In this document: piece by piece, positions 1 to 64,000 of the stretch
How the letters are laid out: the number at the start of each line of letters is the position of its first letter
Numbering within the stretch: position 1 is the stretch's first letter
The notes under the pieces: model-generated
Told to the model about the DNA's origin: nothing
Databases searched by the model: none
Seen by the model: only the letters and a program-made list of their open reading frames with translations
NCBI RefSeq assembly: GCF_900009145.1
Contig: NZ_LN889764.1
Span: 174,528-238,527 of the forward strand
Length of the DNA stretch: 64,000 nucleotides
From: Planktothrix tepida PCC 9214
GTDB taxonomy: Bacteria > Cyanobacteriota > Cyanobacteriia > Cyanobacteriales > Microcoleaceae
Direction: 5' to 3'
Position numbers and translations under genes: made by a program

Positions 1-320
1 CGACTCCACAAAGAAGGTAGTTTAAGTAAATGAGGAAATTCTTTTCTTAATATTCTTGATGATGCCCCTTTGATTCTGAACATAATTTGATGTGGAGCAA
101 TCAAAGGGTGACAACTAATAAATAAATGCACATGATCAGGCATTATCTCCAGAGCTAGGACATCACATTCTAGCTCTTTTGCTTTTTGGTAGATAATTTC
201 CTCTAATCTTCTGCTCACTCCGTTAACCAACACCCTTTTCCTCCTTTTTGGGCAAAAGACAAAATGATAGTTGATCAGACTAACTGATGTGTTTTTTCTT
301 CTATATTGATTTTCTGTCAT
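1..320 (-). CDS. tnpA: IS200-type Y1 (HUH) transposase TnpA, 3' end cut by window
   Basis: The first 106 residues of an IS200/IS605 transposase, a single-strand DNA nuclease that excises and inserts the element through a tyrosine nucleophile. The start at 320 gives MTENQYRRKNTSVSLINYHF, typical of the family. The metal-binding HUH signature is visible as DHVHLF near residue 65, followed by IKGASSRILRKEF. The catalytic tyrosine lies further on and is outside the window. The reading frame is open to base 1. It is divergent from tnpB with a 35-base gap, so both promoters must sit in or beside that gap. I see no frameshift in the visible part; whether it is active cannot be judged. Confidence 0.9.
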   Translation of the reverse strand, partial: MTENQYRRKNTSVSLINYHFVFCPKRRKRVLVNGVSRRLEEIIYQKAKELECDVLALEIMPDHVHLFISCHPLIAPHQIMFRIKGASSRILRKEFPHLLKLPSLWS

Positions 321-355
321 TGTCGATACACACGATTCATCAACCTTATGTTATC

Positions 356-1582
356 ATGGATGACATGACAAAAATAACTCGGACGATTAAATTGAAATTC
401 GTGGATCTCAACCGTTGTAAAGCTCAGGTGTTTGAGCAAATGACGGCAGAAAACACACGGGTTGCCAACAAGCTGTTGTCATTGCCGATTAAAGAACGGC
501 GTAAAATGACAACAGCTAAAATTATGTCCGAGTTAAAATCTGCCCTTGTTAACCAAGTAATCCGACATACCACATCACCCACAGGTCGTAAAACCAAACA
601 ATATAAAGTTCTTCCTGTGGAAGTTAACAACCAAAACTGGAAGTTAACCCTAAAAGGGAATACTTATTCAATTAGTTTTCCAACCCTTAAAGGTGAAAAA
701 AGAATTCCCATTGAAGTTGCATCTCCCCATTGGCAACCTGTTTTAGACGGATTGTTAGAGGGAACAATTCAAGGGGGTTCTTTTAAATTAATTAAACATC
801 GAAATAAGTGGTATGCCTATCTGTCAATTACTGAGGATGTTCCAGAAGTTAAGACGGAGAAAAGATTAGGATGTGACCGAGGACAGAATAATTTAGCGGT
901 AGTTGCACCTAAACAGGGTTTTGGTAAGTTCTTTAATGGTCAAAGCGTTAAGCATCGGAGACGTTATTTTCAACAACGAAGAAAACAACTTCAAGAAGCT
1001 AAAAAGTTTCGAGCATTAAAGAAATGGGACAAAAAAGAACGACGATGGATGGATGCAATCAATCATACAATCAGCCGTCGAATTGTTCGTTTTGCCGAAT
1101 ACCATAATGCTGATGTTGTTATTGAGGATTTAGAAGGATGTCGAAGCACAATGAAACAGAGCCAAAAATCTCGTTCTGATTCCGGTGAATCTCGACATAA
1201 TTGGTCTTATTATTCTTTGGAACAGAAACTTAATTATAAGTTGGCTCTTAAAGGATTGAAATTAATTAAAAGACCTGCGCCATACACTTCCAAATCCTGT
1301 TCAACCTGTGGTTTTATTGGTAAAAGAAATCGACATGATTTCAATTGCCCTAATGGTCACTACCATAACTCTGATTTGAATGCTGCGAAAAACCTAGCTC
1401 AATGGGACGGTTTTTCTTGTCAGTTAGACCTACAGAGAGATGCTTCTGTAATGGATTCATCCGGTTTAACTGATGGGGTGCTTGGCACACCCCTGAACTC
1501 GGTGAATACAGTCAAACAAGAGTATATTCAACTGTCTCTGCTTGACTGGACTAGATACGAGAATCCCACCCCTTTAGCGTAG
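356..1582 (+). CDS. tnpB: TnpB RNA-guided nuclease of the IS605 element
   Basis: IscB/TnpB-type protein of 408 residues from the ATG at 356 (the open frame reaches back to 287, but those residues look non-native; an ATG at 365 is also possible). RuvC catalytic residues, numbered from 356: D174 in CDRGQNN, E257 in VIEDLEG, D340 in NSDLNAAKN. A zinc-finger region CSTCG...NCPNGH precedes the last Asp; its second cysteine pair is altered to C-x3-H. TnpB proteins are guided by an omega-RNA made from the 3' end of the element and cut DNA next to a short motif, which preserves the transposon after excision. The C-terminal codons and stop lie inside the right-end hairpin. All key residues are present, so it is probably functional. 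Confidence 0.9.
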   Translation: MDDMTKITRTIKLKFVDLNRCKAQVFEQMTAENTRVANKLLSLPIKERRKMTTAKIMSELKSALVNQVIRHTTSPTGRKTKQYKVLPVEVNNQNWKLTLKGNTYSISFPTLKGEKRIPIEVASPHWQPVLDGLLEGTIQGGSFKLIKHRNKWYAYLSITEDVPEVKTEKRLGCDRGQNNLAVVAPKQGFGKFFNGQSVKHRRRYFQQRRKQLQEAKKFRALKKWDKKERRWMDAINHTISRRIVRFAEYHNADVVIEDLEGCRSTMKQSQKSRSDSGESRHNWSYYSLEQKLNYKLALKGLKLIKRPAPYTSKSCSTCGFIGKRNRHDFNCPNGHYHNSDLNAAKNLAQWDGFSCQLDLQRDASVMDSSGLTDGVLGTPLNSVNTVKQEYIQLSLLDWTRYENPTPLA

Positions 1583-1595
1583 CGCAGGGGTGGGA
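1564..1595 (+). other. Right-end hairpin of the IS605 element / expected 3' scaffold of the TnpB omega-RNA
   Basis: Perfect 10-bp arms TCCCACCCCT (1564-1573) and AGGGGTGGGA (1586-1595) with a 12-base loop, then GTGTCAA. The hairpin spans the tnpB stop codon. In characterised IS200/IS605 elements this structure is recognised by TnpA, and the same RNA region is the omega-RNA scaffold, the guide being the flanking sequence just after TCAA. Here that would be from base 1603, inside the methyltransferase gene. RNA production is inferred. Confidence 0.7.
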
Positions 1596-1602
1596 GTGTC
1601 AA

Positions 1603-1996
1603 CACAGATACTTTAGAACGGATTAAAAACAGTAAAGCAGTTAATCGCTATTGTAATGGTGTGGAAATTTTATATAACCAAGATGGGGGTGCAAGGTTAG
1701 GGTATACTATTTTTGGTGTTAATGGAGTTGCTTCTACTTTGACCGCATCCACTTCCAGACATTATGAACGATATCAAATTGGGAATAAATTTAGACGATT
1801 AACGCCGATAGAATATGCACGTTTAATGGGTTTTCCTGACAATTGGTGTCGAGTTGCTAAAATTTACGATCAATATGCTTTATTTGGTAATGCTGTTGTT
1901 ACCATTTGTATTGAATGGATTTGTCAAAGAATTGGGCAAAAAAATATAATAATCACACCTAAAAAATATCAACAACTCAGTTTATTTACTAGCTAA
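1603..1996 (+). pseudogene. C-terminal remnant of a DNA cytosine-5 methyltransferase, interrupted by the IS
   Basis: An open frame runs from the IS boundary to a stop at 1994-1996. It contains the last conserved motifs of C5 DNA methyltransferases: motif IX as RRLTPIEYARLMGFPD and motif X as ALFGNAVVTICIEWI, preceded by YNQDGGARLGY and a target-recognition-like stretch. The catalytic PCQ motif and SAM-binding motifs are missing and would lie left of the IS, outside the window. Although a GTG at 1661 could start a 111-residue product, nothing that short could methylate DNA. No obvious partner endonuclease is seen to the right. Confidence 0.85.
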
Positions 1997-2112
1997 ACCC
2001 TGAACTGGGTTATTTAACCATTTCTAATGCGTTGCAATGGCGGTTACAATACAGAAGAATTATCGAACAAGCAACGTTGGGAACTGAGGGTGTAGAAAAT
2101 TTAATGGGATAA
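1993..2112 (+). pseudogene. Possible C-terminal fragment of an unidentified protein
   Basis: A 39-codon open stretch directly after the methyltransferase stop, in another frame and without an evident start, ending at 2110-2112. It reads NPELGYLTISNALQWRLQYR and then IIEQATLGTEGVENLMG. The composition looks protein-like and the 4-base overlap with the preceding frame resembles a coupled gene, so it may be the residue of a second gene of a former restriction cassette. I do not recognise the family; it may be chance. Confidence 0.25.
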
Positions 2113-2148
2113 CCATTAAGTGACTCATTCTACACCCTACATCCTAAT

Positions 2149-3441
2149 TTAACGATAATCAGAACGTTGAATATCTCTTAATCGTGCTTCAGGACGTTTA
2201 AATCGATCTAATTGCGCTTCAAAAAATTGACGATTTGCTATCAAATGTTTGGGATTTTGATCGTCTAATGGGTACAGTAAAGCCGTGCGTAACGCTTGAA
2301 TGACCGCAGAAGTTACACAATACATTGACCGTTGAAAACTATTCGCCAACTGAATCAACATATCATCTTCACCTCGACAATATTTTTGGTAATATTCCAC
2401 TAAATAAGGAGGCAAGAAATGTAACATATCTTGCATTAATAATGTTGGGGGAATTCCCGCCGTCCCAACGGGGAAAATATCAGCATACAAAATACCATAA
2501 TGGAAGTCATTCTGATCCTCTGGAACTTGTTTTGCTTGCGCGTTATAAGATTTAGTTCCTCGGAAGGGAGCAGTCCGATAAAACACTGCTTCAACATAGG
2601 GTAATGCCGCTTCATAAAGCCACATAAATCCTTTAGATTTGGGGATAATTTCATAACATTCCCCATCAATATAAACATGATGATAAATCGGACGACCGGC
2701 GATCGCAAAAATCCCATTAACCAGAAAATTCATCGCTTCAGGAACACTGGTAATTTTGCCTTCATCATAAAGATCACTCATTTCAAAAAACACAGGCGCC
2801 ATCACTTCCCAAAACAGTCCTAAATTGCTATAATAGGACATCATTCTCACCTGTTCGATGAATAAATCTGGGAAAAGTTTATACAATCCCATCATCATCG
2901 GATTTTTCTTAAAATAAGCTTTAATGGCTCGATCTGCATTAGCTTTATATTCATCGGTATCTAAATAAGGATCAAATAATCCCCCCATATCTCGATGCCA
3001 AAGCATCGCCTGCATACAAGCTTCAGCAAACTCCATATTCACCCGATCATGCCATAAATGATGCAGTAATTTCGGCATTTTTCGGGTTTCCCCTTTTTCA
3101 ATAAAGGCTAATAATTCCGGGTGTGCTGTTGCTTCTCCTCGCCAAATTCTTAAGTCAGCATCATCTCCCGCATAATGATTATGGAGATCTAAATATTCTT
3201 GAGGAATGAAGTATTTTAAAAAGGGTAAGGGATTTAAAAACACCTGTTCGGCAATGTACAGTAAATCCCGCCAATAGAAATCCATTGGGACTGCATAAGC
3301 TTTATAAATCCCGATAATTTGCATTAAATTTTCGGGGGTATCGGGTAACATTGCACCCCCTGCTTCTAAACGGTGAATAATCTCGGAAAATTCATGGGTT
3401 GAGGGGGGTAATTTGGTTTGAGGTAAGGTTGCTGTTGTCAT
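2149..3441 (-). CDS. cupA: CO2 hydration protein CupA (ChpY) of the NDH-1MS complex
   Basis: 430-residue protein of the CupA/CupB (ChpY/ChpX) family, which couples CO2 hydration to bicarbonate with NDH-1 electron transport on the thylakoid. Recognised by long conserved blocks such as DTPENLMQIIGIYKAYAVP, RIWRGEATAHPELLAF, GRPIYHHVYIDGECYEIIP and the C-terminal RFKRPEARLRDIQ. It is the last gene of a minus-strand cluster with ndhF and ndhD homologues, the usual order ndhF3-ndhD3-cupA. CupA rather than CupB is chosen from this order and from similarity as remembered. A cupS gene, often next in line, is not seen; the region beyond is occupied by methyltransferase and IS remnants on the opposite strand. 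Confidence 0.85.
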   Translation of the reverse strand: MTTATLPQTKLPPSTHEFSEIIHRLEAGGAMLPDTPENLMQIIGIYKAYAVPMDFYWRDLLYIAEQVFLNPLPFLKYFIPQEYLDLHNHYAGDDADLRIWRGEATAHPELLAFIEKGETRKMPKLLHHLWHDRVNMEFAEACMQAMLWHRDMGGLFDPYLDTDEYKANADRAIKAYFKKNPMMMGLYKLFPDLFIEQVRMMSYYSNLGLFWEVMAPVFFEMSDLYDEGKITSVPEAMNFLVNGIFAIAGRPIYHHVYIDGECYEIIPKSKGFMWLYEAALPYVEAVFYRTAPFRGTKSYNAQAKQVPEDQNDFHYGILYADIFPVGTAGIPPTLLMQDMLHFLPPYLVEYYQKYCRGEDDMLIQLANSFQRSMYCVTSAVIQALRTALLYPLDDQNPKHLIANRQFFEAQLDRFKRPEARLRDIQRSDYR

Positions 3442-3482
3442 AATTTTTTCCTCGTTTTAATTGTTGTTAAGGGAGGATGCAG

Positions 3483-3520
3483 AAACCGGGTTTTTAAAGT
3501 CTAACTTAGGAACCCGGTTT
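3483..3520. repeat. Palindromic hairpin between ndhD3 and cupA
   Basis: Arms AAACCGGGTT (3483-3492) and AACCCGGTTT (3511-3520), a perfect 10-bp inverted repeat with an 18-base loop inside the 87-base gap. It resembles the dispersed CCGGG-type palindromes of Planktothrix-like genomes. In the transcript it could stabilise or attenuate the ndhD3-cupA junction; there is no U-run, so it is not a standard terminator. Confidence 0.6.
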
Positions 3521-3528
3521 ATAGGGGG

Positions 3529-5022
3529 TTATTGTTTAATTGCAACTTGGGTGGGAACAGCGTTATTTAAAGCAATTACCATCGATTGTGCCGTGGGTTC
3601 CATCCATCGGAATAACCAAGTTGGCTGGATACCGAGAACAAAAATTAAAGCAGCTAAAATTAAGGCTGGAGCTTGTTCAGATAAACTAACTTTCGGATAA
3701 TAAGCTAAGTTATTATCGAGTTTTCCAAAACAGGTACGGTTGAGGAGAATGACAAAATAAACAGCCGTTAAACCGGAGGCAATAATACACAATAAACTGT
3801 GAATGGGGAAGACGGCAAAAGTTCCTTGGAAGACGGGAAACTCAGCAACAAATCCGACTAAACCGGGGATACCAGCGCTCGCCATTCCTGCCATAATTAA
3901 CAAGGAACTGGTGAGGGGTAAACCTCGAATCGGGTTCATTAAACCATTGAGAATATTTAAGTCCCGGGTTCCCACTTTTTCTTCCACAACCCCAACTAAT
4001 TGGAATAGAATTGCCAGGATTAAACCGTGAGCAATCATTTGAGCAATTGCTCCAATTAAACTCAATTCATTAGCAGCAGCAGCGGCAACTAAAATATAAC
4101 CCATGTGACCAATTGAACTATAAGCCACCATGCGTTTAATATCCTGTTGAGCAATAGCCGTTAACGCTCCATATAAGACACTAATTACTCCAATGGTTGC
4201 CAGTCCAGGACTCACAATATGCCAAGCTTCAGGAAACAGTTGTAAGCCAAACCGAATTAAACCATAGGTTCCTAATTTCGCCAGAATTCCGCCTAATAAA
4301 ATTGTGACGGGAGGAGAAGATTCAACATAGGCATCGGGCAACCAAGTATGCAGGGGAACTAAAGGAATTTTGATCCCAAAACCTAAGAGTAAAACCGTGA
4401 TTAAAATTAATTGAGTGTTTAATGCAAAGTCCTGGGTTTTAATTGCAGCATAATCAAAACTTCCGGCATTACTGAGCCACGCCATTCCTAAAAATCCTGC
4501 TAGAATCAGAATCCCTGAAAGGGCAGTATAAATCAGAAATTTCATCCCCGCATAGGCGCGTTTTTCGCTGCCCCAAATGCTAATTAACAGGTAAACGGGA
4601 ATCAGTTCAAGTTCATAAAATAGAACAAACAGCAGTAAATTCTCAGATAAAAAGGCTCCGGCTATGCCTGCATTGACTAAGAGAATCATGGAATAATAAA
4701 GGCGCGGACGGTCAATTTCTCCGTGACTGCTGGAAATCGCAATTAAAGTTAATAAACCACTTAACCCAATTAAGGGAAAGGATAAACCATCGATACCTAA
4801 ACTATAAGATAATCCTAATTGTGGAATCCAATCCAGATATTCTTGGAGTTGAAAATTAGGATTAGTTAAATCAAAATCAAAGGTGAGTTTTGCTGTCCAC
4901 GCTAAAATGATAGTGGTAATCACTAAGGCAATGGAACGAACTTGCTGGGCTGAAAATTGTTTAGGCAATAGTCCTATTAACAGGACTCCCAAAACTGGAA
5001 TAATAATTAAAGCACTCAACAT
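3529..5022 (-). CDS. ndhD3: NAD(P)H-quinone oxidoreductase subunit 4 (NdhD3 type)
   Basis: 497-residue membrane subunit of NDH-1, a Mrp/complex-I antiporter-like proton channel with about 14 hydrophobic segments. Family signatures include ELELIPVYLLISIWG with the membrane Glu, LPDAYVESSPPVTILLGGILAK-type helix 7-8 sequence, and DIKRMVAYSSIGHMGYI. The D3 assignment rests on its place between ndhF3 and cupA, which marks the inducible CO2-uptake complex NDH-1MS rather than the respiratory NdhD1/D2 form. It lies 217 bases downstream of the second carbonic anhydrase gene, a gap long enough for its own promoter although no clear elements were recognised. Confidence 0.85.
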   Translation of the reverse strand: MLSALIIIPVLGVLLIGLLPKQFSAQQVRSIALVITTIILAWTAKLTFDFDLTNPNFQLQEYLDWIPQLGLSYSLGIDGLSFPLIGLSGLLTLIAISSSHGEIDRPRLYYSMILLVNAGIAGAFLSENLLLFVLFYELELIPVYLLISIWGSEKRAYAGMKFLIYTALSGILILAGFLGMAWLSNAGSFDYAAIKTQDFALNTQLILITVLLLGFGIKIPLVPLHTWLPDAYVESSPPVTILLGGILAKLGTYGLIRFGLQLFPEAWHIVSPGLATIGVISVLYGALTAIAQQDIKRMVAYSSIGHMGYILVAAAAANELSLIGAIAQMIAHGLILAILFQLVGVVEEKVGTRDLNILNGLMNPIRGLPLTSSLLIMAGMASAGIPGLVGFVAEFPVFQGTFAVFPIHSLLCIIASGLTAVYFVILLNRTCFGKLDNNLAYYPKVSLSEQAPALILAALIFVLGIQPTWLFRWMEPTAQSMVIALNNAVPTQVAIKQ

Positions 5023-5239
5023 AAGCTTAGGGTATGAGGATGAGGGGTAATCTCAGCAATATTCAAGTTAACCCAAAAGTAGGTTTTAAAGTCTGTTTTC
5101 AAACTTTATTCATCATAACTTACCCAGTTTAAAAAGAGTAAAATTATGAATTTTAAAGTTTTAATCAAGGGGATAAAAATGATTTATCAAAATCTAATTA
5201 CTTACATTTTGATGTCGCATTTCTATTTTAACAACGGTT

Positions 5240-5962
5240 TTAGGTAATCAGTTTAACTTTTCCAGTTTCTAATTCATAAAATCCCCCAACAACTTTTAAT
5301 TCATCATTGGCAATTAATTGAGCAATAACCGGAGAAGAGTTTAATTTTTTGATTTGTAGTTTAACATTGGCAGTGACCGCTTCTTCCCAAGTTGGTTTGC
5401 CTTTAATGGAAGGTTTAATGGCATCAATAATACTGCCAATTTTACCCGGAACGGAATTTCCGTCCAGAGTAGCTTTAACGGCTCCACATTTTTGATGACC
5501 TAAAATCATAATTGTTTTAATTCCTAATTCTAAAACCCCAAATTCCAAACTACCCATTTCTTCAGAAGTGACAACATTTCCCGCATTACGAACCACAAAA
5601 ATATCGCCTAAACCTTGATCAAAAATAATCTCGGCTGATACTCTGGAGTCAGCACACCCTAAAATAGCGGCAAAGGGTTTTTGACCTGCGGCAACTTCCT
5701 TAATTCGTTCCCGATTTTGGTTAGGATGTTTTTGTTTATTTTCCATAAACCGTTCATTTCCTAACATTAAGGTTTCTAATGCTATTTCAGGGGTGATTTC
5801 TGGGGTTTCACAACTCGAAGTTTCAGCGACAATTTTCTTTTTTTCTCGGTCTAAAACTTTTGTTGTAATTCCAGCCGTTAATAAGGCTGTTCCCACAATG
5901 CAAACTCCATATTGTAATAAATCACGGCGGGTATAATTGGGTGTATTGTAATCTGGGGTCAT
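5240..5962 (-). CDS. Tat-exported beta-carbonic anhydrase (copy 2)
   Basis: 240-residue beta-class carbonic anhydrase, interconverting CO2 and bicarbonate. The zinc ligand and catalytic dyad motif C103-x-D105-x-R107 (GCADSR) and H156-x2-C159 (GHQKCG) are intact. The N-terminus has a twin-arginine motif T-R12-R13-D-L-L followed by a hydrophobic stretch, so export as a folded metalloenzyme to the periplasm or thylakoid lumen is expected. It is a tandem paralogue of the next gene upstream (93-base gap), sharing most of the catalytic core, but its signal segment differs. Placement between ndhF3 and ndhD3 links it to CO2 uptake. A known analogue is EcaB of Synechocystis, reported to associate with Cup proteins. 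Confidence 0.9.
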   Translation of the reverse strand: MTPDYNTPNYTRRDLLQYGVCIVGTALLTAGITTKVLDREKKKIVAETSSCETPEITPEIALETLMLGNERFMENKQKHPNQNRERIKEVAAGQKPFAAILGCADSRVSAEIIFDQGLGDIFVVRNAGNVVTSEEMGSLEFGVLELGIKTIMILGHQKCGAVKATLDGNSVPGKIGSIIDAIKPSIKGKPTWEEAVTANVKLQIKKLNSSPVIAQLIANDELKVVGGFYELETGKVKLIT

Positions 5963-6055
5963 GTTGTCCTCCCGGGTTTATGGCATTGAAACTGTTCAAA
6001 AAGCAAGTTTATCTTTGATGCAATGGAATTAATTATAAACTTGCTTGAGACAGCT

Positions 6056-6760
6056 TTATGCAACCACTTTTACCATTCCCGTATCCAGGTCATAGTAACC
6101 TCCGACTATTTTTAATTTACCCTCTTTGATTAATTGGGAAATTACCGGAGAAGCTTTTAAACGACCCATTCCTGATTTGACATTAGAAATGATGTTTTCT
6201 TCTAAGGTTTGATTCATCTTAATGGCAGGTTTAATCACGTCTATAATACTGCCAATTTGACCGGGAACTGCTTTTCCATCAATGGTTGCTTTCACCGCCC
6301 CACAATTTTTATGTCCAATCACCATCAGAACTTTTGCTCCTAACACTAATGTTCCAAATTCTAAGCTGCCAATTTCTTCAGGTGTAGCAATATTTCCCGC
6401 ATTTCTAACCACGAATAAATCTCCAAACCCTTGATCAAAAATAATCTCTGAAGGAACTCGTGAATCTGCACAACTGAGAATGGCGGCAAAGGGGGTTTGT
6501 CCTTGGGCAACTTCTTGAATTCTTGCCATACTTTGATTCGGATTTTTGCGTTTGTTTTCAACAAACCGCTTGTTTCCGTCTAACAGTTGGTTTAAGGCTT
6601 CATCAGGGGTAATATTATTCCCAGCAATCGCAGGTTTCTGTTTTAACCAATTAGCTTTTGTGCCTAACCCGACGGTTAAAGCAGCAGTTCCCGCAGCCGC
6701 AGCCCCAAATTTTAATAAATTCCGACGAGAGACGTTGAGATTGTTTTGAATTCCGCTCAT
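6056..6760 (-). CDS. Tat-exported beta-carbonic anhydrase (copy 1)
   Basis: 234-residue beta-carbonic anhydrase with intact C97-x-D99-x-R101 (SCADSR) and H150-x2-C153 (GHKNCG). The N-terminus carries a textbook Tat signal, S-R12-R13-N-L-L-K-F followed by an alanine/glycine-rich hydrophobic segment. It starts 53 bases after the ndhF3 stop and is followed after 93 bases by its paralogue, so it is very likely co-transcribed with ndhF3. The two enzymes match closely from TPDEALNQLL-like sequence to the C-terminus (GKLKIVGGYYDLDTG here, DELKVVGGFYELETG in copy 2), indicating tandem duplication followed by divergence. Possible roles are CO2 recapture or supply of substrate for the NDH-1MS/CupA hydration site. 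Confidence 0.92.
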   Translation of the reverse strand: MSGIQNNLNVSRRNLLKFGAAAAGTAALTVGLGTKANWLKQKPAIAGNNITPDEALNQLLDGNKRFVENKRKNPNQSMARIQEVAQGQTPFAAILSCADSRVPSEIIFDQGFGDLFVVRNAGNIATPEEIGSLEFGTLVLGAKVLMVIGHKNCGAVKATIDGKAVPGQIGSIIDVIKPAIKMNQTLEENIISNVKSGMGRLKASPVISQLIKEGKLKIVGGYYDLDTGMVKVVA

Positions 6761-6813
6761 AATTTCCTCACACTTAATTCAAGGTTTAAACATCTAGCAA
6801 AAGAATGCTATTT

Positions 6814-8649
6814 TTAAAACATATTTAGGGAAAAGAACCCTAATAATAAAGTGACTCCGACAATAATCGTCAGGGCATAAAATTGGGTTTGGCCAGAAAC
6901 GTTATATTTCAAACTTTGCCCGCTAAAAACTGTTGCAAGTCCCACCAAATTTACAAAGCCATCCACGATATAGCGGTCAATCCAATACATGATATTGGAG
7001 ATGAGTCCCACGATAAAAATAATCGTGACTCGATATAGTTTTGCCGTGTAAAAATCGTAAGCAAAAAAGTCTTGTAACGTTTGGGAGGGAAGCTTAACAG
7101 GCTTTGGCCAATTACTATTCAGATAAATTAACCCACTAAACCCACATCCGACCAAGGTTGAAGCAGTTAATAATCCAGCAACGGTGAGATTAATGTCTTC
7201 TCCTAGGGGTAACAAATTCCACTGTTTTAATAATAAGGGAATATGCAAACAAAATCCCGCTAAAATTGTCATGGGTAATACCATCGCCCATAACACTTCC
7301 GGGGAACGGGTGGTCATTTGTTTCGGTTTTCCAGCAAACAGTAACCCAAATTCACGGGTTAAACTAAAAGCTGTTAAACCATTCACTAAAAACAAGCAAA
7401 ATGCAATCGCAGGTTCATTTTCCCAAAGGGTTTCTGCTAACTCTAATATTGTCCAAAAGCCACCAAAGGGAGGAACGGCAATTAACGCCGCCATTCCCGC
7501 TAAAAAACACAATCCTGAAATCGGACGTCGTGACCACAATCCCCCATATTGAGTTAAATCTTGAGTGATATTATTGCTAATAATTCCCCCCGTGGTCATG
7601 ACTAATAAAGCCATTGGAAAAGCATAAGTTAATAACAGAGAAAGAGCCGTTTGAGTTTGTCCTGTTCCCACTGCAATAAAGGTGATGCCCATATAGGTAC
7701 TCACGGAATAGGAAAGGGAGCGTTTAATATCAATTTGAGCAATGGCAATACAACTGGCTCCCACAGCCGTTGCCAACCCAATAAACACCGCCGTTGACAT
7801 TACAAAAGGAGACAAAGCAATAACAGGTTGCATTTTGACTAAGACCCAAGCCCCAACTGCAACGACAACGGAATTGCGTAAAATCGTACTGGGAAGGGGG
7901 CCTTCCATCGCTTCATCTAACCATAAATGCAGGGGAAATTGAGCGCATTTTCCCAATGGCCCTGCTAATAATGCTAACCCTAATAAGGTGGCAACGTTCG
8001 GGTCAATTTGAGCCGTTTGTGACCATTGAGCTAATTCTGTAAAATCCCAAGTTCCAGCGAGGGGAAATAGGGCGACCACTCCCATTAATAGGAATAAATC
8101 TCCGACCCGTTTGGTTAAAAAGGCGTCTCTAGCCCCTGTTACTACTAAGGGTTGGTTAAACCATAACCCGACTAATAAATAGGTTCCCAGGGTGAGAATT
8201 TCCAAAATAATGTAACTGTAGAATAGGGAGTTACACAGCACTAATCCACATAACCCCGCTTCAAATAAAGCTAAAAGCGAATAAAACCTCGCCCACCCCC
8301 AGTCCATTTCCATGTAACCGATGGCGTAAATTTGGGCCAATAAATTTAACCCAGTAATCACTAAGGTGGCGCCAATGGTGACAACGGAGACTTCTAAGGG
8401 AATTGATAAATTGAGGTCAACGATGCTAAACCAAGGAATAATCAACCGTTGGGGGGGATGACCCCAAATTTCCGTGAGGGCGACTAACCCATGCACAAAG
8501 GCGAATAAGGAGGTGATGATATTGACATATCCAGCCGGACGGGGGCCAGTGCGTCGAATAATAGAGGGAAACCAGAGGGTAGATAATAATGCTCCGATTA
8601 ATGGGTAGCACGGTATCCACCAAATGGTCTTTAGAAAAAAATCAGCCAT
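6814..8649 (-). CDS. ndhF3: NAD(P)H-quinone oxidoreductase subunit 5 (NdhF3 type)
   Basis: 611-residue antiporter-like NDH-1 subunit, the distal proton-pumping arm protein. Seen: about 15 hydrophobic segments, the conserved LHLWLDEAMEGPLPSTILR-type helix, DIKRSLSYSVSTYMGITF, and a C-terminal hydrophobic anchor after an amphipathic stretch. Length fits NdhF3 (about 610-620 residues) and is shorter than respiratory NdhF1. It is first of the minus-strand cluster ndhF3, two carbonic anhydrases, ndhD3, cupA. NdhF3/NdhD3/CupA define the low-CO2-induced high-affinity CO2 uptake complex. A candidate LysR-type operator lies about 170 bases upstream of the start. Confidence 0.88.
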   Translation of the reverse strand: MADFFLKTIWWIPCYPLIGALLSTLWFPSIIRRTGPRPAGYVNIITSLFAFVHGLVALTEIWGHPPQRLIIPWFSIVDLNLSIPLEVSVVTIGATLVITGLNLLAQIYAIGYMEMDWGWARFYSLLALFEAGLCGLVLCNSLFYSYIILEILTLGTYLLVGLWFNQPLVVTGARDAFLTKRVGDLFLLMGVVALFPLAGTWDFTELAQWSQTAQIDPNVATLLGLALLAGPLGKCAQFPLHLWLDEAMEGPLPSTILRNSVVVAVGAWVLVKMQPVIALSPFVMSTAVFIGLATAVGASCIAIAQIDIKRSLSYSVSTYMGITFIAVGTGQTQTALSLLLTYAFPMALLVMTTGGIISNNITQDLTQYGGLWSRRPISGLCFLAGMAALIAVPPFGGFWTILELAETLWENEPAIAFCLFLVNGLTAFSLTREFGLLFAGKPKQMTTRSPEVLWAMVLPMTILAGFCLHIPLLLKQWNLLPLGEDINLTVAGLLTASTLVGCGFSGLIYLNSNWPKPVKLPSQTLQDFFAYDFYTAKLYRVTIIFIVGLISNIMYWIDRYIVDGFVNLVGLATVFSGQSLKYNVSGQTQFYALTIIVGVTLLLGFFSLNMF

Positions 8650-9023
8650 TGGTGTGACCTATTGATCAGTTTGCAAAAAGATTAAAAATGGAGTAAACCC
8701 TTACTCCTGGGGCTTTGTAGCTTTTTGGAGTTTCATCGACCCCGGAAGACCACATAGATTTTTTGCTGTTGAATACAAACATACCATAGATATTAGTATA
8801 TAGATAGTCCTAAAGGTATATCAATATAAGAGATATTTCTCATCTTATTAATAAAGTTTGATTATATAAGCACAAATACTTAACAAAGCATCTTTTTTAG
8901 AAGCCAGAAATGAATCATCAGTTTGATAGGAAGAGAGTCAAGAAATAATACAAAATAGTAGCTTTTGGTCAGGTTGTATTAAAATAATTTTGGTATTTTT
9001 GTATATAAAAAATCCAGATCAAA
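8650..9023. other. Divergent control region between ndhF3 and the GST gene
   Basis: A 374-base AT-rich stretch without a credible gene. It must carry the ndhF3 promoter (minus) and the GST promoter (plus). The most structured site is the inverted repeat at 8818-8836, described separately. No RNA gene was recognised. Confidence 0.6.
8818..8836. promoter_or_regulatory. Candidate LysR-type operator upstream of ndhF3
   Basis: ATATC, nine bases, GATAT: a perfect 5-bp inverted repeat that includes the T-N11-A geometry of LysR-family sites. NDH-1MS operons in cyanobacteria are known to be controlled by the LysR regulator NdhR/CcmR, so position and architecture agree. The exact base match to an NdhR consensus was not tested, and AT-rich DNA produces such repeats by chance. 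Confidence 0.35.
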
Positions 9024-9662
9024 ATGAAGTTATATTATATTCCAACAACCAGAGCCGTGCGTCCCCGTTGGATATTAGAAGAACTCGGAATATCCTATGA
9101 ATTAGTTTATGTGACGATGGCAATGACTCAGGAGCCAGGGTATGAAAAATTGCATCCCCATCGAAAAGTTCCTGTATTAGTGGATGGCGATATCATCATG
9201 TTTGAATCCGCCGCCATTTGTGCCTATTTAGCCGATAAATTTCCTGAAAAACAATTAGCACCCAGCCCAACTTCTGCGGCTCGAAGTTATTACTATCAAT
9301 GGCTATTTTATGCTTCTTTAACTTTAGAAGCACCTGTTGAACAATTTATGTTTAATGTTTTACCGAATTTACCTGAAAAACTTCTACCTCAAAAAGAAAA
9401 AACAAAAGTTCCGGCTGAAGAAGCCTTAATTTGGTTTAATAAAGTCGCCCAACCTCTCAACGAATTATTAAAAACTCAAACCTATCTTGTAGATAATCGT
9501 TTCAGTGCTGCGGATGTAGTGACAGGGGGTGTATTAGTATGGGCGTTACGATTAGGAATGCTTTCTGAAAATTCTCCGGTCAAGGATTATGTACAGCAGC
9601 TAATGGAACGTCCTGCATTGAAAAAAGCGGATGAAGATTTTTATGCAAGAAAATTAACTTAG
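9024..9662 (+). CDS. Glutathione S-transferase family protein
   Basis: 212-residue soluble GST-fold protein. The N-terminal thioredoxin-like domain (about residues 1-80) begins MKLYYIPTTRAVRPRWILEE and contains the cis-proline segment RKVPVLVDGD and the gamma-glutamyl contact FESAAICAYLAD. The all-alpha C-terminal domain (about 90-210) contains FSAADVVTGG with the conserved Asp capping box. GSTs conjugate or transfer glutathione to electrophiles and peroxides; the substrate cannot be told from sequence. It is divergent from ndhF3 and apparently a single-gene unit. Confidence 0.85.
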   Translation: MKLYYIPTTRAVRPRWILEELGISYELVYVTMAMTQEPGYEKLHPHRKVPVLVDGDIIMFESAAICAYLADKFPEKQLAPSPTSAARSYYYQWLFYASLTLEAPVEQFMFNVLPNLPEKLLPQKEKTKVPAEEALIWFNKVAQPLNELLKTQTYLVDNRFSAADVVTGGVLVWALRLGMLSENSPVKDYVQQLMERPALKKADEDFYARKLT

Positions 9663-9840
9663 AGATTGATTTTTTAGATGCTATAGAAAGTCTAAATAGA
9701 TTGTACAATCCTAAGTATCAAGATTATTAATCCCAAAAAATAGACACAAATCTCTGACGATAGATTAGGTTTTAAGTCATTCATACCCCTGATTTAGATT
9801 TGCTATATATCCGAGAAAATATCACAAGGAATTAGAAAAA

Positions 9841-10662
9841 TTAATTTTTAATAATTTGGATAAACTCTTGTAATTTTTGTTCATAGCGATCGCCTGCAAC
9901 TTCAATCACATTATTATGATTAGCTCCTTCCAGCCAAAAGGATAATTTAGGGGTTTTTACCGCGTCAAATAACCGTTGTCCATGACTAAAGGGAATCACT
10001 TGATCTATCGTTCCATGAATCACTAAAACGGGAGCTTTAACGAAAGGAATTTTTCTAAGATTAGCAAACCGATCAAAAGGATATAAAGGAAAATCTATTT
10101 TGACTCGAAAGGTACTCATAAATGTACTTTCCAGAACTAATCCCCCCACCGGTTGACGGGACGCTAAATCTACTGATGGCCCCCCACCGACAGAACGACC
10201 ATAAACAATAATCTGATTAGGGGGAATCTTTAACTGTTGTGTAAGATAATTGTAAGCAGCATCAATCGCTTGATAAGTACCTTGTTCTGAAGGTTTTCCT
10301 TCGCTGGTTCCATAGCCGGGATAATCATAAGCAAAAACAGCAAATCCCATTTGACGAAATCGTTCCAACAAAAAACGATTATCCCCTAAATCTTCAGCAT
10401 TTCCATGACTGTAGAGAATCGTGTATTTTGCTTTTGAGTTCGGTAAATATAACGCGGTGATCTTCACACCCTTGACTGTTTTTAGGGTTAAGAATTCGGG
10501 AGTTTGTACATAACTCGAAGGTTGAGGGACAAAAATCAAACGTTCTGAGTAGAAATAAGCCCAAGCCCCAACAGCGACATAGATAATTATCAGAGAACGG
10601 ATCATTCGTTTTAGGGAAAACTCACCAATAACAAAGCGTTTGATCAACGTCTGGCGGTTCAT
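9841..10662 (-). CDS. Membrane-anchored alpha/beta hydrolase (BEM46/ABHD13-like)
   Basis: 273 residues. A hydrophobic N-terminal segment (about 18-38, RSLIIIYVAVGAWAYF) acts as signal anchor, then an alpha/beta hydrolase fold. Seen: HGNAEDLGD oxyanion-type loop, nucleophile elbow GRSVGGG with Ser, acid region HGTIDQVIPF with Asp, and a late His in GANHNN, so the catalytic triad looks complete. Proteins of this type are serine esterases or peptidases of poorly known substrate. Convergent with the GST gene and divergent from gcvH. Confidence 0.85.
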   Translation of the reverse strand: MNRQTLIKRFVIGEFSLKRMIRSLIIIYVAVGAWAYFYSERLIFVPQPSSYVQTPEFLTLKTVKGVKITALYLPNSKAKYTILYSHGNAEDLGDNRFLLERFRQMGFAVFAYDYPGYGTSEGKPSEQGTYQAIDAAYNYLTQQLKIPPNQIIVYGRSVGGGPSVDLASRQPVGGLVLESTFMSTFRVKIDFPLYPFDRFANLRKIPFVKAPVLVIHGTIDQVIPFSHGQRLFDAVKTPKLSFWLEGANHNNVIEVAGDRYEQKLQEFIQIIKN

Positions 10663-10759
10663 GGCAATCTTTCAGAGGCAAACCTGTTTTGATTCTAATT
10701 TTGTAGTTTAATAGGTTTGGTGAACAATTAATAGAGTTAATCGATAGTGAGGAATGACT

Positions 10760-11143
10760 ATGGCAAACTATCCTGACGACCTCAGATATACAGATGATCA
10801 TGAATATGTCAGACTAGAGGGCGAAATTGCCACTATTGGCATTACGAGCTTTGCTGTGAATCAACTCGGAGATATCGTCTTTGTGGAATTACCTCGTGTA
10901 GGAACTGAGGTTTCTCAAGGTGAAGAATTGGGAACCATTGAATCTGTGAAAGCAGTGGCAGAATTTTATACACCCATCGGGGGTACAGTGATTGAATCCA
11001 ATACAACCCTCGAAGATTCCCCTGAATTGATATCAGATGATCCCTATGGAGAGGGATGGTTAGTTAAAATTCGAGTTAATAATTCCATAGAGTTAGAGAA
11101 TACCTTGTCTGCTGACGAATATCAAAACTACCTCAGAGAATAA
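10760..11143 (+). CDS. gcvH: Glycine cleavage system H protein
   Basis: Lipoyl carrier of the glycine decarboxylase complex, which shuttles the aminomethyl group between P, T and L proteins in photorespiratory glycine breakdown. The 127-residue protein shows the H-protein fold signatures DHEYV near the N-terminus, GDIVFVELP, and the lipoylation site ESVKAVAEFYTP with the modified Lys. The ATG at 10760 is preferred over that at 10754 because AGGA at 10750-10753 is correctly spaced only for the former. P, T and L genes are not in the window. Confidence 0.95.
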   Translation: MANYPDDLRYTDDHEYVRLEGEIATIGITSFAVNQLGDIVFVELPRVGTEVSQGEELGTIESVKAVAEFYTPIGGTVIESNTTLEDSPELISDDPYGEGWLVKIRVNNSIELENTLSADEYQNYLRE

Positions 11144-11214
11144 AGACGCTTAACAGCATTTTGGGTTTTGGGTGTCATCAAAATCTTGATTAAACAGTTT
11201 ATCAAACAATATCT

Positions 11215-11751
11215 ATGTTGAATTTATCCTCCCTATCGGTTCCCGAAAATATCACGTTTGAGCAAGCCATTGAAATTACTCAAACCTTACTGGATAAAAT
11301 TGAAGAAAAACAGTTATTTGAGGCCGAAATTGAAACGGTAATCGTTCAGTTGGTGACAACTCAAAATGGCGCAAGGGGATTTTTTGTCACCTATTTAACT
11401 GATCCTCGCCCCTTCTGTAATCAACCTACAGATGCTGTGATCCAAGCTCTACAAAAATCACCCGAAATTGTATCCGAATTACTGGTGAAAAATATAGCAA
11501 TGTCGGCAGCAATGGCTGTATATCATCGTCGGCATAATAACACCGAAATGGAGAGCAGTTCTCAACGAGTTTCTCAACGGTCTTCTAATTTAATTCAACG
11601 GTTGAATTTTCCCCAGTTGCGATCGCGAGTTCAACAACTTTTTGATAGTGCGAAAACCGGTGAAGGAACCTATCAAGAATTTTTAGACCGTTGGGGATAT
11701 GATGCAGAACAACAAGATGTAATCGCCGAAGTCTTGCAACCTTTATTATAA
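11215..11751 (+). CDS. Conserved-looking protein of unknown function
   Basis: 178-residue soluble protein that I do not recognise as a named family. It is rich in charged and hydrophobic heptads, starts MLNLSSLSVPENITFEQAIE, and contains a central ARGFFVTYLTDPRPFC block followed by SELLVKNIAMSAAMAVYHRR and a C-terminal FDSAKTGEGTYQEFLDRWGY. No signal peptide, membrane segment or catalytic motif is evident. Its length, codon use and position in line after gcvH and before a methyltransferase on the same strand support a real gene; gaps of 71 and 52 bases would allow co-transcription. Confidence 0.75.
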   Translation: MLNLSSLSVPENITFEQAIEITQTLLDKIEEKQLFEAEIETVIVQLVTTQNGARGFFVTYLTDPRPFCNQPTDAVIQALQKSPEIVSELLVKNIAMSAAMAVYHRRHNNTEMESSSQRVSQRSSNLIQRLNFPQLRSRVQQLFDSAKTGEGTYQEFLDRWGYDAEQQDVIAEVLQPLL

Positions 11752-11803
11752 ACTGTTTAACAACGACATAACCTCACCCCATTTAACTCGCCCTCAAATC
11801 GAT

Positions 11804-12877
11804 ATGACTCTAACACAATCCCTTAAAACCCTAGGCTGTTTAGGAGATGTTACCCTAGAAGCCAATCATGTCCGCTTGAAAGGATGGATCACCTCTATTC
11901 AAGGAGAACCCATAGACCAGTTTAAATTAAGGATTGGGAATCAAGAAATTACTGAATTTAAGCTTGAAAAAAATCTCCCTAGTCCTGATGTTCAAAAGCT
12001 TTTTCCGACTTTACCGAATTCTGATCAAGCTCGATTTTTTATTTATATCCCTTTAGACAAAATTGCACCAGAGCAATTTAATACTTTAGTGCAGTTAATT
12101 CCTATTGTAAAGGGAGAAGAGGGAGAAGTTTTATTTAATTTATTAGAATCAACCCTTCCGGTTCCTGAAAAAGAAGATCGCTTAGGAGTAGGTGGTAGTT
12201 TTAAATTTGTCGCGTGTGATTTTCTGGGTCATTTTGTGAATAAAGCGCAATTAAAACCCCATGAATCGATTTTAGATGCGGGATGTGGAGTCGGGCGCAT
12301 GGCCTATTCCCTCAGCTATTATTTAGATGATACCGCCCGTTATGAAGGGTTTGATATTGTGGAAAAATGGATTAACTGGAGTCAATCTGTTATTCATGAA
12401 CATCGACCGAATTTTAACTTTCAATGGGCAAATATTTATAATAAACGCTATAATACAGAAGGAACAATTAAAGTAGAAGACTATTCTTTTCCCTATGGAA
12501 ATGAACAATTTGATTTTGTTTTCCTAACCTCTGTCTTTACCCATTTATATGCGAATGCGGTTCAGAATTATCTGAAAGAAGTACATCGCGTTCTGAAACC
12601 CGGAGGACGGTGCTTATGTACGTTATTTTTATTAAATGAAGAATCAGAAGCTTTAATAAAAACTGGGAAAAGTTCTCAGAACTTAATCCATGAGATAGAA
12701 GGTTCTTTTTGTACCGATTTAGACATTCCTGAAGCTTCAATGGGTCATCGGGAATCTTCTGTTATGCAGTGGATTGAAGCATTAGGATTTACCGTTTCAG
12801 CGAAATATGATGGCTTATGGTGTGGAAGAAATTTTGGGACGAATTACCAAGATATGTTAATTCTAAAAAAAGCCTAA
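11804..12877 (+). CDS. SAM-dependent class I methyltransferase with N-terminal beta-rich domain
   Basis: 357 residues. About residues 1-115 form a beta-rich domain (VRLKGWITSIQGEPIDQFKL) like those attached to glycosyltransferases and methyltransferases in cyanobacterial surface-glycan clusters. Residues about 150-300 form a Rossmann methyltransferase: motif I ESILDAGCGVGRMAYSL, acidic post-I GFDIVEKW, motif IV region FDFVFLTSVFTHL, and KEVHRVLKPGG before strand 5. The acceptor is unknown; there are no sugar genes around. A short intact-looking fragment of a similar protein (KEVYRLLEP) occurs near 52751. Confidence 0.85.
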   Translation: MTLTQSLKTLGCLGDVTLEANHVRLKGWITSIQGEPIDQFKLRIGNQEITEFKLEKNLPSPDVQKLFPTLPNSDQARFFIYIPLDKIAPEQFNTLVQLIPIVKGEEGEVLFNLLESTLPVPEKEDRLGVGGSFKFVACDFLGHFVNKAQLKPHESILDAGCGVGRMAYSLSYYLDDTARYEGFDIVEKWINWSQSVIHEHRPNFNFQWANIYNKRYNTEGTIKVEDYSFPYGNEQFDFVFLTSVFTHLYANAVQNYLKEVHRVLKPGGRCLCTLFLLNEESEALIKTGKSSQNLIHEIEGSFCTDLDIPEASMGHRESSVMQWIEALGFTVSAKYDGLWCGRNFGTNYQDMLILKKA

Positions 12878-12881
12878 CCTC

Positions 12882-12903
12882 GTAGTAAGCCCTTCAGGGC
12901 TTT
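12882..12903. repeat. Short AAGCCCT/AGGGCTT palindromic repeat, copy 1
   Basis: GTAGTAAGCCCTTCAGGGCT followed by TT, just after the methyltransferase stop. Relatives occur inverted at 13080-13100 and direct at 37387-37406. Each forms a short hairpin at a gene 3' end, where it may act as a weak terminator or RNA stabiliser. Confidence 0.7.
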
Positions 12904-12958
12904 CTTCCTTCCCTCTCTCTTAAGCATCCCAATCTTTCCCATAATCTTTAACAGGATT

Positions 12959-13043
12959 ATGAAACAGCTAGAAGTATTACCCCTGTTCCCTGTTCCCTTT
13001 TGAGCAGAAATTTTGGATACAACTCAAATAGAATTGCTATAGA
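12959..13043 (+). repeat. 85-bp dispersed repeat, copy A
   Basis: From ATGAAACAGCTAGAAGTATT to GAATTGCTATAGA. The same 85-base sequence with only a few substitutions, and equal length, occurs at 34695-34779. It includes the tract CCCTGTTCCCTGTTCCC. No coding capacity was recognised. Confidence 0.8.
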
Positions 13044-13061
13044 GGGATTGTTGTTATATTT

Positions 13062-13961
13062 TTAGGTTTTGGGGAATTCAGCCCTTAAGGGCTTACTACA
13101 CATAGATAAGCGGGAAAAAAATGAGGATAAATTTTTATCGGGGGTTGTATTTCCAACACCGTAACACGCTCGTTTTCGCCAAGCAATAATCGGTAAATGT
13201 CCTAGAGGTGCATTCAAGGTAAAATTTAATTCCTCATAATAAATCCAACTGTCTCCCATTCGCCAACCGACTTGCTCACAAAATTTTGTATAATCTCCAT
13301 CTAAATCATAGAAAATTTGCCATTGACTGGTTAAACTAAATAATCCATGACTATAATATTCCCAAAGCCAGTTTAAAGTGTTTAAATCCGTACAGGGAAA
13401 TTGTTCAATATCTTCAACTCTTAACCATTTTTCGGCTTCCCGTTCTCCAATATATAAAATTAATTGCCAAGTATATTCATCTGCTGTTTTCCAATCTCCC
13501 TTTGCTAATAATTCAATTAGGGAACTATAATCTATTCCAACTTCTGATAAGGGAAATGTAGAAGTGATATTAGAATCAAAATCTGTAACAGATGGGAAGG
13601 TTTGATTGAGAGATAATTCAGAATTGAACGCTTTTAAATAGTGTAAAATCGAATCTAACAAACTTTGTAAATGTTGTCGTTCTAGGGTTGCTTGTTGCAG
13701 TTGAAGTTCTAAACTTTCTAAGCGAGGTAAAATATCAGTAAGAGTTAATCTTTTTTTTGATGAGAAATGAGGTTTTTGTTGAGAAAGTTTAAGAGTTTGT
13801 AAGCGTTCCCATGTTTTTTTTGCCCAGTCTAAACGCTTTTGTTCCTGTTCTAAATCTTCCGGTATTGATAGATTAAATTGTAAATCCCATCCACAGACTA
13901 AACAAGCTTCAGGAATCGGTTTTTGATAGGGAGAGTTACAGACGGGACATTGAAAGCTCAT
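13062..13961 (-). CDS. Zinc-ribbon and GUN4-domain protein
   Basis: 299 residues. The N-terminus has a zinc ribbon, C5-x2-C8 and C20-x2-C23. A coiled coil (about 85-110) follows, then a GUN4 domain from about residue 145 (IDYSSLIELLAKGDWKTADE ... RVEDIEQFPCTDLNTLN ... GDYTKFCEQVGWR). GUN4 domains bind porphyrins and stimulate Mg-chelatase; in cyanobacteria many extra GUN4 proteins are fused to regulatory parts, so a role in tetrapyrrole sensing is possible but not shown. The family would normally end near SSFFSRLSMC; the further residues KPLRAEFPKT are encoded by the palindromic repeat at 13080-13100, which moved the stop codon. Confidence 0.85.
   Translation of the reverse strand: MSFQCPVCNSPYQKPIPEACLVCGWDLQFNLSIPEDLEQEQKRLDWAKKTWERLQTLKLSQQKPHFSSKKRLTLTDILPRLESLELQLQQATLERQHLQSLLDSILHYLKAFNSELSLNQTFPSVTDFDSNITSTFPLSEVGIDYSSLIELLAKGDWKTADEYTWQLILYIGEREAEKWLRVEDIEQFPCTDLNTLNWLWEYYSHGLFSLTSQWQIFYDLDGDYTKFCEQVGWRMGDSWIYYEELNFTLNAPLGHLPIIAWRKRACYGVGNTTPDKNLSSFFSRLSMCSKPLRAEFPKT
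13080..13100. repeat. Short palindromic repeat, copy 2, overlapping the GUN4 gene end
   Basis: Inverted relative of the repeat at 12882-12903, with core AAGCCCTTAAGGGCTT. It lies inside the last codons of the minus-strand GUN4 gene and supplies part of its C-terminal tail. Confidence 0.65.
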
Positions 13962-14247
13962 GGAATCAATCCGGTAAAGTTGGTGTTCAGGAGTTTGTGG
14001 TATGTTAACATTTCATACAATCTGCACTCCACCGTCACGACTTTACGCCCCCTGTTTCCTGTCTTTTGATCACAATATTGTATGATTGAACTATCCGGGG
14101 TAATCTTTAGGGAATGTTAGGGCAAGCCAGTTAAAAGAAACGATAAATTATACCTTTTTTGAAACTGTTCGTTGTCCACGCCCATCTTTAAGTTATGTAT
14201 CAAAGGCAATCAATTGTGAAGTTTGCCTATCCATTGGGGGACAAGAA

Positions 14248-15777
14248 ATGATGAACAAGTCTGACTTAACCACTGTTTTAATTATTGATAATCACTCCCT
14301 AGACCTTCAGGCTGTATTGAATTTGTTCAGCCTAGAAGAGGTTAATTTATTGTTTTTAAATCCGGTGGAAGCAGATCTAAATTCAGTGATATTTTCTCTC
14401 CCCGATTTGATTTTTATCGCCGTTGACAAGCTAGATGAAAAACAATTGCGGTTGTGTGAACAGTTAAATATATCTGATGCAACTCAACATATTCCCATTA
14501 TTTGGATTACAGACAATCCCGACAAAGACTGTTTTAAAAAAGCATTAAGTTTAGGAATTATTGATTATCTCTCCACCTATATAGAAAAAGATGAGTTATT
14601 TCTGAAACTCAAAAGCTATTGTAAAATGGCTAAAGAGCGAAAAGCCATCCTAAAAACCTATGAATTATTAGAAGAAGAATTAGTCTGCCAAACCCAGGAG
14701 AATCTGGAGTTAAAAGAAATTAATAATAAATTAGAGGTAAAAGTTGAATTTTATTGTCAAGAATTGGCTGAAGCTCAGGACAAATTAAAACAAGAAATTA
14801 CAGAATCCCAAAAAGCTAAAACGGCTTTATATGAATCTTTAAGTCAAATTAAAGTTATTCAAAATCAGTTGGTAAATAGCGAAAAAATGTCAGCATTAGG
14901 GCAAATGTTAGCAGAAATTGCCCATGAAATTAATAATCCGGTTAATTTTATTTATGGAAATTTAGCCTATGTTCAAGAATATATTGATGATATTTTAAAG
15001 ATTTTTGAACTGTATCAACAGTATTATCCGCAACCTAATCCTACCATTCAAGAAGAAGCGGAAGCTGTGGAATTAGATTTTATTTTGGAAGATTTGCCCA
15101 AAATGTTAGAATCGATGCAAGTGGGAGCAGAACGTATTCGAGAAATTGTTTTAAGTTTACGCAGTTTTGCCCGTCAGGATGGATCAAAAATGAAAGCGAT
15201 TAATCTTCATGAAGGAATTGATAACACCTTAATGATTTTACAAAATCGCTTAAAATCTAAACCGGATCATCCTGCCATTCGCGTGATTAAAGAATATAGT
15301 CCTGCTTTGCCTTTAGTCGAATGTTACGGGGGAGAAATGAATCAAGTTTTTATGAATATTCTAGCCAATGCCATTGATGCCATTGAAGAAAATAGTCAAC
15401 ACAAAAATTTAGAAGAACTTAAAGTTAATCCGAATAAAATTTGGATTAAAACCGATATTATTAATGATCATAATATTTCGATTACCATTCGGGATAATGC
15501 CGGGGGAATGGCAGAGGATATTATTCATCATTTATTTGAACCTTTCTTTACCACAAAACCCGTTGGAAAAGGCACAGGAATTGGTTTATCGATTAGTCAA
15601 CATATTGTAGTAGAAAAACATAACGGAAGTTTACGCTGTATTTCCACCCCAGGAGAAGGAACAGAATTTATTATTGAAATTCCTATGACTCAGGAACTAC
15701 CAACTCCCAAGAATATAGCCGGGAATACAGAGGAAAAAAGTTCACGATTTCGGTTTGAGCATCAGCCTTTGTCTTAA
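14248..15777 (+). CDS. Sensor histidine kinase with degenerate receiver domain
   Basis: 509 residues, cytoplasmic. Residues 1-125 have the receiver fold, but the phospho-acceptor position after PDLIFI is Ala58 instead of Asp (an Asp lies two residues on), and the usual Lys-Pro of the last strand is Thr110-Tyr111. A long coiled coil follows (about 130-210), then a kinase core with His226 in GQMLAEIAHEINNP, N-box NQVFMNILANAIDAI, G1 DNAGGM, F-box FEPFFTTKP and G2 GTGIGLS. The core is intact; the receiver is probably a pseudo-receiver used for protein contact. It lies 57 bases upstream of the haemagglutinin-like gene on the same strand. Confidence 0.92.
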   Translation: MMNKSDLTTVLIIDNHSLDLQAVLNLFSLEEVNLLFLNPVEADLNSVIFSLPDLIFIAVDKLDEKQLRLCEQLNISDATQHIPIIWITDNPDKDCFKKALSLGIIDYLSTYIEKDELFLKLKSYCKMAKERKAILKTYELLEEELVCQTQENLELKEINNKLEVKVEFYCQELAEAQDKLKQEITESQKAKTALYESLSQIKVIQNQLVNSEKMSALGQMLAEIAHEINNPVNFIYGNLAYVQEYIDDILKIFELYQQYYPQPNPTIQEEAEAVELDFILEDLPKMLESMQVGAERIREIVLSLRSFARQDGSKMKAINLHEGIDNTLMILQNRLKSKPDHPAIRVIKEYSPALPLVECYGGEMNQVFMNILANAIDAIEENSQHKNLEELKVNPNKIWIKTDIINDHNISITIRDNAGGMAEDIIHHLFEPFFTTKPVGKGTGIGLSISQHIVVEKHNGSLRCISTPGEGTEFIIEIPMTQELPTPKNIAGNTEEKSSRFRFEHQPLS

Positions 15778-15834
15778 TCATTCTGGTAACAGCTAAACCC
15801 TAAAAGTTTTACAACCTAATTCAAGGGATTAAAT

Positions 15835-18642
15835 ATGAATAATCATCTTAAAAATTATAAATTTTTGCCCAAAATACGATTAATTTTATTGACATTTTCT
15901 TTGATTTATGCTGGGAATGTTCAAAAAGCGATCGCCCAAATCATACCCGATCAAACCTTACCTCAAAATACCAGAGTTACCCCCGATGGTAATCTGATGA
16001 AAATTGAAGGGGGAACCCAAAACGGAATCAATTTATTTCATAGTTTCCAAGAGTTTTCAATTCCTGAAGGTGGTGCCGCTTTTTTCAATAATTCCGTTGA
16101 TATTCAAAATATTATTAGTCGCGTCACAGGACATAATATTTCCAATATCCAAGGCTTAATTCAAGCCAATGGAACCGCCAATTTATTCTTAATTAATCCC
16201 AATGGAATTTTATTCAGCCCTAACGCTCAACTCAATATTGGGGGTTCTTTTACAGCCAGTACCGCCAATAGTATTATTTTTGATAATGGCAGCGAATTTA
16301 GCGCCACAAATCCCGTAGCACCGCCTTTATTAACCGTTAATGTTCCCATTGGGTTACAGATGGGAAATCAACCGGGTTCTATCACTAATCAATCCCAAGG
16401 GTTAGGCATTGGTATTGATGGAAAAGCTGCCAATACAGGATTACAAGTTCAACCCGGTCAGACTATTCGTTTAATCGGTGGAGATGTCATTTTAAATCAA
16501 GGAAATCTCACGGCTTTTGGCGGTAAAATTGAATTAGCTGCCTTAAAAAATGGCACTTGGTCTTTACAACCTGCAAATTATGTCTTTACGTCCCCTGATT
16601 TTCAATTAGGTTCAATTCGACTCTTCCGCCAAAGTCAAATTGATAGCAGTGGAGCCGGAGGAGGGTTAATTGTTATGCAAGGGGGAGACATTTCTTTAAC
16701 CGATGGTTCCCGGATTCTTTCTAACACCTATGATGCTCTTAATGGAGGGGGTATTAAAATTCAAGCGGAACAATTTAGTTTAGATAATCGGGCGTTTATC
16801 TCTTCATCAACCATCGGCACAGGCAATGCAGGCAATATTAATATTACGGCTAAAAATTCCATTAATTTAGTGGGAACTGACCCCCTATCGTTTCTGGAAC
16901 AATTATTAACCGAAAAGTTTAATCCCCAAAGTCTCTATGATGGGATTTTTAGCGTCACGGCAGGTGAAGGAACTGGAGGAAACGTTACCCTGGATACGGC
17001 CCAATTGCAAGTCATGAATGGGGCGGCTATTCTAACCCCAACCTTGGGCAAAGGTTCCGGGGGAAATATTTCCCTCTTCGCCTCTAGGTTCGCGGATATT
17101 ACCCAAGGTTCCATTCTAATTACCGGAACCATTGGTTCAGGAAGTGCCGGAAATATTAATATCGTTACGCCTCAATTGCGGGTTCTGCAAGATGGATATA
17201 TTATCACCAGTCCAGGACGTTCAGGAGCAGGTCAAGGAGGCGATATTACCCTGAATGCGGATACCGTAGAACTCCGGGGGGTGACATCCGGTGTCGCCGT
17301 CCCGGCGGGGTTATTTACCGCCACCTTGGGAACCGGAGCCGCTGGGGATATCCTCGTTAATACCCGTCAACTCACCGTTGCAGAGGGGGCGCAAGTGTCT
17401 GCATCGGCGGCGGGGGCTGGCAAAGGCGGCAATTTAACGGTAAATGCCGAGTCTGTCAACCTGCGGGGGGTGTCGGAGGATGGACGGTTTTTGAGCGGGT
17501 TATTAACTTCTTCTTCCCTATTAACTGTCCAGGGACAAAAAGGAACCGCCCCGGCGGGAGATTTAACCGTTAATACCCAACGATTAGTGGTACAGGATGG
17601 TGCCCAAATTTCGGCAGCAACCGGAGGAGAAGGGTCGGCGGGAAATTTAACCTTAAATGCCTCGGAATCCATTGATGTTGTTGGATTTGGCACTAATATT
17701 GATAAATCCGTTGAATCCGTTTCCTTTGGAATCATTGGCGATGGCATTGTGCCGAGTTCCATTGAGTCTAATACCAGTGGGGCTGGAAGTGCGGGGGATT
17801 TGCGGATTAATACCGGACGGTTAACGGTGCGAAATGGAGCGGAAATTGGGGTGCGAGGAACCAATGAAGGGCCGGCGGGTAACTTAGAAATTCAAGCGAA
17901 TCAAGTTCGATTGGATAATGAAGGAACCATCAGTGCTGCAACGGTTGCGGGTACGGGGGGAAATATTCGCGCCACAGCGCAAAGCGTTGAATTGCGGCGG
18001 GGGAGTCAAATTACCACCAATGCTGGAAACGCTGACGGGGGAAATATTACCCTGGGTACTTCCGATTTAGTCGCTTTAGAAAATAGTGATATTACGGCGA
18101 ATGCGGAAGCAGGAAAAGGCGGACAGGTGAGAATTAATGCTCAAGGGGTTTTCGGGACACAATTTCGAGAATTCCAAACCCCCCAAAGTGATATTACCGC
18201 CACCAGTGAGTTAGGGGCCGAGTTTAGCGGGGCGGTGGAAATTAGTAGTCCAGAAGTTGACCCCAGCGCGGGGTTAGTGGAGTTACCGACCAATTTAGTT
18301 GACCCCACCACCTTAATTGCAACGCGATGTTCAGGAAAGGAAGGGAATCAATTTGTGATTACCGGACGGGGAGGTTTACCACCAAGTCCCAATGATGCGT
18401 TAACCTCTGAACCGACTTTCATAAATTGGATTAATCTCGTAGAGACGCGCCATGGCGCGTCTCTACCGGGGACTATTGGCGCGTCTCTACGGGGGGCTGT
18501 AAAAACAACCCCTAACCCACCCATTCAAGAAGCCCAAGGATGGATTGTCAGGGCGGATGGAGCGATAGAATTAGTCACGAATCCCCCCCAAGGGACACCA
18601 CAGCCTACAGGTGTGTTACCGCCTCAGTGTTCGACATTGTAG
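15835..18642 (+). CDS. Secreted filamentous-haemagglutinin-type protein (TpsA-like)
   Basis: 935 residues with a signal peptide (about 1-36, ending in AIAQ). The TPS/haemagglutination domain follows (about 37-270: GINLFHSFQEFSIPEG, GLIQANGTANLFLINPNGIL, FGGKIELAAL), then a long right-handed beta-helix made of imperfect GxGGNI/GSAGNI repeats, and a C-terminal CSGKEGNQFVITGRGGLPP segment common in cyanobacterial members. Two-partner secretion normally needs a TpsB outer-membrane transporter; none is in the window. Codons 869-877 (ETRHGASL) derive from a 28-bp dispersed palindrome inserted in frame. The 3' end overlaps the convergent kinase gene by 38 bases. Confidence 0.9.
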   Translation: MNNHLKNYKFLPKIRLILLTFSLIYAGNVQKAIAQIIPDQTLPQNTRVTPDGNLMKIEGGTQNGINLFHSFQEFSIPEGGAAFFNNSVDIQNIISRVTGHNISNIQGLIQANGTANLFLINPNGILFSPNAQLNIGGSFTASTANSIIFDNGSEFSATNPVAPPLLTVNVPIGLQMGNQPGSITNQSQGLGIGIDGKAANTGLQVQPGQTIRLIGGDVILNQGNLTAFGGKIELAALKNGTWSLQPANYVFTSPDFQLGSIRLFRQSQIDSSGAGGGLIVMQGGDISLTDGSRILSNTYDALNGGGIKIQAEQFSLDNRAFISSSTIGTGNAGNINITAKNSINLVGTDPLSFLEQLLTEKFNPQSLYDGIFSVTAGEGTGGNVTLDTAQLQVMNGAAILTPTLGKGSGGNISLFASRFADITQGSILITGTIGSGSAGNINIVTPQLRVLQDGYIITSPGRSGAGQGGDITLNADTVELRGVTSGVAVPAGLFTATLGTGAAGDILVNTRQLTVAEGAQVSASAAGAGKGGNLTVNAESVNLRGVSEDGRFLSGLLTSSSLLTVQGQKGTAPAGDLTVNTQRLVVQDGAQISAATGGEGSAGNLTLNASESIDVVGFGTNIDKSVESVSFGIIGDGIVPSSIESNTSGAGSAGDLRINTGRLTVRNGAEIGVRGTNEGPAGNLEIQANQVRLDNEGTISAATVAGTGGNIRATAQSVELRRGSQITTNAGNADGGNITLGTSDLVALENSDITANAEAGKGGQVRINAQGVFGTQFREFQTPQSDITATSELGAEFSGAVEISSPEVDPSAGLVELPTNLVDPTTLIATRCSGKEGNQFVITGRGGLPPSPNDALTSEPTFINWINLVETRHGASLPGTIGASLRGAVKTTPNPPIQEAQGWIVRADGAIELVTNPPQGTPQPTGVLPPQCSTL
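18439..18466. repeat. 28-bp perfect palindrome inside the haemagglutinin-like gene
   Basis: GTAGAGACGCGCCA followed by its exact reverse complement. The same family occurs at 28944, 29196, 29458, 38625, 55594 and 62530. Here it reads in frame as VETRHGASL. Confidence 0.95.
18476..18490. repeat. Half copy of the palindrome, in frame
   Basis: TTGGCGCGTCTCTAC, one arm of the 28-bp palindrome, ten bases after the full copy. It encodes IGASLRG-type sequence and makes a repeated GASL peptide. Confidence 0.8.
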
Positions 18643-20344
18643 ATAACGGTAAGGTGATCACAAAGGTACTCCCCTCTCCAAGTTGAGAGGTACACAACAG
18701 TTGACCTTGATGCTTTTCCACCACAATTTGATAACTAATGGCTAATCCCATTCCGGTTCCTTGACCAACGGGTTTCGTCGTAAAAAAGGGTTCAAAAATT
18801 CGGTTTCGCACGGTTTCAGACATTCCCAAACCGTTATCCGAAATTTCAATTTGTACCCAGGTTTTGTGTTCGGAGTCAATCAGGGTTTCAGTCTGAATTA
18901 AAATTTGAGGAGACGTTGAGGTTCGGACTTTACAAAACTCATTGTCTTGAACCGAGCCTAACGCATCAATGGCATTAATTAAAATATTCATAAATACTTG
19001 ATTAAGTTGACCCGCATAACAGTTAATTAAGGGAATATTGCCATAATTTTTAACGACTTTAATTTCTGGGCGAGAAGATTGTGCCTTGAGACGATGTTTT
19101 AAAATCATCAAGGTATTATCAATATTTTCATGCAAATCAACGGTTTTAAGATCGGATTCATCTAACCGAGAAAATGAACGTAAGGATTGAACAATATCAG
19201 CAATTCTTTGACTTCCAACTCGCATTGACTGGAAGATTTTTTTAAGGTCAGTTTCCAGAAAGTCTAGCTCTAAATCCTCTAATTTGGCTTGAATTTCGGG
19301 GTAAGGTTGGGGATAATATTGTTGATAGAGAGCAATTAAATCGAGTAAACTATCGGTATATTCTTCAGCATAAGTAATATTTCCAAAAATAAAACTAACC
19401 GGGTTATTAATTTCATGGGCAATTCCCGCAACGAGTTGTCCTAAACTAGACATTTTTTCACTTTGTAATAATTGAGTTTGAGTTTGTTTTAATTGCGTTA
19501 AAGCCGTTTCTAATGCGGTGGCTTTTTCTTGTAATTCGAGTTTAGATTGTTGTAAATCATAGGTATCCTGTTCGATTTTTTCAGCCATTTTATCAAAAGC
19601 ATGAGAAATTTTTGCTAATTCATCAGATCCGGGTAAACGACTGCGATCACTTAAATTTCCCTGAGCTAAATTCTGACTCACTAAGACTAACCGCGAGACT
19701 CGTTTCGTTAAACTCAATTCAAAAAATAACCAAACTAAAAAACAAATTCCTAAGACTACAGCATTCATTTTTAGAGAGCGATTTAAAGCATCTTGAAAAG
19801 CTTCTTTTTTGAGTTGATTTAAGTCATAAATAGATAAAAAAGTTCCAAATCTCGACCGCAATTCATTCGGCTTTGGAGGTAGCGTAACGGGAGTAATCAC
19901 TTTTAAAGATTGTCGATCAGCCGACCAAATCTTTTGTTGCATTTGGGTTTGTTGAACCTCTTGAATTTTCGGGTAAAGATAAGCTAAATCAGTATCTTTT
20001 ATAGCTTGTTTTTGTAAATCGTAGTGAGTGGAAAAGATAATAATATTATTTTCATTCAGAAATGCCGATAATTCTAAATTCGGTTGTTCCCCTGTTTCCC
20101 CAACAACTATTTTTGCCCCATCTAAACTGCTACTGGAACTGGTAGATCGGCGTAAGATAAATTCTAATAATTGCACGGTTTTTTCACTATAAAAATCCGC
20201 CTGCTGATAAATTTCAGTTTCCTGATATTCATAGGTTTCTTTTACCTCTGTCATGAACCCATATAAACCCAGTCCACTACCCAAAAAGAGTAATAAACTA
20301 GGAATAGCGACTCGCAGAGGGATAGTAAAAGCCAAACGTTTCAT
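18605..20344 (-). CDS. Membrane HAMP sensor histidine kinase
   Basis: 579 residues. TM1 about 10-31, an extracytoplasmic region about 32-192, TM2 about 193-211, HAMP about 212-265, coiled coil, and kinase core with His310 in GQLVAGIAHEINNP, N-box NQVFMNILINAIDAL, G1 DNGLGM, F-box FEPFFTTKP, G2 GTGMGLAIS. It is the last gene of a four-gene operon. Its start overlaps the stop of the substrate-binding-protein gene by 4 bases (ATGA), a strong sign of coupled translation and of a functional pair: a lipoprotein ligand sensor presented to the periplasmic part of this kinase. The core resembles that of the 14248-15777 kinase. Confidence 0.93.
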   Translation of the reverse strand: MKRLAFTIPLRVAIPSLLLFLGSGLGLYGFMTEVKETYEYQETEIYQQADFYSEKTVQLLEFILRRSTSSSSSLDGAKIVVGETGEQPNLELSAFLNENNIIIFSTHYDLQKQAIKDTDLAYLYPKIQEVQQTQMQQKIWSADRQSLKVITPVTLPPKPNELRSRFGTFLSIYDLNQLKKEAFQDALNRSLKMNAVVLGICFLVWLFFELSLTKRVSRLVLVSQNLAQGNLSDRSRLPGSDELAKISHAFDKMAEKIEQDTYDLQQSKLELQEKATALETALTQLKQTQTQLLQSEKMSSLGQLVAGIAHEINNPVSFIFGNITYAEEYTDSLLDLIALYQQYYPQPYPEIQAKLEDLELDFLETDLKKIFQSMRVGSQRIADIVQSLRSFSRLDESDLKTVDLHENIDNTLMILKHRLKAQSSRPEIKVVKNYGNIPLINCYAGQLNQVFMNILINAIDALGSVQDNEFCKVRTSTSPQILIQTETLIDSEHKTWVQIEISDNGLGMSETVRNRIFEPFFTTKPVGQGTGMGLAISYQIVVEKHQGQLLCTSQLGEGSTFVITLPLSTMSNTEAVTHL

Positions 20345-21354
20345 GGATTAGATTTATAAAATTGAGTCACAAAACGCTGATCCAATAAAGACGAAAATTG
20401 GATATCTGAGTTGAGCAGTTTTTTTTCCTGCATTAATTTAGACAATTTTTGGGATGCCTTCACCAAACTTGGATCAGTTTGGGAAAGAAGGTTTTGATTT
20501 TCAACGGGAGTAAAGAATTTTAGGAGTTTCAGAGAAGATAAAAATTCTTTCGGTGTAATTCCTCCCCGTTCTGCCATGATTTGAGCAGCACTCTCCGGTT
20601 GTTGTTTCAGATAATCTAAAGCCATAAACCAACCTCGAATTAACTGTTCTAAATCTTTTGAATGTGTTTCTATAATATCTTGACGCACCACCAACACATC
20701 CACGATTTCACCCGGAATTTTACTACTGTCAAATAAAACGTTCGCTCCGGTTTCGATTAATTTAGAACGAGTGGGTTCAAAGGTAACAACGGCATCAATT
20801 TCACCCTGTTTAAAGGCATCTTCATGTTCCGAATACCCTAAAGAAACAATTTTAATATCTTGCACTGAAAGTCCCACTTGATCAAGTGCCCGACTTAACA
20901 TATAAGCCCCTAATGCTGTATTTTCTACCCCGACCTTTTTTCCTTTAATGTCCGATAAGGTATTTAACTGCGGTTTTCCCAGGATAACATCTGCACCATT
21001 GGATAAATCAACTAACAGAATCACCCGAATTTGAGGAAAAGTTTCGGCTAATAGTAATGTTTCATCAAGACTAATTGCTCCTGCTTGTAAATTCCCACTG
21101 CGAATGGCGCGATTAATTTCTGTTGTGGAAGGATAATCTACAATTTTAATCGAACTATTTTGATAGTAACCTAACTGTTTGCCTAAATATAAAGGGGCAA
21201 AACCTGGCCAATCATTGATCCCCACTAATAGAGGGGTTGTAGATTGTTGAAAACAACTGGCTAAGATTCCCAAACCCAGACAAAGCAAAATCCCGATTAA
21301 AAAGAAATAGATTTGCTTTCGAGTTTTTCCCAGGTGAATATTGTGATAATTCAT
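20341..21354 (-). CDS. NMT1/SsuA-type substrate-binding lipoprotein, orphan of its transporter
   Basis: 337 residues. A lipoprotein signal ends in the lipobox L31-A-S-C34. The mature part has the type II periplasmic binding fold of the SsuA/NMT1 (THI5-like) group: VGINDWPGFAPLYLGKQLGY, AIRSGNLQAGAISLDE, KGKKVGVENTALGAYML, EGEIDAVVTFEP-like sequence (here KQGEIDAVVTFEP). Ligands of this group are aliphatic sulfonates, nitrate or bicarbonate, or pyrimidines; which applies is unknown. No ABC permease or ATPase is adjacent. It lies between two kinase genes (3-base gap upstream, 4-base overlap downstream), so it probably serves as a sensor rather than in uptake. Confidence 0.9.
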   Translation of the reverse strand: MNYHNIHLGKTRKQIYFFLIGILLCLGLGILASCFQQSTTPLLVGINDWPGFAPLYLGKQLGYYQNSSIKIVDYPSTTEINRAIRSGNLQAGAISLDETLLLAETFPQIRVILLVDLSNGADVILGKPQLNTLSDIKGKKVGVENTALGAYMLSRALDQVGLSVQDIKIVSLGYSEHEDAFKQGEIDAVVTFEPTRSKLIETGANVLFDSSKIPGEIVDVLVVRQDIIETHSKDLEQLIRGWFMALDYLKQQPESAAQIMAERGGITPKEFLSSLKLLKFFTPVENQNLLSQTDPSLVKASQKLSKLMQEKKLLNSDIQFSSLLDQRFVTQFYKSNP

Positions 21355-21357
21355 GAA

Positions 21358-24300
21358 TTAATTCCTGTGATAATCATGGATCAGACTCTGAATTAACTGA
21401 ACTAACTGTCGCAGTTGTACAGGTTTAGGAAGATATTCATTCGCCCCTGCGGCTAAACATTGTTCTCGATCTCCCTGCATAGCTAAAGCTGTTAATGCAA
21501 TAATGGGAAGGGTTGTGAGTTTAGGATCAAGCCGAATTTGGCGCATCGCTTCTAAACCATCCATTTCTGGCATGGAAATATCCATCAAAATCACTTGCGG
21601 TTGCAAACTCCGAGCTTTTTGAATGGCTTCAATTCCATTGAAGGCTATTTCCACATCAAATCCTTTGGCTTGTAAATAATTGAGTAGGGTTTGAATATTA
21701 TCAGAATTATCTTCAGCCAGCAGAATTAAAGGACGTTTTAATCCATGAGAAGATATCCCAGAAAAGGGTAAGCGATCTAACGGTTCGCTGGGTGTTAATC
21801 GGGGTGTTTCTCTCCACGATACACGAGTCCAAGGCAGTGTCACCGTAAAACAACTTCCCTGTCCTAATTGGCTGTCAATCTTCACCGTCCCCCCGTGCAT
21901 TTCGACGAGTTTTTTAACTAAAACTAATCCTAAACCTGTTCCTTCATAACGTCGAGATAAACGACTATCAATTTGAACAAAGGCTTCAAACAATTGATCT
22001 TGATCATCCTGACCAATACCAATACCATTATCAATCACAGAAAAACTCACTGTTTGTTCGTCAAGATCTCCTCGAACTTCCAGTCTCACCCGTCCCCCTT
22101 CGGGGGTAAATTTTACGGCATTATTGAGTAAATTAATTAACACCTGACGGATTCGTCGTTCATCAACATTGAGGGCTTCTGTTACATCTTCAATTTGATA
22201 ACTGAGGCGAATATTTTTTTGATGGGCTTGTTGTTTAACAAAGCTTAAACTGTGTTGACAAAGTTCATTAACGGACACTGGAGAACAGTCTAAGCCTAAT
22301 TTTCCAGCTTCAATTTTAGAGAGATCGAGAATATCATTAATCAGTTCTAGTAAGTGTTTACCGTTGCGGTAAATCATTTCTAAAGCTTGATTTTGTTTAT
22401 CATTTAATACCCCAAAGGTTCCTTCTTGCAAAACTTCTGACATTCCTAAAATTGAGTTGAGCGGAGTTCGGAGTTCATGACTCATATTGGCTAGAAATTC
22501 ATCTTTAAGACGCGATGCACGAGCAAGTTGAGCGTTTGCGATCGCCAATTGTTCATTGGTTCGTCGCAGTTGAATTTCGGCATTTTTCCGTTCCCGGAGA
22601 GCCGCTTGGCGTTCACTAATATCTTGACAAACACAAATATAATCTCCGTCCTCTGTCAGTGTTAAGGACACTTCTTGATTAAAGGTTGTGCCATCTTTTC
22701 TTAAAGCAATGGTTTCTCCCCGCCAAAATTTTTGTTGGGTTAAAATTGGCAAGACCTGATTTTCAAACCATTCGACTACATCGGGGGTGTAAAGAACTCG
22801 CCAACTTTTCCCTAATAATTCATCAGGATGACGATAACCAAAAAGCTTTAAGTGAGCATTATTAAGATAAATATATTCTTCATTTTTAAGAATTGAAATC
22901 CCATCAATAGAAGCTTCTACTGCTGCTAATTGTCGTTTTAAATTGTCTTCAGCTTGTTTATGTAAGCGTTCAGTTCGATCAGCTTCAATAATATTACTAC
23001 AAGTTGCTAAGAAAGGCTGTAAATAATCAATCAGTTCTTGGTCATACCCTCCGGGTCGATTTGCGATCGCCACCACACCCAATAATTCCTTATGGGTATA
23101 AAAGGGTAGACCTAAGAAACTATTTAGAGTCAGATGATTTTCGTCGGGTAAACGTTCTGGGTGTCTTGTGGTGCTTAGAATTGAATGATTAATCATAACG
23201 GGCTTTCCCGCTAAAATGACGGTACAAAAAAAGGCTTTTATATTAAAATATTCAGCTTGTTTTGTCTCCTCCTCAATACAGTTAAAGTCTAGGCTGCACA
23301 TATTATGAGTCATGGGATGGATTTCTAAATGGGGATTTCCTTGTTTTTTCAGATAATATTCTTCGAGATAACTTTCTCCATTAAGGCCAGAGAAGACTTC
23401 TGCCATAAACCCATACTCACTTTGGGTTAATGTTAAGATTGAAGATAGCAAATTTTCCAACAGAAGATAGGAGTCTCCATTGGTAATAAATTGAGCTTGA
23501 GCATGGCTAATGGCTTCTAAAATTTGATTACTTTCATATAAATCTAATTCAGTTTGTTTACGGTCAGTTATATTTTGAGCAACCCCTAAAATCTGTTGAG
23601 CCTTACCTTGTTGATCTCGTTTAAAAACAGTTGCATGACTAGAAAACCACAGCCATTCCCCATTCTGATGCTGAATTCGATATTCAATATAACTCACCTC
23701 TCGATCATTGAGTTGGGCTGTTTTTTGAAGATGTTTGCACACCGCTTTTTGATCATCAGGATGAAAAATCCTTAAGAAATGATCACCCATTGCCGAAATG
23801 TCTAGGGGAGTATATCCTAGAATGGGAGTTAAGGATCGACTATTATAAATACTGCGTTTTTCTTCTAAATCATAAATATATAAAATATTCGGACTACTAT
23901 CAGCAATACTTTCAATAAATTGTTCTCGTTCTCGAATGGTTTCTACTAATTGAGCTTGTTCTAATGCCACACCCACTTGATCGACAATTTCGCGCATCAG
24001 TTCGATTTCAAATTCTGTCCATTGTCGCGGGCAAGTACACTGATGGGCAATCATAAATCCCCACAAATAATGATTTTTTAAAATCGGAACAATCAGTTTT
24101 GCTTTAACACACCATTCCTGCAAAAATTCAACTAAACACGGTGTTACCTCTTGATAGGTTTGATGAATATCAGCAATTGCTTTTACCGTTCCATGATCAT
24201 ACAATTGTTGATATTCGGGGGGAAAAACTTCTTCAGGAAAATCAACACTCAAAACAGAACGCCATCCGGGTAATACACTTTCTGCGATCGCCCGTCCTGT

Positions 24301-26505
24301 GCCATTAGAAAACACCCGATAAATTAAGAGACGATCACAACCTAAAATCTTTTGAACTTCGGTGACAGTGGTTTGTAAAATTTGGTCGATATCTAAAGAT
24401 TGACGAATTTTTAAAGCGATTTCTGCAAATAAACGAGATTTGCGTTCTTGACGTTCTAATTTAGCGGTTCGATCCAGAATTCGGGTTTCTAATTCTTGAT
24501 TTAAAAGTCTTAATTCTTGTTCGACTTTCTGGCGTTCTTCTAGTTCCGTTTGCACCGCTTGATATAACTGAGATTGTTGAATTCCTAGAGACAGTTGAAC
24601 GGCAATTTCATCTAATAATTCTAATTCGGTTGGATACCAATTCCGAGGGGAAAAACATTGATGAGCAATTAATAACCCCCAAATCACAGTTTCGTTTTCT
24701 CGATTTTTATCGGGAATTAAAATGGGAACAACGAGATTTGCTTTAACATTAAATTGCTCTAAAAGGTGTTTATGGCATTCTGTTATTTTAGCGGTTTCAA
24801 TATTGTTGATTAAGCTTTTTTTACCCTGAAAGTAAGGTGAAATTTTTCCGGTTTTAAAACAAGTATCTTCTAAATAAATTCCTAAGCTAGACGTTAAACC
24901 TTCAGCAATAGATTCCGCTACAATGGTGCCATTCCATTCCGCATCAAATTGATACACTAAAACCCGATCACAATTGAGAATGGCACGAATATCAACCACG
25001 GCATTATTCAGAATATTGGTTAACTTCAACGATTGACGAATATGGAGTGCCGTTTGGTAGAATAGTCGTTCCCGTTGTACCTGCTGCTGTAATTTCTGTT
25101 CCGCTTCTTTGCGTTCACTAATATCAAAACTAATCCCGATTAAACCGATTGGATTTCCCGCTTGATCTCGAATTAACGTATCAAAAACATGAATAGGCAA
25201 TGTGCTACCATCTTTGCGGGAAATGGTAAATTCTCCTTCCCAGTATCCTTGATTTTGAACTTCTTTAACAATTTCTTCGGCTAAATTTTTATAATCTACA
25301 GGAATAAAAAAATTAATAATATTATTTCCCAGAGCTTCTTCCTTTTTCCACTGATATAACATTTCAGCATATTGATTCCAATAGATAATTTTTCCCTGGA
25401 AATCTGTGGCAATAATGGCATTTCTGACTTGATCTAACAAAGAAGCTTGAAAAGCAATTTTAGCTTCAATTAAACTCCGGTTTTTGATCTCGCTTTGCAA
25501 TTTTTGATTGGCAATTCTTAACGCTTCTGTGCGTTTGTGAATTTTCTCTTCTAGTTTGGTATTTTGACTTTGGAGTAACTGAAGTTTATCCGCTTCTAAT
25601 TGATTAACTTTCTGATTTAAAACCTCAACCATCTGTAATAAATCAAGGGGGTTAATCGCTTTTAAAATACTGCTGGGCGTAATAATCCCAACCAGTTCAC
25701 CGCGATCGCCTACAATTGGGATTCGATTAATATAGCGTTGCTGCATCAACACATGAGCCGCTAATAAACTATCATGGGGGTGGAGGCAAAAAACGGGGAA
25801 ACTCATGACAACTTGAGCTTCTAAATTCCAATTTAAACCCAAGGCTTGAAACCTGAGAATATCTCCTTCTGTCAATAAACCAACAGGAATATTTAAGGAT
25901 TCTTCATTACAGATTTTTTCCTCAACTAAAACAATACAACTCACCAGAGCAGCACTCATTAATTCAGCTAGTTCTAATAAAGAAGTTGTCGTCGGTGCTT
26001 GCACAACAGTTGTTGTCATTACCTCTTCAATAATTCTGAGTTTTAATAAATCCGTTGGTTCTAGGGAATGTCTTAGATCTCGATGGGTGAGTAAACCGAC
26101 TAATTTTCCCTCAGAATCTACTAAAGGTAAATGACGGATTTGATGGTGTTGTAATAAGTTTAAAGTTGCATTCAGATGGGTCAATTTACTTTGTTCGAGA
26201 GTAATCACAGGTTGAGTCATCACTTCGCCAACACTGAAATTTTCAATCTTAACTTTTTGAGCAATCAAGCGAACAATATCTCGATGAGTTAATATTCCCA
26301 CAGGTCGGTTATTTTCAATCACAATTAAACAGGTATGTGCAGAATTCAACCCCAAGGAATGAAACGTTAAGGAACAAGTTGTTTGAGATTGGTTGAGGAG
26401 GGCGATCGCATCTATTAATCTAGTCTGTGGTTTCACCGTCAGAGGGTTGGGAATAATGGCTTTTTGTAGAGGTAAAATAAAAAGGCTATCGGAATCGCTA
26501 GACAT
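21358..26505 (-). CDS. Large hybrid histidine kinase with CBS, PAS and cyanobacteriochrome-type GAF domains
   Basis: 1715 residues, no membrane segment. Order: four CBS motifs (about 10-285), coiled coil, PAS (about 350-470), GAF1 (about 485-650), coiled coil, GAF2 (about 690-855), PAS (about 860-985), GAF3 (about 995-1170), PAS (about 1180-1300), HisKA with MSHELRTPLN, HATPase (DNGIGIG, GTGLGL), and a C-terminal receiver with phospho-acceptor in VILMDISMPEMDG. GAF1 has both marks of a DXCF cyanobacteriochrome: D547-T-C549-F550 and the bilin-anchoring C577-H578 in ECHKHLLEQFNVKANLVVP. GAF2 has C790-L791 at the equivalent site. This predicts a light-sensing, nucleotide-modulated (CBS) hybrid kinase. 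It is flanked by a receiver-kinase gene (4-base gap) and the binding-protein gene (3-base gap). Confidence 0.93.
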   Translation of the reverse strand: MSSDSDSLFILPLQKAIIPNPLTVKPQTRLIDAIALLNQSQTTCSLTFHSLGLNSAHTCLIVIENNRPVGILTHRDIVRLIAQKVKIENFSVGEVMTQPVITLEQSKLTHLNATLNLLQHHQIRHLPLVDSEGKLVGLLTHRDLRHSLEPTDLLKLRIIEEVMTTTVVQAPTTTSLLELAELMSAALVSCIVLVEEKICNEESLNIPVGLLTEGDILRFQALGLNWNLEAQVVMSFPVFCLHPHDSLLAAHVLMQQRYINRIPIVGDRGELVGIITPSSILKAINPLDLLQMVEVLNQKVNQLEADKLQLLQSQNTKLEEKIHKRTEALRIANQKLQSEIKNRSLIEAKIAFQASLLDQVRNAIIATDFQGKIIYWNQYAEMLYQWKKEEALGNNIINFFIPVDYKNLAEEIVKEVQNQGYWEGEFTISRKDGSTLPIHVFDTLIRDQAGNPIGLIGISFDISERKEAEQKLQQQVQRERLFYQTALHIRQSLKLTNILNNAVVDIRAILNCDRVLVYQFDAEWNGTIVAESIAEGLTSSLGIYLEDTCFKTGKISPYFQGKKSLINNIETAKITECHKHLLEQFNVKANLVVPILIPDKNRENETVIWGLLIAHQCFSPRNWYPTELELLDEIAVQLSLGIQQSQLYQAVQTELEERQKVEQELRLLNQELETRILDRTAKLERQERKSRLFAEIALKIRQSLDIDQILQTTVTEVQKILGCDRLLIYRVFSNGTGRAIAESVLPGWRSVLSVDFPEEVFPPEYQQLYDHGTVKAIADIHQTYQEVTPCLVEFLQEWCVKAKLIVPILKNHYLWGFMIAHQCTCPRQWTEFEIELMREIVDQVGVALEQAQLVETIREREQFIESIADSSPNILYIYDLEEKRSIYNSRSLTPILGYTPLDISAMGDHFLRIFHPDDQKAVCKHLQKTAQLNDREVSYIEYRIQHQNGEWLWFSSHATVFKRDQQGKAQQILGVAQNITDRKQTELDLYESNQILEAISHAQAQFITNGDSYLLLENLLSSILTLTQSEYGFMAEVFSGLNGESYLEEYYLKKQGNPHLEIHPMTHNMCSLDFNCIEEETKQAEYFNIKAFFCTVILAGKPVMINHSILSTTRHPERLPDENHLTLNSFLGLPFYTHKELLGVVAIANRPGGYDQELIDYLQPFLATCSNIIEADRTERLHKQAEDNLKRQLAAVEASIDGISILKNEEYIYLNNAHLKLFGYRHPDELLGKSWRVLYTPDVVEWFENQVLPILTQQKFWRGETIALRKDGTTFNQEVSLTLTEDGDYICVCQDISERQAALRERKNAEIQLRRTNEQLAIANAQLARASRLKDEFLANMSHELRTPLNSILGMSEVLQEGTFGVLNDKQNQALEMIYRNGKHLLELINDILDLSKIEAGKLGLDCSPVSVNELCQHSLSFVKQQAHQKNIRLSYQIEDVTEALNVDERRIRQVLINLLNNAVKFTPEGGRVRLEVRGDLDEQTVSFSVIDNGIGIGQDDQDQLFEAFVQIDSRLSRRYEGTGLGLVLVKKLVEMHGGTVKIDSQLGQGSCFTVTLPWTRVSWRETPRLTPSEPLDRLPFSGISSHGLKRPLILLAEDNSDNIQTLLNYLQAKGFDVEIAFNGIEAIQKARSLQPQVILMDISMPEMDGLEAMRQIRLDPKLTTLPIIALTALAMQGDREQCLAAGANEYLPKPVQLRQLVQLIQSLIHDYHRN

Positions 26506-26509
26506 AGAA

Positions 26510-27631
26510 TTAAGAATTAAGAAGGGAGTGATATTCGGTGTTTAATTCCAAGGTAAAAATTGAGCCTTGGGGTTGATTATCTGTCAGGGAAAGGCAACCT
26601 TGATGAGCATCAATCACCATTTTACAAAAGGCTAATCCTAATCCGGTTTGATTAACGCCTTCAAAACGTTGACCAATCTCATATTTTTGAAAAATACTTT
26701 GCTTGAGTTCATCTTTCACCCCCCTTCCCGAATCTCGAATATAAACTTTAACGATATTAGCATCGGGAGGATATTCAACTTCCATTGAAACCCAACTGTT
26801 GGTTGGGGAGAATTTAATCGCATTATTCAGTAAATTTTCAAGTACCCGTTTAATTAAATCTGGATCAGCCATTACTAACCGTTTTGCTTCGGGAATAGTA
26901 GCCGTTAAGTTAATTTTCTTTTTAATCGTTTGAGTTTCAAATTCATTGACAACCTCTTGAACCATAGCCGAGAGATTTACCAGTTGAGGATTCAGCAGTG
27001 CTTTACCGGATTCTAGCTTTGCCATTAACAATAAAGAATTAATCAGGTTGTTTAAATGTTTTCCTGAAATGGCAATTTGCTCTACTTTTTGAGATTGTTT
27101 TTCTGTTAAATCCGTGAGCATCAACAGTTCACAAGCTAATGTAATCGCCACCACTGGATTCCTTAGATCATGAATGACAGCATAAGCCATATCTTCGCGT
27201 AATTGCAATAAGTGTTCTAATTTTTGATGGGATTTTTCTAACTCATCGTGCTGTTTTTTGAGTCGCAGCATGGAACGAACTCTCGCTCTAACTTCCAGCG
27301 CACTCACCGGTTTTCCAATAAAATCCTCTGCCCCAGCTTCTAAACATTGTGCTAAAGTTTCTTTAGAATTGAGTGCCGTAATCATAATAATGGGAATCGG
27401 ATTACATTCAGGAATTTGTTTAATTTGGCGACAGATATCCATCCCATCAGAATCAGGCATCATCACATCTAATAAGATTAAATCAGGTTTACCCCATTCT
27501 AAAAATTTAAACACCTCAAATCCACTGGAGGCATAATGTAATTGATATCCCTCTCGAAATAGAATTCCTTCGAGAACGTCAAAGACATCCGGTTCATCAT
27601 CCACAATCAGAATTGAGTCCGACTTGATCAT
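26510..27631 (-). CDS. Response-regulator/histidine-kinase fusion
   Basis: 373 residues. The N-terminal receiver is canonical: acidic pair D11-D12, phospho-acceptor D55 in PDLILLDVMMPD, and K107 in GKPV. After a coiled coil, the kinase has His154 in VIHDLRNPV, N-box LENLLNNAIKF, G1 DSGRGV and GLGLAFCK. It is the first gene of the minus-strand signalling operon (ATG at 27631, 128 bases after the lnt stop) and is followed at 4 bases by the hybrid kinase. A phosphorelay from the downstream hybrid kinase to this receiver is plausible but inferred from adjacency. Confidence 0.93.
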   Translation of the reverse strand: MIKSDSILIVDDEPDVFDVLEGILFREGYQLHYASSGFEVFKFLEWGKPDLILLDVMMPDSDGMDICRQIKQIPECNPIPIIMITALNSKETLAQCLEAGAEDFIGKPVSALEVRARVRSMLRLKKQHDELEKSHQKLEHLLQLREDMAYAVIHDLRNPVVAITLACELLMLTDLTEKQSQKVEQIAISGKHLNNLINSLLLMAKLESGKALLNPQLVNLSAMVQEVVNEFETQTIKKKINLTATIPEAKRLVMADPDLIKRVLENLLNNAIKFSPTNSWVSMEVEYPPDANIVKVYIRDSGRGVKDELKQSIFQKYEIGQRFEGVNQTGLGLAFCKMVIDAHQGCLSLTDNQPQGSIFTLELNTEYHSLLNS

Positions 27632-27759
27632 GGCTATTCGTTAATTTTCAATAAAAATTTAACGCAATTTGAAGTTTAATCGGGGGAAGAAAACTTCTCA
27701 CCGCTTATTTTTTAGAGATATCTGTATGACCTTAAATTCTTCAGACGTTGTGATAAAAT

Positions 27760-29376
27760 TTAGGAGAAAAGATCGATTTTTATAAAAAATACAGTTATCC
27801 CTATTATTAATAATACAGGCATAAGCCAATTTCCCCAACGCACATAGAGGGTTTGAGTCTGATAACGATAAATTATATCAGCATACAGTTCATAAGTATT
27901 GTGATGGGAAAGCCAGAGAGTTCTACCATGAGGATCAACAACGGCTGAATATCCTGTATTGGTGGCTCGAATTGTCCAGCGATCATTTTCAATGGCACGC
28001 ATCACATCAAGGGCATGATGTTGAGCTAACATAGTTGAGGAATAGTGGGCATCATTGGATGCGGTCAGGATAAATTCTCCTCCTTGAGCCGTTTGGTTGC
28101 GAAAATGGCTTGCAAATGCGGAATCATAACAAATTCCTACCGTTGCTTGACCGAAAGGGGTTTGAAACGTTTGACCCGGTTTCCCGTGAATTAAAGTGGC
28201 TTCTAACGGAGATAATCGTCGAATAAATTGTCCTAAAATTTCACTAAATGGGATAAACTCTCCTAACGGAACTAAATTGATTTTATCATATTCGCTGATA
28301 ATTTTTCCGTCCTGATTAATCGAAAATAAACTATTGGTATATCCTTCTTCTTTTAAAGCAAAACTGCCAACTAAAGCCGGAACTTTTTCCTTTAAAATGG
28401 CTTGATAAAAAGAACTATTGTGTCGCTGAATGGGGTCAGTCCAAAAAAAAGGTAGGGCTGTTTCGGGGGTTAATACAAGGTCTACGCCTTGATTCGCTAA
28501 GGTAATATATCCAGTGGTATAACCTTGTAAAGCTTGCAAAAAGCCTACCGGATTTAATTTAATTTCATTGGGAATATTGCCTTGAATAATTCCCACTTTT
28601 AAAGCTTGTTCGGGGTTATTATTCAAAGGGCGACTATATAATATTAACCCCAAAATATGAGAACTGATAAAAAATATTAACGCTAAAATTAATAATTTAA
28701 CGGTTTTTTGATTCTGATCAAATATTAATCCTTCTGCGATTAATCCATTCACGATTAACAAAATAGCTGTAACTGTTGTGGGGCCAGAAATTTGACCTAA
28801 ATGTAAAATGATTAAATTTCCGAAACTTTGAGTATAAGATAACGAAGACCACCATAACGCCCCGGAACTCCACAAAGATTCTAATCCACACCATAAGGCT
28901 GTTCCAATTAAAACCCGTGTTAAAGCCAGGAAAATTGCCGAATGTAGAGATGCACCATGGCGCGTCTCTACAGCAGATAAAATTAAAAATAATCCTGTCC
29001 AAACCATCACTAAAGCTGTTCCCCAAAGGGTAATAAAACTCCAACAAAATAAAGCAATTGCTAAACTCGCTAACCCAGGAATTCCTAACCAAGTCATGGG
29101 GTGAATTCCAGTAATCCAAAATAAAGCAATTCCGTAATAACCAATTCCCCAAATTAACGCGAATATTAACGGAAGTTTTAACCCGTTTAACATCTGTAGA
29201 GGCGAGACAGAGCGCGTCTCTGCGGGGATTTTAGCAATAGTAAGACAATTGACCCAAAGGGGAACTAATGCCACCCAAGCGAACCCCCAAAGCCCCCAAG
29301 GTTCTGTGGCTAACCCCATTAAAACCCCACCTATTGCTGTTAATAATAAACGTTGAATAATTTCCCGTCTGTTCAT
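27760..29376 (-). CDS. lnt: Apolipoprotein N-acyltransferase
   Basis: 538-residue inner-membrane enzyme adding the third acyl chain to lipoproteins. Eight or so hydrophobic segments surround a nitrilase-type periplasmic domain with a recognisable triad: Glu in LVLTPETALPFFW, Lys in YDKINLVPLGEFIPF, Cys in VGICYDSAFA. Two dispersed palindromes lie inside the coding sequence, at 28944-28971 (residues about 136-145, VETRHGASL) and a degenerate one at 29196-29223 (about 52-61, ETRSVSPLQ), both in loops between membrane segments. The frame stays open, so the enzyme is probably still made. Confidence 0.93.
   Translation of the reverse strand: MNRREIIQRLLLTAIGGVLMGLATEPWGLWGFAWVALVPLWVNCLTIAKIPAETRSVSPLQMLNGLKLPLIFALIWGIGYYGIALFWITGIHPMTWLGIPGLASLAIALFCWSFITLWGTALVMVWTGLFLILSAVETRHGASLHSAIFLALTRVLIGTALWCGLESLWSSGALWWSSLSYTQSFGNLIILHLGQISGPTTVTAILLIVNGLIAEGLIFDQNQKTVKLLILALIFFISSHILGLILYSRPLNNNPEQALKVGIIQGNIPNEIKLNPVGFLQALQGYTTGYITLANQGVDLVLTPETALPFFWTDPIQRHNSSFYQAILKEKVPALVGSFALKEEGYTNSLFSINQDGKIISEYDKINLVPLGEFIPFSEILGQFIRRLSPLEATLIHGKPGQTFQTPFGQATVGICYDSAFASHFRNQTAQGGEFILTASNDAHYSSTMLAQHHALDVMRAIENDRWTIRATNTGYSAVVDPHGRTLWLSHHNTYELYADIIYRYQTQTLYVRWGNWLMPVLLIIGITVFFIKIDLFS
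28944..28971. repeat. 28-bp palindrome copy inside lnt
   Basis: GTAGAGATGCACCATGGCGC continuing GTCTCTAC; one arm carries two substitutions relative to the perfect copy. Translated in the lnt frame it yields the same ETRHGASL peptide as in the haemagglutinin-like gene. Confidence 0.92.
29196..29223. repeat. Degenerate palindrome copy inside lnt
   Basis: GTAGAGGCGAGACAGAGCGC then GTCTCTGC. The outer arms are recognisable and the centre is diverged. It is translated in frame. Confidence 0.7.
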
Positions 29377-29457
29377 AACAAATTGTCGTGAAGCGTGAAC
29401 ACCTCAAAAATACTTTTAATATGAAATCCTTAAATGTTTGCTCTGCATTTGTCTACT

Positions 29458-29511
29458 GTAGAGACGCGCCTGGGCGAAGCCATGCCGCACTTGCTATTGG
29501 CACGTCTCTAG
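29458..29511. repeat. Expanded palindrome copy between gyrA and lnt
   Basis: Arm GTAGAGACGCGCC, a 29-base central insertion, then GGCACGTCTCTAG. It is intergenic, 40 bases after the gyrA stop, where it could fold in the gyrA transcript. Confidence 0.8.
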
Positions 29512-29550
29512 GGGCTTAGGGGGGTAATTCCGGGTAAAAATCAACCCGAT

Positions 29551-32184
29551 TTACTCTTCTTCTCCAGATTCTTCAGCAGTGGATGTCGCTTCCGCATCTT
29601 CTCCAGAGGCTGGAACAATGGCAACCGCCGCAATTGAATCTTCTTCGTATAAGCGCTGAACTCGAACCCCTGTAGCACTGCGAGACTGAAGGGGAATGGC
29701 ATTCACCACTTGACGAATAATAATTCCGCGACTACTAATTAGCATTAACTCCTCAGTTTCATCGACGACTTTTAAGGCGACAACTTCATCTTTTTTGGCA
29801 TGGGGTTTAAACTTAGTGGCAATAATGCCTTTCCCTGCCCGATTTTGTAAGCGGAATTGAGACACTGGAACCCTTTTTCCATAACCACTAGCGGTGATGA
29901 CTAAAACGGATAATCCTTGAGCAGTTCCCTCCGTTACAACTTCGGTTTCGGTTTCATTTTCCTCGGTGGTTTCTGTTGCTATTGCCGTTAATTCTTCATC
30001 GGTTTCTGGTTCTTCACCTTCGGCTTCCGCCAAATTAGAAATAATCGCACTGGGCAAAATATCCATGCTAATTAAGCTATCATCTCCTTTCAATTTCATG
30101 GCTTTAACGCCTCGGGTTGCCCGTCCTAACGGTCGCAATTGTTTATCATTGGCTTTAAAATGAATTGCCATGCCATAACGGGAACCAATAATAATTCCAT
30201 CTTCAACTTTTGCCCGTCTTACCCAGCGTAATTCATCTCCTTCTTCTAAGGAAATGGCAATTAAACCATTAGTCCGAATATTACTAAAGGCGGATAATTG
30301 GGTTTTCTTAATAAAACCTCCTTTGGTTAACATCACCAAGTATTCATCATCGCTAAATTCGCTAACGTGAACAATGGATGTAATTCGTTCTTCCTTGGGA
30401 ATGGGTAACATTTGAACGATGGGAACTCCTCGCGCGGTGCGGGAAGCAACGGGGATTTGATACGCTTTGATACTATAAACAACACCCCGTTCGCTAAAGA
30501 ATAAGACAGTATCATGATCGCAACAAGTGATAAAGTGTTGAACTTCATCATCTTCTTTCATTTTTGTGCCTTGTTTACCTTTTGTTGCTCGACTTTGGGC
30601 GGTAAACGTATTTACAGGCATTCGTTTCATATAACCTTGTTCTGTTAACAGAATTAAGGCTTTTTCATTGGCAATTAAATCGGTTTCATCTAACTCCCCT
30701 TCAGTATGTTCAATCACAGTCCGCCGAGGGGTATTGAACTTTTGTTTCAGTTCTAGGGCTTCCTGTTCAACAATTTCTAAGATTCGTTCTCTTCGCGCTA
30801 AAATATCGTACAAATCAGCAATTTTAATTTGCAGTTCTTGGTGTTCTTGGTCAATTTTTTGAGCTTCTAAAGCGGTTAACCGTCGCAATTGCATTTGTAA
30901 AATTGCATCGGCTTGTTGTTCAGATAAACCATAGTTGGTCATTAATTCTTGCTTGGCGATGGGAATATCAGCCGCGTGACGAATTAAGGCAATAATGGCA
31001 TCTAAATTGTCTAAAGCAATTAATAATCCCTGTAAAAGATGATCTCGTTCTTGGGCTTTCCTGAGTTCATATTCCGTGCGTCTGCGAATCGTTTGTTCCC
31101 GGAATTGTAGGAATACTTCTAAAAATCGTTTGAGGTTAAGAATTTCCGGGCGACTATTAACTAACGCCAACATATTAGCCCCAAAATTGGTTTGTAAGGG
31201 CGTTTGTTTGTAGAGGTTATTGAGAACTACACGGGCATAAGCATCTCGTTTGAGTTCAATCACGATTCGCATTCCATCGCGATCGCTTTCATCCCGGATA
31301 TCAGAAATTCCCTCTAATTTCTTATCATTGACCATTTCTGCAATCCGTTCAATCATTGCTGCTTTATTGGTTTGATAAGGCAGTTGCGTAATAATAATCG
31401 CATCTCGATCGGGTCGTCCGCGATGTTCGATGGTTTCAATGGTAGCAACCCCACGCATGGTAATCGAACCCCGACCATCGGTATAGGCTTCTTTAATTCC
31501 CGATGTCCCTAAAATTTGCGCCCCCGTGGGAAAATCTGGCCCCGGAATATGACGCATTAATTCAGCAATGGTAATCTCAGGATTATGAATTAATGCTACT
31601 AAACCATCAACTAATTCCCCTAAATTGTGTGGGGGAATATTGGTTGCCATTCCCACCGCAATTCCTGACGATCCATTTAATAATAATTGGGGAATTCGTG
31701 CGGGTAAAACTAACGGTTCTTGTTGAGAACCATCGAAGTTATCGCCAAATTCAACGGTTTCTGCGTCAATATCTCGTAGGAGGGAATCAGTCGTTAAGGC
31801 TTGCAAACGACATTCGGTGTACCGCATGGCAGCCGGGGGATCGTTATCAACTGATCCGAAGTTCCCATGACCGTTAATTAACGGCGATCGCATGGAAAAA
31901 TCCTGCGCCATCCGCACTAAGGCATCATAAACGGCGACATCCCCATGAGGGTGATATTTACCGAGTACCTCCCCCACCACACGGGCGCATTTACGGAAGG
32001 GTCGATCAGGGGTTAAGCCCAGTTCGTTCATGGCGTATAAAATCCGTCGATGAACGGGTTTCAAACCATCCCGCGCATCTGGCAGCGCCCGCCCTACAAT
32101 TACGCTCATGGCGTATTCGAGGTAAGATTGCTGCATTTCATTTCTCAGATCCGTCGGGATAATTCTCGACTCAGAGGTACTCAT
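29551..32184 (-). CDS. gyrA: DNA gyrase subunit A
   Basis: 877 residues. The breakage-reunion domain is complete, with catalytic Tyr122 in [12 protein letters not shown] at the same number as in E. coli. The quinolone pocket reads [10 protein letters not shown], so position 83 is Val where E. coli has Ser. The C-terminal beta-pinwheel wraps DNA; within it, around residues 710-750, is a strongly acidic insertion ([12 protein letters not shown] and following Glu/Thr-rich sequence) not present in E. coli GyrA, and the tail is also acidic. The [10 protein letters not shown] segment matches the GyrA-box position. Divergent from the deacetylase-like gene. Confidence 0.95.
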
Positions 32185-32364
32185 ACCTTCAAAAACTCCA
32201 TTACAATTTAAAATTAGTCACCTTTAACCGAAAATATTAGGAGAAATAAAATCATCTTCGGTATAGGCTCTAAAATCAGTGACTAATGCTTAAAATTATA
32301 CCATAATTTGCCTTCTTCTTGGGGGTGAAATCTGGGATTAAAATTGACAATAAACTCTTGACAA

Positions 32365-33285
32365 ATGCTAACAGTTATTTATTCTGACGAATTCCTCAAC
32401 CATAAGACCGGATTATTCCATCCAGAACGGCCAGAACGGTTAACAGCGATAGTAAATGCCTTGAAATCGGTATCTTGGGCCGAAAAGTTAGACTGGAAAC
32501 TACCCACTCCGGTGATGGATCGGCTGCAACCGTTGATGAGGTTATTGGAAACGGTACATACCTCTTCCCATATTCAACGAGTCAAAGCGATCGCCGATCA
32601 GGGGGGGGGTTATTTGGATGGAGATACCCCCATGTCGGCTGAAAGTTATGATGTGGCACTGTTGGCGGTGAGTGCCTGGTTGGATGGGGTGGATCAAGTC
32701 TTGACAACGGGACATCCGGCTTTTGTTTTAGCGCGTCCCCCCGGACATCATGCCGAAGCTGATCGAGGGATGGGATTTTGCTTATTTTCTAACGCAGCGA
32801 TCGCGGCTTATTATGGCTTAGAACAACCGGGGATTGAGAAAGTCGCTATCTTAGATTGGGATGTGCATCATGGCAATGGAACCCAAGCGTTAGTGGAAGA
32901 TGATCCTCGGATCGCTTACTGTTCGTTACATCAATCCCCCTGTTATCCGGGGACGGGATATGCGGAAGAACGTGGCTCTCACAACAATGTGCTGAATCTT
33001 CCCCTGTCTCCGGGTAGCACCATTGATCTCTACAAACCCGCCTTTCAACATTATATCTTGCCCTTTTTACAACAGGTACAGCCGGATTTGCTGATTGTGA
33101 GTGCGGGATATGATGCCAACCAGGATGATCCCTTAGCCAGTATTTCTCTACAACCAGAAGACTACGGACTGTTTACTGAATATTGTTTACAACTCACTCC
33201 CCGCATTCTGTTTGGACTAGAAGGCGGTTATGATTTACCCAGTCTCTCCCAGTCCGTTGTCGCCACCTTGGAAAAATGCCTTTAG
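32365..33285 (+). CDS. Histone-deacetylase-family amidohydrolase
   Basis: 306 residues of the arginase/deacetylase fold (class II HDAC-like; bacterial members include acetylpolyamine amidohydrolases and acetoin-utilisation proteins). Zinc-site and catalytic residues are visible: RPPGHHAE, the metal triad ILDWDVHHGNGTQ (Asp and His), and the later Asp in SAGYDANQDDPL, with ALEGGYDL-type sequence near the end (here GLEGGYDL). The substrate, an acetylated lysine, polyamine or other amide, is unknown. Followed by a heptamer repeat array. Confidence 0.9.
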   Translation: MLTVIYSDEFLNHKTGLFHPERPERLTAIVNALKSVSWAEKLDWKLPTPVMDRLQPLMRLLETVHTSSHIQRVKAIADQGGGYLDGDTPMSAESYDVALLAVSAWLDGVDQVLTTGHPAFVLARPPGHHAEADRGMGFCLFSNAAIAAYYGLEQPGIEKVAILDWDVHHGNGTQALVEDDPRIAYCSLHQSPCYPGTGYAEERGSHNNVLNLPLSPGSTIDLYKPAFQHYILPFLQQVQPDLLIVSAGYDANQDDPLASISLQPEDYGLFTEYCLQLTPRILFGLEGGYDLPSLSQSVVATLEKCL

Positions 33286-33289
33286 GTAG

Positions 33290-33359
33290 TCAGTTATCAG
33301 TTATCAGTTATCAGTTATTAGTTATTAGTTATTAGTTATTAGTTATCAGTTATTAGTTA
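33290..33359. repeat. Heptamer tandem repeat, ten units of TYAGTTA
   Basis: Ten consecutive 7-base units, TCAGTTA or TTAGTTA, directly after the deacetylase-like gene. A shorter array of the same unit is at 39449-39476. Short tandemly repeated repetitive sequences of this kind are known in filamentous cyanobacteria. Confidence 0.95.
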
Positions 33360-33548
33360 TCAGGGGTTGGACGAGGCTGGATAGTTTGGCAACACAGTTG
33401 ATCTAAATCACAAAACTTATCCAAGTTAATCACAAATTTACAAAGCGTTGAGTCACTTAATATTGAGAAGAAAAAGTTCATAATTAATCCAGACAAACCA
33501 TGGACTTTGATCAACCTCTGAGTAACGTATCCCAAGGAAAGGTGATTT

Positions 33549-33743
33549 ATGATGGCATATCGTCCAGTACCCCTTGAAGAACTTTTTGGTCAAATTATGT
33601 TTTCTAGTGTCGTGACTCGCAGTGATCGCCAACACTTGCGTTCCGCCATTTTAGGTGAAAGTTTGACCGATAATGAAAAGGTGATTATTAACCGATTACT
33701 GTACAATGTTCGCCGGGGGTGGGTGAAGCTAGTGGATCTTTAG
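33549..33743 (+). CDS. Small protein of unknown function
   Basis: 64 residues, MMAYRPVPLEELFGQIMFSS ... TRSDRQHLRSAILGESLTDN ... RLLYNVRRGWVKLVDL. It has a GGAAAGG-like ribosome site shortly upstream. Basic and amphipathic with a helix-turn-helix-like rhythm, but no family is assigned. I regard it as a real gene because of its start signal and because similar short proteins are familiar from cyanobacterial genomes; this last is a recollection, not a search. Confidence 0.65.
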   Translation: MMAYRPVPLEELFGQIMFSSVVTRSDRQHLRSAILGESLTDNEKVIINRLLYNVRRGWVKLVDL

Positions 33744-33888
33744 TTGATCAGCTACCTGTTTTCATAAAAAATTTTCATAAATAGAGTTTCCGTTACCCAT
33801 TTTTCCTTTTTATAGATAGATCCTGAAATTGAGCAATTTTCGATACAATATCAGTCGTTAACTTTACGTTCAGGATTAATCCCAACCC

Positions 33889-34596
33889 TTGCTATCCCCA
33901 TCTTTGCTGGTTGCTCACGGTAGCCGAGATCCTCGTCCCCAACAAGCTTTAAATCTATTGGCAAAACGCTTAGGGGAACGTTCAGGCTTTCCTATAGTTG
34001 GAACTGCCACATTAGAATTAGCACTCCTTCCCCTTCATCAACAGATTCAAGAGTTTGCCCAGTTAAGTCAATCTTGGGGATATTCTCAAGTCCAAATTTT
34101 ACCGTTATTTCTCTCGTCAGGCGTTCATGTTAACGCTGATTTACCCGCAGAAATTGCGATCGCCCACGAACAACTTGGATCAGAAATTCAACTTAATTTA
34201 TTACCTTATTTTGGGTCTAAAATCAATCGTTTAGCGGCTTTAATCGCAACAAAAATGGCAATGGTTGAGATCGAGCATTGGATTTTAATCGCTCATGGCA
34301 GTCGCCATCCAGGGGGAAATCAACCCATTGAACAATTAGCAACTCAAATCAAGGCAATTCCCGCCTATTGGTCAGTTTCTTTACATTTTGAAACTCAAAT
34401 TAAAGCCTTAATTTTATCGGGAGTTCACCGAATTGGAATTATTTCTTATTTTATGTTTTCCGGTGGTATAACTGATGCGATCGCCCAATCCCTTCAACAG
34501 TTTTATCAAGAATACCCCACTGTTGAATTTTATTTAATTTCACCGTTAGAAATTGACGATAATTTACTTGATTTAATTGAAGATTTATTAAAATAA
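33889..34596 (+). CDS. Sirohydrochlorin chelatase (CbiX/SirB type, two-domain)
   Basis: 235 residues, both CbiX half-domains present. Each begins with the metal-binding signature: SLLVAHGSRDPRPQ near residue 6 and WILIAHGSRHPGG near residue 130. It inserts Fe or Co into sirohydrochlorin for siroheme or cobalamin. The first in-frame start is TTG at 33889, with a stop (TAA) four codons upstream, so no ATG is available without losing the HGSR motif. The second half has the usual FMFSGGI, FLSSGVHV-like loops. No other cobalamin or siroheme genes are adjacent. Confidence 0.88.
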   Translation: MLSPSLLVAHGSRDPRPQQALNLLAKRLGERSGFPIVGTATLELALLPLHQQIQEFAQLSQSWGYSQVQILPLFLSSGVHVNADLPAEIAIAHEQLGSEIQLNLLPYFGSKINRLAALIATKMAMVEIEHWILIAHGSRHPGGNQPIEQLATQIKAIPAYWSVSLHFETQIKALILSGVHRIGIISYFMFSGGITDAIAQSLQQFYQEYPTVEFYLISPLEIDDNLLDLIEDLLK

Positions 34597-34694
34597 TAAG
34601 TTTTAGATTAAAATAAAAGGAATAAATTTAATATTAGGATAGAATATAGTAATCCGCGCCTTCGAGACGGAGGTTATAATAATTTCTAACTGAC

Positions 34695-34779
34695 ATGAAA
34701 CAGCCAGAAGTATTATCCCTGTTCCCTGTTCCCTTTTGAACCCAGATTTTGGATACAACTCAAATAGAATTGCTATAGA
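34695..34779 (+). repeat. 85-bp dispersed repeat, copy B
   Basis: Second copy of the repeat at 12959-13043, same orientation and length. It ends only 6 bases before the ATG of the following gene, so it forms that gene's immediate upstream region. Confidence 0.8.
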
Positions 34780-34785
34780 TTACCC

Positions 34786-35493
34786 ATGAGTCAATTAACC
34801 TTGAAAGATTTTACTCCCGACCCCCAACGGTTAGCCGTTTTGGCAGAATGTATCGCTGACTATGGGATTGATGAGGGAAATAGTGAATGGACAAATAATA
34901 TAATTTCTAAAAAAACCGTTGTTTATGGCAGTGGTGTGATTGCCAAACAAGGTGAAATTGTTGATCATAATGTTGACCCCAAAGAGTTAGAATTATGTCA
35001 ACAATTAGCAGATCAAGTTTGCCAAATTATGGGAGATATTGATGTGGGGATGGGTTCAGAATCTTCTACCCCCTTTCAACCCTTCTATATTGTTGCTAAT
35101 ATTGATGATCCAATTCCTGAAAAAATAGATATCGAATTGATTCGCTCAAAATTTGCTGGGACAATTTTTCCCCCTGCAATAATAACCGTTGAACCTTTAG
35201 AAGAAGCAGGAATCTGGTGGTCAGAAGTCTTAGAAGATGCAGATGGTAGTGAAGAGGAAGAGTATTTACAACCTTGGCGAGAAATGATGGCTTGGTTTCA
35301 AACTCAAGATGCTTTTAAAGATACGGCATTTGTTCGTATTGGGGACTATAACGTATTCTATCAAGGTCAATATAATGAGGATGAATTTCCCGAAAATATG
35401 GGAGATCAGGGATGTGTTTTCCCCCGGTTTGCAGTTGGTTTAACTCATCATGGCAGTTTAGCTGGAATTTTTGGGTTTAGTGTTCAAACGTAA
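34786..35493 (+). CDS. Acidic protein of unknown function
   Basis: 235 residues, strongly acidic, soluble, no signal or membrane segment. Recognisable stretches are LAVLAECIADYGIDEGN, MGDIDVGMGSESSTPFQPFY and a C-terminal YNVFYQGQYNEDEFPENMGD. I do not know the family. Its 5' leader is almost wholly the 85-bp repeat, and no clear Shine-Dalgarno sequence is present (ATTACCC precedes the ATG), so expression may be unusual. Confidence 0.7.
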   Translation: MSQLTLKDFTPDPQRLAVLAECIADYGIDEGNSEWTNNIISKKTVVYGSGVIAKQGEIVDHNVDPKELELCQQLADQVCQIMGDIDVGMGSESSTPFQPFYIVANIDDPIPEKIDIELIRSKFAGTIFPPAIITVEPLEEAGIWWSEVLEDADGSEEEEYLQPWREMMAWFQTQDAFKDTAFVRIGDYNVFYQGQYNEDEFPENMGDQGCVFPRFAVGLTHHGSLAGIFGFSVQT

Positions 35494-35572
35494 TCAATTC
35501 TGGTAAATTAGAACGGTGGATTTATTTCCATGCCACACGACAAAATAGATCATCAATAAAATTAAAAGACAA

Positions 35573-37381
35573 ATGGAAGACTCAGTTCAACCTCAATATC
35601 ATTTACAACCCTTTAAGGTTATAGGGGGAGATTCTGGGTATTCTAAATTAGAATTGAAGAGTCAAGAAACTCTCATTAACTGGAATAATCAAATTATTTT
35701 GGGTAATTGCTTAAATGTATTAAAGCAGATACCTGATCATCAGGTTGATTTAGTGATTACATCCCCACCCTATGCGGATAGTCGTTCTAAAACCTATGGC
35801 GGAATTCATCCCGAAGAATATGTTAATTGGTTTTTGCCGATTTCTGCGGAAATCAAGAGAGTCTTAAAATTCAATGGTACATTTATTTTAAATATTAAAG
35901 AAAAAGTTGTTAATGGGGAACGACATAATTACGTTATTAAACTTATTTTAGAACTGCAAAAACAAGGTTGGTTATGGACAGAAGAATATATTTGGCATAA
36001 GAAAAATAGCTATCCTGGAAAATGGCCGAATCGATTTCGAGATGCGTGGGAACGATGTTTACAATTTAATCAACAAAAAAAGTTTAAAATGTATCAAGAA
36101 CAAGTTATGGTTCCTATGGGAGATTGGGCTAAAAATCGCCTTAAAAATTTAAGTGAAGTTGATCAAATTCGAGATAACTCTAAAGTTGAGAGTGGGTTTG
36201 GAAAAAATGTCTCGAATTGGGTAGGACGAACAATGGTTTATCCGGCAAATGTGTTGCATTTAGCGACGGAATGTGGTAATAAAAATCATAGTGCTGCCTT
36301 CCCAAAGTCTTTGCCGTCGTGGTTTATTAAATTATTTACTGAACCGAATGATCTGGTATTAGACCCCTTTGTCGGTTCAGGAACAACTTGTATCGCAGCT
36401 AAAGAGTTGGGAAGAAATTATTTAGGGATTGAAATCAAAGAAGACTATTGTAATCTTGCCTTATCGAATCTTGATAAAACAGTATTTAATGTTCAAAATC
36501 AAGACTCAGTTATCGAAACTATCTCAACCGATTCTATTAATTCTAATATCACAAATTCAACGATAACTCAAAAAAATTATCAAATTTATAATGACTATCT
36601 GATTAATCATGTTTTGTCTCCTTTTTATAATAAACGATTTGAAAAATTGAATAACCTTAAACTGAAAGATATTCTTAAACGGAAAAATCCTTACTTATTC
36701 AAAGCCAAGAATATTGAACTTGCAGGTGATTTTGTTAAAAGTATAGTTGATGCTTTTCTTTCTTCTCAAGAAGAAACAATTTTTGGTCATTTATTAGAAA
36801 GCTTTGCTATTTATATCTCAGAAACTCTTTATGGGGGATTTAAGTCAACGTTGAATAGTGTTGATTTAGAATTTGAACGAGGAAGAAATTATTATATTGT
36901 GGGAATTAAGTCAGGAATTAACTGGGGTAACTCTGATCAAATTAATCGCATGAAAGATAACTTTAAGAAAGCCAAAAATAGACTAAGAGAAGAAGGAAAA
37001 ACTTGTGATATTATTGCAGTTAATGGCTGCATCTATGGAAAAGACAAAAATCCTTTAAAAACCGATCAAGATCCAGATAAAACCTACTATAAATATGCAG
37101 GTCAAGATTTTTGGAATTTTATTGCAGAGGATGATAACCTATATCAACAAATGATTGTCCCGATTGATATAGAAGCTCAAAAAAAAGATGAAAGTTTTAA
37201 AACCATCTATTCCAGTAAAATTAATCAAATGACGCAAGAGTTTATGCAAAATTTCATGAAAGACAATCAAATTGACTGGGTTAAACTGGTTGATTATGTT
37301 TCTAAGCGAGAAGAAAACCCTTTAGATCCTGCTATTGAACAGTTATCCTTAGATTTAGAATTAGGAGATTCGGAAACTTAA
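35573..37381 (+). CDS. DNA methyltransferase fused to a restriction-nuclease-like domain
   Basis: 602 residues in two parts. Residues about 35-300 are a beta-class amino-methyltransferase: catalytic TSPPY (of the SPPY type common in N4-cytosine enzymes) followed by ADSRSKTYGG, and SAM motif DPFVGSGTTCIAAKELGRNY with LGIEI. Residues about 330-590 form a second domain with LESFAIYISETLYGG, VDLEFERGRNYYIVGIKSG and NWGNSDQ. This is the pattern I associate with PmeII-type restriction endonucleases, a PD-(D/E)xK fold with Asp and the GIKSG lysine. This suggests a single-chain restriction-modification enzyme. The usual Glu of ExK is Gly here, as remembered for some members. No separate endonuclease or specificity gene adjoins. 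Confidence 0.8.
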   Translation: MEDSVQPQYHLQPFKVIGGDSGYSKLELKSQETLINWNNQIILGNCLNVLKQIPDHQVDLVITSPPYADSRSKTYGGIHPEEYVNWFLPISAEIKRVLKFNGTFILNIKEKVVNGERHNYVIKLILELQKQGWLWTEEYIWHKKNSYPGKWPNRFRDAWERCLQFNQQKKFKMYQEQVMVPMGDWAKNRLKNLSEVDQIRDNSKVESGFGKNVSNWVGRTMVYPANVLHLATECGNKNHSAAFPKSLPSWFIKLFTEPNDLVLDPFVGSGTTCIAAKELGRNYLGIEIKEDYCNLALSNLDKTVFNVQNQDSVIETISTDSINSNITNSTITQKNYQIYNDYLINHVLSPFYNKRFEKLNNLKLKDILKRKNPYLFKAKNIELAGDFVKSIVDAFLSSQEETIFGHLLESFAIYISETLYGGFKSTLNSVDLEFERGRNYYIVGIKSGINWGNSDQINRMKDNFKKAKNRLREEGKTCDIIAVNGCIYGKDKNPLKTDQDPDKTYYKYAGQDFWNFIAEDDNLYQQMIVPIDIEAQKKDESFKTIYSSKINQMTQEFMQNFMKDNQIDWVKLVDYVSKREENPLDPAIEQLSLDLELGDSET

Positions 37382-37386
37382 CCGCT

Positions 37387-37406
37387 TAGTAAGCCCTGAA
37401 GGGCTT
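37387..37406. repeat. Short palindromic repeat, copy 3 (convergent gene ends)
   Basis: TAGTAAGCCCTGAAGGGCTT, related to 12882-12903 and 13080-13100, lying between the stops of the convergent methyltransferase and PKHD genes. A possible bidirectional transcription end. Confidence 0.65.
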
Positions 37407-37444
37407 CCGGTGAGAGCGAATCATCAAACCCCTTAACCTTAATT

Positions 37445-38113
37445 TTATTCTGCCCATCTTCTCAATAAATTTGTATAGGTTTTAGACACCAAATCAAACT
37501 CAATGGTTTTCCCTTCCTTAGCAAAAATAGAACGGCGAGTGGTATCTAAATCAAATAAAATTTCTCGATTTGCAGGGTCACGAACTAAACTTTGAACCCA
37601 TCCCACAATGGCTAATCTTACCCCTTGACTAACAGGTTCAACTCGGTGTAAGGTTGTTGATGGATAAACAATCATTGAACCCGCTTTCAATTTATAGCTA
37701 CGTTCTTCATCACTATTTTCAATCACTAATTCTCCGCCTGTGTAGGTTTCAGGATCACTTAAAAATAACGTAAACGAAACATCCACACGCCAAAATTCTT
37801 GATCTCCCATCAACGCATTATCTGTATGGGTTCCATAGGACATTCCATCTTCGTAGCGGCTGGCTAAAATCGAGTGAACAATTTTAGGTAAAACCGCACT
37901 TTGAAATAAGGCATTTTTTTTGAGAATAGACTGCACTTGTTCCCGCAAAGCTTGAGCTTCCGGTGTTTTCTTATCAAGCTGTTGATTGTTCTTAACGAGT
38001 TTGGCGTGCCAACCTGCGGTTGTTTTGCCATCAACAAACGTAGCTTGAGTGAGATGATCAATAAAAAATTTTAATTCCTCTGATGTCAAAATATCATCAA
38101 TCGAGAACAGCAT
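37445..38113 (-). CDS. PKHD-type Fe(II)/2-oxoglutarate oxygenase
   Basis: 222 residues from the ATG at 38113 (MLFSIDDILTSEEL); the open frame reaches 38197 but the extra 28 residues look non-native. Double-stranded beta-helix hydroxylase with iron ligands His and Asp in GTHTDNALMG, the distal His in STTLHRVEPV, and the 2-oxoglutarate-binding Arg in VRLAIVGWVQS. It resembles PiuC-like proteins, often linked to iron uptake, but no siderophore receptor is near. Divergent from the lipoprotein gene. Confidence 0.9.
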   Translation of the reverse strand: MLFSIDDILTSEELKFFIDHLTQATFVDGKTTAGWHAKLVKNNQQLDKKTPEAQALREQVQSILKKNALFQSAVLPKIVHSILASRYEDGMSYGTHTDNALMGDQEFWRVDVSFTLFLSDPETYTGGELVIENSDEERSYKLKAGSMIVYPSTTLHRVEPVSQGVRLAIVGWVQSLVRDPANREILFDLDTTRRSIFAKEGKTIEFDLVSKTYTNLLRRWAE

Positions 38114-38282
38114 AGGAGATAAAAGTGCAACATTAGATAATCGATAGCTGTTTGCACCTCTGTTTTTCGGCGAGTTTCTATGAAACCAGCTTGACAATGT
38201 GCAAATTTGTCAGCTTGACGGTATATTGAAAGACGGCTTAATCTTACCTTAATTTTCATTGGTGTAGTCAAGGAGTGTCAAA

Positions 38283-38612
38283 ATGCAATCCAAAACAATT
38301 CAGTTATTTCTCACAGTCGGTTTAGCTGCTACTTTAGGGGCTTGTGCCCCAGCCACTCAAGAAGGGGGTACCCCAGCGACTTCACCCGCCCCAGAAGCGA
38401 CTTCTAGCCCTGCCACTTCACCCAGCCCTGTCACTTCACCCAGCCCTGTCACTTCACCGAACCCTGCCACTTCACCCAGCCCGGAAGCAACTTCTAGTCC
38501 AGAAGCAACTTCTAGTCCAGAAACTTCACCTAGCCCAGAAGCAACTTCTAGCCCAGAAACTTCACCTAGCCCCTCTGCTTCTCCTGAAGGTGGTGAAGGG
38601 GGCGAAGGCTAG
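38283..38612 (+). CDS. Small repeat-rich lipoprotein
   Basis: 109 residues. A lipoprotein signal ends in the lipobox L18-G-A-C21; after it the mature chain is almost entirely Pro/Ser/Thr/Ala/Glu in imperfect units (TSPSP, ATSSPE), ending in GGEGGEG. Such chains act as flexible, possibly glycosylated spacers at the cell surface. AAGGAG is well placed before the ATG. The DNA is a tandem array and so likely to vary in length between strains; an overlapping frame at 38344-38628 is a by-product of the repetition. Confidence 0.8.
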   Translation: MQSKTIQLFLTVGLAATLGACAPATQEGGTPATSPAPEATSSPATSPSPVTSPSPVTSPNPATSPSPEATSSPEATSSPETSPSPEATSSPETSPSPSASPEGGEGGEG

Positions 38613-38624
38613 ATCCTTTGCTGA

Positions 38625-38652
38625 GTAGAGATGTTTGAGAGAACGTCTCTAC
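38625..38652. repeat. Palindrome copy after the lipoprotein gene
   Basis: Arms GTAGAGA and TCTCTAC with a diverged centre. It sits 12 bases after the lipoprotein stop and just before the convergent panB stop, so it may also act as a terminator. Confidence 0.75.
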
Positions 38653-38660
38653 GCAAACAG

Positions 38661-39446
38661 TTAATGCCCAGGAGGAAAACTCCCCTCCCGCACTTCCGTA
38701 CAGAACTGTTGAACGGCTTGGGTAATCGTTTGTTGTAAATTGGCGTAGGTTTTGGCAAAGGGGGGTTGCCAGGACGATAATCCCAAAATATCCGAGGTGA
38801 CTAATACTTGACCATCACAATTAGCCCCCGCCCCAATACCAATGGTGGGTATGGTTAATTGCTGGGTAATTTTTTGGGCTAAATCTGAAGGGATATGTTC
38901 TAACACAATTGTAAAGGCTCCAGCTTGCTCTAACGCGATCGCTTCTGAAAGAATGCGTTCTGCTGCATCGGAAGTTTTGCCTTGTTTGCGATAACCCCCA
39001 AATTGATGAACGGACTGGGGGGTTAAACCCACATGACCCATGACTGGAATTCCAACTTGGACTAACTGACTAACTGTTTCTGCCATTGCTGGATATCCCC
39101 CCTCCAGTTTAACACCTTGAGCACCTGTTTCTTTGAGAATTCGTCCGGCTGAATGAATGGCTTGTTGAGGACTTTCTTGATAAGTTAAAAAGGGCAAATC
39201 AACAACTAATAAAGCTTGTTTCACGCCTCGTCGCACAGCTTTAGCATGATGAATAATTTCATCTAAGGTTAGGGGTAAAGTGGTGTCATATCCTAACCCA
39301 ACCATTGCCAGAGAATCTCCCACTAAAATAATATCAATTCCGGCTTGATCGAGGAGTTGAGCGATCGCATATTCATAGGCTGTCAATACTGTAATGCGTC
39401 GTCCCTGCTGTTTCCATTGACTTAATTGTTGGGTTGTAACTGTCAT
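38661..39446 (-). CDS. panB: 3-methyl-2-oxobutanoate hydroxymethyltransferase
   Basis: 261-residue TIM-barrel enzyme of pantothenate synthesis, forming ketopantoate from 2-oxoisovalerate and methylene-tetrahydrofolate. Signatures: [20 protein letters not shown] with the metal-binding Asp, [23 protein letters not shown] and [16 protein letters not shown]. Length is close to normal. No panC is adjacent. Heptamer repeats lie directly upstream of the start. Confidence 0.95.
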
Positions 39447-39448
39447 AA

Positions 39449-39476
39449 TCAGTTATCAGTTATCAGTTATCAGTAA
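39449..39476. repeat. Heptamer tandem repeat, short array
   Basis: Three TCAGTTA units and a TCAGTAA variant immediately upstream of the panB start; the same unit as at 33290-33359. Confidence 0.9.
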
Positions 39477-39562
39477 TTATATCAAGCATGACATAAATGC
39501 AGTCGAATCAGACATCCGACCTTTTCTATTCTTTAAAATTTCAACTTTTATTCTTTTAAACC

Positions 39563-40411
39563 TTAACCTAATTCCAAACTGGTAACTCCAAAAATATTTG
39601 TCCAATTGATATTCGGTTGCTCTCCAGTATACATTCTAACACATTCAAACATGGATTGCATTTGATAACGTTCAACTAAAGAAATTCCTGGATTATTAAT
39701 ATTCGGAACATCAATATAAATCGAATCTCCCTGGGCATAACAAGCTAAAGCCAGAAACAGCTTTTCTGCTATCTCTTCATTTTCAGCAAATAAAGGAGCA
39801 ATTTTATATCCATCTGTTGCTTTTCTAATCACTCCATAACCGACTAAATTCTCCCCATTTAAAATCCCATAACCTTGTCCATGGGGTTGATTAATCCAGT
39901 GAGAGAGAAAATTAGGACGATCACCGGGAAAATATTGACGATCATAATTACACAGTTGAGCAAAATTAATCGTTTTTAAATCTACTAAATCATTAGCCAT
40001 TGTTCCTGAAATTATCCCTTGATAACGCAGATGAGAATGAAACGGTTTAAAGCCAAATTTTTGATAAGTTTTAACTTGTTCCAAAACAGCATCTAACGCT
40101 GCATTTTGACCCGGAATTAACTTAAAAGCTTCCTGCCAAGTTTTCAAACCATATCCTTGCTTACGATATTCCGGTTTAACAATATAAAGGCCAATAAAGT
40201 TAAAATTGCTATGATATCGGACAACAGAAATACAACTAATGGGTTGACCGTTTAATTCCCCAATTAAAAATCCACCTGGATCAGCACTATAAAAATTATC
40301 AACATCATCAATACCCGGATTCCATCCTTCAGAAGCTGCCCAACTTAAGGCTAATTTTAGATCATCCGGGGTCATTGAACGAACTCTGAAATAATCTTCT
40401 ATTAGGGTCAT
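39563..40411 (-). CDS. GNAT-family N-acetyltransferase, two-domain
   Basis: 282 residues. The N-terminal GNAT domain (about 1-130) has the acetyl-CoA loop region VKPEYRKQGYGLKTW with the Q/RxxGxG/A pattern, and the C-terminal half (about 140-282) resembles the YitH-like acetyltransferase extension (NGENLVGYGVIRKATDGYKI). Acceptor unknown. It starts MTLIEDYFRVRSMTPDDLKL. Apparently a single gene. Confidence 0.85.
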   Translation of the reverse strand: MTLIEDYFRVRSMTPDDLKLALSWAASEGWNPGIDDVDNFYSADPGGFLIGELNGQPISCISVVRYHSNFNFIGLYIVKPEYRKQGYGLKTWQEAFKLIPGQNAALDAVLEQVKTYQKFGFKPFHSHLRYQGIISGTMANDLVDLKTINFAQLCNYDRQYFPGDRPNFLSHWINQPHGQGYGILNGENLVGYGVIRKATDGYKIAPLFAENEEIAEKLFLALACYAQGDSIYIDVPNINNPGISLVERYQMQSMFECVRMYTGEQPNINWTNIFGVTSLELG

Positions 40412-40494
40412 TTTTTTCGACTCATTAAAACATTTCTCCCCATCTTTTGCAGATAGGGTTCAGATTTACTGATTGATTTTTTAATAATTTAGGT

Positions 40495-40854
40495 TTAATC
40501 TAATTGATTAGTAGATTTTCCTAAAATTTGATTGAATAAACTAGAAACCAAAGAAAGAACGATTGAACCCAATAATGCTGCCCAGAAGCTAGAAATTGAA
40601 AATCCGGGGGTGAAATAAGCAACTAACGAAATAGAAATAGCATTGACGACGAATAAAAATAAACCTAACGTTAGAATGGTTAAAGGAAGGGTAAAGATCG
40701 TAATAATGGGTTTAATAATGGCATTCACTAAAGCCATTACAACCACTCCAACGGCAGCAGCTTGCCAACTGTTAATGGTAAAACCCGGAACAATATAAGC
40801 CGTTATTCCAAGTGAAATTGCAGAGATTAGCCAAGTTAGAAAAAAATTTAGCAT
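40495..40854 (-). CDS. Small membrane protein of the phage-holin-4 family (PF04020-like)
   Basis: 119 residues with four hydrophobic segments (about 5-25, 30-50, 55-78, 85-112) and conserved PGFTINSWQAA and NAIIKPIITIFTLPLTILTLG. Despite the family name, such proteins are widespread chromosomal membrane proteins of unknown function; no phage genes are near. Confidence 0.85.
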   Translation of the reverse strand: MLNFFLTWLISAISLGITAYIVPGFTINSWQAAAVGVVVMALVNAIIKPIITIFTLPLTILTLGLFLFVVNAISISLVAYFTPGFSISSFWAALLGSIVLSLVSSLFNQILGKSTNQLD

Positions 40855-41022
40855 GGATGTTTCCTAGGAATAAAAATTCAAATGGCGGTTCTTTTGAGGA
40901 ATTTGAGATCCTCAAGGAAACTTCTGAGAGATAGCTAATTTTACATGGTAATGGCAAAATTAGGCATTTGAGAAGCTAACATAAGTATAAATCAGTTGAT
41001 CCTAAAGTGGAGTAATCAATAG

Positions 41023-41517
41023 ATGATTAGACTTTGGCAATATATCATTTTAACAGTCGTTGTCGTGCTGTTGGCTTTACCGCTTCCCTCCTGGGCTGCA
41101 AAAAATCCATCCCATCTGTTTTTCAGTCATAGTTTATTACAAGGACGGGATTTTTCTAATCAGTCTTTACCTGCGGCTGAATTTGCGAATTCTAATATGG
41201 AGTTAGCCAAATTTGATCATTCTGATTTAGAAGGAGCTATTTTTAGTAAAGGGATTCTAACAAAAGCCAGCTTAAAACAAGCAAACTTAACCTATGCTAT
41301 GTTAGATCAAGCTGATTTTACAGAAGCAGATTTAAGTGATGCTGTGTTAGTTGAAGCCTTATTTTTCGGGTCAACCTTTCATCATACAAAAATCATAGGG
41401 GCTGATTTTACTGATGCTTTATTAGATCGAGAACAGATTCGACAATTATGTCAGGTTGCCAGTGGCATTAATACCACAACAGGAGTTTCAACTCGTGAGT
41501 CTTTGGGATGCAGATAA
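41023..41517 (+). CDS. Exported pentapeptide-repeat protein
   Basis: 164 residues with an N-terminal signal peptide (about 1-25, ending SWAAK) and about 12 pentapeptide units of the A(D/N)Lxx type between residues 45 and 135 (DLEGAIF, ADFTEADLSDAVL). The repeats form a right-handed quadrilateral beta-helix. The location after export would be lumen or periplasm; similar lumenal pentapeptide proteins occur in cyanobacteria and plants. Function unknown. Confidence 0.85.
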   Translation: MIRLWQYIILTVVVVLLALPLPSWAAKNPSHLFFSHSLLQGRDFSNQSLPAAEFANSNMELAKFDHSDLEGAIFSKGILTKASLKQANLTYAMLDQADFTEADLSDAVLVEALFFGSTFHHTKIIGADFTDALLDREQIRQLCQVASGINTTTGVSTRESLGCR

Positions 41518-41782
41518 ATATGCAATTACTTTGGGAAATATTCTTGAGTGGGATGAGTAATCATGGGGTAATTTTTACTCCCAAAACCTAGATTACACTT
41601 GTTGTTGATTATATCACAAATAGAGCTATCTATCTGAAACTTTAACTCTGTAAAAAATGCTTATTGAATTAAACTAATTGGGTAGCTTTAATCAGGTGAT
41701 AAGCCATTAATAATTGTGTTAAGACAAGAGGATAGCTTTGTAACATTTCTCCCGTTATTTATACTAAAATCCATAAATTCTG

Positions 41783-43609
41783 TTAAAGATTACAAGTTTT
41801 TCCATTTTCTTCTTTGTAATCTTCTGAATTTATTTTAGCAACCTGACTATAGGGTGTAATTAAAGATTGTAAACTCGCCTTAAAAATACTTCCCTTACTC
41901 ACTTGACTTTGAACTAATTTTAAATCGCCTCCCATCATTTGACAAAAATGGCGACTAATCGCTAAACCTAATCCTGTGCCGCCATATTTACTCGACGTTG
42001 AATTATCCCCTTGAATAAAGGCTTCAAAAACATATTTTTGCTGTTCTTCGGGAATCCCAATTCCTGAATCTTGAACACAAAAATTAATTCGATAATACGG
42101 TAAAGGATTATCCGATAAATCCTCATTTTCAGAATTGAAATCATTAGAGGAAGGAGTCAGAAGTTCACGATTCACTGTTAGTATAATTTCACCGTGCTGT
42201 GTAAATTTAGCCGCATTACTCAGTAAGTTTAATAAAATTTGTTTCACTTTGGTTGAATCCGCATAAATAATCGTTATAGTCGGATCATAATTCAGCGTTA
42301 AAATATTTCCATTTTGACTAACTAAAGGTTTAACAGTTGCAACAACGCTTTCAATTAATTCTTTTAAATCAAAATTTTCTAAATGAAGTTCCATGCGTCC
42401 GGCCTCAATTTTAGATAAATCTAAAATATCATTAATTAATGATAATAAATGTTTCCCGGCGGTATTGATCATATCTAAATCACTAATAAATTCCTCATGA
42501 CCTAAATCTTTCGCATCTTCACTCAGCATTTCGCTGTAGCCTAAAATAGCATTTAAAGGTGTTCTTAATTCATGACTCATATTAGCTAAAAATTGGCTTT
42601 TAGCGATGTTGGCAGATTCTGCTGAATCTTTCGCTTGTTCTAACTGCTGAGTTCGTTGATCAACTTGTTCAATTAAGTAGTTGACTGAATGAGCTAAAGA
42701 ATAGATTTCATCAATATTCGTCTGGAAAGGAACCCGAAGTTGATAATTAGACTCCTGTGCAACTTGTTCTGCCACTTGCTGGGTCACACTTAAGGGTTGA
42801 GTAATAGAACGGGTCGTTTTAATAGCTGTAATAATAGAAATTAAAACCGATAACACAGCACTAATAATAATAATTAAATTTTCTAGCTTTCGAGCTTTTT
42901 TGAGCACAAGTTCGCTCCTATCTTCTTGGATTTGAGCTTTTTTTAACCAGTCTGTCAATTGATTATTCAGCTTTTCTAAGGTTTGAATGGTTTGTTCATT
43001 AGAGAGAGAGTTCAAGGACTGATAAATCGCCTTGCTTTTAGAGTCCGGGGATAAGGTCGGTAAAATAGATTTTAAAGTTTCAATCGTTTTAATATAGGTT
43101 TTTAAACTGTTCTTATAGGTTTTAAAGAAGGATTTTATTTCTAGGGGTGTAGCCACTGACCAACTGGGTTCTTGATCAATAAACTTTTCAATTTGAACAA
43201 CAAGCTGTTCTATTTCAGCTAGATTTTGATGGATACTTTTTTGGTCATGATTCCAAGTTTTAGGGTTATCTGCTGAAGAGATTAAGTGATAACTCTGCAA
43301 TTGGATCTTGAGAACCGTTGTATTAAAGTTACTGAATAATTCTACTTGTTGATGAGCATCCGATAATTGATGATAAGTCTGTTTTTGGTAAACATCCGCC
43401 AACAATAATCCTGTAATTGAACCCATAAAACCAATAGAAATGGCTAAAAAATAGCCATAACTAATTTTTTGATAAATAAACCAGCGATGCTCTGACTGCT
43501 TCTGGTGTCGAAAAGGATTATATTTATCGATATAACCCTTTAAAGAATGCGCTCCAACTCTGTGAGTGTCTTGGTATGTTGCAGTGGATTTTAAATCTTC
43601 AGATGGCAT
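41783..43609 (-). CDS. Membrane HAMP sensor histidine kinase
   Basis: 608 residues. TM1 about 50-72, extracytoplasmic helical region about 73-242 (four-helix-bundle-like), TM2 about 243-266, HAMP about 267-320, coiled coil, HisKA with MSHELRTPLNAILGYSEML, N-box LLNLLSNAAKF, G1 DSGIGI, G2 GTGLGLAIS. The kinase core belongs to the group seen in hybrid kinases but no receiver follows. There is no adjacent response-regulator gene, so its partner is elsewhere. Confidence 0.92.
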   Translation of the reverse strand: MPSEDLKSTATYQDTHRVGAHSLKGYIDKYNPFRHQKQSEHRWFIYQKISYGYFLAISIGFMGSITGLLLADVYQKQTYHQLSDAHQQVELFSNFNTTVLKIQLQSYHLISSADNPKTWNHDQKSIHQNLAEIEQLVVQIEKFIDQEPSWSVATPLEIKSFFKTYKNSLKTYIKTIETLKSILPTLSPDSKSKAIYQSLNSLSNEQTIQTLEKLNNQLTDWLKKAQIQEDRSELVLKKARKLENLIIIISAVLSVLISIITAIKTTRSITQPLSVTQQVAEQVAQESNYQLRVPFQTNIDEIYSLAHSVNYLIEQVDQRTQQLEQAKDSAESANIAKSQFLANMSHELRTPLNAILGYSEMLSEDAKDLGHEEFISDLDMINTAGKHLLSLINDILDLSKIEAGRMELHLENFDLKELIESVVATVKPLVSQNGNILTLNYDPTITIIYADSTKVKQILLNLLSNAAKFTQHGEIILTVNRELLTPSSNDFNSENEDLSDNPLPYYRINFCVQDSGIGIPEEQQKYVFEAFIQGDNSTSSKYGGTGLGLAISRHFCQMMGGDLKLVQSQVSKGSIFKASLQSLITPYSQVAKINSEDYKEENGKTCNL

Positions 43610-43984
43610 TAGCCTATACTCCTTTTCCCTCCCAGTTACCTTTGACTAAAGAATAGTTACCTGGTTCATCTTGTCAACCTCAATCCTTAAATTGCCAAGT
43701 TTTAGAACATAATAGGGGTTGGTCAGAATACAATCTCCTTCCAGGGTATAACCCCTTAACTACAATTGTGACATGGCTGTGTTAGTGTTACTACTAATTA
43801 AATAAAAGATGTAAAAAACCCTCCAGGTTCAACTGAAGGGTTAGGAAGACAGCAAAGTCAAGAATTTCAATCGAGTTCTAAATCCGTGAAGGTTGATCTG
43901 ATCACAAAGAGATCTCTATTTTTTTGCAAACTTAACAATCACTATCTGAACGATTCACTTCAGTCGAAAAGAATACAGCCGTAA
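43610..43984. other. Intergenic region between metK and the HAMP kinase
   Basis: 375 bases holding the metK terminator (43813-43842) and, nearer 43610, the expected kinase promoter. No gene or RNA was recognised. Confidence 0.6.
43813..43842 (-). terminator. Rho-independent terminator downstream of metK
   Basis: On the minus strand, AACCCTTCAGTTGAACCTGG closing with AGGGTT forms a stem with one mismatch, followed by a run of six T. It lies about 140 bases after the metK stop. Confidence 0.75.
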
Positions 43985-45244
43985 CTAACCGACCATAGCA
44001 GTTGGTTGCAGTAAGGCTTCTTTGAGTAACTGTACTTTATCCGTCTTCTCCCAAGGTAAATCTAAGTCTGTTCGACCTAAATGACCATAGGCAGCCACAT
44101 CTTGGAAGAAACGACCGCCACGTTCTGCGGGTAATTTTTGTAAATTAAACGCTTGAATCATTCCCGCCGGACGCAATTCAAAGTTTGCTTGTACAACTTC
44201 CAACAGTTTGTTTTCATCCACCTTCGCAGTTCCAAAGGTTTCAATAAACACGCTGACGGGTCGAGCTACCCCAATTGCATAGCTTAATTGCACTTCACAC
44301 TTCTCTGCTAATCCCGCCGCCACAATATTTTTAGCCACATAACGGCAAGCATAAGCCGCACTGCGGTCTACTTTTGTGGGATCTTTACCGGAAAATGCAC
44401 CGCCACCATGACGGGAATAGCCGCCATAGGTATCCACAATAATTTTGCGACCGGTTAAACCAGAGTCCCCTTGAGGGCCACCAATCACAAATTTACCCGT
44501 TGGGTTGACTAAAAAGCGAGTTTGGTTATCAGGTTTTACCGCAATATCATCAAATACGGGTTGGACAACCGCTAACCACAAATCTTCTTTAATTTTGTTT
44601 TGTACTTCAGCCTCATCGGTAATGTCTCCAATGGTCGCTGTATGTTGGGTGGAGATTAAAATCGTATCAATGCCAACGGGACGATCATCTTCATACAGGA
44701 TAGTGACTTGGGTTTTACCATCGGGACGTAAATAAGGCAATTTGCCATTTTTCCGCACCGTTGCCAATTGTCGAGCAATTCGATGAGCTAAACTAATGGG
44801 TAATGGCATCAGTTCTGGGGTTTCATTACAAGCAAAACCAAACATAATGCCTTGATCTCCGGCACCGATCGCATCAAGTTGTTCATCACTTAACAGTTCT
44901 CTTGCTTCTTGAGCTTGGTTTACCCCTTGGGCAATATCAGGAGATTGTTTATCTAAGGCAATCAGAACAGAGCAGCTATCGGCTGAAAAACCATTGTTGG
45001 CATCAACATACCCGATCTCCGCAATTTTTTTTCGAGCTACATCAATATAGTTGATATGGGCAGTCGTCGTAATTTCACCCGTAATCAGCACTAAGCCGGT
45101 ATTGACCACTACTTCAGCAGCAACGCGGCTTTTAGGATCATGGGCTAATAAGGCATCTAAAATCGTATCGGAGATTTGATCGCAGATTTTATCGGGATGA
45201 CCTTCAGTAACGGATTCAGAAGTAAACAGGTAACGGCGAGACAA
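43985..45244 (-). CDS. metK: S-adenosylmethionine synthase
   Basis: 419-residue enzyme making SAM from methionine and ATP. Signatures: [20 protein letters not shown] at the N-terminus, [16 protein letters not shown], and [19 protein letters not shown] for phosphate and metal binding. Length is normal for the family. I looked upstream for a SAM riboswitch and saw none. The leader region 45245-45419 has no other recognisable structure. Confidence 0.97.
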
Positions 45245-45419
45245 TAATCTATTCCTCCTTATCTTCGAATGAGATTGATTCAGTAGAACCGGATTGACAT
45301 TACACTACTACAGCATCATCTCTTAATTCTCATTTTCACCGATCAGACGGATTATATTATAGAAAGTTGCGACGATCAGCAATTATACAGGGGTTATTCC
45401 CAATTTAACGAAAATTATG

Positions 45420-45534
45420 GGTTTAAAGCCCCGCCCTTTAGCCGAGTGGAGGGCGGATTTGGTAGCCAGATTGTCAATGTTAAAACTCAAATTGTTTTAA
45501 GAATCCCCGTCGCGATATTCGCGGAGAGTATCAA
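45420..45534 (+). mobile_element. Solitary IS200/IS605 right end with tnpB-type tail (remnant 1)
   Basis: A plus-strand tail reads GLKPRPLAEWRADLVARLSM then LKLKLF and stop (45498-45500), followed by AGAATCCCCG, a CGCGA/TCGCG hairpin (45511-45523), and GAGTATCAA ending at 45534. The 31-base stretch around GTTAAAACTCAAATTG is nearly identical at 47420-47450. The layout tail, AGAATCCC, hairpin, G(A/T)GTRTCAA matches the right end of the intact element at 1564-1602. The body of the element is missing. The TCAA overlaps the frp stop codon. Confidence 0.6.
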
Positions 45535-45860
45535 ATACGGGCAATAGCGGCTATCTTAGTCAGCTTATTTGTGTTGAGTCCATCTAGTTCATTAAGATGT
45601 AGCCAACCCTCTTTAACCAAACTGGCAAAAATAAAAATTAGTCCTGAATATTCATAATCATATTTGCCATCTATATTGTGTCTTCTAGCACTTAAAAAGT
45701 CGTGCAAACGCCAGATATCATCAATTTCTACAATCGCACTTGATTGTTTACGAACTTCGTCTATCAAAGCCTTTATTTCTCGTTGATAAGCTGTATCAAA
45801 GGCAGCTTTGGCTACTTCTTTTTCTGCCTCAGACCATTCAATTTCATTGACTTGCATCAT
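45531..45860 (-). CDS. frp: Fluorescence recovery protein
   Basis: 109 residues. FRP binds the C-terminal domain of activated orange carotenoid protein, detaches it from the phycobilisome and speeds its return to the dark form. Residues known to be important in Synechocystis FRP are present at the same numbers: W50, H53, D54 and R60 in DDIWRLHDFLSARRHNIDGK. The gene is downstream of ocp on the same strand, 361 bases away. Its stop codon TGA is formed with the TCAA end of an IS right-end remnant. Confidence 0.93.
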   Translation of the reverse strand: MMQVNEIEWSEAEKEVAKAAFDTAYQREIKALIDEVRKQSSAIVEIDDIWRLHDFLSARRHNIDGKYDYEYSGLIFIFASLVKEGWLHLNELDGLNTNKLTKIAAIARI

Positions 45861-45992
45861 TACTAAAGTTAAAAGGTTTATTAATCAGAACTTACACAAC
45901 CATAATTAGGGTTATGTTTGTTAAATCTCACCAACAGGGAAAATAAAAACTATTTATTATCTTCCCCTTTAAACCACAAGTTAAAATATACT

Positions 45993-46118
45993 AAGTAGGT
46001 AGGCAGGATTAAGCTATACCATGTAACAATATGTAAAGAAGCCTCGATCAACCATTACAGAGCGTTAGAGCGGTTTACAATCGTTTACATAGTGGCATTT
46101 TATAGAGCCTACCTACTT
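45993..46118. repeat. 126-bp foldback element between ocp and frp
   Basis: Perfect 12-bp terminal inverted repeats AAGTAGGTAGGC (45993-46004) and GCCTACCTACTT (46107-46118). Inside, ATGTAACAATATGTAAA (46021-46037) is an imperfect inverse of GGTTTACAATCGTTTACAT (46072-46090), so the whole could fold into a long interrupted hairpin. It could be a miniature transposon or a structured RNA or regulatory unit; the sequence alone does not decide. Confidence 0.6.
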
Positions 46119-46173
46119 ATTTATTAAAAATAGACCCTAAAAAAACCTACACAATCAGGGTTTTGTCTGTGTG

Positions 46174-46195
46174 GCAACGGGTTTAAACCCGTTGC
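46174..46195. terminator. 22-bp palindrome downstream of ocp
   Basis: GCAACGGGTTT followed by its exact reverse complement, beginning 26 bases after the ocp stop. It forms a strong stem; on the minus strand there is no long U-run, so termination is likely but not certain. The same sequence type is a familiar dispersed palindrome of cyanobacteria. Confidence 0.55.
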
Positions 46196-46221
46196 TATAT
46201 TAAATTAGATTCGTTTATTAA

Positions 46222-47181
46222 TTAACGAACTAAATTTAACAACTCTTTAGGTGATGCTAACAAGTCAATTGCAACAAAGAAAATTTTATTTTCAGGACTT
46301 AGCAAAAATCTCCAAGCCATATTCATGCCCACACCAGCACCAAACCAAGGAGTTTGCACTTTACCAGTTACTTTGATTTGGGTATAACCACCCTCTGCGG
46401 GTTCTGTTACGCCTCGCTCTGGAATCAACTTGAGATGATTACACTCTTCTCGGAAAAATCGAAGAACAGCATCTTTCCCCACAATGGGTTTCTGAAAAGG
46501 AGGTTGAAGCGCGCCATCGGGGGTGAATAACTCAATCAGCACCTCAAAGTCGTTGGCGTTCATGTTATTCATGTAGTTGAGAACCGTGGGATTATCAACG
46601 CCTTCGATAGTAACTTGAGTCCGTTGTGCCATATCTTTAGGAACAACCACAGGTTCAGAAACTCTCTGAAAACTATCAAGCTTACTTGTATCAAATCCCA
46701 TGTCAACAACGCAATTGCGTAAAACAGTGATTTGTTGACCTGATTCTAGTGCTTGAATTGCTTGCAGTACAGAAGTTGCATTAGCTGATAGCTTATATCC
46801 TGATGGAATTGGAGCGACAATTCCTTGAGCCATCCATTCCCCAAGCTGATACCAAAAACCTAGCTTAATGTTGGCAGTCCAACTACCGTAAGCTCGTGAA
46901 ATTGGTGTATCGGTTCGGTTTGCCAAATCACACATGACCTGTGTTTGTTCTTGGAAAGACATTTGCCGAATTTGATTCATCGTTCCTTGAGCAAACTCCA
47001 TATTAGCCGCGCCTAAAGCAGCAACGGTAATCGTTTTACCCATTTCAAGGTAAGCAAACCAGATTAATGCCAGTTGATCTTCAGCATTAAGTTGATTGAA
47101 GCGGGCGATTGTAGCTGGTACTACGTCAGCAGTTAAAGTATTTGGAAAAATCCCACGGGCTGAATCGACTGTAAATGGCAT
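46222..47181 (-). CDS. Orange carotenoid protein (OCP1 type)
   Basis: 319 residues; blue-light-activated carotenoid protein that quenches phycobilisome excitation. The N-terminal helical domain (about 1-165) and C-terminal NTF2-like domain (about 195-319) are complete. Carotenoid-contacting Y44, W110, Y203 and W290 are present (the last two are Y201 and W288 in Synechocystis, offset by 2), as are R155 and the Glu of FFREEC for the interdomain salt bridge. Presence of frp downstream fits the OCP1 group, which needs FRP for recovery. The pair is bounded on both sides by IS right-end remnants. Confidence 0.96.
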   Translation of the reverse strand: MPFTVDSARGIFPNTLTADVVPATIARFNQLNAEDQLALIWFAYLEMGKTITVAALGAANMEFAQGTMNQIRQMSFQEQTQVMCDLANRTDTPISRAYGSWTANIKLGFWYQLGEWMAQGIVAPIPSGYKLSANATSVLQAIQALESGQQITVLRNCVVDMGFDTSKLDSFQRVSEPVVVPKDMAQRTQVTIEGVDNPTVLNYMNNMNANDFEVLIELFTPDGALQPPFQKPIVGKDAVLRFFREECNHLKLIPERGVTEPAEGGYTQIKVTGKVQTPWFGAGVGMNMAWRFLLSPENKIFFVAIDLLASPKELLNLVR

Positions 47182-47337
47182 AAAGTAAATTCCAGACTAA
47201 AATTTGGACAAAAACCAATCCTGAGTTTCAAAGCAGGGGATGAACTTTAACAGAACATGATTTTAAACTTGCTCATGTTTTGACTATAGCACACAAATCT
47301 TAAAGAAAGTACAAAAATCTTTACATAAATTTTCAGA

Positions 47338-47473
47338 CAACATTACGATCTTTGCGAAAAGTATCGGCAAAATTAGGGTTAGATCCTAGTCGAGTTGGTA
47401 GAGGCGTTTTGATATCGCCGTTAAAAGTCAAATTGTTTTAAGAATCCCCGAAAGATACTCTTGGGAGTGTCAA
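47338..47473 (+). mobile_element. Solitary IS200/IS605 right end with tnpB-type tail (remnant 2)
   Basis: Plus-strand tail TLRSLRKVSAKLGLDPSRVG then RGVLISPLKVKLF and stop (47439-47441), followed by AGAATCCCCG, a TCCC...GGGA stem, and GAGTGTCAA ending at 47473. It is homologous to remnant 1 in the 31 bases before AGAATCCCCG and in the GLxP...LKxKLF tail. It overlaps the 3' end of the minus-strand HAD gene. Confidence 0.6.
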
Positions 47474-48208
47474 GCTCTTAATTTTCAATTGATCCCAATG
47501 GGAGATCACCACCGTCGCCCGATTTAGGTGTTTAGGGTGGGATTGGTTCCAACAAACCCCCACACAACCCGCAGCCCCAGCCCCGATCGCCATATCAATA
47601 TCTCCTTGAGCATCCCCCACCATTAAAGTCACAGAAGGATGCACTCCCAGGGCTTGACAGGCATTCAGGAATAAAATCGGATCGGGTTTTGTTGGGCCGT
47701 CATCGACCCCCATTTGTAATTGAATATAGGGTTCGAGTTGATGGTGTGTCACAAAACGTTGGACTTGTGCAGTCGGAGCCGCCGAAAGAATCCCTACCTT
47801 TACCCCTGCATCGGATAGGGATTTGAGAATGTCTAAACCCCCAACAAACAAAGGAGAAGGGGGAGTAGACTTGAGATAATAATCTGCATCTTCAAAAGCA
47901 CGACGGGCAATCGTTAAAGACTCTAACCACCCTCGTCCCGTTTCAGCAATATAGGCTGCTGCAGCAATTTCATTTTCTCGTCGGCTTCCCACCGCCATCA
48001 ATCCAGTAGGGTCAAGGCTATCTCCCTGAACGCCAAAAGCCATCAATAGAGGTTCCCCAATCCCCGGAATTTGAGCATCAATTAAACGCGATCGCTTTTG
48101 AGCTAAATTCCTCAAGAAATCAGTAGAATCCTCTAAGGTTCCATCTTTATCGAAGATAACGGCTTCGATATTAGAAAAAGTAACCGTCTGAACTTGAAGA
48201 GTGACCAA
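47438..48208 (-). CDS. HAD-family phosphatase (phosphoglycolate-phosphatase-like)
   Basis: 256 residues. HAD motif I FDKDGTL with nucleophile Asp, cap domain about 30-110, motif II VGILSAAPT, motif III Lys in GPTKPDP, motif IV VGDAQGDIDMA. Substrates of this group include phosphoglycolate, pyrophosphate and sugar phosphates; the substrate here is not determined. The last codons (TLPRVSFGDS) are encoded by the IS right-end remnant, so the native C-terminus ended near DQLKIKS or was replaced. It follows rpsA in the same direction after a terminator. Confidence 0.85.
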   Translation of the reverse strand: MVTLQVQTVTFSNIEAVIFDKDGTLEDSTDFLRNLAQKRSRLIDAQIPGIGEPLLMAFGVQGDSLDPTGLMAVGSRRENEIAAAAYIAETGRGWLESLTIARRAFEDADYYLKSTPPSPLFVGGLDILKSLSDAGVKVGILSAAPTAQVQRFVTHHQLEPYIQLQMGVDDGPTKPDPILFLNACQALGVHPSVTLMVGDAQGDIDMAIGAGAAGCVGVCWNQSHPKHLNRATVVISHWDQLKIKSLTLPRVSFGDS

Positions 48209-48276
48209 CCTTTAATACTCCAAAGCGAATCGGGAAAAAGCAAAAGGGAACAGAAAAAAATCTATTCCCTCTTCTT

Positions 48277-48332
48277 AAAAAAACAGGGAACAGGGAACCG
48301 GAAAAAGCTTGATTTCCTCTACCCTATTCCCT
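48277..48332 (-). terminator. Rho-independent terminator of rpsA
   Basis: On the minus strand, AGGGAATAGGG pairs with CCCTGTTCCCT across a loop and is followed by seven T. It lies just after the rpsA stop and before the HAD gene. Confidence 0.7.
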
Positions 48333-48355
48333 CTTCCTTTTTGTTCGGTTGAAAC

Positions 48356-49402
48356 TTATACTCCTTCGGCAACAGGTTCAACGTCTTCTTCGATGGCTTC
48401 TGGAATGTCATCGTCAATGGCCGATGGGATTTCATCATCAATAGCCGATGGAATATCTGCTTCATCCAGTTCTGCGGGAACTTCAATCGAGACAGTTCCT
48501 TGTTGAGCCGCCAAGAGTTTTTCCCGGAATTTGGCTGCCATTTCTTCAGCTTTCTCATACACAAGCTGAGGATTTTTAACCATTGCTCCCGGTTCGGGTT
48601 CCAGTTGTTTTGTCGAAAGGGAAATCCGACCGCGATCTGCATCTAAGTCAATAATCATGACTTTGACTTCATCATTGACATTAAAGACGCTATGAGGCGT
48701 GTCAATGTGATCGTGAGAAATTTCTGAGATGTGGAGCAGACCACTCACGCCACCAATGTCAATAAACGCCCCGTAAGGTTTAATTCCTCTAACGGTTCCT
48801 GTCACCACTTCACCCACTTCTAAGCGGTTCATCTTCCGCTCAACTAAAGCCCGACGATGGCTTAGAACGAGGCGATTGCGATCCTCATCAACCTCTAGAA
48901 ATTTTAAGGGTAATTCTTCAGCAACGAGTTCTTCTTTGGGTTTGCGTGTACTAATATGGGAGCCGGGAATAAAGCCCCGCAATCCTTCAATGCGAACTAA
49001 AGCGCCGCCTCGATTTGTGGCAAAGACTTGAGAACGGACGGTAGCATCTTCCGCTTGCAGTTGGCGGACGCGCTCCCATGCCCGCATATACTCAATGCGA
49101 CGAATGGAAAGAGTTAATTGCCCATCTTCGTTTTCATCGGTCAGAATGAAAAACTCGCGGGTTTCATTGGACTGTAATACTTCATCAGGACTTTCCACCC
49201 GATTAATTGACATTTCTTGTAGTGGAATGTATGCTGCGGTCTTAGCACCAATATCAATCAGAGCGCCCCTTGGCTCTAGACTAAAAACTGTCCCCGCCAC
49301 TACGTCACCGGGACTAAAGTGATAGTCGTATTTATCGAGTAAGGCGGCAAAATCTTCGTGGGTGAAGCCCACATCTTTTGGTTTTGTTTTCTGATTGATC
49401 AT
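48356..49402 (-). CDS. rpsA: 30S ribosomal protein S1
   Basis: 348 residues with three S1 RNA-binding domains (about 30-100, 115-180, 200-270: GDVVAGTVFSLEPRGALIDI, VRSQVFATNRGGALVRI, GEVVTGTVRGIKPYGAFIDI), the short form usual in cyanobacteria and chloroplasts, where E. coli S1 has six. The C-terminal tail is acidic with a duplicated DIPSAIDD unit. It promotes mRNA binding to the 30S subunit. Same orientation as nrdR, psbT and psbB upstream. Confidence 0.95.
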   Translation of the reverse strand: MINQKTKPKDVGFTHEDFAALLDKYDYHFSPGDVVAGTVFSLEPRGALIDIGAKTAAYIPLQEMSINRVESPDEVLQSNETREFFILTDENEDGQLTLSIRRIEYMRAWERVRQLQAEDATVRSQVFATNRGGALVRIEGLRGFIPGSHISTRKPKEELVAEELPLKFLEVDEDRNRLVLSHRRALVERKMNRLEVGEVVTGTVRGIKPYGAFIDIGGVSGLLHISEISHDHIDTPHSVFNVNDEVKVMIIDLDADRGRISLSTKQLEPEPGAMVKNPQLVYEKAEEMAAKFREKLLAAQQGTVSIEVPAELDEADIPSAIDDEIPSAIDDDIPEAIEEDVEPVAEGV

Positions 49403-50035
49403 GCGAGTTGTGTCCTAAAGTTGCTCCTATTAAATGGTTGTTTTTGCAGTTAAGAGAGGTTTTTGATCCTGGCTGATCAGCCAATTTCTAGGCGATCAAA
49501 ACTGCTGACTTGACACCCGAAGCCTCTGGACTATCTGCTAAAAACAGATAAACCGAGTATTACTGCGTCAAGTCTAGTAGCTCCTATAGAATTAAGGTCA
49601 TCAACTTGAATATACAGCCTAAACCTTTACCCTTGGGTTTCAGGTAAGCTGTGTTGATGCCTAGGGGAACAGTTGACATCCTCCACTGCCTAAAGGCGAA
49701 TGGATTCTTCACCACGCCACAAGGGTCGCTGAATGGGGTTGACGCTTCATCGATCAATGCCTAAGTGTTTAGGTCTTACGCAATCTCTACGTCCGTTTTG
49801 AGTCTCCGAATGCCCTCCGGCGACTTAAGTTTAACCTCGTTCACTAAGTTAAACTTTTTTGTTTAATTTGGTAAATGGAGTTAACTTAAATAGTATAACT
49901 GTTCAGAGCATATCTATTATGCCATAACTGATCGATTTTGGGTCATAGCTTGCCCAAAGTTTTATCCGGTTAGGGCTAGAGTTCAAGATTGATTGGGATA
50001 AATTAAAAATTATAACTCTGCTGTTGAGATGGAAC
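49403..50035. other. Long leader/intergenic region between nrdR and rpsA
   Basis: 633 bases upstream of rpsA. It contains an IS right-end remnant at 49672-49712 on the minus strand and, within 49713-49860, a minus-strand stretch that could be older element sequence. The part 49403-49670 is probably the rpsA promoter and 5' leader; no gene or known RNA was recognised. Confidence 0.5.
49672..49712 (-). mobile_element. Solitary IS200/IS605 right end (remnant 3)
   Basis: Read on the minus strand: GTGAAGAATCC, then an interrupted stem with GCC/GGC and TCCA/TGGA pairs, then GGATGTCAAC. It has the layout AGAATCC, hairpin, GTCAA of the intact element at 1564-1602. The preceding minus-strand frame ends GVVKNPFAF, comparable to YENPTPLA at the TnpB C-terminus. 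Confidence 0.5.
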
Positions 50036-50593
50036 TCAGGAGGCAGAACACAAAGAAGGGGGGGTTTCAAGCGGTGAACTCTCCCTTGGGGAACTCGGAT
50101 CTTCCTCGGTTGAAGTGGGTTCATTCCCGTTTTGAGGGTCAGTATCACTCTGAAAGTGATTCAACGCTTCGGCAAAATCTCGAATCCCTTGAAATTGTCG
50201 ATAAACGGAAGCAAACCGCACATAGGCAACTTCACTTAAAGATTTGAGTCGTTGCAAAACTAATTCTCCAATTTCCTGGGTGGGAAATTCCCGTTGGGAA
50301 CGTTGTTGCAGTTCCGCTTCAATTTCATCAATAATTGATTCTAAATCTAAAGCAGAAAGTCCTGTTTTTTCACAAGCTCGAACCATTCCCCGCAGTAATT
50401 TAGAGCGATCAAAGGATTCCCGTTTCCCATCCCGCTTCATCACCGTAATGGGAACAAATTCAATCCGTTCATAAGTCGTAAACCGATGCTGACACTGGAG
50501 ACATTCTCGTCGCCGCCGAATGCTTTTACCCGATTCAGCCGAACGCGACTCCAGTACGCGACTATTGGTATACTGGCAAACTGGACACTGCAT
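50036..50593 (-). CDS. nrdR: Transcriptional repressor NrdR
   Basis: 185 residues from the ATG at 50593 (MQCPVCQY); the open frame extends to 50653 but only this start places the zinc ribbon at the N-terminus. Zinc ribbon C3-x2-C6 ... C-x2-C in CLQCQHRF, then the ATP-cone domain (about 49-139: [20 protein letters not shown]). NrdR senses ATP/dATP and represses ribonucleotide reductase genes. The C-terminal Pro/Ser/Glu-rich tail (about 150-185) is longer than usual. Confidence 0.93.
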
Positions 50594-50842
50594 GATTAAC
50601 GTCCTTTGAGCATAGAGTTCACCGAACAGAAGTTTTCTGATCAGTGAGTACAAAGCACGGTGGTAACGTTTGAACAGTCCAATACTCAGCCATGAGAACT
50701 TAAGGTTTTAGTTAAACAAGTGAACCCCTAGCTCCCAGAAATAAATCCAAGCTTTTCTGGGTTGGCGACGGTACAGAACGTTAAATTACCCCAAATCCTC
50801 ATCACTTAGTATTGGATCGGAAAAAAATTCTCTTATTGCCAG

Positions 50843-50938
50843 TTACTTCCCAATCCGAGGGGGTTCCCGGAATGCAATTGCAAAAAAGAGAACTCCTAAG
50901 GCCAAGGTCAAAACTAAGATGTAAGCAACACTTTCCAT
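50843..50938 (-). CDS. psbT: Photosystem II protein PsbT
   Basis: 31 residues, [20 protein letters not shown] then [11 protein letters not shown], a single transmembrane helix at the PSII dimer interface. It lies downstream of psbB on the same strand, the arrangement found in cyanobacteria and plastids. 166 bases and a hairpin separate the two genes. Confidence 0.97.
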
Positions 50939-51017
50939 GTTAATGTTTCCTAAACTTATTGTTTTCTAACAGTCTACCATTGAGCGATTAAGGAAGATGG
51001 AATCCGTCTAAATAAAG

Positions 51018-51056
51018 AGAGAGTCGGAAACTTTATGAACAAAGCTCCAACTCTCT
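51018..51056 (-). terminator. Hairpin terminator or attenuator between psbB and psbT
   Basis: Arms AGAGAGT and ACTCTCT with further pairing (GGA/TCC), then TTATTTAG on the minus strand. It could end most psbB transcripts and let some continue into psbT. Confidence 0.6.
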
Positions 51057-51104
51057 AAAAATTAGGTTGACCAAAAGACCGCAAAAGCCTGAACTAGGTG
51101 TGTC

Positions 51105-52634
51105 CTAGACGGTTTTCTTAACGCGAGTCGTTTTGTCACCCACTTTCTGGAACAGACCCCATTCCACTTGTTCTTCGAGATCGGCTTCCACCCCAGCGAA
51201 CACATCGCGGAAGATCGTCCGAGAACCGTGCCAAATATGGCCAAAGAAGAACAATAATGCAAAGCAAGCGTGGGCGTAGGTGAACCAGCCCCGGGTGCTA
51301 GTGCGGAACACCCCGTCAGATCCCAAGGTTTCGCGATCAAACTCGAAAGGTTCCCCTTGTTGGGCTAAACGAGCGTATTTCTTAACGGTTGGGGCATCTT
51401 TAAAGGTTTTGCCATCTAATTCACCACCATAGAAACTAACCGTCACTCCAGCTTGTTCAAAGCTGTAGCGAGACTCAGCCCGACGGAAGGGAATATCAGC
51501 CCGAACCACACCGTCTTTATCCGTGAGGACTACTGGGAAGGTTTCAAAGAAATTAGGAAGACGGCGAACTAATAATTCCCGTCCTTCAGAATCTTTGAAT
51601 ACCGGATGGCCTAACCAAGCTTTAGCAATGCCATCGCCGTTGTTCATCGGGCCAACCCGGAATAAACCGCCTTTAGCGGGGCTGTTGCCCACATAGTCAT
51701 AGAAGGCGAGTTTTTCAGGAATTTTTTCCCAAGCTTCAGCGTAGCTATCCCCACGGGCAACACTGGATTGTACCCGGCGTTGAATTTCCTGTTGGAAGTA
51801 ACCACTATCCCATTGATAGCGGGTTGGGCCAAACAGTTCAATGGGGGTCGCCGCAGAACCGTACCACATCGTTCCAGCAACAACGAAAGCGGAGAAGAAC
51901 ACCGCAGCAATACTGCTGGATAACACCGTTTCAATGTTCCCCATCCGCAGGGCTTTATATAACCGTTGGGGCGGGCGAACAGAAAGGTGGAACAGACCCG
52001 CAATAATGCCAACAACACCGGCGGCAATATGGTGAGCGACAATTCCTCCCGCATTGAACGGGTTAAATCCTTCAGGCCCCCAAGCCGGTGCAACGGGTTG
52101 CACACTTCCGGTAATGCCATAGGGATCGGACACCCACATTCCAGGGCCAAATAAGCCTGTTAGGTGGAATGCCCCAAAACCAAAGCAAAGCAGACCAGAT
52201 AAGAACAGGTGAATGCCAAACATTTTAGGCAAATCTAAGGCAGGTTCGCCTGTTCGGGGATCGGTAAAGAGTTCAAGATCCCAAAAAACCCAGTGCCAAA
52301 CGGCAGCCAGGAAGAGTAAACCAGACAGAATGATATGAGTGGCAGCCACCCCTTCAAAAGACCAAATACCAGGGTTGGTAACGGCTTCTCCGGTGAGACT
52401 CCAACCGCCCCAGGATTGAGTTACCCCTAAGCGGGCCATGAAGGGCATGACGAACATCCCTTGACGCCACATCGGGTTGAGGACGGGATCAGAAGGATCA
52501 TAAATTGCGAGTTCATAAAGGGCCATAGATCCAGCCCAACCTGCCACCAAAGCGGTGTGCATCAGGTGTACAGAGATCAATCGTCCTGGGTCATTCAGGA
52601 CAACTGTGTGTACACGATACCAGGGTAGTCCCAT
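51105..52634 (-). CDS. psbB: Photosystem II CP47 chlorophyll apoprotein
   Basis: 509-residue core antenna protein of photosystem II with six transmembrane helices and a large lumenal loop between helices V and VI. It begins [20 protein letters not shown]; His chlorophyll ligands are seen in [46 protein letters not shown] and HHIAAGVVG. Length and end ([19 protein letters not shown]) are typical. First gene of the psbB-psbT pair. Confidence 0.98.
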
Positions 52635-52750
52635 TGACTACGCTCCTCCTAGTTGATAATGGTCTACTTTTTTATAACTTTGCTATGAATACGCCCGAAT
52701 TGATCGTCCCTCAATTGAAAAGTCATCAATTTCGGTTAGATCATTAACGG

Positions 52751-52816
52751 GATCTCCACGAACATGAAGCTTATCTTAAAGAAGTGTATCGATTGTTAGA
52801 ACCAAATGCAATAGTT
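52751..52816 (+). pseudogene. Possible fragment of a SAM methyltransferase gene
   Basis: Twenty-two codons read DLHEHEAYLKEVYRLLEPNA then IV, matching the segment before strand 5 of class I methyltransferases (KEVHRVLKPGG in the gene at 11804). It stops abruptly at the TTGA of an IS right-end remnant. Too short for certainty. Confidence 0.3.
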
Positions 52817-52867
52817 TTGATACTCTCACCGACAAGCTTCGCTGTGTCGGGAGATTCTTGGGCTGAA
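52814..52867 (-). mobile_element. Solitary IS200/IS605 right end (remnant 4)
   Basis: Minus strand: AAGAATCTC, a CCGACA/TGTCGG stem (52829-52834 and 52845-52850) extended by CTC/GAG, then GAGAGTATCAA. The GAGTATCAA end is identical to remnant 1. It lies about 180 bases upstream of psbB and joins the methyltransferase fragment. Confidence 0.55.
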
Positions 52868-52896
52868 CATTGACTCCGCACGACTTCACCGTGAGA

Positions 52897-53292
52897 TTAC
52901 AGACTATTATTCATTTGACATTCTGTGGAAGCACTTGCCAAGCGTTCTAGGACTTGATCGGCTGTAATTAAGCGAGTCAGAACAACTTGACCAATAGTGC
53001 TAGAGGGCTTGTTAATTGGGGTAATATCGGGTTTGACTTCTAACATCAAAACAGCATCTTCAACCCGATACAGCCACATTTTTTCCTGTTGAGTTTGATT
53101 CCAAATACAGAGGTTCATTTTTTGAATTTCGGGTGGACGGCGACGTAGGGTTTGATCCCACAGACCTCCTACTCCCCAGACTCGTCCTACTGTCCATCCA
53201 TCGGTTAAAAAAAAGTATTTCACGACTGCCTTAAACAAACTGACTTTAGATCTGCTGTTTACGATAGCGCGAAAGGTTGACATACTCCCCAT
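52897..53292 (-). CDS. Protein of unknown function upstream of psbB
   Basis: 131 residues (or 128 from the second ATG, MSTFRAIVNS, at 53283). No signal peptide or membrane segment. Motifs: KVSLFKAVVKYFFLTDGWTV, RVWGVGGLWDQTLRRRPPEI, LCIWNQTQQEKMWLYRVEDA. The WxxGRVWGVGGLW-like repeats of aromatic residues are distinctive, but I cannot name a family. Divergent from the aspartic-protease gene. Confidence 0.65.
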   Translation of the reverse strand: MGSMSTFRAIVNSRSKVSLFKAVVKYFFLTDGWTVGRVWGVGGLWDQTLRRRPPEIQKMNLCIWNQTQQEKMWLYRVEDAVLMLEVKPDITPINKPSSTIGQVVLTRLITADQVLERLASASTECQMNNSL

Positions 53293-53400
53293 TTAAGATA
53301 GAAGACAGAACATAGCTAAAGTTCATCTTTGATCAGGGAAATTGACGGGGGCAAAGATCTCTGTAACGATTAAAGTTAACGCTTGACTCCCAGTAAAATC

Positions 53401-54072
53401 ATGAAGACTTCCCCGTCTTTAGTCCGGTTATATCCCTTATCAGCTTTTGCAACTGTACGGCTGTATTATCTAAAGGTTTTGGCTGAACAAGCCCAAAGAC
53501 AGAGTTTATCTCGGTTAATCCCTCTGTTTTCGATTTTATTATCAACTACAGGCTTAATCTTGACCGATCCTCTCGGTGCGCTCGCTCAAGAATACCCGGG
53601 TTGCTTTATGAAAACAAAAACCGGACAGATGCTTTCTTTAAATCAAGTTTGTATTTTTCCACAAACTGATGCAAAAACAGCTATTTCTCCCCTGGCAACA
53701 CCCGGTATTTATCAAGCTAAAATTATTAGAAGAGATGGAGGAATCCCGGTCATCCAAGTCATCTTTAATAATCTACAACCTTTTGAAATGATGGTTGATA
53801 CCGGAGCCAGTGGAACAGTCATTACTCCCATGATGGCAGAACTTTTAGGGGCAATTCCAGCCGGTCGAGGTAAAGCAGATACACCCAGTCAAAAAGGTGT
53901 GGAATTTGATTTGGGTGCTATTCAGAAATTGGAGGTAGCTGGGGCTGTTAAAAATAATTTCATCGTTGCGATCGCTCCGACTTTAGATGTGGGTTTACTC
54001 GGTCAAGATTTTTTTGGAGAATATGATGTTACGATTAAAGCAGATGTTGTTGAATTTCGAGCCAGGCAATAA
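53401..54072 (+). CDS. Exported retropepsin-like aspartic protease (copy 1)
   Basis: 223 residues from the ATG at 53401; the open frame begins at a TTG at 53383. A basic N-terminus and hydrophobic segment (about residues 40-62, ending GALAQEYPGC) form a signal peptide or anchor. The catalytic loop is MMVDTGASGTVIT; the C-terminal part LDVGLLGQDFFGEYDVTIK is typical of single-domain retropepsin folds, which act as dimers. A cysteine pair (PGCFM, QVCIF) flanks the mature N-terminus. Tandem with a close paralogue 117 bases on. Confidence 0.88.
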   Translation: MKTSPSLVRLYPLSAFATVRLYYLKVLAEQAQRQSLSRLIPLFSILLSTTGLILTDPLGALAQEYPGCFMKTKTGQMLSLNQVCIFPQTDAKTAISPLATPGIYQAKIIRRDGGIPVIQVIFNNLQPFEMMVDTGASGTVITPMMAELLGAIPAGRGKADTPSQKGVEFDLGAIQKLEVAGAVKNNFIVAIAPTLDVGLLGQDFFGEYDVTIKADVVEFRARQ

Positions 54073-54189
54073 AAAATCAATAACCAACTTAATGAATAAT
54101 GGGATCTCAGATTTTAATCAGGCAGATGAACATATCGAATTGAGAGATTGAACTCTCTAATCCTTAAACCAGGATAAAAGGGTGAAATT

Positions 54190-54771
54190 ATGAGCAAAGT
54201 AATTTCGATTGATATTAATTCCTTCAGGCTAAGTTTAACCGTTGTTTTAACTGGAATTCTTCTAAGTGTGGTTCCTGTTAAGGCTCAAGAATATCCGGGC
54301 TGTTTTATGCGTGAACACTCTGGAAATGTTGAGAATTTAACGCAGTCGGTTTGTGGTTTATTCCCAACCTCAACTCCCTTATCTGCAAATCCAACAACAC
54401 CCGGAGTTTTTCAAATTCCGATTAAACGCCGACAAGGAGGAATTCCCGTTATTGATGTTAATTTTAATGGTCAAAATACCTTTGAAATGTTATTAGATAC
54501 GGGAGCAACTGGGGTTGTGATTACACCTGCAATGGCAAATGCTTTAAAGGTGCAACCTTATGGAAATCTACCCATTAATACTGCCAGTGATCAATTGGTC
54601 AATCAACAAGTAGGTCGTGTAGATTCTATTAATGTGGGCGGGTTACAAATGAGCAATGTGGAAGTGTCGATTTCTCCGGTATTACAAATAGGATTATTAG
54701 GACAGGGCTTTTTTGGAACTTACGATATCACCATTAAACAAGATGTGATTGAATTTCGCTCTCGTGCCTAA
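54190..54771 (+). CDS. Exported retropepsin-like aspartic protease (copy 2)
   Basis: 193 residues with a signal peptide (about 1-32, ending PVKAQEYPGC). Catalytic MLLDTGATGVVIT, and VLQIGLLGQGFFGTYDITIK near the end. Shared QEYPGCFM start, GGIPVI block and C-terminal VIEFRSR show that it is a tandem duplicate of the previous gene. A retropepsin-type site on an exported protein suggests periplasmic proteolysis; targets unknown. Convergent with trpD, only 2 bases between stops. Confidence 0.88.
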   Translation: MSKVISIDINSFRLSLTVVLTGILLSVVPVKAQEYPGCFMREHSGNVENLTQSVCGLFPTSTPLSANPTTPGVFQIPIKRRQGGIPVIDVNFNGQNTFEMLLDTGATGVVITPAMANALKVQPYGNLPINTASDQLVNQQVGRVDSINVGGLQMSNVEVSISPVLQIGLLGQGFFGTYDITIKQDVIEFRSRA

Positions 54772-54773
54772 TA

Positions 54774-55850
54774 TTAATTTTTGAGGAATTGTACCAATTG
54801 TTCGAGTTTTGACCACGCCGCACCGCTTTGCAAAATCTCTTGAGCTAAAGAGATCCCTTTTTGATGGCAACCCATTGGCACAGCACCCCCCACTTGTAAA
54901 GCTAAAGACGCATTCAGAGCCACTACATCTTGTTGAGCTTGCGTGCCTTTTCCTTGTAATAAATTTCGGAGAATTTCAGCATTTTCTTCCACATCTCCCC
55001 CTTTAAGAGCCGTGAGGGAGGCTGAAGTTAACCCCACATCATGAGGATTGAGGGTGGTTTGTTCAACATGACCTTGGGATAAAATCGCTAAGTCAGTTAT
55101 ATCGCCTAACCCCGCTTCATCCAGTCTCTCCCGTCCATGTAACACAATCGCCACTTCTGTTCCTAATTCATTTAAGGCTTGGGCAATAGTGGGGAGCAAT
55201 TTTGAGTCAAAAACACCCATAACCTGTCCGGTAGGACGCAGAGGGTTCACCAAGGGCCCCAATAAATTAAACACGGTTCGGACTTTTAAGGTTTGGCGTA
55301 GGGGAACAACCGCTTTCAGGGCGGGATGCCAACCGGGAGCAAATAAAAATGTAATTCCAACCGCCGATAACGCCTGGGTCACTCTTTCTTCGGGTGCTTT
55401 TAAGTTAACCCCCAAAGCTTCTAAAACATCCGCAGACCCGACTTTACTGGATGCAGAACGATTTCCATGCTTCGCTACCGGAACCTGAGCCGTCGCCGCC
55501 ACAAAGGCAACGGTTGTGGAAATATTAAAGGTTGAAGCACCATCACCTCCGGTTCCACAGGTATCAATGATACGGTAAGAAACAGAGGATTCTGTAGAGA
55601 CGCGCCATGGCACGTCTCTACTACAGGACTGTAATACCGATGCCATTCCTGCTAATTCTTCTGCGGATACCCCTTTAGCTTGGATAGCTGCCAAAATAGC
55701 CCCAGACAGCACAGGAGGAACTGCTTCTTCCAACCATCCCCGCATCAATTGTGAAGCTTGGGTTATCGATAGGGATTGGCGGTCTAACAGTTGTTGTAAT
55801 AACTCTGGCCAAAGATTGGGATGAATTTCAGGTGCAGCAGGGTTTGTCAT
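54774..55850 (-). CDS. trpD: Anthranilate phosphoribosyltransferase with a palindrome-derived insertion
   Basis: 358 residues, catalysing transfer of phosphoribose to anthranilate in tryptophan synthesis. Signatures: [20 protein letters not shown] for [25 protein letters not shown], and the DE pair in [10 protein letters not shown]. Between the conserved AGMASVLQ and IDTCGTGG lies an extra peptide, residues about 77-86 ([10 protein letters not shown]), encoded by a 28-bp dispersed palindrome (55594-55621). The rest is complete, and the insertion sits in a linker, so activity may be kept. Confidence 0.93.
55594..55621. repeat. 28-bp palindrome copy inside trpD
   Basis: GTAGAGACGCGCCATGGCAC then GTCTCTAC, one substitution from the perfect palindrome. 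It is translated in a different frame ([10 protein letters not shown]) from the copies in lnt and the haemagglutinin-like gene. Confidence 0.95.
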
Positions 55851-55937
55851 GAAGATGGATTTTTCAATAACCAGAATTCAGTTTACAGCATTTTTTCAAT
55901 CAAACTCTAAAATTCGTGAAATTCCTATTATCCGTAA

Positions 55938-56552
55938 CTAAGGTTCAACAATCACAGGGGTTCCGATTTTTACCATCTCAAATAAAGCCAAAACATCTTG
56001 ATTAAACATCCGAATACAACCATGAGATGCGGCTTGTCCAACAGTTTCAGTATTCGGGGTTCCATGAAATCCAATATAGTTTTTTCCATCTGTCCAAAAC
56101 CCAATCCAACGCTGGCCCAAAGGATTATCTGGCCCTGGAGGAATAATTTCTCCGGTGAGGGGATGTTCCCAAGTCGGACTGGTAATCATTTGAATCACTT
56201 GATATTGACCGACTGGGGTTTCCCAACCTTCTCGACCGACGGCGATGGGATAGCTGGTTTGTAACTTTTGATTTCGATAGACATAAACACGACGTTGATT
56301 TAATTTAATCACCAGTTGCAAATTAGCTTCAATGGAATCAGAACTGGGTTGTTTGGATGGGGGGAATAAGGTAGAAGTTGCAAATTTAGGGGTTCTGGGG
56401 GTTAAAAGTTTAACCGGGGATGGTGCTAGAGGGATGGGGTTTTGAGGGTGAACGGATACCGCTAATACCCGCTTGGGAACTTGCTCTAAAAGTACCGTTG
56501 TTCCCAGAATAACTGCTATGAAATGTTTCAGAAAACCTTTTCTTCTAACCAT
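55938..56552 (-). CDS. L,D-transpeptidase (YkuD family)
   Basis: 204 residues from the ATG at 56552 (MVRRKGFLKHF); a longer frame to 56654 starts with TTG. Signal anchor about 8-25, Pro-rich linker, and YkuD catalytic domain about 80-204 with HGTPNTETVG and the active-site ASHGCIRMFN (His and Cys). It cross-links or anchors to peptidoglycan through L,D bonds. Convergent or divergent neighbours are unrelated. Confidence 0.9.
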   Translation of the reverse strand: MVRRKGFLKHFIAVILGTTVLLEQVPKRVLAVSVHPQNPIPLAPSPVKLLTPRTPKFATSTLFPPSKQPSSDSIEANLQLVIKLNQRRVYVYRNQKLQTSYPIAVGREGWETPVGQYQVIQMITSPTWEHPLTGEIIPPGPDNPLGQRWIGFWTDGKNYIGFHGTPNTETVGQAASHGCIRMFNQDVLALFEMVKIGTPVIVEP

Positions 56553-56745
56553 TGTACTATTTGTCTTGACCCCAAAAGTTGGTTTAAGGCTATGCTCAGT
56601 TGAACGCTCAGTAACCCTGATTGTTTCCCGTATTTTTCTCACTGTCCTTCCCAAAGTTTAATATTCATAAAATTAGGAAGGGATTTGAATATTGTCCTTT
56701 AAAATAAAGAGAAAATTAGTGTATTGATCCTATCACGTTACGATT

Positions 56746-57549
56746 ATGACTAAAAATCAAACCATTGGCCCTCTAAGTGTCGGTAATGTCGTCAGTGCCG
56801 GGTTACGGATTTATCGAGATCATTTTAACGCTTATTTTAATATTGCCCTGCAAGCCTATTTGTGGTCAATTATTCCGATTTATGGGTGGGCCAAACTTTT
56901 AGCCCTTTCTGCATTAATTGGCCGTTTAGCTTATCACGAAACCTTAGAACAACCCGAAGTAATTTCCGAAGCTCGCCCCCTCGTCGAGCGAAAAATGTGG
57001 AGTTTTCTAGGACAAGGACTTCTAGTTGGCTTAATTTTAATGGGTGGAATTTTGGGATTAATTTTAGTCGGGGCAATTTCTGTGAGTATCTTATGGGCTA
57101 TTTTAGGAAAAAATAACCTGATGATATACTTAGTCGGTTTGGTCGTTTTTATTGCTGTTTTCTTTGCCTATATTTGGCTGGCTTCTCGAATCTTTATTGC
57201 CGCTTTACCCTTAGCCATTGAAGATAATATGACCGCAACAGCAGCAATTAGTCGCAGTTGGAAATTAACCAAAGGATCAGTATTACGGATTCAAGGGGTT
57301 CTGTTTCTGGGATTTTTGATTGTCCTCCCTTTTGTCATTTTATTTCTATTGATTATGGGCTTTTTGCAATTGGCTTTAGCCAGTATATTTGGCTCTGACT
57401 CCTCCAGTTATCCTCTAATTGTGAATCTACTTTCTATAGCGATGAATATCATAATCGGGGCTTTAACTCTTCCTTTTTGGCAATCAATTGCAGGGGTAAT
57501 TTATTATGATCTTTTAGCAAGACGGGAAGCAAGTAGGGTTAAACATTAA
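56746..57549 (+). CDS. Polytopic membrane protein of unknown function
   Basis: 267 residues with about six hydrophobic segments; conserved-looking GPLSVGNVVSAGLRIYRDHF at the N-terminus and AISRSWKLTKGSVLRI in the middle. This resembles the DUF975/glycerophosphodiester-phosphodiesterase membrane-domain group, which lacks a catalytic part. Role unknown. Confidence 0.75.
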   Translation: MTKNQTIGPLSVGNVVSAGLRIYRDHFNAYFNIALQAYLWSIIPIYGWAKLLALSALIGRLAYHETLEQPEVISEARPLVERKMWSFLGQGLLVGLILMGGILGLILVGAISVSILWAILGKNNLMIYLVGLVVFIAVFFAYIWLASRIFIAALPLAIEDNMTATAAISRSWKLTKGSVLRIQGVLFLGFLIVLPFVILFLLIMGFLQLALASIFGSDSSSYPLIVNLLSIAMNIIIGALTLPFWQSIAGVIYYDLLARREASRVKH

Positions 57550-57974
57550 GTCGATTTAAAGATAGAAAATCAGACACTTCAAGTTTTCCGATTTGCGATC
57601 AGAAATTAAAAGGGGCAATATTGTTGAGCTTGGCTTTTATTGCACATTACTATTAATATTTTAACTGCCTTGGGTACTATAACCCGACTCTTGCAAGCAA
57701 TCTATATGCTGTGGTAAACCCAAAAAACCTTCATCAGAGTCATCAATGACTCAGGTGGGTAATTTTGTCATAATCACAATCATTTCCCCATAGGTAATTT
57801 CCTGAAAGGCTGTTAAACTGAAGTTATAAAGATAACCGTTACCTATCCACTCGTCTTCACTTTCCGGGGTTGGAGATGGGGAATTTGAGTTGGAGTGCCT
57901 TTTTCATGAAAGCTAATTCAGGCTGAATTAGCTCAAAACCTGGGAATATTAGACTAAGACACTATTAATAGAAA
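57550..57974. other. Intergenic region before the PilB-N-like gene
   Basis: 425 bases without a credible gene, repeat or RNA. The promoter of the following gene is presumably near the right end. Confidence 0.5.
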
Positions 57975-59117
57975 ATGTTAGCTAAATCTCAAGCCACTGG
58001 AACAATTCCGTTGGACGCGCAGCAAATTTTCGGTTTAATTGACAGTATCTTACCGTTAGAAGTTTGCTTGCATTACCAAATTCTACCCCTCTGTCTCAAA
58101 GATAATCATTTATATTTGGGCGTTGTTGATTCAGAAGATGAATCAGCTTTAGAATACGTTCAAAAGATTGTATCTTATATGAATTGCTCAATTGTAACTC
58201 AGATTATTTCCTCCTCGGAGGAAAGATCTTTGTTGTCTTCGTATTTATATTATACACAACAGGCTCAAAAAGCTGAACCAATTTCAACAAGTGTTGAAAA
58301 AACGTTATCTTCTGAACCTAAAATTTCCTCTGAAACTTTTATACAAAATTCAGCAGTTCATTCTTCTGTTAAGTCTAAAAATATTACCCCATCAGAACCT
58401 CTGGAATCTTTACCGTCATTGGTTGCTAATTTTTCTTCTGAGGTCGAAAAGTTTTCCCTGGAACCGATAGAATTAGCATCTCCAGGTTCCTTAAATTTAC
58501 CCTCAGTTTTAGAGATTAAAACAACTGATTTAGAAAACCCGATGGAGGATTTAGCAACATTATCCCCCCATGATTTGTTACAAGAATTGTTAGGAAGAGT
58601 ATTAAAGGGGGGGATTGGGCGACTTTATTTTGAACGCCAAGAAGCCAATTCATCTCGAATATTATGGAGTCAGGATGGCGTTTTACAATCCGTTGTTGCG
58701 GGGTTAGAAGATCAACAATTTCAGGGGGTAATTAATGAGTTGAAATTATTAGTCGAATTTCCTTTAATTCCCGTTGATACGCCTCAACAAGTTGAGATTG
58801 AACGAGTTTATCAAAATACCCATCTATTATTGCGGTTAAGAGTTACTCCCGGAAGCTTAGGAGAAGAAGCTAACTTACAGGTTTTACGAGGGGCTGCTTT
58901 AAAGTTTTATCAAAAACAACAGTTATCTAAATTGAGTTTAGATGCTTTACGGCTAACGCAGCAACTTCAAAATAAACTCAGTGAACTTAGCACTCGACTT
59001 GCTGTAACGCCTTTATCCTCAGAAAATTTACGGTTATTAAATCAACTTTTGAAAACAATGGTTCAACAATCAGAAGCGTTAATTCAAAAAGGTCAAGATT
59101 CGGATACCACTTCTTAG
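57975..59117 (+). CDS. PilB/GspE N-terminal-domain protein without ATPase core
   Basis: 380 residues. The N-terminal part (about 15-105: LIDSILPLEVCLHYQILPLC, LYLGVVDSEDESALEYVQKI) matches the MshEN/T2SSE-N fold that precedes PilB and GspE ATPases and may bind c-di-GMP. A Ser/Glu-rich linker (about 110-195) follows, then a region (about 200-290: LLQELLGRVLKGGIGRLYFE, SRILWSQDGVLQSV) that resembles the start of the PilB core, but there is no Walker A, Walker B or arginine finger. The C-terminus is helical. It is likely an accessory or regulatory factor for type IV pili; inferred. Confidence 0.75.
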   Translation: MLAKSQATGTIPLDAQQIFGLIDSILPLEVCLHYQILPLCLKDNHLYLGVVDSEDESALEYVQKIVSYMNCSIVTQIISSSEERSLLSSYLYYTQQAQKAEPISTSVEKTLSSEPKISSETFIQNSAVHSSVKSKNITPSEPLESLPSLVANFSSEVEKFSLEPIELASPGSLNLPSVLEIKTTDLENPMEDLATLSPHDLLQELLGRVLKGGIGRLYFERQEANSSRILWSQDGVLQSVVAGLEDQQFQGVINELKLLVEFPLIPVDTPQQVEIERVYQNTHLLLRLRVTPGSLGEEANLQVLRGAALKFYQKQQLSKLSLDALRLTQQLQNKLSELSTRLAVTPLSSENLRLLNQLLKTMVQQSEALIQKGQDSDTTS

Positions 59118-59129
59118 AAGGTTAAGGGT

Positions 59130-59159
59130 TGACGGTTAACAACCAACAGTCAACCGTCA
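59130..59159. terminator. Hairpin between convergent genes
   Basis: TGACGGTT (59130-59137) pairs with AACCGTCA (59152-59159) in the 54-base gap between two stops. The same heptameric GGTTGAC sequence recurs near 62487. A possible two-way terminator. Confidence 0.5.
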
Positions 59160-59171
59160 GCTATCTGAAGA

Positions 59172-60056
59172 TTAATCAAAAATTAAACCCAGTAGTCCTT
59201 TCGTGTAAATATAACTGAAACCAATTTGAATCCCAAAATCTGTTTCATCTCGAATATATCCCACACTGGCACGTCCTGTAATTAAAAAACTGTAAGAAAT
59301 GGGAATATCAATTCCGGCTATGGCTGAGGGGCCAATGCTAAAGTCATTATTAAAGATATCTTTGTAGATAATTCCTGCTCCTACAAAGGGTGAAAAACGA
59401 ACCGCGTTTGTTTCACTTCTGACCGGAAAATCAGCCGTCAGATGAACTAAACTGGCGCTATCGCTTCCGATAATAATTCCACCCGAATGTAGGGAAAAGT
59501 TTTCAGAAAATCCGGTTTTGGAAAGGCTCATTAAACCTCCTCCTCCTAAACCTGAACCATCTCCTGTAATTCCAATATTTCCCCCCAGTCCCACATAATT
59601 ATAGTTATTACTTAAACGACGACCATTTGCATCAGCGGCTTTCCGGGGATCTTCGGGTTTCTCTTCTCTTGCTTCAGGTTGTTGAGTAACGGGTAAGGAT
59701 TGATCTGAATTTTGAGCAATATTCCACTCAACTCGATCCATCCAATTGTCACTTAAATCGGTGGCTTGTGTGGAGGGAAATGTAGTTTTAGCTTCTGATA
59801 AAGTTTGCGGTTGCTGTTGAATAACTTCCTCGGAGTTATTATTAAGTTCTGTACTTTCAACTGCTAACAGTTCGGGATTTGAATCTGTTGTTTCTGAGAG
59901 CGTTTTAGACGCAATTTCTACTGAAGATCCAACAATATTTTGTAAGGAGGATGGAGAGGAAAGTTCTTGAGCTAAAAGTTCACCCCCATTTAGGGTGAGT
60001 GCTATCGCAGTTCCTATAAAAGCCGTTGTATGGAGATTGGGCATCGGTAATTGCAC
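59172..60056 (-). CDS. Putative outer-membrane beta-barrel protein
   Basis: 294 residues with a signal peptide (about 1-30, ending in LLAQEL), a long low-complexity acidic/Ser/Gln region (about 31-145), and a C-terminal beta-strand-rich domain (about 150-294: YNYVGLGGNIGITGDGSGLG, FSPFVGAGIIY, YSFLITGRASVGYI) ending FD, as in small outer-membrane barrels. No named family. Surface or outer-membrane location is inferred from the alternation of residues. Confidence 0.7.
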   Translation of the reverse strand: MQLPMPNLHTTAFIGTAIALTLNGGELLAQELSSPSSLQNIVGSSVEIASKTLSETTDSNPELLAVESTELNNNSEEVIQQQPQTLSEAKTTFPSTQATDLSDNWMDRVEWNIAQNSDQSLPVTQQPEAREEKPEDPRKAADANGRRLSNNYNYVGLGGNIGITGDGSGLGGGGLMSLSKTGFSENFSLHSGGIIIGSDSASLVHLTADFPVRSETNAVRFSPFVGAGIIYKDIFNNDFSIGPSAIAGIDIPISYSFLITGRASVGYIRDETDFGIQIGFSYIYTKGLLGLIFD

Positions 60057-60341
60057 TCCTCAACCAATAATTATTTCAGGAAATTTAACATTATTATTAT
60101 ATATAGTTTTCAGAGATTATTCCAGATGAGAAACTATCACAAGCTGCTTAAAAATCTATCTTTAGACAGATGCAAAAAATAAAAACGGTTATTGTGATTA
60201 CCAATAAAATAGTATTAGTTTTAAATTTTGAAAATTAAAGACTTTCTCTTTAAAAGCAAATGAATCGATTATAGGGTAACAACAGCCTCAACATTCAACC
60301 CGGATGGTCAACCTGAGCATCTGATCATCCGGGTCAAGGAA

Positions 60342-61403
60342 TTAACCGACAACAGCCAGTTCTTTCGGCCAACGGCCTACCGCTTTACCAATCACAGACA
60401 GTTCTTGCATTAAGTGGTCAAACCGATCTGGGGTTAGAGATTGAGGGCCATCGGACAAGGCTTTTGCTGGGTTGGGATGGACTTCAATCATTAAAGAATC
60501 GGTTCCGGCGGCAATGGAAGCCATCGCCATAGAGGGAACGTATTCTGCGACACCAATCCCATGACTGGGATCGATCATAATTGGTAAGTGAGTCAGCGAT
60601 CGCAATACGGGAATCACGGATAAATCCAGAGTATTCCGGGTATATTGACGGTCAAAACCCCGAACGCCCCGTTCGCATAAAATCACGTTTTGGTTTCCGC
60701 CTGCGAGAATATATTCTGCGGCCATTAACCATTCTTCAATGGTGGCAGACATTCCCCGTTTTAGCAGAACAGGTTTATCTTGAGCTCCCACTTTTTTCAA
60801 CAAAGAGAAGTTCTGCATATTGCGAGCGCCAATTTGAATAATATCGGCGACTTCTCCTAATTTTTCCAAATCTTCAGCATCCATTAACTCCGTAATAATA
60901 CCGAGTCCGGTGGCTTCCCGTGCCGCTGCTAATAACCCTAGGGCGCTTTCCCCGTGTCCTTGAAACGCATAAGGAGAGGTACGAGGCTTAAAGGCTCCAC
61001 CCCGCAGGAATTTAGCACCAGCGGCTTTCACTCGTTTAGCGGTTTCAATAATCATCTCTTCGTTTTCCACTGAGCAAGGCCCAGCAACGACCACGAGGGG
61101 ATGGTGTTCGCTAAAGGTAACATCTCCAGCCGGAGTTGGAACGGTAACTTCGCTGGCTTCTCCTTGACGATAGGTGCGACTGACCCGTTTATAGGGTTTT
61201 TCGACCCGTAAGACATCCTCAATGAAAGGACTCATTTCCCGCAGTTGCAAGGGGTCAAGGTCTGCCGTTTCACCGACTAACCCAATCACCACTTTGTGTT
61301 TACCAACAATTTTTTCCGGTGATAATCCCCAACTGGTGTTGAGATCTGCATTTAAACGTTCAATTTCGGCTTCCGGTGTGCCGACTTTCATTACTATAAT
61401 CAT
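60342..61403 (-). CDS. aroF: 3-deoxy-7-phosphoheptulonate (DAHP) synthase, AroF type
   Basis: 353 residues. An N-terminal ferredoxin-like regulatory domain (about 1-70) precedes the TIM-barrel (about 90-345) with VVAGPCSVEN, RGGAFKPRTSPYAFQGHG, and metal ligands in IMIDPSHGIG. First step of the shikimate pathway. The domain order is that of type I-beta enzymes of Thermotoga or Bacillus type. Single gene in this strand block, upstream of no other aro gene. Confidence 0.93.
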   Translation of the reverse strand: MIIVMKVGTPEAEIERLNADLNTSWGLSPEKIVGKHKVVIGLVGETADLDPLQLREMSPFIEDVLRVEKPYKRVSRTYRQGEASEVTVPTPAGDVTFSEHHPLVVVAGPCSVENEEMIIETAKRVKAAGAKFLRGGAFKPRTSPYAFQGHGESALGLLAAAREATGLGIITELMDAEDLEKLGEVADIIQIGARNMQNFSLLKKVGAQDKPVLLKRGMSATIEEWLMAAEYILAGGNQNVILCERGVRGFDRQYTRNTLDLSVIPVLRSLTHLPIMIDPSHGIGVAEYVPSMAMASIAAGTDSLMIEVHPNPAKALSDGPQSLTPDRFDHLMQELSVIGKAVGRWPKELAVVG

Positions 61404-61522
61404 TTATCCTGGAATGATCGGTTGATCAAACTTAAAAAACTGGAATTGTTTCAGAAAATACAGGGACGTTAAACTAAATTTAGCGTATTACAATTCAACT
61501 TTGGACGTAAAGTTTTGAATTC

Positions 61523-62059
61523 TTAATTTTTCTGATTTTTTTGCCGTGCAGCTTTCCATCCGTCCTGCATTCGCCCTAAATTCAGTTTAAATTCTTGCCA
61601 GCCTAAAACACTTCCTGAGATGTCTTCATCCCAGGATGCTGACAGAACGCCATAGCTTAAACCCACGACACTTAACCCAAAAAAACCCATACTAATCATC
61701 ACAACAATGCTATGGGGAAAGAGAAACAAGTCTTGGGTAATTACAAAATAACTCCCAATGAATGTTCCTAAGCCCATCAGCAAAGGTAGTCCCGCTAAAA
61801 CGACCATTCGAGAGAGCATCCGTTGACTGACTTGCTCTGGAATTGCCGTTTCTTCACGGGTATAACGACGCTTAGTGTCTTTCGTTTTTTGGGGTTGAGG
61901 TTGGGAAGAGGAAGCAGTCGCCTTGACCTTTTGATCAGGTTTTGTCGATTTAGGATCTGAAGCCGCCTTAACAGGAGGTTTTGATGTCGCTTTATTATTT
62001 TTTTTGCGATTTTTCCTCGGTTCAAAGGCGGGACGTGCGGGAGGACGTTCAGAGGACAT
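61523..62059 (-). CDS. PAM68-family photosystem II assembly protein
   Basis: 178 residues: a basic Lys/Pro-rich N-terminal region (about 1-75), conserved IPEQVSQRMLSRMVVLAGLP before two transmembrane helices (about 85-108 and 118-140), then GVLSASWDEDISGSVLGWQE and a helical tail. PAM68 and its Synechocystis homologue take part in early PSII and chlorophyll-protein assembly in the thylakoid. It lies 84 bases after rpsO in the same direction, an arrangement seen in other cyanobacteria. Confidence 0.9.
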   Translation of the reverse strand: MSSERPPARPAFEPRKNRKKNNKATSKPPVKAASDPKSTKPDQKVKATASSSQPQPQKTKDTKRRYTREETAIPEQVSQRMLSRMVVLAGLPLLMGLGTFIGSYFVITQDLFLFPHSIVVMISMGFFGLSVVGLSYGVLSASWDEDISGSVLGWQEFKLNLGRMQDGWKAARQKNQKN

Positions 62060-62143
62060 AGGTTTAAAAGATGGGTCTGGAAATGCAGGAGGAAAGCTAA
62101 GGTCACAGATTAAGGCTTCGGTTGTTACGCCAGTCGCAGAATT

Positions 62144-62413
62144 CTAACCCCGAATACCCAGACGTGCAATTAAGGCTTTATAGCGTTCTCTATCTTGACC
62201 TTGTAAGAAGCTTAACAGACGTTTGCGACGGCCAATCATGAGTAAAAGTCCACGCCGAGAGGAGTGATCTTTTTTATTGATTTTTAAGTGTTCGCTGAGT
62301 TTATTAATTCGTTCTGTCAGCATTGCCACTTGCACTTCACAGGAACCGGTATCGGTTTCATGGGTTTGGTGCTCGGACATGATTTCTTGTTTACGCTGCT
62401 GTGTGAGAGCCAT
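62144..62413 (-). CDS. rpsO: 30S ribosomal protein S15
   Basis: 89 residues, normal length. Helical S15 signature [40 protein letters not shown] and RRKRLLSFL. It binds 16S rRNA in early 30S assembly. Upstream lies a short array of GGTTGAC repeats and a palindrome. Confidence 0.97.
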
Positions 62414-62486
62414 AGTTGTTGAATCTCAAGTTAATCCGTAATTTGCCACAATCATTTAGAATACCATACTTTTGATCAGTTTTGAT

Positions 62487-62525
62487 GACGGTTGACGGTT
62501 AACACGGTTGACGGTTGACGGTTGG
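62487..62525. repeat. GGTTGAC heptamer array upstream of rpsO
   Basis: Five imperfect repeats of the GGTTGAC/CGGTTGA unit, with one AACAC interruption. Related to the sequence at 59130-59159. Confidence 0.7.
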
Positions 62526-62529
62526 CTGT

Positions 62530-62557
62530 GTAGAGACGTGCCATGGCACGTCTCTAC
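62530..62557. repeat. 28-bp perfect palindrome upstream of rpsO
   Basis: GTAGAGACGTGCCA followed by its exact reverse complement; both arms have the same compensating change relative to the copy at 18439, as if copied from one arm or selected for pairing. Confidence 0.95.
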
Positions 62558-62632
62558 TGACGGTTGGTGGTTTACTGTCCTTCTATTCCCTATTGCCTAT
62601 AATTAAATAAACCTAGCTCAGGGGTAGAGAGC

Positions 62633-64000
62633 GTGCCGATTCATGATTTAGTTAGTAAACGCAATCTGCGTCTGTTAACGTTTGGGGCGATTTTTGCTGG
62701 GGGTGTCGCTTGTCCCCTGATTCCCGCTTTGCAAGGAATTGGCTTCCTACAAGCCGTTAGCAGCATTAGTTCAGGGGTTGCTGGAAATATATTTGCAGGT
62801 GATCTCGGAGCTATTGTCAGCAGTCTGGGACAACAGGATATTCTCTCTAACAACGATCTCACCAAAGCCGTCGGATTAGCTGTTGGGTTATTATTAGAAT
62901 CCATCGCTACCTCAGAACAATATCGCAGTTCCCGGAAAGATTTAAAAAAATTAGCGAAAGCTGCGCCGAAAAAGTGGCTGGAATTGGCAGAAGCCAACCG
63001 CAACGGCGAAATTAATATTATTGATCCGATCCAAGAGGAAGAATTAGTTAATCTTTTTTCTCAAACAAATACTGACTTTTTTAACCAACAACCTTTAACT
63101 CCCGCAGACTGGAAAAGTCTATTAAAAGATTGGTTATGCCCTGAAGTGGGAATCACCTTACCAGAAGAGGTAATTACCGGAGTTGCCCAAATTTTAGCCG
63201 AGAAATTCCCAAAAGCTCTACGCGAAGTGTTAAAACAAGATGCTGAACAGGGGGGGAAAGCCTTTGCGGGGTTAATGTTATCCCTATTGGGGCAAATTTT
63301 AGCCACCTTGCGAGATCATCCCCAACAAACGGCTAATTTAGAACCGATTCAAGCAGGTTTAGCAGAGATTGAAAGGTTACAAAACGATCATACAGAACAG
63401 TTTAAACAGTTGGGAACTGAGATGGAATCGGGGTTTGATGCCGTCTTACAACAGTTGGGCATCACTCAGGCACAAATTCAAGAATTGCGGGGTTGGTTAT
63501 CAGAGGAATTACAAATTTTACAAGAAATGCTCATCGCCATAGCACAAGTTAGTCAACAGAATCAAGAGTTAAAACAAATAGCAGAACAGGGCTTTGAGAC
63601 TATTATCGGCTTCTTGGAGCAAGGCCAATCGAAAATTCAACCCATTTCCTTTAGTCTAAATACCACACCCCCGGCTGTGAACTATTGGCAAGGGCGAGAA
63701 CAAGATTTAGCCATTGTTAACGGTTGGTTAGACGATGAAAATAATAAACTGGGTGTGATTGTGGCGATCGCAGGGATGGGAAAATCAACCCTGGCGGCAA
63801 AAGTCTTTAACGATAGAACCGATTTTGTTGATAAATTGTGGCTAGATTTAAGCCAACGTCCCCTATTCTCGATTGTCGCCCAGGGAATTTTAACCCAGTT
63901 TGGAAAACTGTCTCCAGACCAGTTAAAAGAAATTGAAGAAACTCGTTTAATCGAGGTTTTAATCCACTGTCTGCAACAACAACGGTTTTTACTGGTATTA
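62633..64000 (+). CDS. STAND/NB-ARC-type ATPase with hydrophobic N-terminus, 3' end cut by window
   Basis: 456 residues visible from a GTG at 62633 (AGGGG upstream; the nearby ATG is in another frame and hits a stop). Residues about 15-70 are hydrophobic and Gly/Ala-rich (LLTFGAIFAGGVACPLIPAL, SSGVAGNIFAG), then a helical region about 80-240, a coiled coil about 245-345, and an NTPase with Walker A VIVAIAGMGKSTLAAKVF (K384). The last residues, QQRFLLVL, are the start of an expected Walker B. STAND proteins of this sort are signal switches in stress or phage defence; sensor repeats would follow outside. The N-terminal domain is one I cannot name. Confidence 0.85.
   Translation, partial: MPIHDLVSKRNLRLLTFGAIFAGGVACPLIPALQGIGFLQAVSSISSGVAGNIFAGDLGAIVSSLGQQDILSNNDLTKAVGLAVGLLLESIATSEQYRSSRKDLKKLAKAAPKKWLELAEANRNGEINIIDPIQEEELVNLFSQTNTDFFNQQPLTPADWKSLLKDWLCPEVGITLPEEVITGVAQILAEKFPKALREVLKQDAEQGGKAFAGLMLSLLGQILATLRDHPQQTANLEPIQAGLAEIERLQNDHTEQFKQLGTEMESGFDAVLQQLGITQAQIQELRGWLSEELQILQEMLIAIAQVSQQNQELKQIAEQGFETIIGFLEQGQSKIQPISFSLNTTPPAVNYWQGREQDLAIVNGWLDDENNKLGVIVAIAGMGKSTLAAKVFNDRTDFVDKLWLDLSQRPLFSIVAQGILTQFGKLSPDQLKEIEETRLIEVLIHCLQQQRFLLVL

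Follow-up and report, generated by a model that had tools for sequence, protein, structure and literature searches.

The locus lies on the minus strand of the window, the 64,000-nucleotide stretch of Planktothrix tepida PCC 9214 DNA that was analysed, and comprises ndhF3, two carbonic anhydrase genes (CA1 and CA2), ndhD3 and cupA, with intergenic gaps of 53, 93, 217 and 87 bases (Table 1). Open reading frames and family profiles agree with the preliminary description on genes, order, strand and gaps. Because ndhF3, ndhD3 and cupA are adjacent and co-oriented, this is an NDH-1MS (NDH-1_3) operon. The corresponding operon of Synechocystis PCC 6803 is ndhF3-ndhD3-cupA-cupS-cupAR (PMC11456788). 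Its core order ndhF3, ndhD3, cupA is identical here, but in P. tepida the CA genes stand between ndhF3 and ndhD3 and a cupS-like gene is on the opposite strand. The latter is a fasciclin-type ORF of 133 aa beyond cupA and falls some 1 kb outside the window, to its left. Such an ORF lies behind cupA on the opposite strand in eight of nine Planktothrix relatives, the stretch from the ninth being without cupA.

Table 1. Genes and candidate signals of the NDH-1MS locus, numbered by position in the window
Feature	Position	Strand	Evidence or remark
ndhF3	8649-6814	minus	611 aa; TIGR01960 947 bits, NF005633 962 bits
CA1, predicted Tat-type exported β-carbonic anhydrase, EcaB-type clade	6760-6056	minus	234 aa; PF00484 E 1.9e-36
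CA2, Planktothrix duplicate of CA1	5962-5240	minus	240 aa; PF00484 E 1.6e-39
ndhD3, proton-pumping subunit of NDH-1MS	5022-3529	minus	497 aa; NF005611 846 bits
cupA (chpY), CO2 hydration protein	3441-2149	minus	430 aa; TIGR01964 (CupA/ChpXY) 782 bits
Hairpin AGCAAGTTTAT...ATAAACTTGCT directly 3' of CA1	6002..6045	minus	fold, pattern, alignment
26-base block 5' of ndhD3	5099..5124	minus	exclusive to Planktothrix with CA2 or a CA2 remnant
Conserved block upstream of ndhF3, CATATACTAATATCTATGGTAT...	8766..8803	minus	alignment of five Planktothrix upstream regions

CA1 and CA2 share 56% identity. Both exceed the cut-off of the Pro_CA profile (PF00484), and the intact zinc motifs that had been ascribed to them, CADSR and HxxCG, are present in each; by profile and motifs they are β-carbonic anhydrases with predicted activity. 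Each has a twin-arginine motif (SRRNLLKFG in CA1, TRRDLLQYG in CA2), but CA1 exceeds the Pfam and NCBIfam TAT cut-offs and CA2 matches neither model, so that the export signal of CA2 is read from the RR motif. The CA1 signal terminates in the cleavage motif AIA. An AxA or VxA motif was not found in the CA2 signal in a comparison that covered nine Planktothrix CA1 sequences, with the truncated one of G006 set aside. Since its signal has no cleavage motif, CA2 would perhaps stay membrane-anchored, and CA1 would be the soluble form. The AlphaFold model of CA2 has a β-CA fold and is nearest to Rv3588c of M. tuberculosis (2a5v; Foldseek TM 0.74 by query length, 41% identity), which is also the solved structure closest to CA1 by sequence (1.2e-32); Rv3588c is not known to lie in a membrane-complex operon. 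The carboxysomal β-CA CcaA, which is not known to carry an export signal, has family and fold in common with these proteins; its structure 5swc is among the Foldseek matches of the CA2 model and is matched by CA1 at just 1e-13 by sequence. The dN/dS ratios in five genomes (CA1 0.14, CA2 0.20) indicate purifying selection on both genes, and this value for CA2 together with the predicted fold rules out a dead copy.

EcaB (Slr0051) of PCC 6803 is likewise an exported β-CA with an RR signal (PMC11360081). CA1 and CA2 are EcaB-type by their twin-arginine motifs and by their clade with an exported Synechocystis CA, for which the PCC 7338 enzyme serves as stand-in for the Slr0051 sequence. This enzyme, the single such CA of PCC 7338 and 53% identical to CA1, lies (as L181) inside the 60-row clade with the operon CAs (support 99/99). 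All 44 operon CAs fall in a single clade (99/99) together with L045, which is labelled as encoded elsewhere merely because a contig end cuts its ndhF3. RR, CADSR and HxxCG are present in all 44 rows, a set from which L139 (a further operon CA, bearing SRR and CADSR), L053 (in-frame stop) and L075, L077 and L080 (identical copies of other loci) were left out, and in which L076 and L136, having the same CA, were both counted.

The preliminary description had called for a comparison of synteny around cupA in other Oscillatoriales, and a comparison across the phylum supports and widens its linkage of CA genes to the CO2-uptake genes. In a phylum sample that includes this genome, a CA of exported type lies beside the CO2-uptake genes, directly behind ndhF3 and on the same strand, in at least 33 of 118 NdhF3-bearing genomes, which rules out an arrangement special to P. 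tepida. These genomes span 17 genera and six families and include Nostoc sphaeroides and Rippkaea orientalis PCC 8801. The order ndhF3-CA-ndhD3 was found in 31 of the 31 positives whose neighbourhood was read (all except G140 and G269); as it recurs in other genera and families, the arrangement is not due to chance. In 83 of the 118 genomes the CA is elsewhere or none is found among the matches listed, which extend down to about E 3e-35; G321 (E 4.8e-32) and G053, where a truncated CA sits behind ndhF3, were counted as having none. The weakest NdhF3 best matches (about 700–720 bits) overlap NdhF4 scores, and all of these are negatives. Truncation in place was seen in G006, G028, G053 and Aphanothece. 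The patchy occurrence, the many genomes with the CA elsewhere or absent, and these truncations argue that the CA is dispensable. In thermophiles ecaB has been called 'scattered' (PMC9120777). The statement that EcaB of Synechocystis is encoded elsewhere applies to PCC 7338 and PCC 6714, whose CA gene is away from ndhF3 rather than adjoining it and doubled as here, but of the five genomes of this genus G123 has the gene behind ndhF3. A description of a CA between ndhF3 and ndhD3 was not found in the literature searched. A tblastn search of plasmids with CA1 gave 527 records, all below 60% identity, the named ones being from other bacteria.

None of the 32 listed genes presumed to encode NdhF4, an assignment based on rank and 53–55% identity, has a CA within 10 kb, while 21 of the 32 belong to genomes with a CA match. 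For the genes listed, this excludes that the CA marks both NDH-1 CO2-uptake complexes. In a set of genomes and rows that was chosen, not random, as were those for the neighbourhoods and both trees, CA and NdhF3 distances correlate with r 0.86 over 36 operons (none of 999 permutations as high), which is below the 0.96 for NdhF3 and NdhD3. This correlation indicates shared descent of the CA with NdhF3, not partnership. CA presence mapped on the NdhF3 tree (59 chosen rows) requires 17 changes, against a mean of 17.0 with shuffled labels, and is no more clustered than these; operon CAs occur in both halves of this tree. At L085 and L154 a CA of a different clade adjoins the same genes.

The five genes, with gaps of 53 to 217 bases, may be expressed from one mRNA. 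The block CATATACTAATATCTATGGTAT... upstream of ndhF3, present in four of five aligned Planktothrix with a close variant in the fifth, is a candidate promoter or regulator site, and the 26-base block before ndhD3 is a possible internal promoter or regulatory site. The hairpin behind CA1 (fold z -3.6 for region 5985-6056) is kept in all ten Planktothrix, with exact arms in eight and one G-U pair in two, which advises caution in assuming one even mRNA. It may be a processing or stability site rather than a terminator, because a T run follows it in just four of the ten. A scan for promoters and terminators gave 24 promoters against 20.0 expected and 6 terminators against 7.6, hence no terminator excess. 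In Microcystis PCC 7806 at raised CO2, ecaB is reported as constant and ndhF3 as the only CO2-uptake gene that fell, slightly (PMC4419860), which weighs against a CA that serves NDH-1MS.

In view of the above, the best reading is that the EcaB-type CA is a common yet dispensable accessory of NDH-1MS. That CAs with Tat signals serve the surrounding NDH-1_3 complex by acting where the NdhF3 channel opens to the lumen is a proposal for which we consider the chances evenly balanced; lumenal site and complex membership are, like the single mRNA, presumed. The mature CA would lie at the lumenal face of the thylakoid membrane and accelerate HCO3- + H+ <-> CO2 close to the mouth of the non-polar channel, after which CO2 made in the acid lumen could pass to CupA and appear as cytoplasmic HCO3-. 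CAH3 of Chlamydomonas, a thylakoid-lumen CA of the alpha class that is not known to be encoded with an NDH complex, would act alike in making CO2 out of HCO3- in the lumen. NdhF3 has been described as holding a non-polar tunnel that connects the luminal side with the Zn site (PMC6981117), and EcaB of PCC 6803 is described as largely thylakoid and tied to NDH-1_3/4 (PMC11360081, PMC10096703). The reported interaction of EcaB with CupA/B (PMC10096703) is at odds with a lumenal EcaB, because CupA sits on the cytoplasmic face (PMC6981117). More tentatively, a dedicated lumenal CA could be an NDH-1MS module that recurs in several families of cyanobacteria and converts bicarbonate leaked into the acid lumen to CO2 at the entrance of the NdhF3 channel for recovery by CupA, a CO2-salvage loop across the thylakoid membrane for which Planktothrix would have both a soluble and an anchored enzyme.

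It is also conceivable, though on balance unlikely, that an ordinary periplasmic CA merely shares the low-CO2 promoter of ndhF3 and does not work with NDH-1MS. EcaB has been detected in the periplasm too (PMC11360081), and in G041, of the genus Synechocystis, the same CA type is encoded upstream of sbtA and a P-II family gene; as sbtA encodes a plasma-membrane bicarbonate transporter, this fits a periplasmic role. In the present genome the surroundings of sbtA and two P-II family genes include two CAs without RR signal, both of which score low to the model. A shared promoter agrees less well with the constant position between ndhF3 and ndhD3 (31 of 31), with the unlinked presumed NdhF4 genes (0 of the 32 listed), and with the surroundings of CAs away from ndhF3: the 14 in-clade cases, with flanks listed for 13, have no common neighbourhood, and flanking genes, unannotated except at L055, are shared only by two related Xenococcaceae. 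Linkage to NDH-1_3 genes and not to presumed NdhF4 genes similarly weighs against a CA that acts at photosystem II, or as a lumen pH/HCO3- buffer, and is tied to ndhF3 by common low-CO2 induction only. Lumenal CAs working at photosystem II are known from algae, and the thylakoid location of EcaB (PMC10096703) would suit such a role, which we nevertheless judge improbable.

The tandem itself is one duplication in the Planktothrix line and the sole peculiar trait of the arrangement here. The preliminary description saw in it a division of labour between thylakoid lumen and periplasm, and two conserved copies under purifying selection agree with this. That idea does not survive well and is now very unlikely: CA2 is the faster copy (stem length in the CA tree 0.48, against 0.076 for CA1), it is missing in four of nine Planktothrix relatives (G001, G003, G006, G009) and reduced to a 33-residue remnant in another (G005), and the visible difference between the signals concerns cleavage, with no choice between membranes apparent in the sequences. 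A split into soluble and membrane-anchored enzymes would fit better. Hardly credible is a chance insertion kept by descent, even though most sampled genomes are without a CA at ndhF3 and presence is patchy on the NdhF3 tree, since the same junction occurs in six families and both halves of this tree, remnants mark losses in place, and a CA of another clade lies beside the same genes at L085 and L154.

It is an open question which compartment, cytoplasm or thylakoid lumen, provides CupA with CO2, and section 14 of a 2026 review (PMC13249358) describes the idea of a lumen source as based 'solely' on structural data. A CA with a Tat signal, whose gene recurs in several families between those of two membrane subunits of the complex, would, if lumenal, add an independent genomic argument in favour of the lumen side. 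The ndhF3-linked CA makes it testable whether NDH-1MS receives CO2 from across the membrane, with Rippkaea orientalis PCC 8801, Nostoc sphaeroides, Planktothrix and probably Microcystis as test strains. EcaB, studied in Synechocystis, where its gene is outside the operon, would thereby be recast as a likely accessory of NDH-1MS.

The five-gene layout claimed in the preliminary description is real: coordinates and profiles identify NdhF3, two Pro_CA β-carbonic anhydrases (CA1 and CA2), NdhD3 and CupA. In a first look at 59 genomes, own included, with stretches fetched around 40 CA places, a complete or partial CA was found 3' of ndhF3 in all ten Planktothrix genomes. The CA1-CA2 tandem is present in five of them (the window, G002, G004, G007 and G008), while G005 carries CA1 with a 33-residue piece of CA2, three (G001, G003, G009) carry CA1 without CA2, and G006 has only a truncated CA1; CA2 is missing or a remnant in five of the nine Planktothrix relatives. 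The assignment of G001 to Planktothrix, like that of G344 to Microcystis, comes from partial plasmid matches only.

The arrangement extends beyond the genus. A phylum sample of 386 genomes, at least 90% complete, was searched for NdhF3 and with a CA model, and adjacency was obtained by a coordinate join of rows among the matches listed. A CA lies immediately downstream on the same strand for 33 of the 118 NdhF3 best hits among these matches, the window's own counted, and two more NdhF3 genes have an adjoining CA in another layout (upstream in G265, divergent in G117). Among the matches listed, such a CA occurs only elsewhere in 29 of the 118 NdhF3 genomes and does not occur in 54. Family counts for the downstream position are 9 of 11 genomes (family of the window), 9 of 13 (the one with Synechocystis and Rippkaea) and 12 of 41 (the one with Nostoc), plus one genome each in three more families; named carriers are Rippkaea orientalis PCC 8801 (G183), Nostoc sphaeroides (G112), Desmonostoc vinosum, Nostoc calcicola and Gomphosphaeria aponina. 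The gene order is borne out by synteny: ndhF3, CA and ndhD3 follow one another on one strand in all 31 neighbourhoods examined of the 33 positives, and cupA is there too in 30 (the G123 contig ends within ndhD3). As a control, such a CA was found within 10 kb of none of 32 presumed NdhF4 genes among the matches listed.

In a CA tree built from 96 cyanobacterial CAs and 5 outgroup sequences (101 rows), all 44 operon-labelled rows and L045, a further CA row, fall in one clade of 60 rows with support 99/99; its other members are 14 CAs encoded away from ndhF3 and one whose gene lies immediately 5' of ndhF3. The clade includes the exported CA of Synechocystis PCC 7338 (G119). Four of five genomes of this genus have such a CA, which in PCC 7338 and PCC 6714 (G422) lies away from ndhF3 beside flanking genes common to both, in G041 lies upstream of an SbtA-family gene and in G123 lies 3' of ndhF3. 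The earlier statement that EcaB is encoded elsewhere stands for the first two strains and fails for G123. Judged by these results, EcaB and the operon CA form one family. Over 36 operons, distances correlate with r 0.86 for CA and NdhF3, 0.96 for NdhF3 and NdhD3, and 0.64 for CA and CupA. The CA-NdhF3 correlation shows shared descent; a partnership would predict the same, without being proven by r.

CA presence at the junction was mapped onto a tree of 59 selected NdhF3 rows. With remnants scored as present, it changes 13 times and is no more clustered than shuffled labels, so gain and loss have been frequent. Losses occur in place, as shown by CAs cut short at this junction in G006, G028, G053 and Aphanothece CMT-3BRIN. 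CAs of a distinct exported clade lie beside NDH-1MS genes in two genomes, downstream of cupA in Aphanothece (L085, 8001) and divergent from ndhF3 in G117 (L154, 1942), which hints at an independent re-recruitment but may be chance.

The CA1 and CA2 groups are sisters (100/94) and each is supported as well, so a single duplication gave rise to the pair before the sampled Planktothrix split. The CA2 stem is long (0.48 vs 0.076), and dN/dS in the five genomes with both copies is 0.14 for CA1, 0.20 for CA2 and 0.085 for NdhF3. An [AV]xA motif after the hydrophobic stretch is present in all nine full-length Planktothrix CA1 proteins, in 22 of 31 other operon CAs and in none of five CA2 proteins, where the signal stretch is more hydrophobic (1.84 vs 1.46) and followed by KKK. 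A missing motif alone is weak evidence, since all four rows of genus g46, probably Microcystis, are among the nine operon CAs lacking it. For CA2, AlphaFold predicts a β-CA fold nearest to 2a5v (mean pLDDT 79.5), with residues 1-52 nearly all below 50.

A terminator scan of the operon region gave no excess. The hairpin following CA1 is kept in all ten Planktothrix, the next gene being ndhD3 or CA2, with exact arms in eight and one G-U pair in two; fold z values are -2.4 to -4.5 over six stretches, one of them the CA2-ndhD3 gap. It is not a uniform terminator, since a T run follows in only 4 of 10. A 26-base block before ndhD3 occurs only in Planktothrix with CA2 or its remnant. Both elements are candidates that could cause unequal expression of the genes.

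Beyond cupA, the TnpB gene sits between two methylase pieces (window 287-1996 and L195), and a TnpA-like ORF was seen by eye on the opposite strand nearby. We interpret this as a putative IS200/IS605-type insertion between cupA and a cupS-like gene. In Synechocystis cupS is inside the operon, whereas in 13 loci (L035-L042, L044, L050, L147, L156, L162) a cupS-like gene follows cupA on the opposite strand.

Features located at CA1 and beyond cupA
Feature	Position	Strand	Remark
AT-rich hairpin	window 6002-6045	minus	directly 3' of CA1
TnpB gene	window 287-1582	plus	profile match
C5-cytosine methylase piece	L195 2353-2850, left of window		profile positions 118-182
C5-cytosine methylase piece	window 1661-1996		profile positions 269-323

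A profile search of the Planktothrix tepida genome gave four Pro_CA genes over the cut-off. The two outside the ndhF3 operon (L001, L002) lack an RR signal and lie on another contig (C57), 2.4 kb apart, in a neighbourhood that also holds a gene of the SbtA family and, in tandem, two P-II family genes judged sbtB-like from their position. This is a second tie between CA genes and inorganic-carbon uptake in this genome. In G041, of the Synechocystis genus, an exported CA lies upstream of SbtA-family, P-II family and Na+/H+ exchanger-family genes (L055, 7231-3056).

Literature searches, with gene-map figures and most subscription papers outside their scope, gave no statement of a CA gene among the ndhF3 genes in the text portions covered. 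The locus tag of Microcystis ecaB appears as MAE15130 (PMC4681089, in part). The arrangement should show in annotated genomes, and someone may have noted it.

CupA is described on the cytoplasmic face, with a non-polar NdhF3 tunnel that connects the Zn site to the luminal side (PMC6981117, in part), and a review holds from structural data alone that the CO2 being rehydrated may be that made from HCO3− within the acidic lumen (PMC13249358, section 14). EcaB, with its RR signal, is described as mainly thylakoid-associated and partly at the plasma membrane (PMC11360081, in part). The direct EcaB-CupA contact that has been reported (PMC10096703, in part) does not fit a CA beside NdhF3 as a lumenal partner. 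The steps in evidence are genomic; we infer the lumenal site, the partnership and the reaction direction. A Tat-signal CA encoded beside NdhF3 fits such a lumenal partner, and in the lumen it would produce CO2 from HCO3−.
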